64,000 nt of DNA. It comes from Chiua virens. Lineage: Eukaryota; Basidiomycota; Agaricomycetes; Boletales; Boletaceae. Location of the stretch: NCBI GenBank assembly GCA_019787685.1, contig JAHNUO010000009.1:1364001-1428000 (forward strand), given 5' to 3'. Within the stretch, counting starts at the first letter, position 1, and each line of letters begins with the position of its first letter. Position numbers and translations under genes: made by a program. This document shows, one piece after another, positions 1 through 64,000 of this stretch. The notes under the pieces were generated by a model. The model did no database searches. It saw nothing but the letters and a program-made list of their open reading frames with translations, and was not told where the DNA came from.

Positions 1-131
1 ATCACAATCTCACACAATAAATTTCTTGTACTCCTCAGCTGATCACAACGCGCGACGTACGAAATATACATTGCTGCTAGTAACATGTCCACCAGACACG
101 ATGATTTTACAGATTACAAAGTAGTGGCAGG

Positions 132-1000
132 CTAACGCGGAGTATGGTTGTTGGTTGTAATCAACTTCGTGTGCGAATCCACTCCCGGCGAACACCCGGA
201 ATATATGCTGACGGCTTCGTAGTCGCGTTGGCACAAGATCGGTATGGGGGACAGGGCTGGTCTCGATTCCTCGCTTTTTTGTGCTCTATAGAACAAATCG
301 TTGATTCCTGTTTGCACTTCCTGCAACACATCCTTGAAGAACTCAGACTGGGTGAGTTGAGGCGGTAAGTCAACCAATAGGTATCTGGGAGGAAGTATCT
401 TGGGAAATTTTGATGAAACGAACAATCTTTAAGCTCTGTGGTCCAGTACTCGCTTGGTGGGGTTCGGGGAAAGCTTCCCAATGTTCGTTGGCAACCTGCA
501 AGACAGGCTCGGAATCAAACTCTGAAGTTTCAGAACGTTTGCGCGCGGAAGACGAGGGGCACATTTCGAATGAAGAAGTAGGGCGTGCTATGACAGCGGT
601 ATGTACCCATGGGCACTTGATCACACATTTCCCGGAGTCCGGTATCTTCAACATTACGAGTGATTCAGCATTACGAGTGAGCTGGTTGAGCTCCTCGATT
701 GCCTCGTGTCGGGGGATTCGGGCGTCTGCTTGAATATTACGATGGCTTTCTGTCTGATCCGACGATCTTCCCGGGCGGCTTCTCTGCTGGTCCGCCAGCG
801 CTCCACCTCGAATTTGAACGATTGACATGGAAATTCAACCATGACTCATCGAGGGTCGCTTCCATGCGCTCACGAATCTTACATCGTGGGCTCCAGGTTC
901 CAATTTAATACGCTCATGCATCATTCCTGAACGGACGTGGGTCCTGATGGTACCTCTTGTAATCGGTCGAGGAAAGAATCCACGGACAACTGACAACTGG
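132..1000 (-). pseudogene. decayed coding remnant, unrecognised
   Basis: The minus strand carries protein-like text that changes frame several times: a helical charged stretch (FEVERWRTSREAAREDRR) near 760-830, then one around 430-735 with EAIEELNQLTRNAESL, then one at 132-415 with KFPKILPPRYLLVDLP and SEFFKDVLQEVQTGINDLF, ending at 132. The frame changes near 835, 730 and 415 have no nearby GT-AG pair that would join them as introns, so the gene looks frameshifted rather than spliced. I do not recognise the family. It could be a host gene in decay or an old element. The upstream limit near 1000 is a guess. Confidence 0.35.
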
Positions 1001-1099
1001 AATGTATATAACATTGTCACCGCGAAACATAAATACAATTTCGGTAGCTCAAGCGGAAAATCAGCGCACGGGATTTCATGATGGTCGGTAACAAAACTC

Positions 1100-1880
1100 T
1101 TAGATATTCCTGTCCGCCAAGAACGTCTCGATCTCCGCCAATAACTCGTTTGCAAGCTCTTCATTGCTACCTTCCTTGGGAGTTTTGCTCCGCTGCCGTT
1201 TGATTCAAGACAGGCATCAATTCACGAGTTAAAACAAACGGGCTTATGGCACTAAAATTGGATGTCCATGACTGCTGGACGTCATGGCATACATGACGAG
1301 AAAAAGCGCTTGAACACCTTGAACGCAATCAAACCTCAGGTACAAGAGAGCCACGTACGACATACCATCAGGAGTCAGTGGATACTCTCTGAAGAGTCTT
1401 GGGTAGAATCAGCTATCTTGAATACGAGACATTTTTAACTCGTACATTGCAGCGTTGTGGGGTCTGGACTATATGTAGCAAGTCGCTCGTCAATAATCCA
1501 TATCATCCGAAGAATGTAGTGGCTTACCGAGGACGTCCAAACGTTTCTCTCTGTTCATAAAGTCCTGAGCAGTCTTTCTCGCGTTCCGTGGATCAATGAG
1601 ATCGAGCTCCAACTAAATGACCTCGCCATTGCCGGGTCCAAGCCCTTCCTGTTTTAACTTCGTAATGACTTCCTCTGCTTTAGTCTTGTTCCGAGCAGCC
1701 ATGTAGACTTCTGCACCTTTCCGTGCGAGGTGCTTGTCACTGTTTGACGGTGGCATAGCCAATACCGGCACTAGGAAGGAAATCAATTGAGCGGAAAGCA
1801 AGTTGAGAGATGTGTCACTTTCCGCCAGTCACGATGATGACTTTTCCAGACAAGTCTGGCAAGTCGGTGAGCAAAGACTT
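1100..1880 (-). pseudogene. short-chain dehydrogenase/reductase, broken
   Basis: Minus-strand pieces read as a Rossmann-fold SDR. The N-terminal part DLPDLSGKVIIVTGG precedes a GT-AG intron (about 1794-1830), then AGIGYATVK completes a TGGNAGIG cofactor loop, followed by ARKGAEVYMAARNKTKAEE and LELDLIDPRNARKTAQDF. Two lesions are visible. An extra stretch of about 10 nt after GYATVK shifts the frame. A TAG near 1613 stands where the family has Trp (GEVI-W-LELDL). Downstream text is poor until a possible last exon ending at 1100. SDRs use NAD(P)H to reduce or oxidise small molecules, but no activity is expected here. The 3' boundary is uncertain. Confidence 0.6.
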
Positions 1881-2064
1881 GAATTACTGTACGGATTATG
1901 CTTTGCGTCCTCGTGTCGCGATCACGTGATTGAGAAATGACGGTCTTCTTGCCATGTTACGGTGGCCCAACACCTCCCTCACTAGCGTTACTAAGTTTTC
2001 TTCTTTGAATCCTTTGACTTTCCATCATCAAGTACGGTTGTTCAGTATAACCCGTCTATTTCCT

Positions 2065-2071
2065 TATAAAA
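2065..2071 (+). promoter_or_regulatory. TATA box of the Cys-rich gene
   Basis: TATAAAA lies about 70 bp upstream of the ATG at 2140, a usual distance for fungal TATA promoters. No other element was recognised. Confidence 0.5.
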
Positions 2072-2139
2072 GAGCCAACTACCAGCACTAGGAACATCGC
2101 AATTCGCTTTACCCTTCTGCCCACTGACAACAACCCGAT

Positions 2140-2983
2140 ATGCGCACCTCGACCCCCCTCGTATATGTCGGTGCATCACCACCGTCTGTGCGAAAGTCTA
2201 CTTCGAAGCGGAGACGACTAAACTATGCCACTGATCCTGGACGAGCGCTAACCGACAACTCCAACGTCGGTCCGACGCCGAGTAGCTCATTTTCTATGTC
2301 TCTCTGCGCCAAGCTCTCGTGCTCGACATGCCACCGCATACTCTCCACGGCAATCCGGCCCGGTGTAGCGGGCCCCTCCCTGTGTTCAAGGTGTGTCCTC
2401 TCCCACTCATCCTGCATGGCACGCGGCCCCGAGCCGCCGAGCCATGCTGGTGTTGGCGCCCATCCTCAAAGTGAACACAGTGCTGACCTATGCCACGCAT
2501 ATAGATGTTCTGCCCCGACGTGCACGATTTGCGCACGGACATGTACATCTTATACCCGCCCTTTGTCCTTCCCGCCCACCCCCGCCCTCACGCGCTCGCC
2601 GTCCCCCGCCGCACATCCTCATTTCGCCACCCCCATCTCGCCAAAGCGTGTTGCACTCGGCTTCAGCCACGCCGCGATGAACTGCGATGCGGCCCTTCCT
2701 CCGTCGTCTACCAAGCGTAAAAAAGCGCCGACCGAAAATGATCATGGCGATGGCGACCTCGATGGCAGCGCTGGACGCGATCACTACAATGTCCATGTGA
2801 CGCACGGGTACGGTACCGACTCTGTCGTTCTCCCTGGTTGTGGACGGATCGTGTGTCGTGCGTGTTGCGTAGAGAGCGTGTTCAAGTGAGTGGCTGTTCC
2901 TCGGTTGTGGGCTTTTTCGGTCGCTGATCGACCATGGATGTAGTGATGGACAGATGTGCGTCGACTGCTTTGCGCTCGTGTAG
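2140..2983 (+). CDS. Cys-rich putative zinc-binding protein
   Basis: Two exons, 2140..2885 and 2944..2983, with a 58-nt GTGAGT...GTAG intron, give about 261 residues. The intron call matters: the unspliced frame stops after 249 residues, while splicing adds NDGQMCVDCFALV and completes a second Cys cluster. The first cluster (about residues 59-85) has SCSTCHRI and LCSRCVLS; a middle Cys run (about 120-135) has CSAPTCTICARTC; the C-terminal cluster has LPGCGRIVCRACCVE plus CVDC. The paired CxxC spacing suggests treble-clef or RING-like zinc binding, but I cannot assign a named domain. The middle is Ser/Pro-rich and probably disordered. KRRR near residue 24 and KRKK near residue 210 could be nuclear signals. 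Function unknown. Confidence 0.7.
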
Positions 2984-3428
2984 TGAATTGGTTGGGTTGC
3001 TGTCGTGGCGCGCTAGGTTTCCTTGCGAGGATCCGGCGGACGGCCGATGATTTTGGCGCTCCAGTTCATTTGTTCTGATTGTCCACATTGCTAATGTTCG
3101 CATTTATCCACGTCTGCTACCCCTGGTCATCTCTGCTAGAAACTATCGTATCCGCATTAATGAGCAAGCGCTAGTGTTCATGGCATTACTGAACCTGGGT
3201 TTGATGGCGTGCTTCTGTTGGAATACACTGAATCTGGAGATCGCGCAAAGGTGGGTGCAAAAGCCTCAGAGGTTAACATGTCTACTCGCGACTCGACAAA
3301 AGTGACCAGCCCACTGTCCATCGTTCCTAATCTATAGTATATATAGATAACCCTTTTCTTTTCTTTTTTTTTGTCACCCCAAGTAGCCACAAGAAACTTA
3401 GATGTCTAATATCACAACGCCAACTCGC
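2984..3428. other. intergenic, convergent gene ends
   Basis: This space lies between the 3' ends of the Cys-rich gene (plus) and the hydrophobin (minus). A short plus-strand frame around 3170-3300 (GFDGVLLLEYTESGDRAK) looks mildly protein-like, but has no start, partner exon or recognised family. A T-rich run at 3354-3372 could belong to either 3' end. Confidence 0.4.
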
Positions 3429-3840
3429 TTAGAGATTGATGTTGGTGGGGCTGCACTCCCAGTTGACAAGCTGGAGAAACACGTACACGCCATGGTCAGA
3501 TCAGCCCGTCCGTATACTGCGTTCGACAAGGAAAAGGCGAAAGGAAAAAAAACGTACGCCGTTGGAGGTGTTATTAGTGCAACAGACGGGGTCCGCAGTG
3601 CAGTCTGCACCATTGCCAATTCCGAGGATGGAGATGGGGCTGCAGTCGAGAACACCGAGTTCCTGAGAGAGCCAAAGCAAAACTTTGAATATGGGTTGTT
3701 CGACGCGAGCGGAGGAGACAACGTACGCTGGTGTTACAGCACGAGATCGTGCCGACGTCGCACTCGCTGGTGCTGCCACCGGGGGCGGCGATGACGCAGG
3801 CAGCGACGGAGAGCACGATGGCAGACACGCGGAAGAACAT
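3429..3840 (-). CDS. hydrophobin, small secreted
   Basis: Three exons on the minus strand, 3727..3840, 3558..3662 and 3429..3470, give 86 residues. Introns of 64 and 87 nt both have GTACGT donors. The product has a signal peptide (MFFRVSAIVLSVAACVIAA) and then the eight-Cys hydrophobin order C-x6-CC-x9-C-x13-C-x5-CC-x10-C, with the familiar CSPI, DPVCCTNN and NGLVNWECSP segments. Hydrophobins are secreted, assemble at air-water interfaces and coat aerial hyphae and spores. The Cys3-Cys4 loop is only 9 residues, shorter than in ordinary class I members, while the rest reads class I-like. A TATA box lies about 110 bp upstream. Confidence 0.88.
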
Positions 3841-3947
3841 GGCGATCTGGATAGATAGGTAGGGAAACAACAAACACGAGGATGCGAACGAGGGGAGTGA
3901 AGCAGAGACGCTGCGATCTGAGGGACAGTCTGGCGACCAGACGCGAA

Positions 3948-3953
3948 TTTATA
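3948..3953 (-). promoter_or_regulatory. TATA box of hydrophobin gene
   Basis: TATAAA on the minus strand, about 108 bp upstream of the hydrophobin ATG at 3840. Confidence 0.5.
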
Positions 3954-4815
3954 CCGCTCAGGACGAACCCTCCGAGGTGATGTGAGGCGGTACCGGTGGA
4001 AATGCGTATGGTGCCATTCGAGGACGGCGTTTTGCACACCGCCGTTGGCTTCTTTTTTCGACCAATTGCGTACTGGCCGAGGACGGGCGTACGGAGGTCG
4101 AACGTGGGGGTCTCGAGCGCTGGGCAGATATAGTGATGGAATCGCCCCGGACGAGCGTGTTCACTTACTCCGAGGCAACTTCGATGAGTTTCTTGAAGCG
4201 CCGCCACCTCGCGACGGGACGTCAACCAGTGAGAATGAACAGACGCGCCGTTTTGGGACTTCTACGATGAACGGATATACATACGCGTACGTCATGCTAT
4301 TGATACGGTGATGGAGAAGCGTCTCTTGCGGGTACTTTTCCGTCGTCAGGAGGACCACACCTGAGAAGACGAGACTTACTTTAGCATCCGTAGTACTTGG
4401 AGGAATAAATGGATCTGTGCCTGGACCAGAGGTTCGTACGTCGCCACAAACAGCCCATCAACGAATCCCTGCTGAAAAATGGTATAATATTGCCTGTATG
4501 GTAAGTAGATGTTCAAAGTAACAAATACTTCGAGTTCTCGCCAACACTTGAACTTGATTGAGTCGAGAACACGGTCCACTTCACGGTCCGGTCCGGTCCG
4601 AAATGTTAGAAGCTAAACTTGGCTGACAAACTCGAGCACTAATCTTGGTATACTAACGCCCACAGTGCCAGCTCATAAAGTCTATCGTTTATCACGAGAC
4701 ACGGTCACCTGGATGGATATCGAGTATATATACATGCCAGTGATCCCCATCGCTGTTTCCTGCGTCCGAATCTGAGCCCTTCACAACTTCTATCCGGTCC
4801 TTGGTATTGCCCGAC
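3954..4815. other. intergenic, divergent promoter region
   Basis: This separates the divergent hydrophobin (minus) and aldo/keto reductase (plus). A TATATATA tract at about 4725-4732 lies 85-90 bp before the reductase ATG. Open frames here, for example 4376-4579 minus, match no family and have no splice partners. A GGTCCGGTCCGGTCC triple repeat occurs near 4585-4600. Confidence 0.4.
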
Positions 4816-6117
4816 ATGTCCACCCCAAAGGTCGAATATCGCATGCTTGGAAAATCTGGCCTACGGGTCTCTGTTCCCATTGTAAGTCCTGTGCGTCGCG
4901 TTTAGCATGAATTGCACCAAACGTGACTTTGACAGCTAGGAGCCATGAGTTTTGGTTCCCCCAAATGGAGCGTACGTACCCCTTTTCGCTGCATAACGAA
5001 CTCATGGAACGGCTCTTATTTTCAGCCGTGGGTTCTGGACGAGGATCCTTCCCTCGAGATCATGAAAGCCGCATGGGACCTCGGTATAAACACGATCGAT
5101 ACCGCAAACGTATACTCCAACGGTGAATCCGAACGTATCGTCGCCAAGTTTATGAAAAAGGTACCCGTGGCATCATGCCCCAAATTATCTTAATTTCACA
5201 TTCTGTCTTCTTCAGTACCAAATTCCACGTCATCAAATCGTGATTGCGTCCAAGTGTTACGGTCTCGTTGCCAATGACCCAGGTGTTCGGACGAGCGTGA
5301 CGCCTGGTCTTGACAAACTGCCAATATACATCAACCAACGCGGGCTCTCGCGCGCAGCCATCTTCAACGCGGTCGACGCCTCGCTCACGCGCTTGGACAC
5401 CCCCTACCTCGATCTTCTCCAAATCCACCGGTATGACTCCGAAGTACCCGCCGAAGAAACGATGAAAGCCCTGCACGACCTCGTTCAGAGCGGCAAGGTG
5501 AGGTACATTGGCGCCAGCTCGATGCGCTGCTGGCAGTTTGCACATCTCAACGAGGTTGCGCGCAAGCACGGCTGGACTACGTTCGTCAGCATGCAAGATG
5601 AGTATTCGTTGCTGTACCGCGAAGAGGTGGGTTGATTCAGTCGCGCTTTTGGGCGATCCGCTGAGGGTATGTTAGGAACGCGAGATGTTGGCGTACTGTA
5701 GATTCAACGGGATCGGGGTGATCCCCTGGGCGCCGCTCGCAGCTGGCGACCTCGCCCGACCCGCTGGCACTGAATCTGTTCGGCTCAGCTCGGCCAAAGG
5801 GACCATATTCGAGAAGAAACTCTCAGAGGCCGACAATACCATCATCAGCCGTGTCGAAGAGCTCGCGAACAAAAAGGGCGTCAAGATGGGACAGATTGCG
5901 CTCGCCTGGGTGGGCCAAAAGGTGGCGAGCCCGATTGTAGGCGTCAACTCGATCCAGAGGTTGCAGGAGAGCATCGTGTCGGGTATCGAATTGTTGCCAG
6001 ATGAGGTGGCTTATCTCGAAGAACCGTAGGTGTTCGTGGATTCTCTTGTGGGTTACTACTGACTGCTGTGATCGCTGTCACAGGTACTTGCCAAAGCCTG
6101 TTCGTGGTCATGAGTGA
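4816..6117 (+). CDS. aldo/keto reductase
   Basis: Six exons, 4816..4881, 4936..4971, 5026..5160, 5216..5626, 5676..6025 and 6084..6117, give 343 residues with phase kept at every junction. It is a TIM-barrel aldo/keto reductase that uses NADPH to reduce carbonyls. The usual tetrad is visible: Asp in [10 protein letters not shown], Tyr in the same segment, Lys in IVIASKCYG and His in [27 protein letters not shown] and SPIVGVNS are the standard cofactor and barrel segments. The length is typical for fungal members of the K-channel-beta-like group. The start follows a TATA tract and gives the usual [12 protein letters not shown] opening. The last exon adds [10 protein letters not shown]. No lesion seen; substrate unknown. 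Confidence 0.93.
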
Positions 6118-6355
6118 AGGCAGCGAGCACAGAGACATGACTCCGTGTATTCAAGTGTATTCTTAGATTGTTGCGATCCGATTGCATGATGTTATGTATG
6201 ATCTTGTATGATGAAATTTGAAACTTCGGGTGAAAATAAGTAAATTCACTTTCGAATATTTTCAATCGTGGAATTTTATATCTCCATATTTGGAGTAAGC
6301 AAGCGGCACGCTGCACACCTTTTGCGGCGGTCGGATTCAATATCGATCTCAATTC

Positions 6356-6829
6356 ATGTCCAAACCAACGTCCGAGTCAGACGAATTCTATTCCCAGATC
6401 CAGCGTCGCATGATCGAAAGTGGCGACTGGGACAGGTACGGTGCACTTCTCCTCGGCCGAGAAAACGCATCCCGATCTCATTTAACCTAGAATACTGCGT
6501 CAGCTGTCGAGCAAGCTCTCGGAACACGGTTGGACAGACGAAGTGCATCTTCGAGCAAAGGGTACGCATGCTATCGAAGGGGTGGAGGTTGACACAAACA
6601 TTCGTGTTACAGAACGTGCGGGGTCGATGGACACGTTGTCGTTTCGGCTCATATTAGAGGAGATATCGCAGCCCGGGCAAGGTACGTTTGCAGTTCAAGC
6701 GTTTAGACCAGGTCTTATTCTCGCTCTCATTTCTGGCTTGCGTTTGTTTTAGCAACCGTACCCCCGGCGGTGAAGCGTGAAGTAATGAGTGCACTGCGAC
6801 AATATGTTAAGGACCAGTTCGAAAAGTGA
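6356..6829 (+). CDS. SUS1: SUS1/ENY2 transcription and mRNA export factor
   Basis: Four exons, 6356..6435, 6491..6561, 6613..6681 and 6753..6829, give 98 residues, the expected size for Sus1/ENY2. Conserved segments are in order: a short helix RRMIESGDWDR, ILRQLSSKLSEHGWTDEV (the family's L-E-x-G-W motif), LSFRLILEEISQPGQA, and VPPAVKREVMSALRQYVKDQ. In the known family this all-helical protein belongs to the SAGA deubiquitinase module and to TREX-2 at the nuclear pore, and couples H2B deubiquitination to mRNA export. Many introns in a very short gene is a familiar feature of fungal SUS1. The ATG lies 239 bp after the stop of the reductase gene. Confidence 0.92.
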
Positions 6830-8684
6830 ACAATGTGGTGTGGTGTACCGCGTACGGCGACCGGTTTACCAGGTGTCAATGACGATTTCGACGAGTAGGT
6901 AGACAGCCCAGCGTCCTCGGTTTGCCCTCTTTCACGCCGCATGCTGGTCAGGCCTGCTCGGTGTCCGTGATATGGTACCATCCATTACTCCGTTGCAATA
7001 TTGATGTAACCCTTATTCAGCAGTACCGTTGATGGTGATGTGCGAAATCGATGAGAAGGAATATACGACGGCATCACATATGCGCCAAGGATGACATTCC
7101 GGCTGGTTCGGAACGGGCCGTTCAATTGCCCTTCTACCATGTGCAACAGCTACAGACATGTCCTCTTCACCGTCAGCGCCCCGGATCTCCTCGGGCTCTA
7201 GGTCAGGCCAGAATTGTTCCATGGCTCGATTGTTGGAAAGTTTGTTTGCCAAGACCGATGGCAGCGTCCCACGTCACAAGTCGATGAGGAGCGCCTGCCG
7301 CATGGAGTGTGGAGCCATTCTGCAACGACTCCGATCAATTTTGTCTTCCAGGGTGGTAGCGTAAGCTACATCCGTACGGGTCTAAGCTGGTAAGTATGCA
7401 TATAACGAGTGCCACATTCGTCTGTCGAGAAAGTCGAAACGTTGACGCCCAGACGCTAATAAAGAAGGCTGTCTAAAGCTGGATGGATTATTGTCCAAAT
7501 CGGATCACTGTATTTCTGACAATTATCGATTGAAACCATGGGATGATTTAGTCGGTGATGAGTCGCACGAAATGTCTCGTCAAGGTAGAATTCCGAATTG
7601 GAGAAGATAAAATCTTCGAACAAGGATGTCGTTGGTTTGTGCGGTTATTTGACTATTTCGCACTGAAGCTCTGACGGCGCGACAGATGTATTAGTTCAAT
7701 TTAGTAGCCGGACATACACAAATGTGACGCGTCTCATTGACTGTCGACGACTTATGGCTCACATAAGACAGAGCTTATGTCTTGATACTAGACGGCGCAA
7801 AGTAGGTGCGTGCCCAAACCTCACTGTAACGCCCTCTGATGCGTGGACATTCCAGTGAAAAGTCATAATCATGGAAGTCGTTGAACATCAATGTCCTTCA
7901 AGCTTCAGCACTGGCAGCTGCAACCCGTGTTGACACCACTGAACCTCACCTCACTGTAGTTCACAGTATATGTTTGTCGAGTGTCTGAAATGAGATGGCT
8001 GTTTCATGAGAAAGAAAATATCATCATTCGATTTGAAGTTGACATACTGCGAATCACTAGAGAAACGGGACAGCATGAAGCAAAGGCTGAAGTTGCAAAA
8101 ACCTTCCTGCTTGGGGTGGTTGGCAATGTCAGAGAGAGGTATCCACACTGGGGCCTGTTCTTGAGAGGTTGGAAGGGCTTCAAGGGCTAGGCATCATAAA
8201 AAGTTGCCATTTGAGGTTCAGACCGGGTTCTTGCCAGTGCATGAGTAAACTTTGGACTTCAAGTGCTAGTACTCAGACCAAGGAAGCATATTCAATGGGT
8301 CACCATGTGTGTATGTACTGTAAGGTAACTAAGGTTTATAATGTGATTGGGATTGGGAACCTGAATCATAACCAACTGGCAACTGCTGTCACGGTGACAT
8401 TGAGCTTGGCTGCTGCTTGACATGCCGCTTATCTACTTATGTAAGTAAGCAATTAAGACAAGGTGTGGTATAGGGGTTACATAGGATCACCCCTTGCTAT
8501 CCACCCCCATCATCTCTCTGCTCTACCCAGCCATGGTGCATCAATATTAACATCTAGTCAGAATCACAAGTGTGTACCATTTTGCTTTTTCAAGTTGGTG
8601 TACTCAGTTTCTCATGTTGTCTTCTCTTCTACAAGGCTAAAGAAATCCTGCAATATCACTTTTTGGACTCTACCACCATCCAAC
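6830..8684. other. intergenic, no supported gene
   Basis: This 1.85-kb stretch has only short unconnected open frames. The part from about 7900 onward becomes AT-rich and CpG-poor, like the repeat-rich right end of the window, which hints at methylated or repeat DNA, but I see no TIR, LTR or domain. The immediate 5' flank of the 8685 gene lies at its end. Confidence 0.4.
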
Positions 8685-9116
8685 ATGTCACAGTCTGAAA
8701 CACCCCCAGACCATGACTTGGCTAGGATTGCTTATGTCAAATCAATTTCATGGAAGGATGACTCAGAGGAGACTGTAGAGGAGCTGGTAGCCAAGGGCTA
8801 TGAGCTTCGCCCTATTGGTAACCATGAAATTGGAAAGGCCTGGAACTTAACAGGTGGATTGCCTTCTGAGATTGCTAACCTTTTGGACTCAATGAAGGTG
8901 CAATGGAGCAGCATGGATGTTGTTCGTATTGGAATTGTTGGGGAGCAATTTGCACCTGCTGTTCTCCATATTGGTATCACACCTAGATCACTCTCTGTGC
9001 ATGATGGTCTTATGGCAGCTTCCAAGTGCCAGGAGCTTCTTGTTCAGCATGGTTTCATTGATGTAGATGTTGAAATCTCAGAGGTAGTTCATTGGCCTGA
9101 CTTTCGGAATAGATAA
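8685..9116 (+). CDS. solo N-terminal-domain paralog of a protease-like family
   Basis: A single-exon frame of 143 residues starting MSQSETPPDHD. An upstream extension exists, but the ATG at 8685 is preferred because the residues before it look like untranslated text. The C-terminal half, VQWSSMDVVRIG through DVDVEISEV, aligns along its length with the first domain of the broken gene at 14381-15952 (VQWTSVDVVRIG through DVDVEIRESEV), and PIGNHEIGKAW matches PVGNHRLAKIW. The trypsin-like part of that gene is absent. It is CpG-poor, unlike its paralog, yet uninterrupted. No family name is known to me. It may be a domain-only derivative or a truncated copy. Confidence 0.55.
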   Translation: MSQSETPPDHDLARIAYVKSISWKDDSEETVEELVAKGYELRPIGNHEIGKAWNLTGGLPSEIANLLDSMKVQWSSMDVVRIGIVGEQFAPAVLHIGITPRSLSVHDGLMAASKCQELLVQHGFIDVDVEISEVVHWPDFRNR

Positions 9117-9631
9117 CTTGAATGCATTAACTTGAATGTTAGGGCATTAGTAAAAGTGTAAAATGTACATATGTATGGTCAATTGTCAAGACTTGATAAA
9201 ACATTTTTACTTTTAAGTTGTGCAACTTTGTCTGCTTTTTGTACTTCAGTCTAGCTTGAATACACTTTCTGAGACTATTGGCATTACTATGACAACATGG
9301 CAAGTACTTTCATGTACCATACTAGGGCCATCACATTGTCATGGGCAAGAAGTTGGCCACCTGTCCCTACACCTCTTTTGCCTCATCACCACATGCAAAC
9401 CTGGACCTTTTTAAGCAGACTCAGGAGTGAATTTCATTAGGAATATCACTGCCAGTGGTATTTGTGTAGAAAACATTCATGTAAATAAATAGAATATAAA
9501 GACACTCCTTGATGAGAGCAAGCGAAATGAGAGATGGAAAAAGGAATATTCATCATTATCACATCACATTGACATCTTGATCTTGATTGACTGAGTCATG
9601 TTGTGTCTGCAATCGGGCTTGTGACGCGAAA
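9117..9631. other. intergenic before transposon
   Basis: AT-rich flank between the solo-domain gene and the PIF/Harbinger left end. No gene, RNA or repeat was recognised. The TTA at 9632-9634 is the left target duplication. Confidence 0.4.
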
Positions 9632-9754
9632 TTAGAGCCCGTTTGGAAACTTGGATGTTGGCAAAATTTGGTACTATGTTGCATTGTTTCTAACCGCCAC
9701 CATGGCTGAGCTTGGGTCTAAGTTTGAAGTCCAAACTTTGTTTTTTTCCAAGAG

Positions 9755-11152
9755 ATGGATAATCGCGATGAATCCAGGCGTATCCTGATCTCCCTCGCTG
9801 CAGTAGCAACTCTACTGACTCGCTGTGTCATTTATCACTATATGCACTCTAGGATGTCCAAAGCTCCCACCGAAAAAGCCTCCTGGAATGCAAAGGAGGT
9901 GGAGGAGCTTGTCAACTATCTCTATACTCATCGTGCGCAAGGCGAGGGTGGTAATTTCAAGCCTGTGATATTCAATGGTGCCGCAGAACATCTTGCACAG
10001 TTCTGGACATCAGGGGCAGCAAAGACGGGGCAATCGGTCAAGAACAAGTGGAGTACCTCTGTACGTATATTGATCTTGCTTGCCGTGCACTACTGACATC
10101 CAAATAGATCCGAAAGACGCACATGGAGATCGAGACCTATCGGAATTTGTCTGGCGTTCACTATGATGATGAAAGCGGGGCTGGCATTGATGGGGAATAT
10201 GCGGAGAGTGTTTGGAAGGAGTACACCAAGGTATGCGTCCTATCGGATTGATCTGCAGCTTCAATTTATTTCTCTACAGAAACACCCTCAACTTCGCCCT
10301 TTCAAAAACGGTGGATGGGAGTTTACCAAGTACCTACGTGAAATTATGCCTGAAGCAGGCGCCAGGGGGCAGTACACGTTCGCCCCATCCAAGTCCACCC
10401 ACGTTGGAGCTGCAGAAACCAGTATCACAGCCAGCCCAGGACTCCAGCTGATCGACGGTGCCACCGATAGTGGCTTGGGGAGCAGCAGCGGCACCACTTC
10501 TGCAGACCCGAAGGGCAAGGAACGCGCAATTCCTGCCATCGATGTGACCACGTACATTCCCATACCGACTGCCACCACACGTCCCTCTGCCCCCTCCAGC
10601 GTGGGGAAGCAATCACACTTGGACATGACTGGTGATGACTCGGCATCAATCGCAGCATCGTCTGCTCTCCCCTTCTCCAGTGCATCATCTCCTCTCCTTT
10701 TCTCTAGCGTGTCATCCACTGGTCCCGCTGCCAAACGGATGAATCTCACTGCGGCAATGGCAACTGCTGCCGTTGCGCCTCCATCACGCAAGTCTGCCCC
10801 TACTCGGCCGTCTCCAAGTCACACCGCCAAGACTCTCATGCTTGGGATGCAAGGGTCCCTCAACCTCCTCACCTCCTCGCTCACAAACACGGCTACCTCT
10901 TCTGGAGACAAGGCCTCAGCCCGTCGGGAACTGGCGATGCAAATGTTGCACGAACAGGACAACGATCTGCCAAAGGATGTCAAAGCGTTCATCCGGGCAA
11001 TGATCACACATAATGTAGGCTTCACGGAGGTATATACACTGACTGTGGACAAGGACGAGCGTTTGGACTTTGTAAGAGTGGAGGTCAAGGGCATGAGAAA
11101 CAAGTCGAATGCTGGAGAGCCCGCACCGATTGCACTCCCTAACGCTTTCTAG
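9755..11152 (+). CDS. PIF/Harbinger SANT/Myb-like DNA-binding protein
   Basis: Three exons, 9755..10060, 10108..10230 and 10280..11152, give 433 residues. The N-terminal region (about residues 35-145) holds WNAKEVEELVNYLYTHR, FWTSGAAKTGQSVKNKWS and GWEFTKYLREI, the Trp-spaced trihelix pattern of the Myb/SANT-like partner protein of PIF/Harbinger elements, which binds transposon ends and helps transposase reach the nucleus. The middle is Ser/Thr/Pro/Ala-rich and likely disordered. The C-terminal part (MQMLHEQDNDLPKDVKAFI) is helical and probably an interaction domain. A nearby upstream hydrophobic ISLAAVATLL segment is in frame, so the true start could be the later Met at MSKAPTEKASW. Confidence 0.85.
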
Positions 11153-11265
11153 ATTGTATTGTCATTTGTACTACTGCTCTGTTGTCGTACTGTACTTGTA
11201 TGCAATCCGTTTCGAGTCTTTGATTGAAAAACATGTGAGATTGATACACATCGTGGTATTGTATT

Positions 11266-12738
11266 CTACTCGCCGACATCAGCATCATCCTCCAGGCCAC
11301 CGTCTTCATCGTCCGTCTCCTCGTCAACAAAGATGTCCCCGTCGTCCACATTGTCCCCCTCGTGAAGAATACGCTGATAGTCATCCCACATAGCTTGAGC
11401 GATGCGATCACGGAATGAACGTGCTACATGTGTGCGCTCATCGTCTTCAGCTCCACCCTCCCCATCCCCTCCGTCCCCTCCAACTTCTGAGTCCCGTGAG
11501 CTCGACCAGGAAGGCCCTCCGATATCATCCTCAAACGTGTGATCTCTGTCCCCTTCAAGAGCGTCTTCCAGATTGTGGATGCGAATGAAATTATGGATAG
11601 TGCCAAGTGCCGCGGGAATGCGGGCTTGGACATCCATACGGTACTCGGGGGAAAGTAGAAGAATCCGGAATCGATGCTTGAGTACGCCGAAGATATGTTC
11701 GATGACATTTCGTGCAGATGCGTGTCGAAGGTTGAATAATTCTTCTTTATTTGCTGGCCTATCAAAGTTGTACTAGTAGTTAGCAGCGTCATGATGATTT
11801 TGCGCTGACATAGTACATACCTCAGCTGTGCTCGACGCCACTCAGCTAGGTGATAGCGAACTCCCCGATATGGGACGAGCATCTCAGGACGCAGTGGAAA
11901 ACCAGCGTCTCCAAGAAAATATCTCCCATCCGGAACATACAAATCCTTTGAGCACGCGTCCTGGTAGATTCGTGCGTCTGTAGCCGATCCCTCCCACCCC
12001 GTTAGCGCATAGGTGAATAGCATTTCGAAGTCACATGCAAAAAGACAATTTTGAGAGACAAACCCTTTGCGATTCCGAAATGCTGCTCGGCATGATGCAG
12101 GGGGTGCCGCGTTGATGTGACTACCGTCTATAGCACTGATCGCACCCTTAAAGAAGGGCCAGAAGTGGGGGTTCGTACGGATCTTTGTGTGGATCTTGTC
12201 ATTGGCTGGCATGTGGACAAATTTTGTGTAGAATGGTGGGGACGAGAAGATAAAAAGCATTTTGCGGAAATACCTAGTGAATGGAGTGAGGGCCAGAGGG
12301 TTGGGGCAATAGAAATAATACTCACTGCGAGATCGTCTCATTTGACCTTTGAAAGCGCTCCCCGACATGCCTGATTGTCAAACCTGTAACACTCGAGTAG
12401 AGGAAGATGGCGAGTTGTTCTTCAAGCGATACGAACTTTGAGTTGCCATGTCCAATGGCCCGAAGCTCAGATACAAGTTTTGCAAAGACGTGCGCATGAA
12501 TTCCTAGTTCACACCGGATCCGTTCTGGATGGCCCACAAGCAGCTCTATAAGCCATGCTTCCCCAGTGAGCGCCGACGTATGATATGGTTCAGGCTGTTT
12601 CTTGGTGATCTTGCTTGATTCCAGTAAGGCTGTAGTAGCGCAGAGAGTAATGCTGAGGAGTAAAGTTGTGAAATGTATAATTCGCTGTCGGATCAGTGCT
12701 CGATGACACTCGATCTGTGTCTCAGAGTCAAAGTCCAT
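11266..12738 (-). CDS. PIF/Harbinger DDE transposase, copy 1
   Basis: Three minus-strand exons, 12326..12738, 11821..12273 and 11266..11758, give 452 residues with phases matching. The N-terminal helix-turn-helix region reads SLEEQLAIFLYSSVTGLTIRHVGERF with SNETIS. The nuclease core shows all three acidic residues in context: AISAIDGSHI, YFLGDAGFPL and ARNVIEHIFGVLKHRF. That is the DDE_Tnp_4/plant transposase pattern of this superfamily. The C-terminal tail is very acidic. I chose the ATG giving MDFDSETQ; a longer frame lacks an ATG. It cuts and pastes elements carrying the matching TIRs, and both copies in this window do. Confidence 0.92.
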
Positions 12739-13059
12739 TGGCGTAGTGGTCGTCCTGATAAGGTTCAGTATGGACAATGCCGCACGGCACAAATGATTGA
12801 AACTCAGACATCGGGATTCTCACAACGAACTTTGCAGTTTTGGGGTTTCCGAACGGGCTCTTAGGCATGACAGGAACCAAAAATTTCGTCATTCCTGGCC
12901 AGTGTGATGCATGACAGACAAATTGAGTGAAATACTACAGTATTAATCTGCAGTCGCTCGTTTGACCTTCTCCCATGCTTGGCACCTCTGTCTCCGAGTC
13001 GCTCATTTAACTTGGAGTTATTAGGCAGCTGCATGGGTATGGGTATTATCTAAAATGGA

Positions 13060-14040
13060 TAAGCCGTCGCACCGTCGTCGCGTCGCGTTTGTCTTTCCAC
13101 TGATGTGACGACTCACCCCTCCTACACCTTGCCCTTCACCTTTCCATGCCACCCCACCTGACGACGAAACGCAATGATGACACGCAACCGTGGCGAGGCC
13201 ACGACACGACGTGACGACCGACTCAATACCTAGCTACACGGTCTACACCTCACCCTCACCCACCTCTTCCCTGGGCCATACCTCACCCCTCCTACACCTT
13301 CCAAGTTGCCCTCTCCTTCCGTGCCACACACCTGACAACAACACCCAATGGCGATTCGGAGAACGACTCGGAGGGGGCAACACGACGTGACGACGACGCG
13401 ACAATGTGTCGCATCGTCCACACGTTGTGCTCGTCCCCTCCCCTCTACACCTCTACACCTCGTCCTCCCACAACTTGTACCCCTTCCCACACCTCACCCC
13501 CTAGGCCCTTCGTGCTACTTTGACACGAGGATGATGCCACAACGTGCCGCGACGACGATGCAGTACGTTGTTGCATCGTCAACGTGTCTCACCCTCCCTG
13601 CATTCACCCTCCCTCCTTCACCTTTCTTTGTGCCACTACACCCAATGTGACGGACGACATGACGACGGTGACGACTCCCTCCCTCCTTTTCTCCTCTCCC
13701 TCTCCTCTCACCCCGGACACGACAGACGACACCACGACCGTGGCATGACGCGACACAACGACACGACGCGACATGCCGCGACGACACGGTGTGGCGTATC
13801 ACAATGACCTCCTCTCCTTCTCTCCCCTCCCTCTCCCCTCCCTCTCTCCCCTCCTTGCCTCTTTCACGTCAACAACCTCACCTGACGACGACACGACGTG
13901 ACGACCATGCGACAATGTGTCGCATCGTCCACGCGTCGTGCTCATCTCCTTTGCATGTCGATTCACCCCTGGCCCATGCCACTGCCAGCTCGCCGCGACA
14001 CGATAATGGCTCGGACACCGTGACGACGACGACATGACAC
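13060..14040. repeat. C-rich low-complexity tract with degenerate CGACACGACGTGACGA units
   Basis: About 1 kb alternates runs of CCCTCC/CTACACCTC with blocks of CGACACGACGTGACGACG. A longer block, CGACAATGTGTCGCATCGTCCAC, recurs near 13400 and 13907 (each shown here only in part by its key words), so the tract is an imperfect minisatellite-like duplication. The plus strand is pyrimidine-rich. Long open frames on both strands come from the biased composition and show no domain. The flanks 12864-13059 and 14041-14380 hold nothing I recognise. Confidence 0.6.
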
Positions 14041-14380
14041 GACGCGATGGGAACGATCGCGGCGTGTCATTTCATCGGTCGTGTGCCTTGTCGTCCTCGT
14101 CCCCACTTCTCCTGCTCTCTCCGCTGGCAACCCGCAGGTCAAGCCGCACTCGCGCTCACACCCGTCCCCGTTCCCATGGGTCTGCACCGGGGGTACACCC
14201 GTGCAGTTGCCTACTCGTATCCCATTATGTGCAAATACATGGTATAATAAACATGAAAATCTATCGTCCTACGCTGCAACTTGAAATCATCGAAACATCG
14301 ACCTGTCAAATTGTGAATGACCGTGATTCGTCGGATTAGATTTAAAAACAACTTGAACAATGGAGCTTACCGAACCGCGA

Positions 14381-15952
14381 CTATGCAGTAAGAGCCACAT
14401 GGATGTTTGGCCTGTGGATCCCATGCATTGCCATTCTATCCAGGAGGAACGTGATCGGTGTCGCATAGGTGATGTCGCAGGAAGGCCTGAAGACAGCGTC
14501 ACCCCGGGTACCACCAGTGAGGAGGCCGCCGATTCGTCCGCGACCGTCGACAACAATTGATCCAGAGTCACCCGCAGACGAGAACCCGCTTGATTTGGAG
14601 TCGTATGGGGGGATCGCCCACTCCCAAGAAAACTCCTCGCCAGGATTATTGCTGAAATAGTACCGTGTGACTGACCGTATATTGTTCCCGCGGCCAAAGG
14701 TGAGGCCGGTGGTGAGGCCACGTTTGAGAACGACCATGTTATGTTCATTGTCGATATCGAGGTCTGTCGGGTAAGCAAGTTCATTCTCCGGAATAGTTCC
14801 TCGAAGGTGCAAGAGTCGGTCGGGGGGGAATTTAAATGAATGTCGATTTGCTGTGTTGGGGTACATTTTCAATGTAATCTCCTCAGGTGTGAGTTCGACA
14901 CCAAGGTCAATAGCATTACCCACGAAGTTGTGGGTATTAACTTTGGAAGAGTCTACCTCGATTACGGCCCAATCTTCTGTGTAACCGTGATTGCGACCAT
15001 TGGAAGTTATCCCACATCGTATAGGTGGGGACACGATTACATGACCTAGAACCCGGTCCTTCAGATCGACCCATTTTTGCGAGAGAGTCTTCTCAAAATT
15101 CTCGAGTTCATGAATCGCGTTCTCAGGTGGTTTCTAACTGGGCCTGGGCCTCCTGGCGTGCTTGTCCTGCTCCTGGGCTGTCCCTTTGCTCAGCGACGCC
15201 AATTTGAATCCCTTATTCGCTGGGAAACCATCTTCTTGTCTCGAATTTCGCGCGAAATTAGTTCCTGGTACTGTTTGAACCCTGAATTTCCAAAAAGCAC
15301 AACATTGTGCCTTGGTTGGCTTGTGTTCTTATGTCGGTAATGGTTGTTATTCTTGTCAGGAGCAAATAGTACGTGCCGTGCTGTGATGAGTAGGAGCTTC
15401 TTGCCATTTCCACCCTCAGTTTGAATGAAAAGACCTGCTGTTCCCTGGACAGAAGGTATCAACTCGGTGCTGATGGGCAGGCCAAGGGTCGTCGTGAGGG
15501 GTTCAAGGACCTTGATCAGATGGTTCGAGTCTGATGGAAGAGGGGGGGTGGGTGCAAGGAGCTCAGGGCCAGAATTGGAGTCCAGGCAGACTTCCGACTC
15601 TCTAATCTCCACATCGACGTCCAGAATGTTGTGCTCGAAAAGGATCCGTTGGCATCCCAAAGCTAATTCAAGTCCTGAGTAACCAGACAGCGACTTGGAT
15701 CGCACTCCAATCCACAAGATGACCAGCATCACGGCAGAGGATTCTTCAGCATTTCCAATGCGGACAACATCCACACTGGTCCACTGTACTTTTACGCCTG
15801 TCCAGGAGTCTTATGATTTCAGTCGCCACCAGAGTTTCCCAGATTTTTGCAAGCCTGTGGTTACCAACAGGCCAGAGCTCCTTGATAGTGGGACACACCC
15901 ATGGTATGTTACTGGTTCGAGCCACAAGACATGGGACTGAAGGGAGATCCAT
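14381..15952 (-). pseudogene. trypsin-like serine protease-fold protein, frameshifted
   Basis: The minus strand encodes an N-terminal domain shared with the gene at 8685 (15952 down to about 15590), then a protease-like region. A catalytic triad is visible in order: His in LLITARHVLF (about 15357-15392), Asp in YTEDWAVIEVD (about 14955-14985), and Ser in AGDSGSIVV (14558-14572). A coiled segment with QEAQAQLETT and ENAIHELENFEKTL lies between His and Asp. The frame breaks near 15795 (LLDR then KVQWTS) and again between 15190 and 15100. A 95-nt GTTTCC...TTAG intron (about 15130-15226) could bypass the second break, but would discard the coiled text. So it is decayed, mis-sequenced or spliced in an unusual way. 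Confidence 0.65.
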
Positions 15953-17132
15953 GGTAGTAGCTGCGAGCCTCTGACTCAGATAGCGAAGATTGGGCTGGGA
16001 GAAACAAGGCAGGAGACCAGCGGGGAGAGGGGAAAAGGCTATAGTGAGAATGAGTGGTCCAAGTCTCTGACTCAGAATCGGAGAGATATGACAATAACTT
16101 GAAATTGTACCACATAAGAAAGGAGTACTAAGTGAGGCTAGAATCTAGTCCGAGTCAAGGCAGCAAAGGAAGTTCGACGCACGCCGCGCCACCTGTCCTT
16201 TAGTATGATGTCATGATGTCATACTACATCCGTTCAATTGATCACCACTCAGAATCACCACCTTGCAGGACTTACATTCAATGTGAGTAACAAAGCTGTT
16301 GCGACCACTTGGTTGCAGGATCCTAATTCGATAAGCCTGCATCCCTGACTCGATGCTCAGGCTGTCCCCTGTCCATGCAAGCCTTCTCGCACTCGACCTT
16401 GCAACACCACAGTCGCTACCCCCTTTGCTTGGCCTTGCAAGACGCACCTGACTTGACGCCAGGGCCATCGCCGGATTTTCAAGACTTCATGCACACGACC
16501 TCGTTTTCATCCTTGCACGTTAAAATTTCTCGGAGTACGATGGATACAATCTGTGTAGATTTTAGGAATTAATGACAAAAAGCAGGTGATTCAATACTCG
16601 GTGTGTCGCCTGCGGCAGTGATCCCCGCCGAGCTCAATGTTTGTGTAAACGTTTGCGAGCGATAATATTGGGGCATCTGGCTGTATTCGTATAACCAAGG
16701 AGGGGGTGCAAGGGACTGCTTCAAGCAGCTGAACTAGAACCATGTATTTGAACGTAATGGGATAGCAGTACCAGCACCAGAGAAAACGAAACGAAGATCG
16801 AGCGCCGAAGGCGGGTAGCAAGGCTAGGGGCAAGCTATCGGCATATGATGTGCAAAGGACGTTTAGCACAAGAAGCAATTAGCGGGGCAAGTCAAGGGAG
16901 ACCACGTCAAGGGTGTCCTGAATTCAAGTATGACTCCAAAGCAAACGAGCGAGACAGAGGTGCCAAGAATGGGAGAAGGTCAAGCAAGAGACTATCCTTG
17001 AGCGGAACAACGGATAGATGGGATCATTATAAACATGATAAATTACTCCGGAGGACGTGTCTGGTATCACGTTAACCGCGAAGAGAATCCCAAGAGAACG
17101 AATCAAGTGTGCGATCACTTCCAAGAGGGTCG
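15953..17132. other. intergenic, no supported gene
   Basis: The upstream flank of the protease-like gene and the downstream flank of the Pro-rich gene. Short frames (16211-16468 minus, 16591-16878 minus, 16845-17075 plus) show no domain or splice partner. Two related TCTGACTCAGA words occur near 15970 and 16065. Confidence 0.4.
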
Positions 17133-19583
17133 TCAAAAGTATCCCGGACCAGGTCGAGTGGGCATGGGAGGTAAAGGTGGTACAGGTGGAGGCACTTCGG
17201 AATTGTCCCAATAGCGGCTCCCATTGATCACAATTTCATCCCCACTTTCGTCCAACTCTCCATGGTCCAACAGGTACATCGTTCGTCTCCCAGCGGTCTT
17301 GTCATCGGAGGGGTACATAGACGCATCATCGTCTTCCACATCAACAAAACTCTTAGGAGCAACGTCGTCAACATCAGCGTCGTCGTCATCGCAAGTGGTG
17401 ACACTGCTACTGTCTCGATGAATAGGTGGCGAGTAGACGCTCGAGCTGTTGTCGCTTCTGTCCGAAATTTGGGACTGAAGATCTATCGCAGGTCCGCCGA
17501 ATGTAGACGAGATAGGTTGGCTATAGCTAGATTCGGACATGCTGGATGCGCTCGTCGTCGGACGGAGAAATTTTAGCTTATTCGACGAATCGCGAATGGC
17601 TGGTTCATCATAGCGTTCCGAAATTGACGATATATGGGACGACCGTACCGATGGTCCGGATGATGATCCGGAGAGCGTAGCTGTGCTAGGTGAAGGACTC
17701 TTGGACATTGGCGCTGACAGAACTTCTGACAATGGCACAGAGGATACGGACGAAAGATGTTCATGGAACTTTGAAGGCGTCGACATTGGGGTACGTGGAC
17801 GTGTGGTTGCAGATAGGAATGGCGACGGAGGTAACGGCGCATCAGGTGGGGGGCGTCGTGGAGATGGAGGCGGGCCATGCTGAATCTTCCGTTGCAGGAA
17901 GGCGGGTGCACTTCCTATCCCACCTGAAAGCGCTGTTGCAGATCGTTTCGCGATGACTACTTTACCGTTGAATTGTGAACTCTCGGAGCCAGGTAACGAC
18001 CTAGGGGAGAGAATAGGTCTAAACGGAGATGCAGTTCTACGCGGAGTCAATGGCTGCGTCGATCCCGAAGTTGTAGGGGCAACAGGGATCGGACGTGCAG
18101 GGGAACCCCTTCTGGATTGCATAGTTGGCGTCATTGGCAACTGCCCGTTAATTGAAAGTGACGGCGATGGTGGAGGTTGAGGGAGAGGGAGAGTAGGTGG
18201 AGGAGCTGGCGGAGGGATGCTGAGGTGCTGTCTCGAGGAGGAAGCCGTGAGTTGCTTCGAGATTGATCCTGTGCCTGACACATGTCGCATCGACGATACT
18301 GTAGCAGGAAACGAGGCAGTTGAGAGAGGTGTACCCGGGACGGACAGTGGGAGAGGGACAGTAGCAGGTGGGGTCAGCAAAAGGGGAATTGATGCTGACG
18401 TGGTTGGTGATGACGCGGGGCGCTGAGGTGCGGACAAGTGATCCGGCCGTTGCAAAGGCGCGGGTCTCGCATGAGCAGGCGGCGGGCTGTTGCTTACACG
18501 CCGTCTCGGAGGGGAAACAGGTGGATTTGTTAAATTCAGCGATAGAGGAGAGAACCCAGATCGAGTCGGTGATGAGGGCACCGCACGACGTTCTAGGGGT
18601 TTCGGACTCGACGGCCTCGGGAGAGTTGGGAGTGCAGGTACTGGGGGTATACTAACGTCATCGTCATCGTCACTTGCAGACCTTTTTGGACGTCTTCGGA
18701 AGAAAGCCATTGCACGAGATTTGACCTTGCCGGACGACTTTCCTTGGGATTTGCTCGAAGACGCAGAAATATAGCCACCATCCGAGGCGTATTCTGTATC
18801 CTTCTCGCTCGATTTATCGGGGGTTTTGGGTCTCCAGCCCTTCTTTCCCTTCGGTTTATCCTTGCCCTTGCTAACTTTCACTTTTGAAAGATACTGGCCT
18901 TCGCTGGTATAACCGGAATCGCCACATGCCAACTCAGGAGTTTCATGGTTAGGATCACGGCGGAAACTCTCATCCTGACTATGTGAGCGTTCCGTGTCTT
19001 TAGGGGGCTTCCCGACGGAGTTATCCTTGTTTTCCCCATGATGTATTCCGTAAGGGGATAGCGCAAAGGGGGAGAACAACTGTAGCTGATCCGAGGAAAA
19101 GTCACTGAAGTGCACATGGGGGGACTCTGTGAGACTTGGCTTGTGCGTGTGTATCTGGATAGTGGCGATGGCCGCACTAGGAGCATTGTTTGCCGGTGAA
19201 TGAAAGGAGGATGCATCAGACATGGAATTTGAACCTGAAGTGAAAGCAGGGGTTACGTCCTGAGAAATGATGTTGGCATGAGCGGATGTGTAGTTAAGTA
19301 ACAGGAGTGGAATGTAATGGGGAATACACACCTCCGTTACATCCAGAGCTGATTCTGAGTGAGTTTCGGACTTTTCTCCGGTAATTAGCTCGGGCTGGAG
19401 ATCCTCCGGTTCCTCGGAGACAGGGTTATTGAAAATCCAATCTGCTACGGTCGAATTCTGGCCAAAACCGAGTTCAAGAGCGGTCTCGAGGACAGAAGCT
19501 CGAACGACATTTGAGCTGCGCTGCGAGTCGCCGAATTTGACCCTAGTAGGGCGACGACGGACTTGTGGAGATTCTAATGCCAT
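17133..19583 (-). CDS. large Pro/Ser-rich, largely disordered protein
   Basis: Two minus-strand exons, 19332..19583 and 17133..19259, give 792 residues. The 72-nt GTGTGT...TCTCAG intron is a multiple of three and open, so an unspliced frame also exists, but its hydrophobic insert (IPLLLLNYTS) breaks an acidic segment. The ATG giving MALESPQVRRRPTRVKF is preferred over the upstream Met. The sequence has Pro-rich SH3/WW-type ligands (PPRRR, PPPSPRRPPP), Ser runs, two SGYTSEGQYLSK / DGGYISASS repeats, a basic patch (FFRRRPKRS) followed by DDDDD, and an acidic C-terminus ending PPPVPPLPPMP. It may be a cortical or polarity scaffold. That is a guess from composition only. Confidence 0.7.
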   Translation of the reverse strand: MALESPQVRRRPTRVKFGDSQRSSNVVRASVLETALELGFGQNSTVADWIFNNPVSEEPEDLQPELITGEKSETHSESALDVTEVCIPHYIPLLLLNYTSAHANIISQDVTPAFTSGSNSMSDASSFHSPANNAPSAAIATIQIHTHKPSLTESPHVHFSDFSSDQLQLFSPFALSPYGIHHGENKDNSVGKPPKDTERSHSQDESFRRDPNHETPELACGDSGYTSEGQYLSKVKVSKGKDKPKGKKGWRPKTPDKSSEKDTEYASDGGYISASSSKSQGKSSGKVKSRAMAFFRRRPKRSASDDDDDVSIPPVPALPTLPRPSSPKPLERRAVPSSPTRSGFSPLSLNLTNPPVSPPRRRVSNSPPPAHARPAPLQRPDHLSAPQRPASSPTTSASIPLLLTPPATVPLPLSVPGTPLSTASFPATVSSMRHVSGTGSISKQLTASSSRQHLSIPPPAPPPTLPLPQPPPSPSLSINGQLPMTPTMQSRRGSPARPIPVAPTTSGSTQPLTPRRTASPFRPILSPRSLPGSESSQFNGKVVIAKRSATALSGGIGSAPAFLQRKIQHGPPPSPRRPPPDAPLPPSPFLSATTRPRTPMSTPSKFHEHLSSVSSVPLSEVLSAPMSKSPSPSTATLSGSSSGPSVRSSHISSISERYDEPAIRDSSNKLKFLRPTTSASSMSESSYSQPISSTFGGPAIDLQSQISDRSDNSSSVYSPPIHRDSSSVTTCDDDDADVDDVAPKSFVDVEDDDASMYPSDDKTAGRRTMYLLDHGELDESGDEIVINGSRYWDNSEVPPPVPPLPPMPTRPGPGYF

Positions 19584-20398
19584 GAGGTGGGAAATTGAAA
19601 CGAAAAGGAGCGAGGGACTAGGGAAAGAATCGAGTGATGGGCCCGTAAGGAAGTGTGTTTCGTGATGATCGAAATGAGATTGGTCAAAGATATGATGGCT
19701 GGAGAAAGACAAAATCCATTTGGCGTCTAGTTGCGCGAAGGCTCTGAAAAAGAAGAGCGGATACTGCGGGGGAAAGTTGTTTCACCGTTGGGCCACTGAC
19801 ACTGACAGGTGGCTTGAAAAAAACAAAACAGATTTGACGGCGCTAATATAAACAAAGTTGGAAATGAACCACAAAGAAAGAACAAGACTCACAACTGCGA
19901 CACGCTGAAAGGGTGAGGATGAGGTGCAAAAGGTAAAGCAAAATGCGGCGCAAGCAAGTCACTCAAAAAATGTTTGGCATTTACCAATTGGGGATAGATA
20001 ATATCAAGTACCGGTCCCTGGCTACTACTATACACTAACGATATTCAAGCCAGGTCCAGGGCACACTGAACAAGCAGTGCGAGAACAGTCCATCATGATT
20101 GACATGACGAGAAGCAATCGTTTATGTCCGCACTCAATGATCGGGTCCGTTCAAACTGCACTTGTAAGTGAGACTCTTCCATCCACCAGTGCATTGCCAT
20201 GGATACTCCTGAAGTTGAGCTCACTGAAGATCCCCAAGGCTTTCTCTCATCGATGCTTTGTCAAGCAGATTTCAGCGAAACATGTTTTACGTTAAAAGTT
20301 CAGACGACCCTGAGTCATTCAGTGGCCGCACACGGGACAGTTTTAAGACGCTAACGGGGCTCGACTCCAACCTTCAGTAATGTGTAACTTTGAACCCC
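19584..20398. other. intergenic, divergent promoter region
   Basis: About 815 bp between the divergent Pro-rich gene and the transporter. No repeat, RNA or clear TATA element was recognised. Confidence 0.4.
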
Positions 20399-22576
20399 AT
20401 GACAACCTCGCCTCCACGATCAGAGGGAACAGTCCCACCAAGTTCTGTTTCTTCCACGAGCAAGCCGTCCGCTACGCTCAGAACGGCTGGGTTCTTTCTC
20501 GCACAGTTCGTCCGCAAATTTGGGGCCGGAATTTGCCAGGACATCAGCGCTCGCGCCCCTTGGTACCTGAGTGATTGGACCGACGCTTGGAATTACAGAG
20601 TCTTTCCAGCCACCACTCTGATATTTTTGCAAAGTATGCTTCTTGTCCTTAATGTGCCTTACTTGGTACTCACCTGATTCGTCATGGAGCGTCCTACCTG
20701 GCATCGCCTTTTCTCTGGATCTCATAGAAACCACCCAACAATATGGCGTCACGGAAGTATTGATATCATCATTCATGGTTGCATTCATAATTTCCGTCAT
20801 TGGTGCCCAACCCCTCACCATCGCCGGAGTCACTGGTCTGTGCTATCCGTTGTTGATTCACCGCCTAAACTGATCTCCGATCGAGATCGCTTGGCGACTT
20901 GATTCGGATATGATACCACCCAGGTCCTATCACTGTTTTCAACAAGACGATTTACGACATCACCCAGAAACAAATCAACCCACCCAATTACCTTTGGTTT
21001 GTCGGTTGGGTATACCTTTGGGCTGCTATAATTCATTGGATCACTGCCGCGCTCAATTGTGAGTGTATTGGGCCCAATTTAAATCTAAGTTAGAAACTCA
21101 TACAGAAAATAGGGTGCAACTTTTTGAGATATGTCACCCTCTTTTCCTGTGATACGTTTGGATTCTACGTTTCGTGGGTCTACCTTCAATACGGTGTACA
21201 GGTCATCACTCGCCAGTTTAGCGATGGTACCGACGGCGCGTTCGTTGCCATTGTATTGGCACTTCTCATGGTCGCCACCTCCTTCCTTTTCCAAGCACTC
21301 TCAAGGATGGCGTATTTTCATAGAGTGGCCCGTCGTTTCCTTTCCGACTATGGCATGCCTATATCTCTCTTTGCTGCTTCTGGAATGGCATATTGGGGTC
21401 GATTTCACTCTGCTCACGGAACCACTCTTCCGGTGGGTGGCGCTTTCCAGGCTGCGAATGGACGGCCATGGTTGGTTAGATTCTGGGAACTCGATGGAAA
21501 ATGGGTGGGCATCGCTCTCCCTTTTGGCGTTGTGTTGTGGATCTTATTCTTCTTTGACCACAATGTCTCCGTACGTTCACTGGTCTTTTCTCTGCCTTCA
21601 TGAATGTGTTGAACATTATCCTAGTCTCTGATAGCGCAAGGCTCTCGGTTTCCATTGCGCAAGCCTCCGGGTTTTCACTACGACTTTTTCCTCCTAGGAA
21701 TTACGACCTTTATTGCTGGTTTAATCGGCGTTCCCGCTCCGAATGGACTGATCCCCCAGGCACCCATCCACACTAATTCTCTCGTAGTCATGGGACACCA
21801 ACCCAAGAAATCCGACCAAGAGAATCGAACACGGACCTCAGGAGGTAGTCTTGTCATTCGCAATTGTTCAGAAGAGAAACAATCCGAGAATAGCACCACA
21901 GTTCCAAGAGAAGTTCCTGTGGCCGTGGTCGAGCAGCGGGTCTCGAATCTCGCCCAAGGCGTACTCTGTCTCGTCCTTCTCACGGGACCGTTCTTACACC
22001 TCCTCAATCTCATCCCAAGAGGCGTGCTCGCAGGGCTCTTGTGAGATCTTTGCCTCTCCTTGTTCATTCCTCGTGCATGGCTGAGCACGTATGGCAGCTG
22101 GTACATGGGTATAGACGCCCTCCTGGGGAATGGGATCACCCTCAAGTTGCTCTACCTCGTTCAAGACAAATCGTTGACCCCTCCCGACGAACCCCTTCGC
22201 AAGGTCCGCACATCACGTCTGATCTTGTTCGTTCTCGTCCAGCTCGTCGGGTTCGGTGCCACATTTGCGATCACACAGACAGTAGGTACGTATGGGAGTC
22301 CGATCATCCCTGCTCTCAGTCGTCACCGCGTCACCCCTGAATAAGTGTTCTCACTGACTGACATTTAGCTGCGATCGGATTTCCGGTCGTGATCCTGTTG
22401 CTTGTGCCCCTTCGGACGCACGTCATTCCCAAACTGCCTTTCACGGCCGAAGAGTTGACCATTCTCGATGGTCCGACGGCTTCTCCTTTTGTGAGTTTCA
22501 TCTCCGTCAATATTTGACTGGGCTCTCACGGTCATGTCGTCTATAGACCATGGAATCAGTGGGTGGTTCTCTCTGA
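20399..22576 (+). CDS. BOR1-like borate/bicarbonate transporter, one frameshift
   Basis: Eight exons fit the anion-exchanger (SLC4/BOR1) family: 20399..20633, 20690..20835, 20924..21058, 21113..21570, 21625..22040, 22098..22285, 22369..22490 and 22547..22576. Family segments appear in order: GAGICQDISARAPWY, GAQPLTIAGVTGPITVF, FVGWVYLWAAIIHW, FLFQALSRMAYF, DYGMPISLFAASGMAYW, GLIGVPAPNGLIPQAP, GVLAGLFWYMG and THVIPKLPFTAEE. These give roughly ten or more membrane spans. In fungi the family exports borate and sits in the plasma or vacuolar membrane. The first junction is one base out of phase: a T5 run at 20623-20627 would need one more T to join IFFAN to VLPGIAF. The rest is intact. Confidence 0.88.
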
Positions 22577-22796
22577 TGCGGGTGCGGTGTTAGTCGGACA
22601 GGTACAGAGCGATGTTTCTAATCAATTAGTAAAAAGTATACATTGCCTGGTTGAAATGATGTGCATAAGGTGTCATTGGTTGACCCGGAGCTAGCTGGTA
22701 GGTATTATGTGCTACGTACGTTTGATGGGCGACGTGCACACGAATGGAAGAAAAAAGGGCCTGGAGGTCAGGTCAATGATTACATACTTATGTCCG

Positions 22797-22917
22797 TCGG
22801 GCCCGGGTACACCTCTCAACCGCCCCGTTTCCTGCTAGCTTCAGTATCGTCGACGCGACATGTGTCAGGCACAGGATCAATCTCGAAGTAACTCACGGCT
22901 TCCTCCTCGAGACTGCA
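22797..22917 (+). repeat. inverted duplicate fragment of the Pro/Ser-rich gene
   Basis: About 120 bp here closely match the reverse complement of about 18222-18347, inside exon 2 of the Pro/Ser-rich gene. The shared peptide is RHVSGTGSISK. Differences are scattered substitutions and short indels (for example AGCTTC inserted before AGTATCGTC). The fragment sits 220 bp beyond the transporter's stop and has no other part of the gene, so it is a dispersed dead fragment. Confidence 0.75.
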
Positions 22918-24107
22918 CCGTTACGATTCGCATACGCAAGCCAAATTTTGGGACGCCGCACGAAACGATCCGTACTACGGGCGGGTACACAGATGAACGA
23001 GAGCGCGCAGTTACGTAAGTTATAACAGTGTGTCGCCCCACCACTCCGTTCGATGATCAGGCATAGTGGTGTGTGTTTTTCTCCCTGAGGGTTTTTCATT
23101 TATTGAATTCACTCGGATCGATGGTTGAGACCGTCACCTGCGAACGGTTCAAACGACTCATTCCCATTCGTTGATCCTACACCATATGTGACCGGTCTGC
23201 AGCCCCAATTTACTGTTCAACCCCAATGTACGGTGTAACCTCAATTTACGCCCTTCGATCCTTACCACCAACAAATGTAGCAGAAGGCGATGCATGTACA
23301 TATACATATCTTTTCATGCGGTCTATTGTCTGGAACGATACGCTCATCCGTAGGCATTACAATAGCAGCGACGGGAAGAATAGTAAGTACCGTCGGCAAC
23401 AGGCACGGCAAGCACAGCAACTGTTTGCTCAGCCTGCTGGATTCGGGTTCGTTCAAATCTTTTAAATGTCTATTGCATCCACCGCTAACTCTGTTACCTA
23501 TATCTCCAACAATCCATTTGCGCCTGCCTTGTCTCCGTCTCCGTCTCCTCTTCTGTGTCTCACCTCATCTCCCCAAGTTAATGGAATTGGCGCAAGCGGG
23601 GTCGTCATTCAATTTGCAGGGTACATACGCAAACTCGGTTCTGCCATCATACGACTCCACGCCTCTGCCCTGCGCCAACCTCTTCCAGTAGTGAATGAAG
23701 GCCAGAAGTGCCTTTGTATGCGAGCGGGGCGGGAAGAGGGTCGACGCATGTAGACCAAGAATATTCACACCTCGCAAACTTGTTCGCGAACTGCGACAAT
23801 GGGCAGGACACCTTCGGGAATGTTGGTGTCTTGTGATATGGCAAATACAAACTGGTCGTGTTGCAAAAGACCGGGATCAGCGCAAATAAGTCATTCGCTC
23901 TGCTGCTGCAGCAGGTACAAAATCCATTGACAGAGCCGCGGCTACCTATCTAGTGTGGACACAGGTATGAAATAGGGTTTTATCTGATGACGCCACGGTC
24001 ATCCTTTTTTCTCATCTTTCCAAATGTGGACATGTCATTGGATGACATCATACCCTGCCTCCTAAAACCTCGCAAAACATTTCAACTTGAACCAAATTTT
24101 TAACACC
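22918..24107. other. intergenic, no supported gene
   Basis: About 1.2 kb between the gene fragment and the Pmp3-like gene. Short open frames at 23290-23753 (Ser/Pro-rich) lack a domain, and no splice chain could be built. No repeat ends were seen. Confidence 0.4.
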
Positions 24108-24936
24108 ATGGCAGGCGAAGGTGACGCATTCATACTTATACTGGCGAGCATTTTTTCGAGACAATCACACGCACAACTGACATTCTTGGTTCAACGCGCT
24201 ATAGCTAGCTATTATTTTCCCTCCCGCGGCGGTTGCGTTCATCTCAGGATGCGGGGCTGATCTTTGCCTCAACATCCTGTTGACGCTGTATGTTTTTCTT
24301 TCCTGACGACTGACATATTCCGACTGATCAACTTCGACAGGTTAGCGTATTTGCCTGGATTCCTCGTGAGCTCCTTGTTCTGTCTCAAGCACAGCACAGA
24401 AGAGTTGACCCTGACTCTCGAAGCACGCCGTCTGGCTTATTGTGAAACGCGCCGATGCAAATGAGCATTATGGCTACAAAAACTGGACCTGTAAGTCCCC
24501 CTCTCGTCACGATAGCTGTTGTTCAACGAATCCCCGCATTTTATCGAACCACGGGGCAGACTCTGGCATGGGTGAATATGTCCCCGTCGGGGGTGCGCCT
24601 GCGACCGGACAACAGCCCGCAGGTCAGCCTGCTCGGCCGGCCCAGGGACAGGACCCCGCAGGCGGCGGTGGTACGGCGCCTCCCCCAACGCAACCCCCCA
24701 CTGGTCAGCAGCCCACAGGGTATGCGCCGCTTCCACCACCCCCGCAGGCGCCGGCGCAACCCCCTGCGGACCAAAAGGTCGCTGAGTATCAAGCCCCGCC
24801 GCCGCCAGCGCATGGGGTCCAAAAGGTGGATGGGGATCAGAAGCAGAGTGATCAAGCCCCGGCGCAGGTGCCTGCTGATCAGAAAGCGATCAATGTCATG
24901 CCCCCGGAGCCGGCTCCACCTGCCGATCAGAAATAG
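24108..24936 (+). CDS. Pmp3/UPF0057 membrane proteolipid with long Pro/Gln-rich tail
   Basis: Five exons, 24108..24143, 24205..24287, 24341..24365, 24424..24490 and 24560..24936, give 195 residues. The first about 55 residues are a Pmp3/RCI-type proteolipid: IILAIIFPPAAVAFISGCGADLC-like spacing, then NILLTLLAYLPGFLHAVWLI, two membrane helices joined by the GCGAD turn. Family members sit in the plasma membrane and affect membrane potential and salt stress. The remaining about 125 residues are Pro/Gln/Ala-rich with repeated PADQK words, likely cytosolic and disordered. Intron 1 has a GC donor (CTG|GCGAGC) that gives the right phase and restores the first helix; the other donors are GT. Confidence 0.85.
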
Positions 24937-25155
24937 GTAGCGTGAACTGCTCCACAAGCGACTCGGCGGCTGATAGTTGGTTCTGGTTCTCAATCTCGTT
25001 TGAAGGCGGTTTGTACGGTGGACATACTTGTATACTATGTATTTGCATTGTGTGGGTGATGGTGAGTGATCGCGTTGACTGTATCGATGGTGGACGTACT
25101 TGTATTCTAATGTCGGTCAGTGAACCTAATAATTGCTAGTGTATACATCGATTAT

Positions 25156-26349
25156 CTAAACTGTCCCTGGCAAGTCAGTTTCGAGGCACATGTAAGCGTT
25201 GGTAGGCTCAAATGACGCTCGCGTCAATTTCCAGCCATGGACGGTAGAGCGGACATCGATGTCTCCAGGGTCGTTTGGGAACATGGGCTAGTGAAAGGTG
25301 AGTACGAGCGCAACGGTGTCAATGTTCAACATACTGGGAACTTCTTCGTGTAAACTTCTTCGCAATTCCAGCCCCTTTGTCGAGCCATGGTGAAAAACTC
25401 GAGGTCGCGGTGAGCGAGGTGTGGACGGTGGTGGGTATAAAATACGAGGACACACGGCGGTGGGTCTGGAAGTGATACGGTGTCGTTACATATACCAGGT
25501 CTAGGCGTAAGGCACAGTTCGCAGGAATTGAGCAAGGCCTCGTGCTATATGGTATGATGAGCACCACGAAAATCGAATCTGACATGAATCTTTACCTGGG
25601 AGTGGTTAAAAATAAGATCGGAAAGGATGATCAGGTCGAACCCCCTCCATGGTTCTCGATTTTCAGGTAGGGAAGCGACGAGGTTGTCGATAGACCTTCC
25701 CCAAAGATAACCCTGAGAATCCAACGAATGGTCGGGGACTCTGGTTACAGCTCGATTGTCAAAAAGGTCACCTGCGTTGTCACTCTGTTCTCTTGTTCCT
25801 CGCATGTGTTCTGCTTCACATTGTAGGCAAGGTTCTCGACCAGGGCTGTATCGGGATAGTCTGTCAAGACGACCTATATGGCGTTGCTTCCATCAATGTC
25901 CGAATCTCGGCCGGGTGACTTGCACGTACTTTTGTCGCGCTGTTTTGTGCTGCTACGATACCGGGTAGGCCACCACCAGCGCCGAGCTCCAATACGAATT
26001 TATCGCGAACCAATTCGTCGTGTGTGTCTATGTATGAAGCAAACGCGATGGCTGCGTTCCATCTGAAACGGAAGGGGAGGTGAGATAAGGTGCTCGACGA
26101 TTCGGCCCGGGGTAGTGGGATAGGTTCTCACAAGTGGTGCCCCCAGAGGGAATGGGAACCCACGAGTCTGATGGTGACATCAGCTTTGCCGGGGCCGCGC
26201 GAATACGTGGAAAGGGTAGGATCTGGGGTGGGAGGACGGGGCGGTTCCTAAGTCGAATGGCGGTTGCTCGAATGATAGTCTGAGTGAGTCGTCCTACTCA
26301 CCGTGAACATGACACCGAGAGATAGATCGTCGTCGTCGTGGTCCTGCAT
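25156..26349 (-). CDS. EFM7: Efm7-type protein N-terminal and lysine methyltransferase
   Basis: Seven minus-strand exons, 26302..26349, 26132..26247, 25930..26062, 25772..25873, 25596..25712, 25335..25544 and 25156..25287, give 285 residues with consistent phases. It is a class I SAM-dependent methyltransferase: motif I FVLELGAGGGLPGIVAA, the acidic LTDYPD strand, FDLIILSDLIFNHSQ, and LVFYTHHRPHL. The LVGSHSLWGHHLWNA segment before motif I and the late YLWG are hallmarks of the Efm7/Nnt1 group, which in yeast methylates the N-terminus and adjacent Lys of eEF1A. It is divergent from CCH1 over 180 bp and convergent with the Pmp3-like gene over 219 bp. No lesions. Confidence 0.92.
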
Positions 26350-26529
26350 GATCTAATTGACTAACGACAAAAAAGATCGATCGTTAACAGAGTCCGAGTA
26401 TCGTAGTTCCGATTAGACAATGATATTGCTAGTCGTGCCAACTCTGGACGCGTGTGATGGATGGGCGCCACTCGAACGTAACCATCTCGACACTGCTTCA
26501 AGCCAAGTTTTCCGCACGCCAACTCTTCC
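26350..26529. promoter_or_regulatory. shared promoter of EFM7-like and CCH1 genes
   Basis: Only 180 bp separate the two divergent start codons, so this stretch must hold both core promoters or upstream leaders. No TATA box is evident on either side. Confidence 0.5.
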
Positions 26530-29500
26530 ATGGACACGGATGTGGGAGGCCAACACAACATTAGGCATTCAACCAACAGCTCGTCTTCCGCGGTAGACGT
26601 CTTCGGAACTGGCCTGGGTATTTCTGTCCCACCATCTTCGCCTACGCTAACACCGTCGGACACCAGCAGCCGAGGGTACACCCGCAGGCGCCTCAGCTGG
26701 AGTAATGCCGAAGGCCGTGGACAGGATTCGCCACGTCTGGACCTCCCGCTAGCTTCGCAACGAGGACCATCCAGTCCAGCAGTGCTCCGAGTCGAGGACG
26801 ATCCGTTTTTTTCTCCAGTCGAGCATGCCTCACGCAAGAACTCGTTCCATGGATTTTCCACGTCCCATCCAGGTGTATCTTTCACCTCTTTTCAATCAAC
26901 CTCGGATTCGGACGCGGACCCAGTTCAGGATGACGACGAGATGCGTCTCGCCAGCAAGCCTCAGCGGACACGGGATGGTCGCACTGCGTGGTCGAGCCAG
27001 CTCGCTGTCGACTCGGAACGCTCTGCTGGTCTCACACCAAGGCGTAGACGACGATATACGACTCTGAGTGCTTCACCCCTCGAGCGTACGGGGACGGTCA
27101 TCCAAAAAGCATTCCGTCGTGCGTCTATGCGTGTTGCAAATGTTCGAGGACACAGACAATCCGCTCGGCTACAAAACGACAGCGAGGATTCTGATTCAAC
27201 ACTAGATGGAGTAGAGAGAACGACGGAACGTGACGCTGGCGAGTGGGTCACTCATGAAACGCAACCGGGAACACCCTTGCGAGGGTGGGTGCTTGGCTTT
27301 CTGGGACCAACAAACCCCCTTCGCGTAAGGTTGTATCACCTACTAATCCATCCGTACGCGATATTTTTTGTTGACAAAGCTTTCGTTCGCTAACTTGGTA
27401 ATTTCTAGGTACACCGAACCAACGATACTCGCTCTGATCGTCGTCAATGCTGTGGCGTTGGTCGTACAAGCCTCGCGGACGCTGTTATTACCTCCCAGTC
27501 AAGCACCTGTTACCGCCACGGGCTACTTCCATGCTTGGGAAGACTTCATCCTTTTCACTCTCTTCATAGTGTTCACGTATGTCATCCATTCAGTGCGATA
27601 GGCGCCCAAGCTAATCTGTGCCAGCGTCGAAGCTTTGGCTCGCATATGTGTCTCTGGATTGCTTCTAGACCCAGAAGTGCCAACTTCGTCTCTATTTTCG
27701 CTCTCGCTCTCCAAACTAGCACGCACAATGTCCACCAACTCAGCCCCACTCGGAAATGCACCAGTAATGCGATCTGGGTCGTTAGCACGAGGTCTAACAT
27801 TGAGGAGGATGTACGACAACCTGACTGAAACCCTTTTCATTATCCGCTCATACGCGCTCAACATCGTTTGCGCGTGTTCCTACTGGCATACCCCCGTCGT
27901 CCTCCGAATTTCAAGACGGTAGACGTTACTCGGAAGATAATGAATCACCGCCTACATTTCTTTCCCAAGCAATGAAATCCGATGTCCCTGAATCAGATCC
28001 TGATGCTCTCGTTTCACTTCCATTCAGACTTGATATACAAATGGTCCGGAGTAAGATCGTCAGAAACATCCCCTTTTTGCGTCAAAGTTGGGGTAGGGTC
28101 GATACCGTCGCGGTGATTGGATTCTGGGTCTCGTTTGTGTTGGCCACTGTGGGCCTTGAACGGGGAGCCCACCATATCGGAATCTTCAGGGCCTTGAGCG
28201 TCCTGAGGACCGCCAGATTGTTAAGTGTCACGAACGGTACTGCAGTGGGTGGTCACTTTACTTTATCTTGTCCTGTACATTGCTCATACTAGCCATCCTA
28301 GACGATCATGCGCTCCCTCAAACTTTCCCGCTCTCTGTTGGCAGATGTGGTGTACTTCATCGTTTTTGCTATGTTGCTATTTTCGTAAGTCCTCCACCAA
28401 AGTGGCGAGACAACAACAATAACCCACATATGGCGAATCCAGCATGATCGGCGTGCAGTCCTTCAAAGGATCTCTCCGTCGTAGTTGCAATCTTCTGCCC
28501 TTGCTTGGTGAGAATACCACGAAGCTGACACAAGTTTGTGGAGGACATATCGACGCGACGACTATGACTCCTTCCCCTTATCTACAACTTGACGGGACTC
28601 CTGCGAGCGTCACGAAAGGGTTTATTTGTCCGTTGGGGCAGGTCTGTCAGGTACTTCGATCCTTCGTAACTCGATGTCTGCCATACTCACCGTCATGTAG
28701 GAGGGACAGAATCCTTACGGTGGTGTAGAAAGCTTCGATACAGTGTACTATGCGACCCTCCAAATAATTGTACTTGCTTCCATAAATACCGTGAGTGCCT
28801 CGTTGTTCGGTCGCCGCTGATGTCTGATTTGATATACTTGTGTGATTGTGTCAGTGGTCGGGGGTTATGTATCAAATCATGGCATCTGAATACCCTGTTT
28901 CATCTATTTTCTTCATTTCCGGCGTTCTAGTGCTAAATTTTTGGCTAATTAATTTATTGGTCGCCGTAATCACGAATACATTTTCTGCGATCCGTTCCAG
29001 TACCAAACGAAGTGCCTTTGGAGCGGCTCCGTGAGTATTTATCTCGTGCATGTCATGTACCGTGTAGATTTGCTCTTATCTGACATGCAGGCTTGGGCGA
29101 GTCGTGGAAGAACCTGAGGAAGGCTGGTCCGCCGTTACTGGTCGCCACGTGGGTCAAAATCGTTTCAAAGTCTGGTGGTCATACACGCGGTGGCCCTGGG
29201 TGGTTCTCGCACTTGCTTCCCTTGTCATGGAGGCCACGGCAACTGTTGACATGAGCCCACTGCACGAAGAAATCATCGACATGACGGAACGGATGATCAC
29301 CTTCGCTTTCGATATCGAGATCGTTTTCCGCATCGCTACAGAGTTCCCTGAGTGGAGGAACTTTTTCTACCACGGTAACAATTGGATAGATTTAATCCTC
29401 GCTATTGGATGTAGCGTCATACAAATTCCTTTCATCCACAACTCGAATGTCTACCCATGGTTGACGATCTTCCAACTGGCAAGATTCTACCGCGTGATAC

Positions 29501-32500
29501 TAGTCGTGCCGCGTATGAAGCCATTGATGGTATGTTTCATGTCCCAATTGTTCACCTTGGAGTTAACCCACGGTACTTGCTATCATAGCTGACCGTCTTC
29601 GGGAACATGTACGGCCTCGCGAACATGACCTTGTTCCTTATGCTCATCAATTTCCTCGCGGCGCTGGTTGCCATTCAGCTCCTCCAAGGAGATATGGTCG
29701 GGACGCTCACCATGAATTTTAGGCCAACTGTTCAATTCCTTTTTGGCCATGTACCAAATATTCTCCTCAGAAAACTGGACCACTGTGTTGTACAATGCGA
29801 CGGATGCTGAGCTGAATCTTGGTCAAGCGTTCGTTGTGTGTACGCTTTTGTCTTGTTGGTTCCTCTTTGCGAACTGTAAGTGTCCCCGTTGATGGTTCCG
29901 GACGTTTCTGGACAACTAAATTGGTGGTTCGTAGTCATTGTCATGCAGATGTTCATTGCCGTCATCAACGAGAACTTTGATGTAGCAGAGGAGGCCAAGA
30001 GAGATATGCAGGCGTCCAACTTCTCCGAACAAAACCGCAAGGCTACCAACAGCCAATGGATAATCAAGCTAAATCCCTACGTATGGCTCGGGAAGAAATC
30101 TTTGATAGCGAACGCCGAAAATTCGGCTTCGACGTTGGCTTTAGGGGAGACAGAGACCCTGGTTCAACGTGATCCGCTTCCTATCCCTCATCGGTTGGGT
30201 CAGGTTGGTTGAAGGACTTCGACTTTGCCTGCTTACTGATACCGATTCATCCAGGGACGTACTGTCTTGAGTACGAATGGCCGGTCTTACCATCTCCGGC
30301 AAAACTCGGTCGGCCTACTCCACGAACTGTTCACGGGAGGTGAAACAACAGAGGATATTCCACTTCTGGACCTGCATCAGGCACGATCTGAATCAAGAGG
30401 TCCGGAGGACCAGGTTGAGCACGAAACGGAACGGTACTTGTGAGGAATCATTCATCAATCGATTTTTTTCTCTCTTCTCATCCCATCCTGGTTTAGCGAC
30501 ATATTGGCAAGGCTGAAAAGAGTTCCGATTCCCAAGGACTCTGACGATGTCCATAGGACCCAGACTATCGAGTTGATTCGGAAACATCCAACGTACGACA
30601 AGTCGTTTTGGATCATCCCTCAAACAAATCGCCTTCGCCGTCTTTGCCAGAAGATTGTTCGCCCGAGTGATGGGAAGCGGATATTCGGAGCACCACCTTC
30701 ACACGTTGCGCACTCATTCTTCCAGCTGGCGATCTTCTTGACCGTTCTTTCTAATGTCATCGCGGAAGCAATCGCGACACCCCTCTACCGGCATGGCTAC
30801 TACCTGCAACACGGACCAACTCGATTTGGATGGTTCAGCATCGTAGAGTTTGCCTTCAGCTCGATACTGGTCGTCGAATTCTTGATCAAGATCATCGCGG
30901 ACGGATTTCTTTTCGCTCCCAACGCATATATCCGCAGCATCTGGAATATCCTCGACTTCGTGATTATGGCGGGGGTCCTCGTGAACACGACATTCACGTT
31001 GATTTTCATTGGTGGCCTCAGTCGATTCATCCGCGCCCTAAAGGCACTGCAAGCTCTCCGATTTATGACCTTGATCGAGAAGATGCGAAGTACCTTTGAG
31101 GACTTGATTCTAGCTGGTTTTACGCGTATACTCGATGCCGCCGTTCTCGCCATTCTGTACCTCATCCCTTTCAGCGTCTGGGGCACGAACATCTTTGTCG
31201 GGTTAATGAACGAATGCAATGATACGAGCGTCCAGGGTATAGGAGACTGTACCAACGAATACGTGAACACGATCTATGGGAATAGCTTCGGGTTCCTGAT
31301 TCCACGTGCTTGGGATAATCCCGCACCCTCGACCAAATTCTCGTTTGACAATTTCCCCGCTTCGATGCTCATCCTCTTCGAGATCGTGTCGTTGGAGGGA
31401 TGGATTGACGTCATGTCCGTCGCGATGAGTATCACTGGCGAAGGACAACAACCACAAACCAATGCGTCGCAGGCGAACGCGATCTTCTTCGTGATATACA
31501 ACTTGCTGGGTGGTGTCGTGATCTCGACTCTGTTTGTCAGGTAAGGCGATCAGCTTTGGAAGGTTTGCATTCGTGTCCCGACTGAAAACGCAACATAGTA
31601 TCATTATCAAGAATTTCTTGTCGCGGACTGGATCAGCCTACCTTACTCAAGCGCAGCGGGAGTGGATTGACCTGCAGAAACTGATCAAGCGACTTAAACC
31701 ATCCAAGAGACCAAAAGTTAGGCCGACATCGCCGGCACGAGGTTGGTGCTACGACCGTGCGATCCACAAGCACGGGTGGTGGGCGAGGACGATGACCCTA
31801 CTGTTTGTTATCCAGATGGTCGTTCTGATGCATGTTCTCCTCGTTATTAATGTATGATCTTATACTTATGAGATGTTATAGGACGGAAGCGTTTTCGACA
31901 GAAATCGAGGACAATTGGCAGAGTGAGCAACTCGTACCCTATGCAAGTGCTTACATTGCTAAGAAAGGCTCCACAGATGCATTTTCGCTCTTCATCACCC
32001 TCATGTATGTGGTGGATACGACTATTCGACTATACGGATTGGGGTGGCATTCCTTCCGCGCCAATGGTTGGAATCTCTTCGATATCGTGGTAGCCTCCGG
32101 AAGCTTCACCTCAACCCTCGTTGCCCACTTTTATCCTGATAGTTTCAACGTCCAGCTACTACAAAAACTCTTCTTGATCAGCATTGTGTTCAAACTTGTT
32201 CAGAGAGTTGATTCTCTGAACCAGCTCTTCAAGACTGCAAGGTATGTGTTGCGTATTGTCATTTCCCATCATTCATTCGGTAACCCCTTGACAGAGCCAG
32301 TCTTCCGGTCATCCTGAATTTGCTCGCCTTATGGCTCACGTTCTTTCTATTTTTCGCCATCATGTACATGGAAGTGTTCGGGTTGACAAAGTGGTACTCG
32401 GGAGAAAACACTTATCAGAATTATCAAACTATGGGATCTTCACTCTTGATGCTGATATTTATGAGCACTGGGTGAGTGGCCATGTCATTCATCAAACGGC

Positions 32501-34086
32501 TGTGCTGATGATGCGGTAGGGAGGGTTGGAATCAGTTCATGCACGACTAGTCAGTTTTTCATGCTTGCATGACTCGATCGACACTGACAATGATATTCGC
32601 GTTCAGCACCCTTGCGTATCCGCGCTGCACGCAGGTTTCTGGTGGTCTCTATCAGACAGATTGTGGTAGCACCGTTTGGGCATTCTCGATGTTCATCGCA
32701 TGGAACTTGCTCAGCATGGTGAGAAAGCACGGCGATATGCATCTTTCGCACGACTGATCACCCTTTTCATCAGTACATCTTCGTCAACATGTTCACTGGT
32801 GTCATCGTGCAGAACTTTTCGTACGTGTTCCAGTCGAGCGGCGGTATCTTGAAGTCGATCACGCGTCAAGAGATACGCGCGTTCAAGAAAGCTTGGGCAG
32901 AGTTTGCGGATCCAAATACGGGTTTGTTGGAACGACCAAATCTCGTTCCATTCCTCGCTGTACGTTGTCCCTAGTTGACCTTTCGATATGAAGTGTTCTT
33001 TATGTTTATCGTCCCCCTAGAAACTCACTGGCGTATTCGACGTGCGCATCTACCCGCCTCAGTATTCCACATCGTCCCTCCTTGCGGCCTGTCAAGACAA
33101 GTCCAAAAAGGACACTAGGACGAACGGGATACACGTCCGCAAATTGAACAAGTTGCTCAGCAAGATCGACTTCAGCGTGATTCGGAAACGACGGGCGGTC
33201 TACACGCGGATCTACCACGAGGCGAACGTGATGTATTATCGAGGCAATGGTATATCATTCACGGACATGCTCATGCTGCTGGCGCACCACAAGTTGGTTG
33301 ATGACCGGGAGGCGCTGGGGTGAGCCCGAATCACCTTCACGCTATCATAGGTTGGCTGACCGTTGTCGTTACCTTCCTTGAATGCTCGCCAGGTTGAAAG
33401 AGCTCGAGGTGAGAGAGGAGACGCTCAAGGTGGTTGCGGGGCTCGTAGGGCTGGACAAGGTACGGTCTCAGTTGAGGATGATCTCCCTTCGCCGCGAGTT
33501 TCTCCAGGAACGTGAAAAGAGGCTGGCGACGGCCCGAGGTACGCCCCTCTTTGTTGTCGACATCAACCTATGTGCCACGGTCTGACAACGCCACGATCAG
33601 GTATACCGACGATCTTGATCAATGCGACACCGGGAACCCCGAGAACGCCGTTGGCATCGCGGGACATTACATCGCCTCGGAGTGATCGGGGACAGGGATG
33701 GCCCTCGGATCACGAGACAAGTCCGATATCCTCGTCGTCACGCATCTTGTTGACGTCGCCCGAGTTGGAGGCGAGGGAGCGATCCGTGCAGCAGCGTGTA
33801 GCGCAAGAACGTGGACCGCGACGGGCGAACGATGTGAACAGGCTGTCCGTCGATATGGGGCAAGGGTATTGGTATGCGATTTTGTTACTTTTTCTGGTAG
33901 GGTCTCATGTTTGCTCTAGGATGGAGAGCCACAACAATTCAATAGATGATCCGGATGATATGCATTCGCCGACAGCGCGACGTTCGGGAGGTACGTGAGA
34001 TTGCAACCACTGTTCAAGTTGTCTCATACGATGATGTACCAGAAGTGAAGATATTACAACGGACTCTAGAAGAGATGGACAAGTAA
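26530..34086 (+). CDS. CCH1: Cch1-type four-domain voltage-gated calcium channel
   Basis: A 23-exon model spanning 26530-34086 encodes about 2,100 residues. Exons begin at 26530, 27409, 27625, 28302, 28443, 28701, 28855, 29091, 29589, 29935, 30255, 30497, 31599, 31882, 32295, 32520, 32607, 32774, 33021, 33393, 33601, 33920 and 34043. Four six-helix domains are present; pore segments show Asn in ASINTWSGVM (I), Glu in [10 protein letters not shown] (II), Glu in [10 protein letters not shown] (III) and Glu in TGEGWNQFM (IV). Long Ser/Arg-rich N- and C-termini flank them. In yeasts Cch1 works with Mid1 in the plasma membrane for high-affinity Ca entry. Two one-base surpluses disturb the frame: T near 27822 (DNLT before KPFSLS) and A at 29721 (MNF before GQLFNSF). 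Intron 13 (31830-31881) has a GC donor. Confidence 0.92.
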
Positions 34087-34463
34087 AGTTATTGTATGTA
34101 CTCACGGTGGCTATTCATTCTCAGGAAATCAAAGGTGGTAGCTAGGCATAGGAACAGCCAGGCCGCCCAACACATCACATGGTCTACAAGGTCAACCGAT
34201 CATTACGCGTTCAGTACCAACCCACAGACTATGGACAAATAGTAGTTATACATTTACTTGTGTACTTCATGCGATGCAACAATGTCTTGTTATGGTCAGT
34301 GAGCAAACTATATACAAAAATGAAAAACGGAAATGCTTATACAGTCACTGCAGAGGAAGGAAAGCTGTAGTAAGTATATAAAAAGGAAGAGAAAGACAGT
34401 GTCACGTCTTGAATCCAGAGAGGACATTCTGTCTCGGTCTTTTTCCCGTTGGCCGCCCCGGTG
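34087..34463. other. intergenic
   Basis: AT-richer spacer between the convergent ends of CCH1 and the gag-like gene. Nothing else was seen. Confidence 0.4.
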
Positions 34464-35916
34464 TCAAGACCGATTTTGAAGTCGTTTAGGCCGCCATACT
34501 TTCTTTTCTGGCACCGCCTCGAATCCGCCTGGATCCTTTTTGCACTGGGGCAACGGATCACTGGTAACCTGGGGCGACGCTACATGCGCCGACCGTGCTC
34601 GCCACCCGCGCTCGGTCCTGGCTTGCGAACGTAACCGCGCACGCTCCTCCGCCTCTTCCTCTCGCTGTGCCTTTCGATGTGCATCCTCGGCGACAGCAGC
34701 TCGCTCGATCTCGCGTTCTCTACGTTGTTCGATGAGGCGCTCCTCCTCTTCTCGCTTCCTGTGTAACCTCGACCTCCTCCGCCAACCATTGTTTGACCTC
34801 TAGGCTTGACTCGTGAGTCGCCCACACGGGAGATAGTCGGATAGACGTACCGGCGTCGGCGACCAGTCGCTCTTCCTCGGCCTTGCGCGCAGCCGCCTTG
34901 GCTTCCTTTTGCGCCGCGTACGCTTGCCGCCGCTTCTCCTTCTCTTCCATTTTTCGCCGCGTGTATTCCTCGGAGCGTGCAGCGACCAACGCCTCGCGGT
35001 GAGCCTTGGCTTGGGAGCGTGACCGCGCCCGTTCCTCCGGTCCTGGCTCGCACTGCGCTTTCCTGCGGGTCTCCTCGTTGGTAGCACTGGATTCTTCTCG
35101 AATGTCCTCTTCCGTTTCACGGTGCGTGCGGAACTTGTTGCAGATGGTTCGCGGAGTGTCAGAAGATGTCGAGGTGATGGTGGATGTTGGCTCGTGGCAG
35201 CGTTTTTCCTTCAGTATATCAGATATAGTGCTCGATAGCGTCGTCGTCGCCTTGTCCAGTTTGGCAGCACTCAAAAAAGAGTCCCATGCCGGCCTGAGTG
35301 AACCTGTACTGTTGGGATCGTATGGTAATGTGGATAACAGGAGGGCAGCGGCGAGCCATTCGGGTAGTCCAAAGTCAGCTTGCGCAAGGTACCGGAGAGC
35401 TTCTTGGTACTCGATTATGTGCGTGCCTATGTCGCCACCACTAGCCATGTGTTTCGTGAGGCGACGGAACCAGTAGATGATGGATTCCTGGCCGTACTCT
35501 TTCGCGATGAGGTTCCAGGCGTCTTTTGCCGTTTTTACATGAATTATTCTCATCACCACATCACTTGTGATACAGCTGGTGATGAGCATCAATGCTGCTG
35601 TGTCCATTTTGCGCCAAACAGCCCATTGGGTCGCGTCTGTGGGCTCTGGAAGCGTCCCGTCGACGATGTCCAGCAAGCGGCAGTAGACAAAGGCTAATCG
35701 CATGCGGTGTGACCAGGTCAAGTAATCTGTCTTGTCGGCGAGTCGGTCTTCCTCGAGCAGGAAAAGTTGCTCTGCGTTGACGGGCATGTCCCATGACGAG
35801 GGAATGGCAGATGGAAAGGTCGATGTTAGTGAAACGGGCATCTTCATACTAATATGCATATTGTAGTTGCAGTAAGGTGTCAGTGGGACTGCCGGATTTC
35901 GGATTCCGGAAGGCAA
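34464..35916 (-). CDS. lone Copia-type gag (UBN2-like) protein, one frameshift
   Basis: On the minus strand the N-terminal 230 residues are a Ty1/Copia gag polypeptide: YLTWSHRMRLAF, LDIVDGTLPEP, QWAVWRKMDTAALMLI, AKDAWNLIAKEYG, LTKHMASGGDIGTHI and LLLSTLPYDP. A Glu/Arg/Lys-rich predicted coiled coil follows. Text in another frame continues it (EEERLIEQRREREIERAAV through WRPKRLQNRS, stop at 34464), so one base seems lost near 34735. Without that the protein ends at 34720. There is no zinc knuckle, protease, integrase or reverse transcriptase, and no LTRs were seen close by. It may be a gag remnant or a co-opted gag gene. The start is probably MKMPVSLTSTF rather than the listed upstream edge. 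Confidence 0.65.
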
Positions 35917-36395
35917 CCCCTATGCTGCTGTGTCCTCTCCCCCAACTTCCTCACTTACTAAGCTTCTGCCATGGACATTGATACCAGTAGTACCACCCAA
36001 GCTGATCCAACCATGATGGATGTTGACATTGATTTACCACTTTCTTCTTCCATGATTTTATCTGGAATGACAACTATAATCTTGATCAGCATCATCAAAT
36101 GGATGAGGCTGTGCAACAGGGCCTGCACAAATTGAGGTCAGCAGAGTGGTGAGAGCATCCATCAGTCTCAGACCTGGGGGTTGTGCTCCATACTGTAGTA
36201 CAGAAGGACCCTTGCCTGGATCACAAATATGCTGAGCCTCAGTGCCAGATGGACCTCTTCAACAATCACCACTGGACAATGTCCAAGATATGGGATGCTT
36301 AGAAAGCAAAATCTTATCATAACATTCACAATCTCAGTATGTGCATTAGTCACACATATACCTTCTAACTGTCCATTTGAAGTCCTGGGGATTAG
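35917..36395. other. intergenic with possible element fragment
   Basis: A short plus frame starting MDIDTSSTTQADPTMMDVD (35971) continues in a second frame as LHKLRSAEW, then DLGVVLHTVVQKDPCLDHKYAEPQCQ in part. It looks like a fragment of an old mobile-element gene, CpG-poor, without a recognised family. Confidence 0.35.
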
Positions 36396-36783
36396 TAAGA
36401 GCCCATTCGGAAACTTGGATGTTGGCAAAATTTGGTACTATGTTGCATTGTTTCTAACCGCCACCATGGCTGAGCTTGGGTCTGAGTTTGAAGTCCAAAC
36501 TTTGTTTTTTTCCAAGAGATGGATAATCGCGATGAATCCAGGCGTATCCTGATCTCCCTCGCTTCAGTAGCAACTCTACTGACTCACTGTGTCATTTATC
36601 ACTATATGCACTCTAGGATGTCCAAAGCTCCCACCGAAAAAGCCTCCTGGAATGTGAAGGAGGTGGAGGAGCTTGTCAACTATCTCTATACTCATCGTGC
36701 GCAAGGCGAGGGTGGTAATTTCAAGCCTGTGATATTCAATGGTGCCACAGAACATCTTGCACAGTTCTGGACGTCAGGGGCAG

Positions 36784-37412
36784 TGTTACGATAGTTCCGG
36801 GTAGGACCTAACGTAGCCGCAAAAGCGCCAAGTACCAAGTGGCTGCGATAACTCAAACAACCACCACTTGATACGTGGTGCGCTGAAGAGTTGAACAAGG
36901 GTTTCTGGTCAGCGGATGGCTACCAGAGAGACGAGTGAAAACTCAGGCGTTGCTGAGAGTTGTCCTGTTGGGAATCTATACCCGAGGGACGGTCGAGGGT
37001 CAAGGGTTGACTACGAAGAGTCCGAGTGTTGGGTCAAGGGACGATGAGAGAAGTCCCTGGTCGAGTGGTCACAAGGAGAGGTCCGAGTGGAGCAGAGATA
37101 CTCAGCTAGATTGTGGGTACTACAGAAGTACGGTGGTACAGAGGGAGTATCGCTGCGAGTTATATACGTTTGATATAAAGGGGTGTTCCATCGAAGGGAA
37201 GAACTAAGTAAAGGGAACAAAGGTGAAGTGGGAACACTTCGTAAGAAGAGGGAGTCGTGCAACGACGACTGATCGAGGAACAAAAAGAAGCTACCATGCT
37301 ATGGAGCGATATGATCTCCGCAAGTATGGGGAGTGGGTCATAGAGCGGAAGAGCTAAGGTAAGAGTCCATTGGGAAATGGAGTCGACAAGGCAAAAGAGA
37401 AAAGTTGTAACA
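36784..37412 (-). repeat. element A LTR (3' in element sense)
   Basis: 629 bp, TG...CA ended. On its inner side the minus-strand text ACGGGGGTAA is a purine-rich tract fitting the polypurine primer. Confidence 0.92.
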
Positions 37413-38095
37413 TTACCCCCGTGCTAAGGGTCAAGGTGCCAAGCGAAGACAATCCTAATAAGGGTCCCAGAGGCTCGGGAACAAGTGAGGAGAGGATCTG
37501 GACAAAAGAAAAGGTGTCCAAGGAGTGGTCCGATGTGACCAGGAGGGGATGCGACAAAGATGCGCATATCTCAGGGAGGAGTGAGGCGATCAAGGCGATC
37601 GGGACGGCGATGGAAAGCTAGGGACGGTGGCTATCCAATGGTGCAAGAATCGGGGGATCCGACGCAGTAGATCAGGAGATATAGCGAGTTTGAGAAGGGG
37701 GTCGGTGGAGGATCAGAGAGTGGAAGCAGTTGTAGGCTCGTGCTAAGGAGCAGGCAGGTCTGCGATGAAGCAGGGTAGAGGGTGATCCGCAGGGGACGAG
37801 GAGACACTCAGTGAAGAGGTCGACGAGGAAGTAGAGGTGAACTTGGTGGTAGGATATATAAGGATCAAGGGGTAATCCCGACACTCAGACCGACGAAGAG
37901 TGGAAGAGATCAGTCAAAGACCATAGAAGAGAGCGAACACTCAATGAAGAGGTCGCCAAGGGTACAGAGATCAAGGTTGCCAAGCGAGGGGGACCTTGAG
38001 CGGTGGAGCCAGGGCAGTTGTTCTCTCAGTCAGACTAGACTAGAGCTGGGAATCCTGACGTGGCTAAGGTTGAGGTCCCTCCTAGGCGGGGTAGA
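37413..38095 (-). other. element A 3' untranslated region
   Basis: About 680 bp between the chromodomain reading frame and the LTR. No domain or additional ORF could be supported. Confidence 0.5.
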
Positions 38096-40812
38096 TCAAA
38101 GACAAGGCTGTGCAGCAAGTTTGCACAGGAGCAGTGGGTCAAGACTGGGACGGAGCAAGAGCGGTCGAAGTGGGGAGCGAAGTGGTCGTGTTGGTGGGAT
38201 GGAAAGGTAGCTGACTGAGGGGAAATCCTTTGGATGGGTCCGCTTATAAGCGTCTACCGTATCCTTGGCATTTCCTAAGTTAGACTCGGGTTCCCATGAG
38301 TCATCGGCGGCGGAGTACCCTTTCCATCGGATCAGGAACTTGCGGTTGTGCGGACCCTGTGTGTGGCGCAAGATCTGTTCAATTTCGTATTCCTCTTCTC
38401 CAGCGATAAGGTCAGGTGGGGGTTTCGGGAAGTTTGGGCCGTAGGTTTCTGTTTCGCGATAGGGCGATAACAGGGAAGCATGGAAGACTGGGTGGATCTT
38501 CCAGGTCTTGGGAAGGTGGAGTCGGTAGGTGAGCGGAGAAAGGACTTCCATGATGGAGAACGGTCCTTCTCGGCGAGATGCGAGTTTCGGGGAGATGAGT
38601 TCTCGTTTCAGGTTGCGGCCTTCAAGCCACACTTGGTCTCCTTTGGCAAATGGTTTGAATTTGCGGAAGGATCAAGCTTTCATGGCTTGTCGAGCGAGTT
38701 CATGAGCGGCGAGGGCTTCATTGCGGGCTGCGGAAAGAACATCGAGGCGTTCCTTGACGGCGGGTAGTTTGGTATCTGCGATGATCGTGGGTAGAGGACG
38801 GGGTTCGTATCCCATCATTAGGAAGAATGGTGACTTGCCGGTAATGGAGTGAGGGCGGTGGTTGTGCGCGAATTTGGCCATAGGCAGTAAGTCGGCCCAT
38901 TTCTCCGGATTGTTTTGGCAATACATGCGGAGGTAGGTCTCGACTTCTTGGTTGACTCGTTCCGTCTCTCCATCAGATTGAGGGTGATAGGCAGTAGAGA
39001 GGGAAAGGCGGTATCCGATTAGCCGGGAGAGCTCTTTTGCGAATGCAGAGGCAAACTGTGGGCCACGGTCGGAGATAATCTTGTTGTAGAGGCCGAATCG
39101 GGTGTAAACTTTGTGAAAAAAGAGACAGGCTATACCTGCCGAGTCGGCGGTTTTCACTGTGGGGCACAGAATTACCCCCTTCGTAAGGCCGTGGTCGACC
39201 ATGACCATGAGAGAATCATAACCCTCCGCGGAGACAGGGAGATCCGTGATAAGATCCACAGACACGTTCTGGAAGGGACGAGAGCATGTGGAGGGGATTG
39301 GGGACAGAGGAGGGGTGGTCGGGTGGGTGTTGACCTTGTGCTGCTGGCAAGCGGCACAACCGGAGACGTAGGAGTGGACAAAGGACGCGAGCCCCGGCCA
39401 CCAAAATTCGGCAGCAATGAGCTGGCGAGTCTTCAAGTAACTGGGGTGTCCGGCGGAGTGAGAGTCGTGGTGTTGAGCAATGATCTGTTGACGGAGCTCA
39501 AGTTCGGGAGGAACGTAAACGCGGCCCTGGTAAGTCAGGATGCCGGCATCATACTTCCAGTCGGAGAGGCATGCTCGGAAGGAGGATGGGAGGCCGCCAT
39601 CCAGGGCGTTGAGGGTATCCAGGACCAAGGGATCAGCGGCCGACAATTTGGCGATGAGGGATTGTAGATCAAGGGTCACGAGGTTAACGAATACGTCGTC
39701 AGGGAGAAGTGTGACGTTCTCATTGTCTGAGTCGGAGGTAACATGGTCAGGGTGACGTGAGAGTGCATCCGGACCATCGAGGAGTTTTCCGGGGACGTGG
39801 GAGAAGGTGAGGTCGAAGTCGGCGAGGTCAAGGAGCCAACGGGCCTGGCGGTGGTTGAGGTTTTGGGGCTGACGGAAATATGTCAGGTTCTTGTGGTCAG
39901 AGAAGACTGTTACAGGATGTGCGCTGCCACGAAGGTGGTGGCACCAAGCTTTCAAGGATCTAATGACCACAAGGAGTTTGCGATCGTAGATGTCGTAGTT
40001 GCGCTCTGCAGCGTTGAATGACTGCGAGAGGTAAGAACAGGGTTTCCAGTCGCCGTTGGTATTGGTCTGGAGGAGAACGCCACCAGTAGCGTACTTGGAC
40101 GCATCCGTGGCAATGGCGAAAGGTCGAGAGGAGTCAGGAAACCAGAGTACGGGATCCATGGTGAAGGCCTTTTTGAGGCGTTCAAAGGCGTTGACCTGGG
40201 AGGGTCCCCAAGTCCAAGGGGCGTCTTTCTTGGTAAGATCGACGAGGGGTCGGGCGATGGTGGAGTAGTTGGGGATGAACCGACGGTAGAAGTTGGCGAA
40301 GCCCATGAACGATCGGATGTCCTTGAGCTTGGTGGGGGTTGGCCAGTCTGCGATACCGGCTACCTTGACAGGGTCCATGGCGAGCTCGCCTGGTCGGGCA
40401 ATCATGCCAAGGTATTCAACTTCGGTGGTGGCAAAGTGGCATTTTTCGAGTTTCAAGTGAAGGTCGAGTTCCTTCATGTGAGCGAGAACGTGCTTAGTGC
40501 GCTCGGTGTGGGTCGCCTCATCCTTGGAGAAGATAAGGAGGTCGTCCATGTAAATGACTAGCCATCCCTCGGCGATCATGTCGCGGAAGGAATCGTTCAT
40601 AAAACGTTGGAACGTAGCGGGGGAGTTGGTCAGCCCGAAGAACATGACCGTGGGTTCAAAGAGGCCATGGTGGGTGATAAAGGCGGCTTTCCATTGGTGT
40701 CCGTCCTTGATGCGAATGTTGTTGTAACCCCATTGGACGTCAAACTTGGTGAACAGTTTAGCATCCTTGAGTTTGTCGACGAGGTCGGAGATGAGAGGAA
40801 GGGGGTAGGCGT
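38096..40812 (-). pseudogene. element A pol, RT to chromodomain part
   Basis: The minus frame from 40812 down holds the rest of reverse transcriptase (YPLPLISDLVDK, then VIYMDDLLIF), RNase H (FAIATDASKYATGG), integrase zinc region (HHDSHSAGHPSYLKT, then CAACQQHK), the integrase core (VSVDLITDLP, IISDRGPQFAS, QSDGETERVNQEVETYL), and a chromodomain (EYEIEQILRH, FLIRWKGYSAADDSWEPESNL). An in-frame TGA at 38672-38674 splits AMKA from SFRKFKPFAKGD; CGA to TGA is the likely change. The 5' end is cut by the solo LTR at 40813. Confidence 0.92.
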
Positions 40813-41517
40813 TGTAGAAAAGTAATAATAGGTGATAAGAAGAAAGGTGGGGCGATAGGTTCGTCCCAAGGGGGGTCATGTTTGAAGGGATGATGGATTC
40901 AGGTTTGTCTAAGAGTCCTAGAGGCTGCTGGACAATCCGGAATGAAAAGCGGTTGATGTAAAAGTATCCGGATGGAGGCGAGGCGATGAGAGTATTGATT
41001 CGAGTAGATGAGACGCCGAGGAACGATAGGACAAGGTAAAAGAGAAACTATCCAGCTCACTCACGCACGGGAGAGTAAACAGGAGATCTCCTGAACGCAG
41101 AAAGACAATATTTTTGTGTTAGAAACATGGTTTTATAGTCCTGGGCATAACCCAGGACTGTTAAAGGTAATCCAACCCCAAGTAAGTGTACAGGATTGAC
41201 GTAGGGTGAGTATGGAAAGAAGGGGTGTCAAACCTTGTAGATGACAAAGAAAGGAAAGGTGTTAGGATAGTAATGACCTTAATAAGGCCAAATCGAGTAG
41301 AACAAGTCAAATCGGATGAAGCGGAATACGTACGAAAGAACCGGATTGGATCGCGTTGACTCGGATTGGACTTGGATTGGATTCGGGTGATCTGTAAACG
41401 CTAGGAATGAAACTGGGCTGGCACGAAGTCGATGGCGGATGAGACGGGAGATGATATGACATGATGAAGAGCAAGGAAAATGTATCCTACAACCGTAGGG
41501 AGTATCTAACTCCTACA
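40813..41517 (+). repeat. solo LTR, family D, inside element A
   Basis: A 705-bp block starting TGTAGAAAAG and ending CTCCTACA is flanked by GCGT at 40809-40812 and 41518-41521. Removing it with one GCGT rejoins the pol frame as NEHTVCDAYPLPL, which proves the ends. Related, more mutated copies lie near 59704-60846 and 63453-63928. Confidence 0.9.
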
Positions 41518-42566
41518 GCGTCACAAACCGTGTGTTCGTTGACGTACCGGTAATCCTGGCAAGGACGGAGTTTGCCGTCCTTCTTTTTGACAAAGAAGAA
41601 GGGGGAGGCTTGGGGAGAGTTCGAGGGGCGGATTTTGCCATTGGCAAGGTGTTCATCGATGAAGTCGTCGGTGGCCTTGCGCTCGTCTGGGGACAAGGGG
41701 TAGACCTTTCCGACCTTTGGTTGAAAGGTAGATTTCAGGTGGATTTCATGGTCGCAAGACCTAGAGGGAGGCATCTGATTGAAGGGTTCCTTCGCGAAGA
41801 CTGATTCGAATTCGGCGTATTCCGAAGGGAGGGTGACCTTGGGTTTCTTCGCTGCGGCCGCGAGGGCGGTAGTGTTGGTGAGCTTCTCGGGTTGAGTGGT
41901 CCGAACGAAGCATTGTCCTGCGCGCATGACGCGGTTGACGGAGTGTTGCACGGATTGGGTCGTAAAATGGTGCCCAGTTTCGGTGCCGAGGTAGTCGTAG
42001 AGTTTGCCGTCCCAGATGGGGTCGACATCGAGGTGGCAGACAGGACAGATGGGAGGTGGGTGAGTGAGTCTGGCGGAGTGTTTGGGTTCGTCGGTAGTGA
42101 TGGGAGGAAGGTCTGGTTTGGGAGCGGATACGGTGATGGTCTTGGCTACCCAATCGATGATCAGATTGGTTGCCTTAAGCCAGGGGAGTCCAAGGATGAC
42201 ATTTTCAGAACCACAGTGGATGATGTGGAACTTGATGCATTGGAGCACTCCGCCAAGAGCGATCTGAAGGGTGGTGGTGAATTTGATGTCACCATTCTTG
42301 TTCACGGTGGAGTTGACATTCCTAACCGGGATAGGCCTCGGAAGGCGATCTTTCGGGAACTTGTGTTTCTGGATGAAATGCCAGTCGATGCAATTGATTC
42401 TGGCCCCAGAGTCAATGAGGGCGCGGGTGTCGATGTCTTGAGAGGTAGCGGTAACGTTCAATCTAACAGGGATTTGCATAGATTGAGACGAAAGTTCAGC
42501 TACAAGTACATGGGTACGAGAATGGGAAGATACTGGCGTCGAATCGGTCTTCCTCCTTAAAAACCC
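41518..42566 (-). pseudogene. element A protease and start of RT
   Basis: The minus frame follows a -1 shift from gag at 42560-42566 and reads FLRRKTDSTP before the retropepsin motif ALIDSGARINCI and VILGLPWLK. It continues to SPFFFVKKKDGKLRPCQDYRYVNEHT, the start of reverse transcriptase, where the solo LTR interrupts. The stretch is otherwise uninterrupted. Confidence 0.88.
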
Positions 42567-43084
42567 GTGACCGGAGTGGTCACCTTGTTGACGCTCATTG
42601 CATCCTCGTCATCCTCCTCTACTTCTACTAAAGCAGGGATGGGTTCAGGTTTTGGAGCGGTTTTCCTGACCTTCTTGGAAGTGGACGACAGTGGGTTTTT
42701 GGGGAATGCTGTGCAGGCGGACGTTTGGTGTCCTGGTTTGTGACAGCGGAAACAGAGTTTTTGTTCGAAGCATCGCTTTCGCTCTGCTTTGGTGAGTTTT
42801 GGAACATAGATGGCATCTACATCCATAGCGTCAGGGTCTCGCTCCTTCTTGCGAGGGGGGTTGTCGTGGTAGACGACAGCGGCAGTTGGTTTCTTGTTGT
42901 GGTGCGCGATTTCGTCGGCGCGCTCCCATTGAGTTTTGAAATGGATGGCTTGGGTATACCACTTGTCGATCGTGGTAGGGACCGTGTCCATTCCTTGGAT
43001 GCACCTCATGAGTGAGGGAGGAAGCCTGGCGGTGAAGAAGTTAATCAGGACGGAGTCAGAGCCGGTGAGTCCTGCGATGACGAC
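42557..43084 (-). pseudogene. element A gag, C-terminal part
   Basis: This resumes beyond element B with LTGSDSVLINFF, then WYTQAIHFKTQWERA, and holds the CCHC knuckle CFRCHKPGHQTSAC. It ends at TAA 42557-42559 in VTTPVTGF, directly after a G-GGT-TTT heptamer. It is the 3' half of the gag broken at 43084/49990. Confidence 0.88.
42560..42566 (-). promoter_or_regulatory. -1 frameshift heptamer, element A gag-pol
   Basis: Minus-strand G-GGT-TTT abuts the gag stop TAA. It is in the register needed for tandem -1 slippage, and the -1 frame leads directly into the protease frame. Confidence 0.65.
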
Positions 43085-43516
43085 TGAAACAACCTAGAAC
43101 AACCTAGACTGTTAAAGTTGTAGTGGTGTAGTGAAGAGGGGGTTCAGTCCAGTGAAGAGGCGAAAACTCCAAGAGAACTTTGTTAGAGCTTCTCTGGCTG
43201 TGATTCATGGGGTTTATATACTACATGGATATCGGAGTTCTAATCTGAGTTCGAACTACATAGATAAGCGTAATGTATCCTATTGGATGATAAGGTGTGA
43301 ATGTATATGAGTCATAGATAAGAGCATAGCCTTGCACTGCTATGGATGAGTCAGTGATAAGGGAAATGAAAAGATAAGGACATGTGTTGATGGATGCTGT
43401 GTTATTGTGGCAGCCAATCGGATATGTTCCTTTGGATAGCCTTGACATGAGGCGTTTATATTTAGAATCGATCAAACGTTGGATTTGAGAAGTGAGGAAA
43501 AGTTGATATCGTAACA
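43085..43516 (-). repeat. element B LTR (3' in element sense)
   Basis: 432 bp. The last 17 codons of pol (TISTFPHFSNPTFDRF region) run into it, ending at 43462. Confidence 0.92.
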
Positions 43517-46500
43517 CTATCCCCCTTCTGTTGATCATGCTCCGAATGATCTATTTCATAATTGAGGCGATGGAGACTATCCTCATCTTCGGGTGAAGTT
43601 TTATTGTCATAGGTTCGGAACATAGAGTTGAATTCGGTTTGTGTGACTTTTAGTTTTCTTGGGGCGTCCGGATGTGCTTCGTGGAAGTCAGAGATAAGAT
43701 CCGGTGCATTCTTTAGATTCTTTAGGGGTTCCCAAGTTCTTTTGTCATCATCATAACCTTTCCAGTGTATAAGATATTCTAAGCGGCGTCCTTTCATTCG
43801 GGAGTCGACAATGTAGTCTGCTTCGAATTCTTCTTCTCGGTCATCTCCGATTACGACAGGTCGTGGTTTATAAACCGGCTGTTCAGGGAGGTGTTCCTTA
43901 TAAGGTTTGACCTGAGAAATGTTTACGACTGGGTGTATTCTCATAGTTCGTGGGAGTCGAAGCTTTATAGCATTCGGTCCGTGCATAGAGATTATGTCAT
44001 AGGGGCCAATCCATTTATCCGTGAATTTTGGATGTTGTTTTATTTTTAGATTTGCTGTAGCGAGCCAGACCTTATCGCCAACCAAGTAGGAAGGGGGTTC
44101 TGATCTCGATCTATCAGCAGTGTTTTTCATGTTTTCCGCGGCTTTATCTATATTTGATTTGGTTTGTTCTAGAACTTCGGAGAAATCCGTGATAAAGTTC
44201 TGAGCAGCCGGGTTTTTCATGGATTGTGGCATAATTCCCATTCTAGGGACGTAGGAATGTGTTATTTCAAATGGTGAGAATTTAGTGGCAGTGTGTTTCT
44301 TGCTATTGTATGAGAATTGTGCGAGGGGAAGCCAATCGGCCCATGTGTTATCTTTCTCAGCACAGAACATGCGAAGATACTGTTGCACTTCTCGGTTCAT
44401 TCGTTCCGATTGTCCATCTGTTTGTGGGTGATGTGCGGTGCTTAATTTGGGTGTTATTTTTAACCCTGAACATATATCTTTCATAAGTTGGGAAGCGAAT
44501 TGTGGTCCTCTATCCGATATGATGGTTTTAGGAAGGCCATGATGTTTCCATATATGTGAGAGATATAATTTGGCGAGATCCATAGATGAACACGTTTTGT
44601 GGCAGGGAATGAATTCGACTTCTTTAGAGAAGCGGTCCACAACTGTGAGAATGGAATCATAGGAGTGCGAAAGTGGGAGATCTGTGATGAAATCTGCTGA
44701 GATGTCTTCCCATGGTGATGACGGTGTCTCTAAGGGTTGTAGGAGTCCTGCTGTTTTCTGATTAGAACCCTTGAATCGAGCGCATCTTTCGCAGTGTGAG
44801 ACATAATTTTTGACTTCATCGTTCATTCGAGGCCAGATGTAGGTTCGTGATAGAAGTTCTAAAGTTTTGTCATAACCGGGATGTCCAGCTTCTGGTGTGT
44901 CATGAAACATAGTTATAGATTTGGTGCGTAAAGCATCTGGAATGAAGATCCTATCCCCCTTTCTAAGGAAGGCGTCCTCGACTTTGTATCCAGTAGAAAG
45001 TAGATGTTTCATGGCATTAGGTGATAGTTTCATTGTTTCATGTTGTACATCAGATAGAAATTGATCACCGTTGTATAGGAGAGTGACGGCTGATCTGATC
45101 TTAGATGGATCCATGAGAAGGATTCCTTTGTTATCATCTTCAATTCCGATCATGTGATCTTCCCGTCTGCTTAAAGCATCTGCTTTTCCCATAGTGACTC
45201 CAGCCTTGTGGTGCCAAGTGAAGTTAAAGCGTGAGAGATATTGTGCCCATCTTGCTTGTCTTCTGTTAAGATCTTGGCGTGTCATAAACCACGTAAGGTT
45301 TTGGTGGTCATTCCATATTTCAAATTCATGTTTTGCACCCTCAAGGTAATAGCACCATAGTTCTAGAGAGCGGATAACCGAGAGCATTTCTTTGTCGGCT
45401 ATTGGGTAATTGCATTCTTCTGGGGTCATAGAGTGGCTATTGTATGCGACTGGGTGCCAAAGTCCTTCTTTTTCTAAAGATAGAACTGCTCCTGTAGCGA
45501 AGTCCGATGAGTCACATTCTAAGCAATATTTGGCATGTTGGTCCGGGTAAGCTAGAATAGGAGCTGTGGTAAAAGCCTTTTTAAGCATGGTGAATGCTTT
45601 GTCACAAGCGAAGGTCCATTCAAATTTCTGGTCCTTTTTAGTAAGGTCATGTAAAGGTCGTGCTATTTTTCCGTAATCTTTAATGAATCTGCGATAGAAG
45701 TTGGCAAGTCCGAGGAAGCTTCGGATGTGTTTGACTGAGGTGGGAGTTGGCCATTCAGCTACTGCTTTGGTCTTTTCGTTATCCATTTTAATTCCATCAG
45801 TTCCCACGATCATTCCAAGGAAGTCCACTTCTTTTACGCGAAAGTAGCATTTTTCTGGTTTTACGTAAAGGTCGTTATCTTCGAGGCGTTTAAGCACTTC
45901 GAGTACGATTTTGTCATGAGTTTCATAATCATCGGTGTTAGTGAATATCATAAGGTCATCGATGTAGACGACAACGACGCCGTTCATATCGGCAAAGATT
46001 TCGTTCATCATGGTTTGAAACGTTGCTGGAGAGTTACATAATCCGAAGTACATGACGATGGGTTCGTAGGATCCTCGGTGGCAGACAAATGCTGCTTTCC
46101 ATTCGTCGCCTTCTTTGATGCGTACGTTATTGTATCCCCATCGGAGATCCATTTTTGTAAATAGCTTAGTGTCTTTTAGTTTGTCTACAAGCTGTGAGAT
46201 AAGCGGTAAGGGGTAGTTATTTTTGCTTGTATGTTCATTTAGGTATCGGTAATCCTGGACCATACGCTTCTTTCCATCTTTCTTTGGGACAAAGAAGACC
46301 GGAGATGTCTGTTCGGATTTAGAGGGTCTGATGTAACCTTTCTTTAATTGGTCATCGATAAAAGCGGAGACCTCCTCTTGTTCTGTGACAGAGAGGGGTA
46401 TTAGTCGACCCTTCTTTGGAACGAAAGACTCTTTTAGGTCAATGCTGTGATCCCATGGTTTGCGTAATGGTATCCTCTCAGATTCCGTTTTTCCAAATAC

Positions 46501-47319
46501 TTTAGCATATTTTAAATATTCTCATGGGACCATCTCTTCAAGAGTGCGTTCCTTAGGAGGAGAAGGTGGAGTTTCCATGTTTGCGGTAAAAATACGAGAT
46601 TCCGCGATAGAGTTTGCATATTTAAGTTCTTCTGCGATAATGGAATCCAAGAAATCGTCTTCTTCTTGAGAATGACATGATTCCGGGCATCTCCGCATTA
46701 CAACTGATCCTGTGCTCCAGTCTATATGGGGGTTGTGGTGCTTTAACCATGTATATCCGAGGATAAGGTCGTTCTTTCCAAGGTTGGTAATTTCGGCATC
46801 CACTATTTCCCTGTGACCTTTGTAGTCAATCAAGATCTGTGTGGCGTGAGTGATAGAACCGGCTTGATTTTTGGTTCCGTCGACATTGAAGACTTGTATG
46901 GCATGGGGTAGCGCGTGAGTGGGGAGTTTGTGCTTAGCGACGTAATCCTCGTGTATGAAGATCGCATTAGCTCCACTATCTAAAAGCGCTTTTGCTCCAA
47001 CATAGCCGATTTGGTTTACTGGGGATACCAAAATTGGCAGTACTATTTCTTTTTCTAGCGATGTAGATCTAATGAAAGACCCATCGGGGATTTGTTTTGG
47101 GACAGAATTAAGCACGGAACTATCGTGTCCGCCGCGCTCCGCAGAGGCGCTGTCAACACTTTCGTTTTCTGTTGTTTTTGATGATTTAGGTAGTTTATCC
47201 TCTTGCCGGGGAGGTTTTTCGGAGTATTTGAAATCAAACTTTAAAGAGACAGAGTTTTTATATTCTTTAGGAAGGGTGGCGCGAACATGAGATCCCAGTT
47301 TACTCAGTTCGCCTTGCCT
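43462..47319 (-). CDS. element B protease-RT-RNase H-integrase-chromodomain polyprotein, one in-frame TGA
   Basis: One minus frame runs from the frameshift site near 47319 to 43462. Protease: ALLDSGANAIFI and LILGYTWLKHH. Reverse transcriptase: SPVFFVPKKDGKKRMVQDYR, LFTKMDLRWGYNN, VVVYIDDLMIF. RNase H: YCLECDSSDFATGAV. Integrase: a zinc region (AGHPGYDKTLELL, CERCARFKG), then SADFITDLP, IISDRGPQFAS and TDGQSERMNREVQQYL. Chromodomain: EADYIVDSRMKGRRLEYLIHWKGYDDDKRTWEP (shown here by its ends YIVDSR and HWKGYDDD). A TGA at 46522-46524 separates LEEMVP from EYLKYAKVF, where Arg (CGA) is the likely original. The fusion to the LTR tail is in frame. Confidence 0.9.
46522..46524 (-). other. in-frame TGA in element B pol
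   Basis: The only stop between protease and RT in an otherwise open frame of about 1,280 codons, in an element with apparently identical LTRs. Either a fresh nonsense mutation (CGA to TGA), a base-call error, or a read-through codon. Confidence 0.85.
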
Positions 47320-48485
47320 TTTCCCTTTCCGTTCTTGTTTTCATACATGTCGAAGTAATATGCTTGTACTTCCTCAGGGGACATCCCTCGGATGGCGGCA
47401 AAGGGGTCTTTGGCCGGTACAGATGGGGAAGTGGTGGAGGTAGAAGATATTGTTTTCTTCTCTTCCTTGTTTGTCGAGCGGACTTTGCACGAGCATTGCG
47501 TCTTATGAGATCCGCCGTACCACTTGCATTCACTGCACTGGTTTTTAGGTTTGGTGCATTCGTTGGTTCTGTGACCTGCACCGCCGCAGCTATAGCATTT
47601 GTTTGAGTTGTTGGTCTTCTTTTGACCAATGGCTCTAACTTCTTTTCCTGTGAACCAGCCATCTTCGTCTCTTTCGGCGTAAGTGGCTTGGCCAATGTCC
47701 ATAGCGTTGGGATCCTTATACTTTTTATAGCGGTCTGGTCGCACGTAGTTGAGTGCTTCCATGGCATTCCCCGCTGTTCGGATCCAGGAAAGGTAAGTAA
47801 TGACCGCGTGATCACGGTCAGGTTCATATTCTTTGTGATTGGGGTCCATGTACATTGGATGGAAGGGGTCTACCCTGTGCCCGTCACGGAAGATTTGATA
47901 TATGATGGAGTGGGCAGTGTTTGCCTCAAGGAGTCTTATCGTGTGGGAAGGGTCAATGTGTGCTTGTAGCCACAGAGCTTCCCATTGGACGATATAGTCC
48001 TCTACTCTCATCGTTCCTTGTTTGAGATTTTCTAATTGGGATCTAGCCCAATCAACCTTGTTGTTTTGTCGGAACATTCCTTCGATGTCCTGTACTAGTG
48101 TTGCCCACGTGAGGGCAGAGCCTTTAGCTAAGCGCGTTTCTGCGAATTGCGCCGCTTTCTTTCCTTTTAACCGTGAGAGTACGGCTTGTACGGCCCTGTA
48201 TGAGCCCTTGGGAATGGCGAGGCTGTTTACTTCAAGCCATCCTTTCATCTTGGCCCACCATTCTTCGAATTTGGCCATTTCTCCATCATATGACCCTGGG
48301 TCTGCGAAGATTTCGACTTTAGAAGATGAGGCTGTGGGGGGTATGACTGGTAAAGCATTAAGTTGCCCTTCTAGAGCGGTAATGAGATTCGCTTGTTCTG
48401 CAATGAGGACGAATGCGGCCTGTAGCCGATCTCCGTTTGTGCGAGTGGAGTCGTTTACTACTCCGAGTGCGGTGTGGTAATCCAT
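47304..48485 (-). CDS. element B gag
   Basis: A 393-residue gag starting MDYHTALGVVND. The retrotransposon gag core reads FEEWWAKMKGWLEV, ALTWATLVQDIEGMF and RVEDYIVQWEALWLQA. A CCHC knuckle CYSCGGAGHRTNEC follows, then a second Cys group (CSECKWYGGSHKTQC) with unusual spacing. The ATG has G at -3 and G at +4, a strong context, and lies 2 nt after the stop of ORF2. The stop TGA at 47304-47306 is preceded by a G-GGA-AAA heptamer. Confidence 0.92.
   Translation of the reverse strand: MDYHTALGVVNDSTRTNGDRLQAAFVLIAEQANLITALEGQLNALPVIPPTASSSKVEIFADPGSYDGEMAKFEEWWAKMKGWLEVNSLAIPKGSYRAVQAVLSRLKGKKAAQFAETRLAKGSALTWATLVQDIEGMFRQNNKVDWARSQLENLKQGTMRVEDYIVQWEALWLQAHIDPSHTIRLLEANTAHSIIYQIFRDGHRVDPFHPMYMDPNHKEYEPDRDHAVITYLSWIRTAGNAMEALNYVRPDRYKKYKDPNAMDIGQATYAERDEDGWFTGKEVRAIGQKKTNNSNKCYSCGGAGHRTNECTKPKNQCSECKWYGGSHKTQCSCKVRSTNKEEKKTISSTSTTSPSVPAKDPFAAIRGMSPEEVQAYYFDMYENKNGKGKGKAN
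47319..47325 (-). promoter_or_regulatory. -1 frameshift heptamer, element B gag-pol
   Basis: Minus-strand G-GGA-AAA, codons GGA and AAA in gag frame, 12 nt before the gag stop. Slipping back one base gives AGG CAA GGC GAA CTG, which runs straight into the protease frame (KLGSHVRA). Confidence 0.7.
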
Positions 48486-48487
48486 AT

Positions 48488-48757
48488 CTAGTTGTTGGAT
48501 TCGTTATCCCAGTCTCCTGCGTTTACTGGAGCGTTCCAAGGACCGGCGGTGTTGTTAATAACGGGGGGAGCCTGGTACTGGTAGTCCTGTTGTTCGTAGG
48601 GAGCGTAAAGGGCAAAGATGACTGTGTATTCGTTGAATTGGATCCTGAAGTTCAAGGATCTTTGGTAGTCGATCAAGTTCTTTGATACTTGGTAGAGAAT
48701 GAAGAGGACTGTGAGGAAGATTACAAAGATTGCTGCGAATACAAAGTATGCTAGCAT
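48488..48757 (-). CDS. element B ORF2, small single-helix membrane protein
   Basis: An 89-residue ORF between ORF1 and gag. Residues 2-22 (LAYFVFAAIFVIFLTVLFILY) form one strong membrane helix at the very N-terminus, followed by a polar Tyr/Gln/Asn-rich tail ending GDWDNESNN. The start ATG is fused to the stop of ORF1 (TAG-ATG) and has T at -3 and C at +4, a weak context. There is no other Met in any frame across the ORF. Such an ORF is not part of the usual Ty3 gag-pol set. I do not recognise a family. It might anchor particles or RNA to a membrane, but that is speculation. Confidence 0.65.
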   Translation of the reverse strand: MLAYFVFAAIFVIFLTVLFILYQVSKNLIDYQRSLNFRIQFNEYTVIFALYAPYEQQDYQYQAPPVINNTAGPWNAPVNAGDWDNESNN

Positions 48758-49336
48758 CTATTGGATGTATCTTTCAGGGAGTCTGAGAGTGTTTCGAGGC
48801 CTAAAGTAAGGGTACTCGAAATTATCGTATTGGGAATAAGGGCGGATTCGAGTTGGTACTCGGTTAGCCTTGTATCGTCTCAGGATTCTCTTTCTTTCGA
48901 GATCTGTCCTGGCGTTTCTCCTTTCAATCTCTCTGGGTGGGAGCCAATCGTTTGGGTCTCCTAAACTTTCCTCTGATGGTTCTCTCAAAGGAGCTGGTGG
49001 GAAAGGTGATGGTTCTCTTTTGGGAATAGGAGCGGGAAAGTATTCGCGCTTAACCTCAACTTCCTCAGTTGGATACCTAAGTTCCGGGCTGTCGGACCGG
49101 GTTGACTCTCGTTCACTAGAGTAGTCTGATAAGGGAGTGGTTTCCCCTAAAAAGTGGCCTAATAAGGCGTGGAAGATTTCAGTGTCGGTACGGTCTTCGG
49201 GATCAAGGTCCTCGAGAGCGACGACTTCTGCGAGATAGGCTGCGTCGAAGACGTAGGGTTCGTCGACGAGGTCAGGGTAAGCCTCAGCGGCTGCTGCGAT
49301 GGCTGAGAGGGGTAGGTTCGACACTGATTGGGCAGG
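48758..49336 (-). CDS. element B ORF1, open frame without any ATG
   Basis: An open frame of about 190 codons after a TGA near 49337-49339, ending in the TAG that abuts the ORF2 ATG. It has no ATG in frame; possible near-cognate starts include GTG at 49322-49324 and an ATC in a good context (GCCATCG) a few codons later. The text is protein-like: an Ala-rich helix (SAIAAAAEAYPDL), an acidic part (ALEDLDPEDRTDTEIF), a Pro/Glu part (PAPIPKREPSPFPPAP), and a basic C-terminus (REIERRNARTDLERKRILRRYK). A related frame just upstream (KTQGLAIAEANSAPLTRKE, to 49410) could precede it after a shift or splice. Function unknown. Confidence 0.55.
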   Translation of the reverse strand, partial: PAQSVSNLPLSAIAAAAEAYPDLVDEPYVFDAAYLAEVVALEDLDPEDRTDTEIFHALLGHFLGETTPLSDYSSERESTRSDSPELRYPTEEVEVKREYFPAPIPKREPSPFPPAPLREPSEESLGDPNDWLPPREIERRNARTDLERKRILRRYKANRVPTRIRPYSQYDNFEYPYFRPRNTLRLPERYIQ

Positions 49337-49544
49337 TCAGTTAAGATCTCCTTTCTGGTCAAGGGTGCGCTATTTGCTTCTGCGATTGCTAGACCTTGAG
49401 TCTTTTGCAATTCGGCTTATTGGTAGCAAACGTTCCAACTACTTTTCAAACTTGGGACTTACTTGGGCCCGGTTGTGTTATTTTGTAGTAGGGGCTACGA
49501 CGAGGTTGTGACTTGACAGTAGTCGATCAACGGCGAAGATAAAC

Positions 49545-49555
49545 AACAAAGTTCT
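49545..49555 (-). promoter_or_regulatory. element B primer-binding site, self-priming type
   Basis: AGAACTTTGTT (minus sense), 2 nt inside the 5' LTR, is the exact complement of AACAAAGTTCT at 49647-49657, which lies about 28 nt after a TATAAA and is therefore the predicted 5' end of the mRNA. This is the Tf1-type self-priming arrangement. Confidence 0.65.
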
Positions 49556-49557
49556 AA

Positions 49558-49989
49558 TGAAACAACCTAGAACAACCTAGACTGTTAAAGTTGTAGTGGT
49601 GTAGTGAAGAGGGGGTTCAGTCCAGTGAAGAGGCGAAAACTCCAAGAGAACTTTGTTAGAGCTTCTCTGGCTGTGATTCATGGGGTTTATATACTACATG
49701 GATATCGGAGTTCTAATCTGAGTTCGAACTACATAGATAAGCGTAATGTATCCTATTGGATGATAAGGTGTGAATGTATATGAGTCATAGATAAGAGCAT
49801 AGCCTTGCACTGCTATGGATGAGTCAGTGATAAGGGAAATGAAAAGATAAGGACATGTGTTGATGGATGCTGTGTTATTGTGGCAGCCAATCGGATATGT
49901 TCCTTTGGATAGCCTTGACATGAGGCGTTTATATTTAGAATCGATCAAACGTTGGATTTGAGAAGTGAGGAAAAGTTGATATCGTAACA
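49558..49989 (-). repeat. element B LTR (5' in element sense)
   Basis: 432 bp, same as 43085-43516. In minus sense it contains the promoter and predicted transcription start. Confidence 0.92.
49686..49691 (-). promoter_or_regulatory. TATA box of element B LTR
   Basis: Minus-strand TATAAA within TATATAAACC, about 28 nt before the predicted start site at 49657. Confidence 0.6.
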
Positions 49990-49994
49990 ACGAC

Positions 49995-50684
49995 CTTGTT
50001 TCGGAAGGAGGAGATGTACGAGGGGATGTCCTCGTTCTTGGTGACGCGGGTGGTGGATAGCCAGGTGATAGCGTCGCCCTTGGTGTCGTGGTGTTCGAAG
50101 TCCTTTCGGAACTCCGTCTGCCAGTCGGTCCAGGTGCCAAAGGATCTTGCGATGATGGACTTGGCGTGGAACATGTCGGCCCAAGTCAGAGCAGATCCCT
50201 CGGTCATGAAGGAGAGCGCAAAAGCGACTCGTTTGTTCTCAGTGTTGTAGACATCTTTGTTAACGAAGAGGTAGGTGGCGACGTCATTGAGCCAAGGTAT
50301 AGCTTGGTCGTAGGAGCCATTGAAGGCGGTGGGTTTTCCGAGACGAAGTTCAACTGCCTTGTTAGACATGTTGGTCGAGGTGGGTGGTGGAAACCATATG
50401 GGTGGAGGTACGATAGACGGGTTCGGGTTCCGGATAGATGATGGTCCAGGGTTCAGCCTTCGTGGGGTCGTTGGGGACGCGAAGGTGGCAAGTGCAGGGA
50501 TGTCAAGTGATTGATGAAGACGGTCAGCTAGTTGCTGAGTTTCGTCCTCCGAGTCAAGGTGCTCGACGTTGATGTCGAGGTCTGCTTCCTGGTGTTCAGA
50601 AAGTGGGGTCGAGGGTTCAGGGTTTTCGTCAGATAGATCAGACGACGGAGTGTTGGAAGCCCGGAGATTCCAGGCGGGGTTCAA
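49995..50684 (-). pseudogene. element A gag, N-terminal part
   Basis: The first about 230 residues of element A gag (KAVELRLGKPTAFNGSYDQAIPWL, SALTWADMFHAK, TEFRKDFEHHDTKGDA; here given as their key words) run to the element B insertion at 49994. Beyond it the frame enters the LTR of B and stops at 49935, a fusion without meaning. No ATG precedes the conserved part until MSNKAVEL at about 50369, so that is the probable start. Confidence 0.85.
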
Positions 50685-50765
50685 GAGTGGACGGGTGGGA
50701 GGTCGTCCTGCAATGGTGGGCAGCTAGCTGCGCGAAGGCAGGCTGTATTGGTAGTCTTGATCTTA

Positions 50766-51394
50766 TGTTACGATAGTTCCGGGTAGGACCTAACGTAGCC
50801 GCAAAAGCGCCAAGTACCAAGTGGCTGCGATAACTCAAACAACCACCACTTGATACGTGGTGTGCTGAAGAGTTGAACAAGGGTTTCTGGTCAGCGGATG
50901 GCTACCAGAGAGACGAGTGAAAACTCAGGCATTGCTGAGAGTTGTCCTGTTGGGAATCTATACCTGAGGGACGGTCGAGGGTCAAGGGTTGACTACGAAG
51001 AGTCCGAGTGTTGGGTCAAGGGACGACGAGAGAAGTCCCTGGTCGAGTGGTCACAAGGAGAGGTCCGAGTGGAGCAGAGATACTCAGCTAGATTGTGGGT
51101 ACTACAGAAGTACGGTGGTACAGAGGGAGTATCGCTGCGAGTTATATACGTTTGATATAAAGGGGTGTTCCATCGAAGGGAAGAACTAAGTAAAGGGAAC
51201 AAAGGTGAAGTGGGAACACTTCGTAAGAAGAGGGAGTCATGCAACGATGACCGATTGAGGAACAAAAAGAAGCTACCATGCTATGGAGCGATATGATCTC
51301 CGCAAGTACGGGGAGTGGGTCATAGAGTGGAAGAGCTAAGGTAAGAGTCCATTGGGAAATGGAGTCGACAAGGCAAAAGAGAAAAGTTGTAACA
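50766..51394 (-). repeat. element A LTR (5' in element sense)
   Basis: 629 bp, about ten transitions from 36784-37412. The minus-strand TATATAA at about 51142-51150 is a candidate TATA box. Confidence 0.92.
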
Positions 51395-52645
51395 GGCAGC
51401 AAAGACGGGGCAATTGGTCAAGAACAAGTGGAGTACCTCTGTACGTATATTGATCTTGCTTGCCGTGCACTACTGACATCCAAATAGATCCGAAAGACGC
51501 ACATGGAGATCGAGACCTATCGGAATTTGTCTGGTGTTCACTATGATGATGAAAGCGGGGCTGGCATTGATGGGGAATATGCGGAGAGTGTTTGGAAGGA
51601 GTACACCAAGGTATGCGTCCTATTGGATTGATCTGCAGCTTCAATTTATTTCTCTACAGAAACACCCTCAACTTTGCCCTTTCAAAAACGGTGGATGGGA
51701 GTTTACCAAGTACCTACGTGAAATTATGCCTGAAGCAGGCGCCAGGGGGCAGTACGCGTTCACCCCATCCAAGTCCACCCACGTTGGAGCTGCAGAAACC
51801 AGTATCACAGCCAGCCCAGGACTCCAGCTGATCAACGGTGCCACTGATAGTGGCTTGGGGAGCAGCAGTGGCACCACTTCTGTAGACCCAAAGGGCAAGG
51901 AACGCGCAATTCCTGCCATCGATGTGACCACGTACATTCCCATACCGACTGCCACCACATGTCCCTCTGCCCCCTCCAGCGTGGGGAAGCGATCACACTC
52001 GGACATGACTGGTGATGACTCAGCATCAATCGCAGCATCGCCTGCTCTCCCCTTCTCCAGTGCATCATCTCCTCTCCTTTTCTCTAGCGCGTCATCCACT
52101 GGTCCCGCTGCCAAACGGATGAATCTCACTGCGGCAATGGCAACTGCTGCCATTGCGCCTCCATCACGCAAGTCTGCCCCTACTCAGCTGTCTCCAAGTC
52201 ACACCGCCGAGACTCTCATGCTTGGGATGCAAGGGTCCCTCAACCTCCTCACCTCCTCGCTCACAAACACGGCTACCTCCTCTGAAGACAAGGCCTCAGC
52301 CCGTTGGGAACTGGCGATGTGAATGTTGCACGAACAGGACAACAATCTGCCAAAGGATGTCAAAGCGTTCATCCAGGCGATGATCGCACATAATGTAGGC
52401 TTCACGGAGGTATATACACTGACCGTGGACAAGGACGAGCGTTTGGACTTTGTAAGAGTAGAGGTCAAGGGCATGAGAAACAAGTTGAATGCTGGAGAGC
52501 CTGCACCGATTGCACTCCCTAACGCTTTCTAGATTGTATTGTCATTTGTACTACTGCTCTGTTGTCGTACTGTACTTGTATGCAATCTGTTTTGAGTCTT
52601 TGATTGAAAAACATGTGAGATTGATACACATCGTGGTATTGTATT

Positions 52646-54118
52646 CTACTCGCCGACATCAGCATCATCCTCCAGGCCACCATCTTCATCGTCCGTCTCC
52701 TCGTCAACAAAGATGTCCCCATCGTCCACATTGTCCCCCTCGTGAAGAATATGCTGATAGTCATCCCACATAGCTTGAGCGATGCGATCACGGAATGAAT
52801 GTGCTACATGTGTGCGCTCATTGTCTTTGGCCCCACCCTCCCCATCCCCTCCGTCCCCTCCAACTTCTGAGTCCCGTGAGCTCGACCAGGAAGGCCCTCC
52901 GATATCATCCTCAAACGTGTGATCTCTGTCCCCTTCAAGAGCATCTTCCAGATCGTGGATGCGAATGAAATCATGGATAGTGCCAAGTGCCGCAGGAATG
53001 CAGGCTTGGACATCCATATGGTACTCGGGGGAAAGTAGAAGAATCCGGAATCGACGCTTGAGTACGCCGAAGATACGTTCGATGACATTTCGTGCAGATG
53101 CGTGTTGAAGGTTGAATAATTCTTCTTTATTTGCTGGCCTATCAAAGTTGTACTAGTAGTTAGCAGCATCATGATGATTTTGCACTGACATAGTACATAC
53201 CTCAGCTGTGCTCGACGCCACTCAGCTAGGTGATAGCAAACTCCCCGATACGGGACAAGCATCTCAGGACGCAGTGGAAAACCAGTGTCTCCAAGAAAAT
53301 ATCTCCCATCCGGAACATACAAATCCTTTGAGCACGCATCCTGGTAGATTCGTGCGTCTGTAGCTGATCCCTCCCACCCCGTTAGTGCATAGGTGAATAG
53401 CATTTCAAAGTCACATGCAAAAAGACAATTTTGAGAGACAAACCCTTTGCGATTCCGAAATGCTGCTCGGCATGATGCAGGGGGTGCCATGTTGATGTGA
53501 CTACCGTCTATAGCACTGATCGCACCCTTAAAGAAGGGCCAGAAGCAGGGGTTCGTACGGATCTTTGTGTGGATCTTGTCATTGGCCGGCATGTGGACAA
53601 ATTTTGTGTAGAATGGTGGGGACGAGAAGATAAAAAGCATTTTGCAGAAATACCTAGTGAATGGAGTGAGGGCCAGAGGGTTGGGGCAATAGAAATAATA
53701 CTCACCGCGAGATCGTCTCATTTGACCTTTGAAAGTGCTCCCCGACATGCCTGATTGTCAAACCTGTAACACTCGAGTAGAGGAAGATGGCGAGTTGTTC
53801 TTCAAGTGATACGAACTTTGAGTTGCCATGTCCAATGGCCCGAAGCTCAGATACAAGTTTTGCAAAGACGTGCGCATGAATTCCTAGTTCACACCGGATC
53901 CGTTCTGGATGGCCCACAAGCAGCTCTATAAGCCATGCTTCCCCAGTAAGCGCCGACGTATGATATGGTTCAGGCTGTTTCTTGGTGATCTTGCTTGATT
54001 CCAGTAAGGCTGTAGTAGCGCAGAGAGTAATGCTGAGGAGTAAAGTTGTGAAATGTATAATTCGCTGTCGGATCAGTGCTCGATGACACTCGATCTGTGT
54101 CTCAGAGTCAAAGTCCAT
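52646..54118 (-). CDS. PIF/Harbinger DDE transposase, copy 2
   Basis: Exons 53706..54118, 53201..53653 and 52646..53138 correspond base for base to copy 1 shifted by 41,380. The frame is intact. DDE residues are in AISAIDGSHI, YFLGDTGFPL (Ala to Thr next to the second Asp) and the third exon's NVIE motif region. Substitutions are mostly transitions (for example ERF to EHF, INA to INM). It could still act in trans on both TIR sets. Confidence 0.88.
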
Positions 54119-54244
54119 TGGCGTAGTGGTCATCCTGATAAGGTTCAGTATGGACAATGCTGCACGGCACAAATGATTGAAACTCAGACATCGGGATTCT
54201 CACAATGAACTTTGCAGTTTTGGGGTTTCCGAACGGGCTCTAAG

Positions 54245-54358
54245 GTACTGGATCAAACCTGACCAAATAAACAAACAAAACCTGGCCAAAACAAGCCACA
54301 TTAGAACAAACAATCCTGACCAAACAAACCAATCCTGACCAAATATAACCAAACATTA
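54245..54358. repeat. short CCTGACCAAA repeats
   Basis: Between the PIF right end and the next LTR, CCTGACCAAA occurs three times with a CCTGGCCAAA variant, in an A/C-rich setting. No element ends were recognised. Confidence 0.45.
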
Positions 54359-54386
54359 TTGTTACAATAGTTCCAGGTAGGACCTA

Positions 54387-55974
54387 CAGTGGCTCAAACA
54401 ACTGTCCCAATGTTTGCATGTTTTTCACTAAACGCAATAAAACGCGGTAACCACTAAACCTTACCCAGACCTGTGGGAATATAAAATATAGTACCTACTC
54501 CTGGCTTTCTATTGGACCAAGAGTCAAAGGATTTGAATAAGATTTGATGAAATGGCAATCATTTCAAAATGATCACTCATTGGGACAGTTCTTTGACTTT
54601 AAGTTTGGATTACATATATCAGACCCTAACATGTTGGAAAGTACTTACATACATTTGATAATGGTTCTATCATGTTATATTTATGTAACTATCATCAGCT
54701 AGCACCATATAAACCCCACTATTCCATAGTAACTTCCCTATCATCATTATGAAACCTATCTCCAGCTCTTAAGGGACAATAATGTCTCCTTCCCTTTCCT
54801 TAATCTTTCTTCCAGGAAAATAACCTCTGAAACTGGTCTGGGCAAGTCTATAGTGTCTAGGGTGCTTCAAGAAATCCAGCTAGACAAGACTAAACATCTT
54901 GGTGGTCACCCTTTAAAGTTTTCATTTACCAGCAAAAGGGCTATTGTACAATAGATCATTACTGGCAAGGCCAAAAATGCTGTTCAGCTCACTATACTTA
55001 TCAATACCATTATTGATACTCCTCTCTGCCATCTGATAGCCAGAAATACCCTCAGGGAAGCCTCTTTGAAAGCTGTGGTAGAGAACAAAAACTTCTTCTC
55101 TTCAAGAGTCACAAGAAAGGATGGTTGGCCTATGCTTTCCAATACTAGCATTGGACTGTGGAGGGTGGGAAAAGGGTCATATAGTTAAATGAGACTAAAG
55201 TCAATAGGATTGGGTCATATAAACAAGCATATGTGTGGAAAAAGGCAGGAGAGTAGTTGATTGCTAGAGGTACAGTCAAGCATAGAGGAGGCTATGGGCC
55301 TATATAGGATGGAATGGAGTGGGAGTTTAGAGTGAGATGTACAGAAGGATAGATGCTGAGCAGTATGTGACAATTTCATAGCAGGGGTTTCTGGAAAACA
55401 CCAAAGAATTTTAAATTTCAGAAGGTAATATCATTTTTCAATAAGATAATGATCCCAAGCATACCTCTAAAAGAATTCAGACCTGGGTCAAAGATCACGA
55501 GATTGGATCTTTAGATTGGCCTGCACAGTCTCTAAACCTCACTTCCTTTGAACATACCTGAAATCATCTCAAAAAATGACTTTTAGCTTATAAAAGTGCC
55601 CCTAAAGGAGTTTATCATTTATAGGAGAGGTTAGTAGAGGAGTGGGGGAATATTTGTGCAGAATAGCATTAGAAATGGATTAAAAGCATGCATAGAAGGC
55701 TTGAAGCTGTTATCAAGGCAAAAGGAGGTCATACCAAATATTAAATACTTACATTTATATAAAGTCAAAAAACTGCCCCAATGAGTGATCATTTTGAAAT
55801 GATTGCCATTTCATCAAATCTTATTCAAATTCTTTGACCCTTGGTCCAATAGAAAGCCAGGAGTAGGTACTATATTTCATATTCCAACAGGTCTGGGTAA
55901 GGTTTAGTGGTTACTGTGTTTTATTGTGTTTAGTGAAAAAGATGCAAACATTGGGACAGTTGTTTGAGCCACTG
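54387..55974 (+). mobile_element. Tc1/mariner-type element, copy 1, mutated
   Basis: The ends CAGTGGCTCAAAC are inverted and flanked by TA (54385-54386 and 55975-55976). TIRs are about 215 bp. Between them, plus-strand text reads as a Tc1 transposase with many stops: a helix-turn-helix part (GKSIVSRVLQEIQ), a first catalytic block where the family's W-S-D-E-T-K is I-stop-L-N-E-T-K, KKAGE, and NDPKHTSKRIQTW followed by LDWPAQSLNL. TGG-TCA-GAT has become TAG-TTA-AAT, the change expected from C-to-T mutation on both strands. Confidence 0.88.
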
Positions 55975-56269
55975 TAGCATAGTCGCAAAAGCACCAAGTA
56001 TCAAGTGGCTGTGATAACTCAAACAACCACCACTTGATATGTGATGTGCTGTAGAGTTTGATGAGGATTATTAGTCAGCAGATTGCTACTAATGAGATGA
56101 GTGAAGACTCAAGAAGTTTCCTGAGTTGTCCTGTCGAGAATCTATACTCTTGGGACTGAGTGTTTGAGGGTTGACTCTTGGAGCCCAAAGGGGAGTAGAG
56201 ATACTCAGCTAGATTGCAGAGATCAAGACTAGTGTACAGGAGTATCTCAGTTAGGTATTTATAGGTAAG

Positions 56270-56370
56270 GAAAGGTGCATGGACCAATGGGTAAAGCAGG
56301 TGACTGTCATATCCTGTATATCTCATCAGTCCAACTCCGAGATCTCCGGGTTTACTCCTTCATAACTCCG
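56270..56370 (+). repeat. possible tRNA-derived SINE
   Basis: GGACCAATGGGTAAAGCAGG resembles a tRNA A box and CCGGGTTTACTCC, about 45 nt on, a B box. The stretch starts the about 500-bp insert in the diverged LTR. No clear cloverleaf could be drawn by eye, so it is not called as a tRNA gene. Confidence 0.35.
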
Positions 56371-57330
56371 GTACGATCTCTCTCTGGACACAACTCCTGA
56401 TCTCCAGACTTCACTTAGAACCTTCTCGATTTCCTCTTGTCTCTTTTTGTACTAGTGTTACATTAGTAATAACCTGTGTCTCACTTAACAGCACAGCTCC
56501 GGCCTCTGTACATACCTGACTCCACTCCAGTTACATACTTTCCCGATTTCCGTCTTACTCAGTTTCTTACCAACCCTGTTACTAATCTCCATTCTACTCC
56601 GAGTATATAAACTGTAGTACTCTGACTTTGTACCTGCAGTCTGAATATTAGTTTTACCTTCTATTCCCTCCAAACTCCATAAGACCTCAATGGTCTTACC
56701 TCTGCTTGACTTCACTTTGGTGTCAAGTCTTACCTCCGACCTCCATTCTCCGTTCTCCAAAATAAAGGACAGACTCGTGACAAGGGCACACCACACATGG
56801 TGAAGCCAAGTCCCCCCACAAGAATAACTCCGGAGTTCCGGAGTTCATACCCCGAGTAGACCTGGTCTTAACAGTGACCAAGAAGAGCAGAACCAACACA
56901 ATTGGTCAAGAGGAATTGTATGATGCAAAGGCAATGGATGATGACAAGAAACAAATGAGTAAACCATTGGGTTGAGCTGATATGGGTTGACTAAGCAAAA
57001 GAAAATGAAGTATGGATGAGCATAGGGAGATACCTAGGCATTGAGCATAGTGAAGTAGTACAAATGAAATGAAAAGAATTGTAACAATTACCCCCTTCTC
57101 CCCCCCTCCCATCATCACCCTCTCCTATTATCTTATTGCACTGTAGAATTGTTTGTATTTATTTGCACCCCCAAACATATATAAACCTGGCCTCTCTGTT
57201 GAAGATCCCAATCTTGACATAGTAGTATGTACAGCCACTGCTTATGTAACTGTAGGTACATCATTCTGATGTATGTACCATAGTTTCTCTATTGAAGTGA
57301 CTATAGACACACATTACATAAGTGTTTCTA

Positions 57331-58596
57331 CAGTTGTGGACAGGCAAACACAACAATTTTTGTTGTCGAATTATTACATATCACAACATTAGTTAGACAG
57401 TGTAAAAGGCATATAGACAATATACTAGATGCACAATGATGTGATTTGCATGAGCAGAATTTCAATATCATCACTTTTGGAACATGTACCCCAAAAAATT
57501 TGGTCACCCCCCAAATAAATCATAAAAATTACTGAAAAATGCAGAATGGAGAGCTTTTGGCATGTATGACAAGATGGCTCAGTGTCAATGTTGGAGTCTG
57601 TGCCATAGAGAGTAAAAAAAACATACTTGAACTGGGTTGCAATAGCAGAATATCCAAAATGTTATGTGGACATCCAAGCAAAAAGACTACTGCATGAAAT
57701 ACAGCTGGTCTATGGAACTGGGGCCACTCAGGAGTGAAAAATGGCTTGCACCATGCAGCTCCTCTGAGTTGGGATCTGGAATTTTGGTGCCCTTGAAGCA
57801 CTTGAAATTGAAAGGACTGTGCGAGATAACACAGGAATCAGGTGGCACAGACTCTGATGAAGATTGGAAACTCACCACCATGTTTAACAGCATGAAGTTC
57901 ATTGCTGATCATGAAGAGTCTGTGGAGGAGTCAGAAGTGGAAGATAATGACTTGCCATTTATCTCAGATGATGATGCACAGTCACAGCTCATTGATCTTG
58001 CAATTTGCCTGGGCAACAATTCATCTGATAAAACCTGGTTGCCTCCATGACAGGCAAAGGAGGCAAAACATTGAAAGAAGTGGCCAAAAGAATACAAGAA
58101 GGGACCTGATGTTGGCAGTAGTAAGTCAGCACAAACACAACAGTGGTGCAAGTACTAGTACTGTGAGGTTCCAAAGAAAACATTTGAAGAAGCAAAACAG
58201 AATGCACAGGAACTTCTTGATGCTTGCCCAACTGAGGTGATCCAGCAGTTCATCAACCATTCCTGGTGGTTCATGAGTACATATCATCTGGGATTTACTG
58301 GGAAAGCTGCAGAGTGGGCTGTGAGGAAGCAGAAACAGCACTGGCAGGTTTTTCAATGTGCCATGATGTCTATTGATGCTGTACTTATAGATGTATAGTG
58401 GCCCATTATTTGTATGGTATATTTTGTAGTGATGAAATTAGCCAAAAATTTAGCCACCCCAAAAGCACTGGAAATTTTTCAGACCATTGTTTTTCAACAT
58501 TCCTCCCCATTCTGAGTCATTTGTGAGCTACAATTTCCATCAGAAAGTACTAGCTAAGCCACTGCCAAAATTGTTGTGTTTGTCTGTCCACAACTG
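57331..58596 (+). mobile_element. TA-flanked TIR element with degenerate coding content
   Basis: CAGTTGTGGACAGGCAAAC at 57331 and its inverse (ends CTGTCCACAACTG) at 58596 are flanked by TA at 57329-57330 and 58597-58598. The TIRs are at least 30 bp. Inside, plus-strand text at 57664-58050 (WKLTTMFNSMKFIADHEES, then an acidic part) and, in later frames, EVIQQFINHSWWFMSTY and GFTGKAAEWAVRKQKQHW resemble the protein of a basidiomycete DDE element, broken by stops. Similarity to Tc1 is by ends and TA only. Confidence 0.7.
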
Positions 58597-58598
58597 TA

Positions 58599-59703
58599 TA
58601 CTCTCTGATAATTTTCCCACAGCTTCTCTTCTCTCAGCCACCATCATCTCCACTTTCTCACTACACTGCTTCACTCCACTTTTTACTACACTTTTTTACT
58701 ACATTTTTTCCCTCATAAGTCACTTCATTTCATTCTCTTATTCCTTTGCTAATCTTTATTATTCTCCTAGCCAATAATCTTCTTTGTATATTGCAGTGAG
58801 TCATTGTTTGTATGTTTATGTGTACACTTACTCATCATCATCATTATCTAGCTATTATATTTGCTTATATTATATATATACATAGTTGTGCTTGTGTAGT
58901 TATCACTTGCAATGTTATATTGTTTCTTTGATGATCTGGTACATTAAGTGATTGGGATCAATTCCAATAATGTATTTATTGGATGTATAGGGTACTTTCC
59001 ACCAGACTGTTCCAGACTGTCCCAGTATTAGTCATCTCAACTCATCTGGGACAGTCTGTCAAAGCATACCCAGTTATGTACCTGGTTGGGGAGAGCTGGA
59101 GAGTCTGTCAAGCTGACCAGGTCTGTCCAGTCCAGCCCAGTCTGTCCAACCTTGTCCAGCTGAAAAAAAAATGTTTGTATACTATACATGAACATTTGAT
59201 CTGCAACCAACACTGATGAATATCCTCCCCATGATGACATACCTGCAAATATGCTTACTGCATATTGCAATGACAACAACAAATACTATACACATTGTTG
59301 TGTATTTTTTGCAGCAGTTTTCAAAGTCCTTAGGTTTCAGCCATGGATCTGTGGTTGGTGTGAAAACATGTGCCATATTGGAAACCCTGCTTGTATCTCA
59401 TTTTTTGTAAGCTAGAAAAAGAGATTGTCGAGGTGAGTACAGTAGGGTGCTAGCAACTTATATTGTCACACCATTATTCACAGATCAAAAAAGAACTCTT
59501 TTCATTCTCCAGCATCTATATCATGAAAAAGTACCACAAGGACTTGATGGCTGGCAGAAGTCAGTGTTGGCTGATCAGAACAAACCTAAGATGGTGATTG
59601 CTCTCAACAAGGCTCACGTATTACATCTACACCAATATTCCTGGCCATCAAGCAATATTCAGAGTCCAGTGAATATCTAGTCTGGGTGATGTTTGCCTCA
59701 ACT
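58599..59703. other. AT-rich spacer with CCAGnCTGTCC repeats
   Basis: No gene is supported. Around 59000-59160, short CCAGACTGT/CAGTCTGTCC words recur in both orientations and could be the end of another element. At 59280-59410 a frame with FLQQFSKSLGF has no start or family. Confidence 0.4.
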
Positions 59704-60846
59704 ATGTTGAAGAAAACTAATTAGGTGTGATATGTGAGAAAGGTGAGGCAATAGGTTCATCCCAAGGGGGGGTTGTAGTAGAATGATTGAAGAATAAAGG
59801 TTTGTCAAGGTGTCCTAGAGTTTGCTGAGTGATCTGAAATGAAAGGCAACCATGGGAAAGGTAGTTTGGAATGAAGTCAAGATAATAAGAAGGTAATCCA
59901 AGATGATGGAAAGCAAGAGAATGATGAGACAAGGTGAAATAAATGACAAGGAATGATGTCCAGCCCACTCACACATGTAAGAGTAGACAGGTGATCTCCT
60001 GAATGCAGAAAGATCCATTTGAATGTCAGAAAACATAGTTTTATAGTCCTGGGCACAACCTAAGACTATTAAAGGCAATCTGAACCTAGGTAAACATACT
60101 GTTATGATTTTGTACACTTTAACACTAACTTTACTACATTTTACCCTTGAAGGAAAGTGCTCACATGTACTTCAATCACTCTTTCCCTTTTCATGCTTTT
60201 ATATTGGTCCTTTCACATTCAGTCATGTGACCCAATGCATGTGACACTTCATATGGCACTTGCCAATTGGTTACTATTCTTGTTATCTCTTATCATTGTA
60301 CAATTCTTTCTCTCTTTTCTCATTGGCTATTAAATATTGTACCACTTCCATCTTACTAATACTTTTATGCTTCTACACTTGCCCTAAACCATTAGCCAGA
60401 CACTATTTAAACTGTAGGATTGTGACTGACTTACCTCAGTCTTATCCATTCGTTCAGAGTCTTTAAACAGCCTGAATTGAGGAAGTCTCACTTCTCATCA
60501 TTATCATCTCTAACTTGGTTCATTGTCTTGCCTTGTGTTCTCTTGATCTTGTCATTTCTGTTTAGTTTTGTAACACATACAGGATTGATGTAGGATGGGT
60601 ATATAAGGAAAGGAAAGTCAAAACCTTGTAGGTAACAAAAGAGAAAGAATGTGTTACAATAGGAACAACCTCAACAAGGTCTGATTAGATAGAACAAGTT
60701 AAAATATTGTAGATGAAATAGGACATGTACAATAAAATCAGATTGGATCATGTTGACTCAGATTGACTCAGATGATCTGTAAATGCTAAAACAGAACTGG
60801 ACTGATATGAAGTTGATAGTGGTATATAAAACAAATAGTGTGTGAT
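59704..60846 (+). repeat. family D LTR copy 2, interrupted
   Basis: Parts 59704-60099 and 60581-60846 align with 40813-41517 (GGTTCATCCCAAGGGGG, then ATAGTCCTGGGCACAA, then TTGACTCAGATTG). They are split by another LTR at 60100-60575. CpGs of the element-A copy are TpG or CpA here. The right end is cut near 60846 by an element B-like LTR. Confidence 0.75.
60100..60575 (+). repeat. solo LTR, family C
   Basis: 476 bp starting TGTTATGATTTTG and ending TTTTGTAACA, with CATAC duplicated at 60095-60099 and 60576-60580. Removing it with one CATAC restores the family D LTR. Confidence 0.85.
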
Positions 60847-61440
60847 GTAACAACCTAGAACAAACAAAGGACTCAGAGTGATAATGTGAAAGGTGTTAAA
60901 TGATATGATGATCAAAGAGTAACAATGTCCAGCAAGTGAGGTGAGAACTATGGAGGGAGACTCAGTCAGAGACTATTGGGAGAAACCCAAAGGTAAACTT
61001 TGTTAGAGTTCCCTGGGTGTTGCATTCAAGTCTTATATACTAAAAGTACATTGGAGTTCTAATCTGAGTATGAACTACATAGATAAGGGAGAGTGTTCTG
61101 ATTGGATGATAAGGTGAGAATACATGAGGAACACATGAGGTGCACAGGTATCTGGCAGTGATGCATGAGGTTAATGCATGGTGTGTGAGTCATAGATAAG
61201 AGTATGAGGAAACAATGCTGTAACAATGCAGTAGACACATGTTATATGATAAGCAATGTGTGTTGTGCATGGATTATGACAGCGTGTGATAACACATGTC
61301 TAATGATGAATAGATATGGATCATAATGTGGCATCCAATAGGGTTTGATCCTGAGGACAGCCTTGGCATGAGGCAAAGTATGCCATAATAGATATTGGAA
61401 AGAGTTGAGTAGGTGTTAGAACCAAAACAAAGAGAAATCT
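60847..61440 (-). repeat. diverged element B-type LTR
   Basis: TGTAACAACCTAGAACAA and later TTGGAGTTCTAATCTGAGT and TGGATGATAAGGTG match the element B LTR, with many C-to-T and other changes plus small insertions. The right boundary near 61440 is uncertain. Confidence 0.65.
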
Positions 61441-61772
61441 TATCCCAATGCTTCTTAGTAGAATAGGAGTTGTCAGACAAGTCTTAGAAGAGGAATGAAA
61501 AGCAATTTCAAGACTAAGGTAAATACATGGATTGTAACTACTTATATACTAAAGAGAAAGCTAGCACGGACCAAGTGAATATATACAGAAAGGCATGAAT
61601 ATAGGAATATTTGGAGAAAGGTAAAGAAAGAATGTTCAAGAAGGAAATGATTGGTAACGATCACTGATGGAATGGAATGATTAGGCAATTGATAGGAATG
61701 GAATGAAGAAGAATGAGATGGAATGTTCAAGATGTATCTGTAATAGTTTTGTCATAGGTATGACATAGTAGT
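61441..61772. other. AT-rich spacer between repeats
   Basis: About 330 bp without recognised ends or coding potential. Confidence 0.4.
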
Positions 61773-61774
61773 TA

Positions 61775-63339
61775 CAGTGGCTCAAACAACTGTCCCAATG
61801 TTTGCATGTTTTTCACTAAACATAACAAAACGCAGTAACCACTAAACCTTACCCAAATCTGTGGGTGTATGAAATATAGTGCTTACTCCTGGCTTTCTAT
61901 TGGACCAAGGGTCAAAGAATTTGAATAAGATTTGATGAAATGGCATTCATTTCAAAATGGTCACTCATTGGGACAGTTTTTTGACTTTATATAAATATAA
62001 GTATTTAGTATTTAGTATGACCTCCTTTGGCCTTGATAACTACTTCAAGCCTTCTATTCATGCTTTTAATCCATTTCTGATGCTATTCTGCACAAATTTT
62101 CCCCCACTCCTCTGCTAACCTCTCCTATAAATGATAAACTCCTTAGAGGCACTTTTATACACTAAAAGTTATTGTTTCAGATAATTTCAGGTATGTTCAA
62201 AGGAAGTGAAGTATAGAGACTGTGCAGGCCAATCTAAAGATCCAATCTCTTGATCTTTTACCCATGTCTGAACTGTTTTAGAGGTATGCTTGGCATTATT
62301 ATCTTATTGAAAAATGATCTCACCTTCTGAAATTGTAAAATTTTCAATGCTTTCCAGCAACCCCTGCTTTGAAATTGTCACATACTGCTCAGCATCCATC
62401 TTTCTGTACATCTCACTCTAAACTCCCACTCCATTCCACCCTATATAGGCCTATGCCTGACTATACCTCTAGCAATTAATTACTCTCCTGCATTTTTCCA
62501 CACATACTCTTGTTTGTATGACCCAATCCTATTGACTTTAGTCTCATTTAACTATACAACCCTTTCCCCACCCTCCACAGTCCAATGCTAGTATTTGAAA
62601 GCATAGGCCAATCATCTTTTCTTGTGACTCTTGAAGAGAAGAGGTTTTTGTTCTCTACTACAGCTTTCAAAGAGGCTTTCTTGAGGGTATTTCTGACTGT
62701 CTGAGGGTAGAGAGGAGTATCAATAATGATATTGATAAGTATAATGAGCTGAATAGCATTTTTGGCCTTGCCAGTAATGATCTGTTATACAATAGCCCTT
62801 TTGCTGGTAAATGAAAACTTTGAAGAGTAACCACCAAGATATTTAGTCTTGTCTAGCTGGACTTCCTGAAGGACCCTAGACACTGTAGACTTGCCTAGAC
62901 AAGTTTGAGAGGTTATTTTCCTGGAAGAGAGATTCAGGAAAAGGAAGGGGACAGTATTTTCCCTTAAGAGCTTTCATGATGATGATAGGAAAGTTACTAT
63001 GAAATGGTGGGGTTTATATGGTGCTAGCTGATGATAGTTACATAAATATAACATAATAGAACCATTATCAAATGTATGTAAGTACTTTACAACATGTTAG
63101 GGTCTAATATATGTAATCCAAACTTAAAGTCAAAGAACTGTCCCAATGAGTGATCATTTTGAAATGATTGCCATTTCATCAAATCTTATTCAAATCCTTT
63201 AACCCTTGGTCCAATAGAAAGCCAGGAGTAGGTACTATATTTCATATTCCCACATGTTTGGGTAAGATTTAGTGGTTACCGCGTTTTATTGCATTTAGTG
63301 AAAAACATGCAAACATTGGGACAGTTGTTTGAGCCACTG
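61775..63339 (-). mobile_element. Tc1/mariner-type element, copy 2, opposite orientation
   Basis: The same CAGTGGCTCAAAC ends and long TIRs as 54387-55974, flanked by TA (61773-61774 and 63340-63341). The transposase remnant reads on the minus strand. 1,565 bp; stops throughout. With copy 1 it forms an inverted pair about 5.8 kb apart. Confidence 0.87.
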
Positions 63340-63452
63340 TATGTAAGATGTAAGTGATAATGAAAGTAAAGAATTAATGAATGTGATTATGTAATGAATG
63401 AAGAGAATTTATTATTCTGACAGTAGGAGCAAAAGATTGATGAGTGAAATTG

Positions 63453-63928
63453 TGATTGTAACAGGTGAAATGTGAAAGTAGGGCAATAGGTTCATCCCAA
63501 GGGGGTTATACTAGAAGGGTTTGATGAATAAGAGTTTGTTGATGTGTCCTAGGGCTTGCTGAGGAATCTGGAATGAAAGTGACTGCAGGAAAAGTAATCC
63601 AGATAAAGTTGAGATGATGAGAGAGTAACTTGAGATGATAAGATATAAGAGAATGATAAGACAAAGTGAAACAAAGGATAAGGAATGATGTCCAGCCCAC
63701 TCACACAGGAGAGTAGACAGGTGATCTCCTGAATGCAGAAAGATGATATTTAATGTCAGAAACATAGTTTTATAGTCCTGGGCACGACCCAAGACTGTTA
63801 AAGGCAATCCAACCCTAAGTAAACATACATGATCAATGTAAGATGGGCATGTAAGGAAAGAAATGTCAAAACCTTATAGGTAATGAAAAGAAAAGAGTGT
63901 ACCATGAGAATAATGGCCTCAATAAGGC
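63453..63928 (+). repeat. family D LTR copy 3, truncated
   Basis: Begins TGTAACAGGTG and follows the family D LTR (GGTTCATCCCAAGGGGG, ATAGTCCTGGGCACGAC) to AATAAGGCC, where a family C LTR starts. Confidence 0.72.
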
Positions 63929-64000
63929 CTGTTATGATTCATCTTTTCCTTTTACTTTTACTTTGATTTCACTACACTCGGTACTACAGGTACCTCCTAC
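63929..64000 (+). repeat. start of a family C LTR, cut by the window end
   Basis: TGTTATGATTC at the break in family D copy 3 resembles the start of the solo LTR at 60100. The window ends before its other boundary. Confidence 0.5.

Follow-up and report, generated by a model that had tools for sequence, protein, structure and literature searches.

Leaky-scanning leaders are already known from plant pararetroviruses, as are self-priming chromoviruses and spliced Ty3 elements. Self-priming chromoviruses of the Tf1/sushi type carry a chromodomain and have an RNA 5′ end complementary to a site past the LTR; in Tf1 this 5′ end is cut and then serves as the primer. Within Tf1/sushi, the Tcn1 clade is without tRNA sites (PMC6317226). 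In rice tungro bacilliform virus (RTBV) and the badnaviruses (Caulimoviridae), two ORFs without internal AUGs precede the main ORF, leaky scanning across about 900 nt is combined with abutting stop and start codons, and splicing occurs as well (PMC5902531). In RTBV the first of these ORFs, ORF I, begins at an AUU to which ribosomes are shunted across a leader bearing short uORFs, and splicing there joins one of the leader uORFs to ORF IV, a distal frame. Changing the AUU to AUG lowered translation of ORF III (PMC5902531). Among Ty3 elements, the Drosophila MDG1 group (412, Mdg1, Stalker2) has two small ORFs ahead of gag, of which sORF2 codes for a short protein with one membrane helix and low non-synonymous relative to synonymous rates, bears an N-myristoylation motif in four of six cases and has been proposed to carry particles between cells; no splicing was seen in the full-length transcripts of these elements, and sORF1 has its own short transcript, which ends after sORF1 (PMC11952523). 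The plant Ty3 element Ogre likewise has a long ORF ahead of gag, together with an intron between gag-prot and RT that is removed from part of its transcripts and serves polyprotein translation (PMC6317226, PMC1142308). According to a 2005 paper, no intron upstream of gag had then been reported in any LTR retroelement (PMC1142308). Here we describe a fungal retrotransposon, element B, that appears to assemble the start codon of its first gene, ORF1, by splicing out a small intron.

Element B and its leader genes

Element B runs on the minus strand of the window (the whole stretch of Chiua virens DNA analysed, 64,000 nt) between two identical LTRs of 432 nt each, flanked by a 5-bp GTCGT duplication of the short kind seen with Ty3-type LTRs (Table 1). 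It was found inserted within another element. The pol frame has the Ty3 chromovirus domain order of RT, RNase H and integrase followed by the chromodomain, and gag matches the retrotransposon gag domain of Pfam, its zinc knuckle scoring slightly under the cut-off. The primer-binding site begins two bases past the 5′ LTR and is the exact reverse complement (11/11 in the window copy) of the 11 nt starting at 49657; a TATATAA is located 30-36 nt upstream of that position. Because the predicted RNA 5′ end is, as in Tf1/sushi elements, complementary to a site just past the LTR, both Tf1-type self-priming and the predicted start site at 49657 are supported, and the match suggests a start elsewhere than downstream of ORF2. 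Taken together, these features mark element B as a Ty3-type retrotransposon with a chromodomain and probable self-priming, in which two putative accessory genes, ORF1 (188 aa) and ORF2 (89 aa), precede gag. Membership of the Caulimoviridae was rejected, since LTRs and an integrase core are present and a Caulimoviridae genome has neither. No relatives of its pol or gag were found in viral_contigs.

Table 1. Features of element B and its flank, in window positions
Feature	Positions	Strand	Basis or remark
Target-site duplication GTCGT, upstream copy	49990..49994	-	downstream copy 43080-43084
5′ LTR (TG..CA, 432 nt)	49558..49989	-	same sequence as 3′ LTR
Predicted RNA 5′ end, self-primer, AACAAAGTTCT	49647..49657	-	complementarity to primer-binding site
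Exon 1, 195 nt, without ATG	49463..49657	-	ends in A (49463), which would supply the A of the spliced ORF1 AUG
Primer-binding site AGAACTTTGTT	49545..49555	-	complementary to RNA 5′ end
Predicted intron, 139 nt, GTAAGT...CAG, without ATG	49324..49462	-	splice signals
Branch-site-like motif CTTAACTGAC	49336..49345	-	within predicted intron
ORF1, exon 2 part, starting with TG of the split AUG	48758..49323	-	188 aa including the spliced M
ORF2 (89 aa; weak start context, single predicted membrane helix at the N terminus)	48488..48757	-	
gag (393 aa; strong start context, zinc knuckle present)	47304..48485	-	
pol frame: RT, RNase H, integrase, chromodomain	43462..46263	-	listed ORF extends into 3′ LTR
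3′ LTR	43085..43516	-	LTR comparison

Substitution patterns indicate that ORF1 and ORF2 are under purifying selection similar to that on gag, the median dN/dS being 0.096 for ORF1 (27 copies, 350 pairs), 0.064 for ORF2 (27 copies, 351 pairs) and 0.091 for gag (18 copies, 132 pairs; nine others were excluded for stops in this region). Differences in ORF1 between copies of the two main subfamilies (112 pairs) fall at codon positions 1, 2 and 3 in proportions of 23, 9 and 68%. Its charge is unevenly spread, with 13 acidic residues and one basic among residues 1-60, and 9 acidic and 17 basic among residues 121-188; a single-sequence structural model (mean pLDDT 58) places a low-confidence helix at 130-153, across the arginine-rich stretch. 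ORF2 is modelled as an N-terminal helix, with pLDDT exceeding 90 across roughly the first 30 residues, and a disordered tail, the hydrophobic helix running from residue 2 with the best hydropathy window at residue 3. Neither protein has a Pfam match even at E≤1, protein searches returned no relatives at E≤0.001 among 575 candidates for ORF1 and one for ORF2, and no Rfam match at E≤1 lies within 47000-50300.

The ATG-poor leader

An earlier note on this DNA had reported just two ATGs in any frame between the predicted start site and gag, and our recount agrees: across 49657..48483 (minus strand, 1175 nt) they are those of ORF2 (48757) and gag (48485). The roughly 18 that it had expected is too many, base composition giving 14.7 and dinucleotide-preserving shuffles 7.2 (SD 2.3), with two or fewer ATGs in 26 of 2000 shuffles; for the window copy alone the depletion is significant and not extreme, and it is strong at the level of the family. 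The ATG-free open frame before ORF2, put at about 190 codons, counts 188, and the junctions are TAG-ATG (ORF1/ORF2) and TAG-AT-ATG (ORF2/gag) as had been described.

At the family level we took 32 copies in which ORF2 follows an ORF1 of 185 aa or longer; 15 of them have no ATG from the start site to ORF2 and the remainder have one to five. Dropping five in which ORF2 is altered or which are otherwise damaged (L012, L032, L037, L041, L053) leaves 27 copies, whose mean ATG count is 8.2 (range 6 to 15 per copy) in the 330 nt of U3 that directly precede the start site, 0.19 in the 334 nt from there to the splice acceptor (zero in 24 copies), 0.56 in ORF1, 0.33 in ORF2 up to gag and 23.1 in the first kilobase of gag. 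No copy of the 27 has an internal methionine in ORF1, and in 11 the sole ATG between start site and gag is ORF2's own. The intron described below is free of ATG in 25, as expected if intron-bearing RNA is scanned. Set against 1100 nt of gag, the leader is depleted in ATG (2.1 versus 23.7) and also low in GTG (2.8 versus 9.5), whereas CTG (11.6 versus 10.0) and TTG (20.7 versus 9.1) are not depleted. We read the desert as a family trait that begins at the predicted start site and ends at gag. The count across family copies that the earlier note had called for shows the depletion among intact copies, many leader ATGs occurring in older, broken copies only.

Synonymous shuffles of the window copy reach zero ATG in 18 of 100 cases for ORF1 and in 83 of 100 for ORF2 (not significant), so that the coding stretches by themselves are weak evidence. 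Inside subfamilies, ATG-creating variants number 2 versus 5.6 at random for the noncoding leader (P 0.07), 6 versus 7.7 for ORF1 (P 0.32) and 6 versus 7.8 for ORF2 (P 0.34), a depletion too slight to demonstrate present-day selection against ATGs; many of the family copies may be dead.

A predicted intron at the ORF1 start

The predicted intron follows the primer-binding site and falls wholly upstream of ORF1; an intron removing ORF1 and ORF2, which would have spoken against the leader arrangement first proposed, was not seen. Its donor at 49462 reads CCCAA/GTAAGT and its acceptor at 49324 reads CTTAACTGACCTGCCCAATCAG/TGTCG (slashes mark splice points), so that ...GGGCCCAA (49463) would be joined to TGTCG... 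(49323). In the product, CCCAATGTCG, the A that closes exon 1 would meet the TG that opens exon 2, giving an AUG that leads into the ORF1 frame (MSNLPLSAIAAAAEAYPDLVDE...). Unspliced RNA has GUG as the first ORF1 codon, with an in-frame stop five codons upstream, and the ORF1 frame opens precisely at the acceptor of this intron with its GTAAGT donor and branch-like motif.

A search of the genome with ORF2 gave 58 matches, including the window copy, and the other 57 were taken with their flanks; ORF2 identity to the window copy ranges from 97% down to 37%. By pattern, both splice sites are kept in 54 of the 58 loci (window copy included), with introns of 132-155 nt, a final A in exon 1 in 52 of the 54 and a TG at the start of exon 2 likewise in 52. 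The copies deviating at the junction are damaged: L042 is without the A, L047 has a GTAT insertion at the donor, and L059 and L060 read TA instead of TG. The four loci without the intron or one of its sites are decayed or deleted (L050 and L061 have lost the donor and kept the acceptor, L065 is without exon 2 and L055 without the leader). Subfamilies differ on the donor side (CCCAA versus ACAGA) and on the acceptor side (CAG versus TAG), with A/GTAAGT and AG/TG constant, and the splice pattern is also present in L045, L046, L049 and L058, whose ORF2 is only about 46-64% identical to that of the window copy. Donor, branch motif and acceptor are conserved across the family in the manner of a spliceosomal intron, and from these signals we infer that it is spliced.

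Across the whole genome, the pattern GTAAGT-N90..120-CTTWACTGA occurs in 129 places (reversed control 4), in 126 with an A preceding GTAAGT (control 2) and in 120 with both that A and AG/TG behind (reversed control 0); these patterns required GTAAGT, which makes 54 of 58 ORF2 loci the less biased figure, and none of the counts are independent because family copies share ancestry. The matches include lineages beyond the reach of the ORF2 search: of six pattern-only loci that were read, representing four distinct places, three carry an ORF2 that differs in sequence and is similar in build, and L079 is broken. The ORF2 of L072 has 81 aa and starts MSWELVAIALIISC.

Genome-wide probes for the spliced junction, using three junction patterns, recognised no intron-less copies among the matches inspected. 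With up to three mismatches the subfamily 1 probe had three matches, all in unrelated sequence (L066 and L067 without an ORF1 match, L068 with a weak one on the opposite strand only), against 50 intron-bearing junctions at an equal mismatch limit (control 2). The subfamily 2 probe had 38, of which 30 are intron-bearing copies; of the eight off-target matches, the two inspected (L075, L076) have no ORF1 match. A third-lineage probe gave seven two-mismatch matches versus five in the control. The lack of intron-less copies fits a genome derived from unspliced RNA and would also fit an absence of splicing.

The fold of an alignment of 32 introns gives a weak consensus only (-3.0). A loosely defined, uncontrolled pattern search places a small hairpin-like motif, GAC(Y)NNNGGTC, in 50 of the 54 introns; we do not claim it as a packaging signal.

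Proposed translation of the leader and comparison with known systems

Under the usual scanning rules, C, T and a purine at position -3 make for weak, weak and strong start contexts, respectively. Throughout the 32 copies this position is C at the predicted spliced ORF1 AUG (32/32) and T at the ORF2 AUG (32/32), and it is a purine at the gag AUG in 30, the exceptions being the damaged copies L012 and L053; in the window copy, ORF2 has T at -3 and C at +4 and gag has G at both, as previously noted. As in RTBV, the upstream starts are weak and the main one stronger, and in intact copies the ORFs ahead of the main ORF are free of internal AUGs. A non-AUG start of the first ORF, as in RTBV, was not found: a splice-made AUG is predicted, with GUG as a possible start in the unspliced RNA. 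The RTBV-like leaky-scanning logic put forward by the earlier note is supported and extended by the family-wide desert and the context gradient, and needs revision for ORF1, which is not simply AUG-less, a conserved intron ending at its first codon.

Our preferred reading draws on what the sequence contains (the ATG desert, conserved splice signals, split AUG, conserved frames and context gradient), and we give it roughly three chances in four: the ORF1 AUG is made by splicing, and the unspliced leader is free of AUGs and allows leaky scanning to ORF2 and gag. In the unspliced RNA, with GUG as its ORF1 codon and no AUG ahead of ORF2, ribosomes would scan 900 nt to the weak ORF2 AUG, part of them continuing past it to the strong gag AUG; this RNA would double as genome and as mRNA for ORF2 and gag. 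In the spliced RNA, A and UG would become AUG, switching ORF1 on, and the weakness of that AUG (C at -3) means that the downstream genes need not be fully shut off. Both RNAs would be translated by scanning, and new copies would come from the unspliced RNA only.

The strong donor, the gradient of the three start contexts and the adjoining stop and start codons would also suit constitutive splicing, whereby nearly all mRNA is spliced and yields ORF1, ORF2 and gag as ribosomes leak past two weak AUGs or re-initiate where a stop adjoins a start, unspliced RNA serving as genome only; we consider this unlikely, a nearly ATG-free intron (none in 25 of 27) not being required by such a scheme. Less probable again is the first proposal, in which nothing is spliced and ORF1 initiates at a non-AUG codon (the GUG at 49324 or another), like the AUU of RTBV ORF I. 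It would account for the ATG-poor leader and for a GUG in frame exactly at the ORF1 start in copies with AG/TG, but it leaves unexplained the conserved donor, branch-like motif and acceptor, as well as the A ahead of the donor in 126 of the 129 places.

We regard as very improbable the view that the desert stems from a low content of TG or from amino-acid usage, with the splice signals surviving as inherited relics that no longer function. The shuffles, which give just 7.2 ATGs, the variant test, with its small sign of present selection within subfamilies, and the low GTG could all be claimed for such a view; it is opposed by the sparing of CTG and TTG where ATG is depleted, by the abrupt change in ATG at the start site and by the low dN/dS of ORF1.

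Splicing could decide which element B proteins get made. Rather speculatively, and with the odds against it, it might act as a translational switch on which the ORF1 protein, with its acidic front and arginine-rich C-terminal helix, feeds back on how the intron-bearing genomic RNA is spliced, exported or packaged, in the manner of lentiviral Rev-type proteins, with ORF2 helping particles to pass membranes and the genome never carrying an ORF1 start codon. The Rev-like role of ORF1 is itself a guess. Gene finders will miss ORF1, since its start codon is split.

Compared with RTBV, the intact leader of element B is without uORFs, and its splicing is predicted to give the first ORF an AUG instead of fusing a uORF to a distal one; element B would in this way naturally make a change comparable to the experimental AUU to AUG replacement. 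In its two small ORFs ahead of gag, and in an ORF2 that is short, has one predicted membrane helix like the sORF2 or FAST-like proteins, and evolves at a low non-synonymous rate, it recalls the general build of the MDG1 group. Unlike those of that group, its transcripts are predicted to be spliced. By inspection its ORF2 is without the N-myristoylation motif, which some of the sORF2 proteins also lack, and starts ML in the window copy and MS in L072; a basic patch after the helix is clear only in L072. Beside these insect elements, element B would add another, seemingly separate instance in which gag is preceded by two small genes, the later one coding for a membrane protein. Its predicted intron would serve a start codon, whereas that of Ogre serves a polyprotein. 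We know of no Tf1/sushi-type chromovirus with two leader genes and a leader intron, and none was found in the portions of the literature searched. As a possible precedent, the env start codons of insect gypsy-type elements may likewise depend on splicing; the same portions of the literature yielded nothing on this. Nor did the titles and abstract openings searched, a scope outside which most subscription papers fall, yield a splice-made start codon in an LTR retrotransposon. As far as that literature goes, the new feature would be an intron-split start codon, located in the leader of an LTR retrotransposon and combined with an unspliced leader that is free of AUGs. If this reading is true, the intron of element B lies upstream of gag and leaves gag in place, an LTR retrotransposon stores a gene that has no start codon until splicing creates one, and a single intron decides whether ribosomes halt at an accessory gene or continue scanning as far as the structural genes.

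Probable self-priming and pol of element B

The predicted RNA 5′ end of element B, the Ty3-type chromodomain LTR retrotransposon of the window, is perfectly complementary to its primer-binding site over 11 nt; the same pairing recurs in the distant copies L045, L059 and L062, and it points to self-priming. The window copy has a single in-frame stop in its pol frame, between protease and RT, and nevertheless its two LTRs are identical; this recent insertion therefore already has a damaged pol.

Coordinates of features in the window
Feature	Positions
Element B, predicted RNA 5′ end	49647-49657
Element B, primer-binding site	49545-49555
Element B, pol stop	46522-46524
Element B, intron	49324-49462
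Element A, ATG-free	50931 down to 50398
Element A, open TTG frame	50684
Element A, likely gag ATGs	50397, 50369
Repeat pair (2.85 kb, 97% identity)	10015-12865 / 51395-54245
Inverted repeat pair (1.6 kb, 92%, 217-nt related ends)	54384-55976 / 61773-63341

Leader variants among the family copies

One subfamily (L071/L082, L072/L084, L081) retains ORF1 and its split AUG with a very different ORF2 sequence (81 aa in L072). This ORF2 likewise has a membrane helix at its N terminus, and it shares a comparable stretch, (F)GLFSPYEE / FALYAPYEQ; module exchange or fast evolution may account for it. Copy L030 has 3 ATGs in its leader and 15 in 330 nt of the upstream stretch; its start site is uncertain, since the presence of two PBS-like matches points to rearrangement of its LTR. 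A small hairpin-like motif, a loose pattern scored without a control, is common to the introns of the window element and its copies (50/54), and subfamily 2 introns carry the direct repeat ATAGCGCA...ATAGCGCA; either could be a packaging or regulatory signal.

Neighboring element A and long repeats

No GTAAGT-like donor was seen in the 50200-50900 region (minus strand) of the adjoining element A, where the likely gag ATGs follow an ATG-free stretch containing an open TTG frame. The window also holds two long repeat pairs, one of them inverted.
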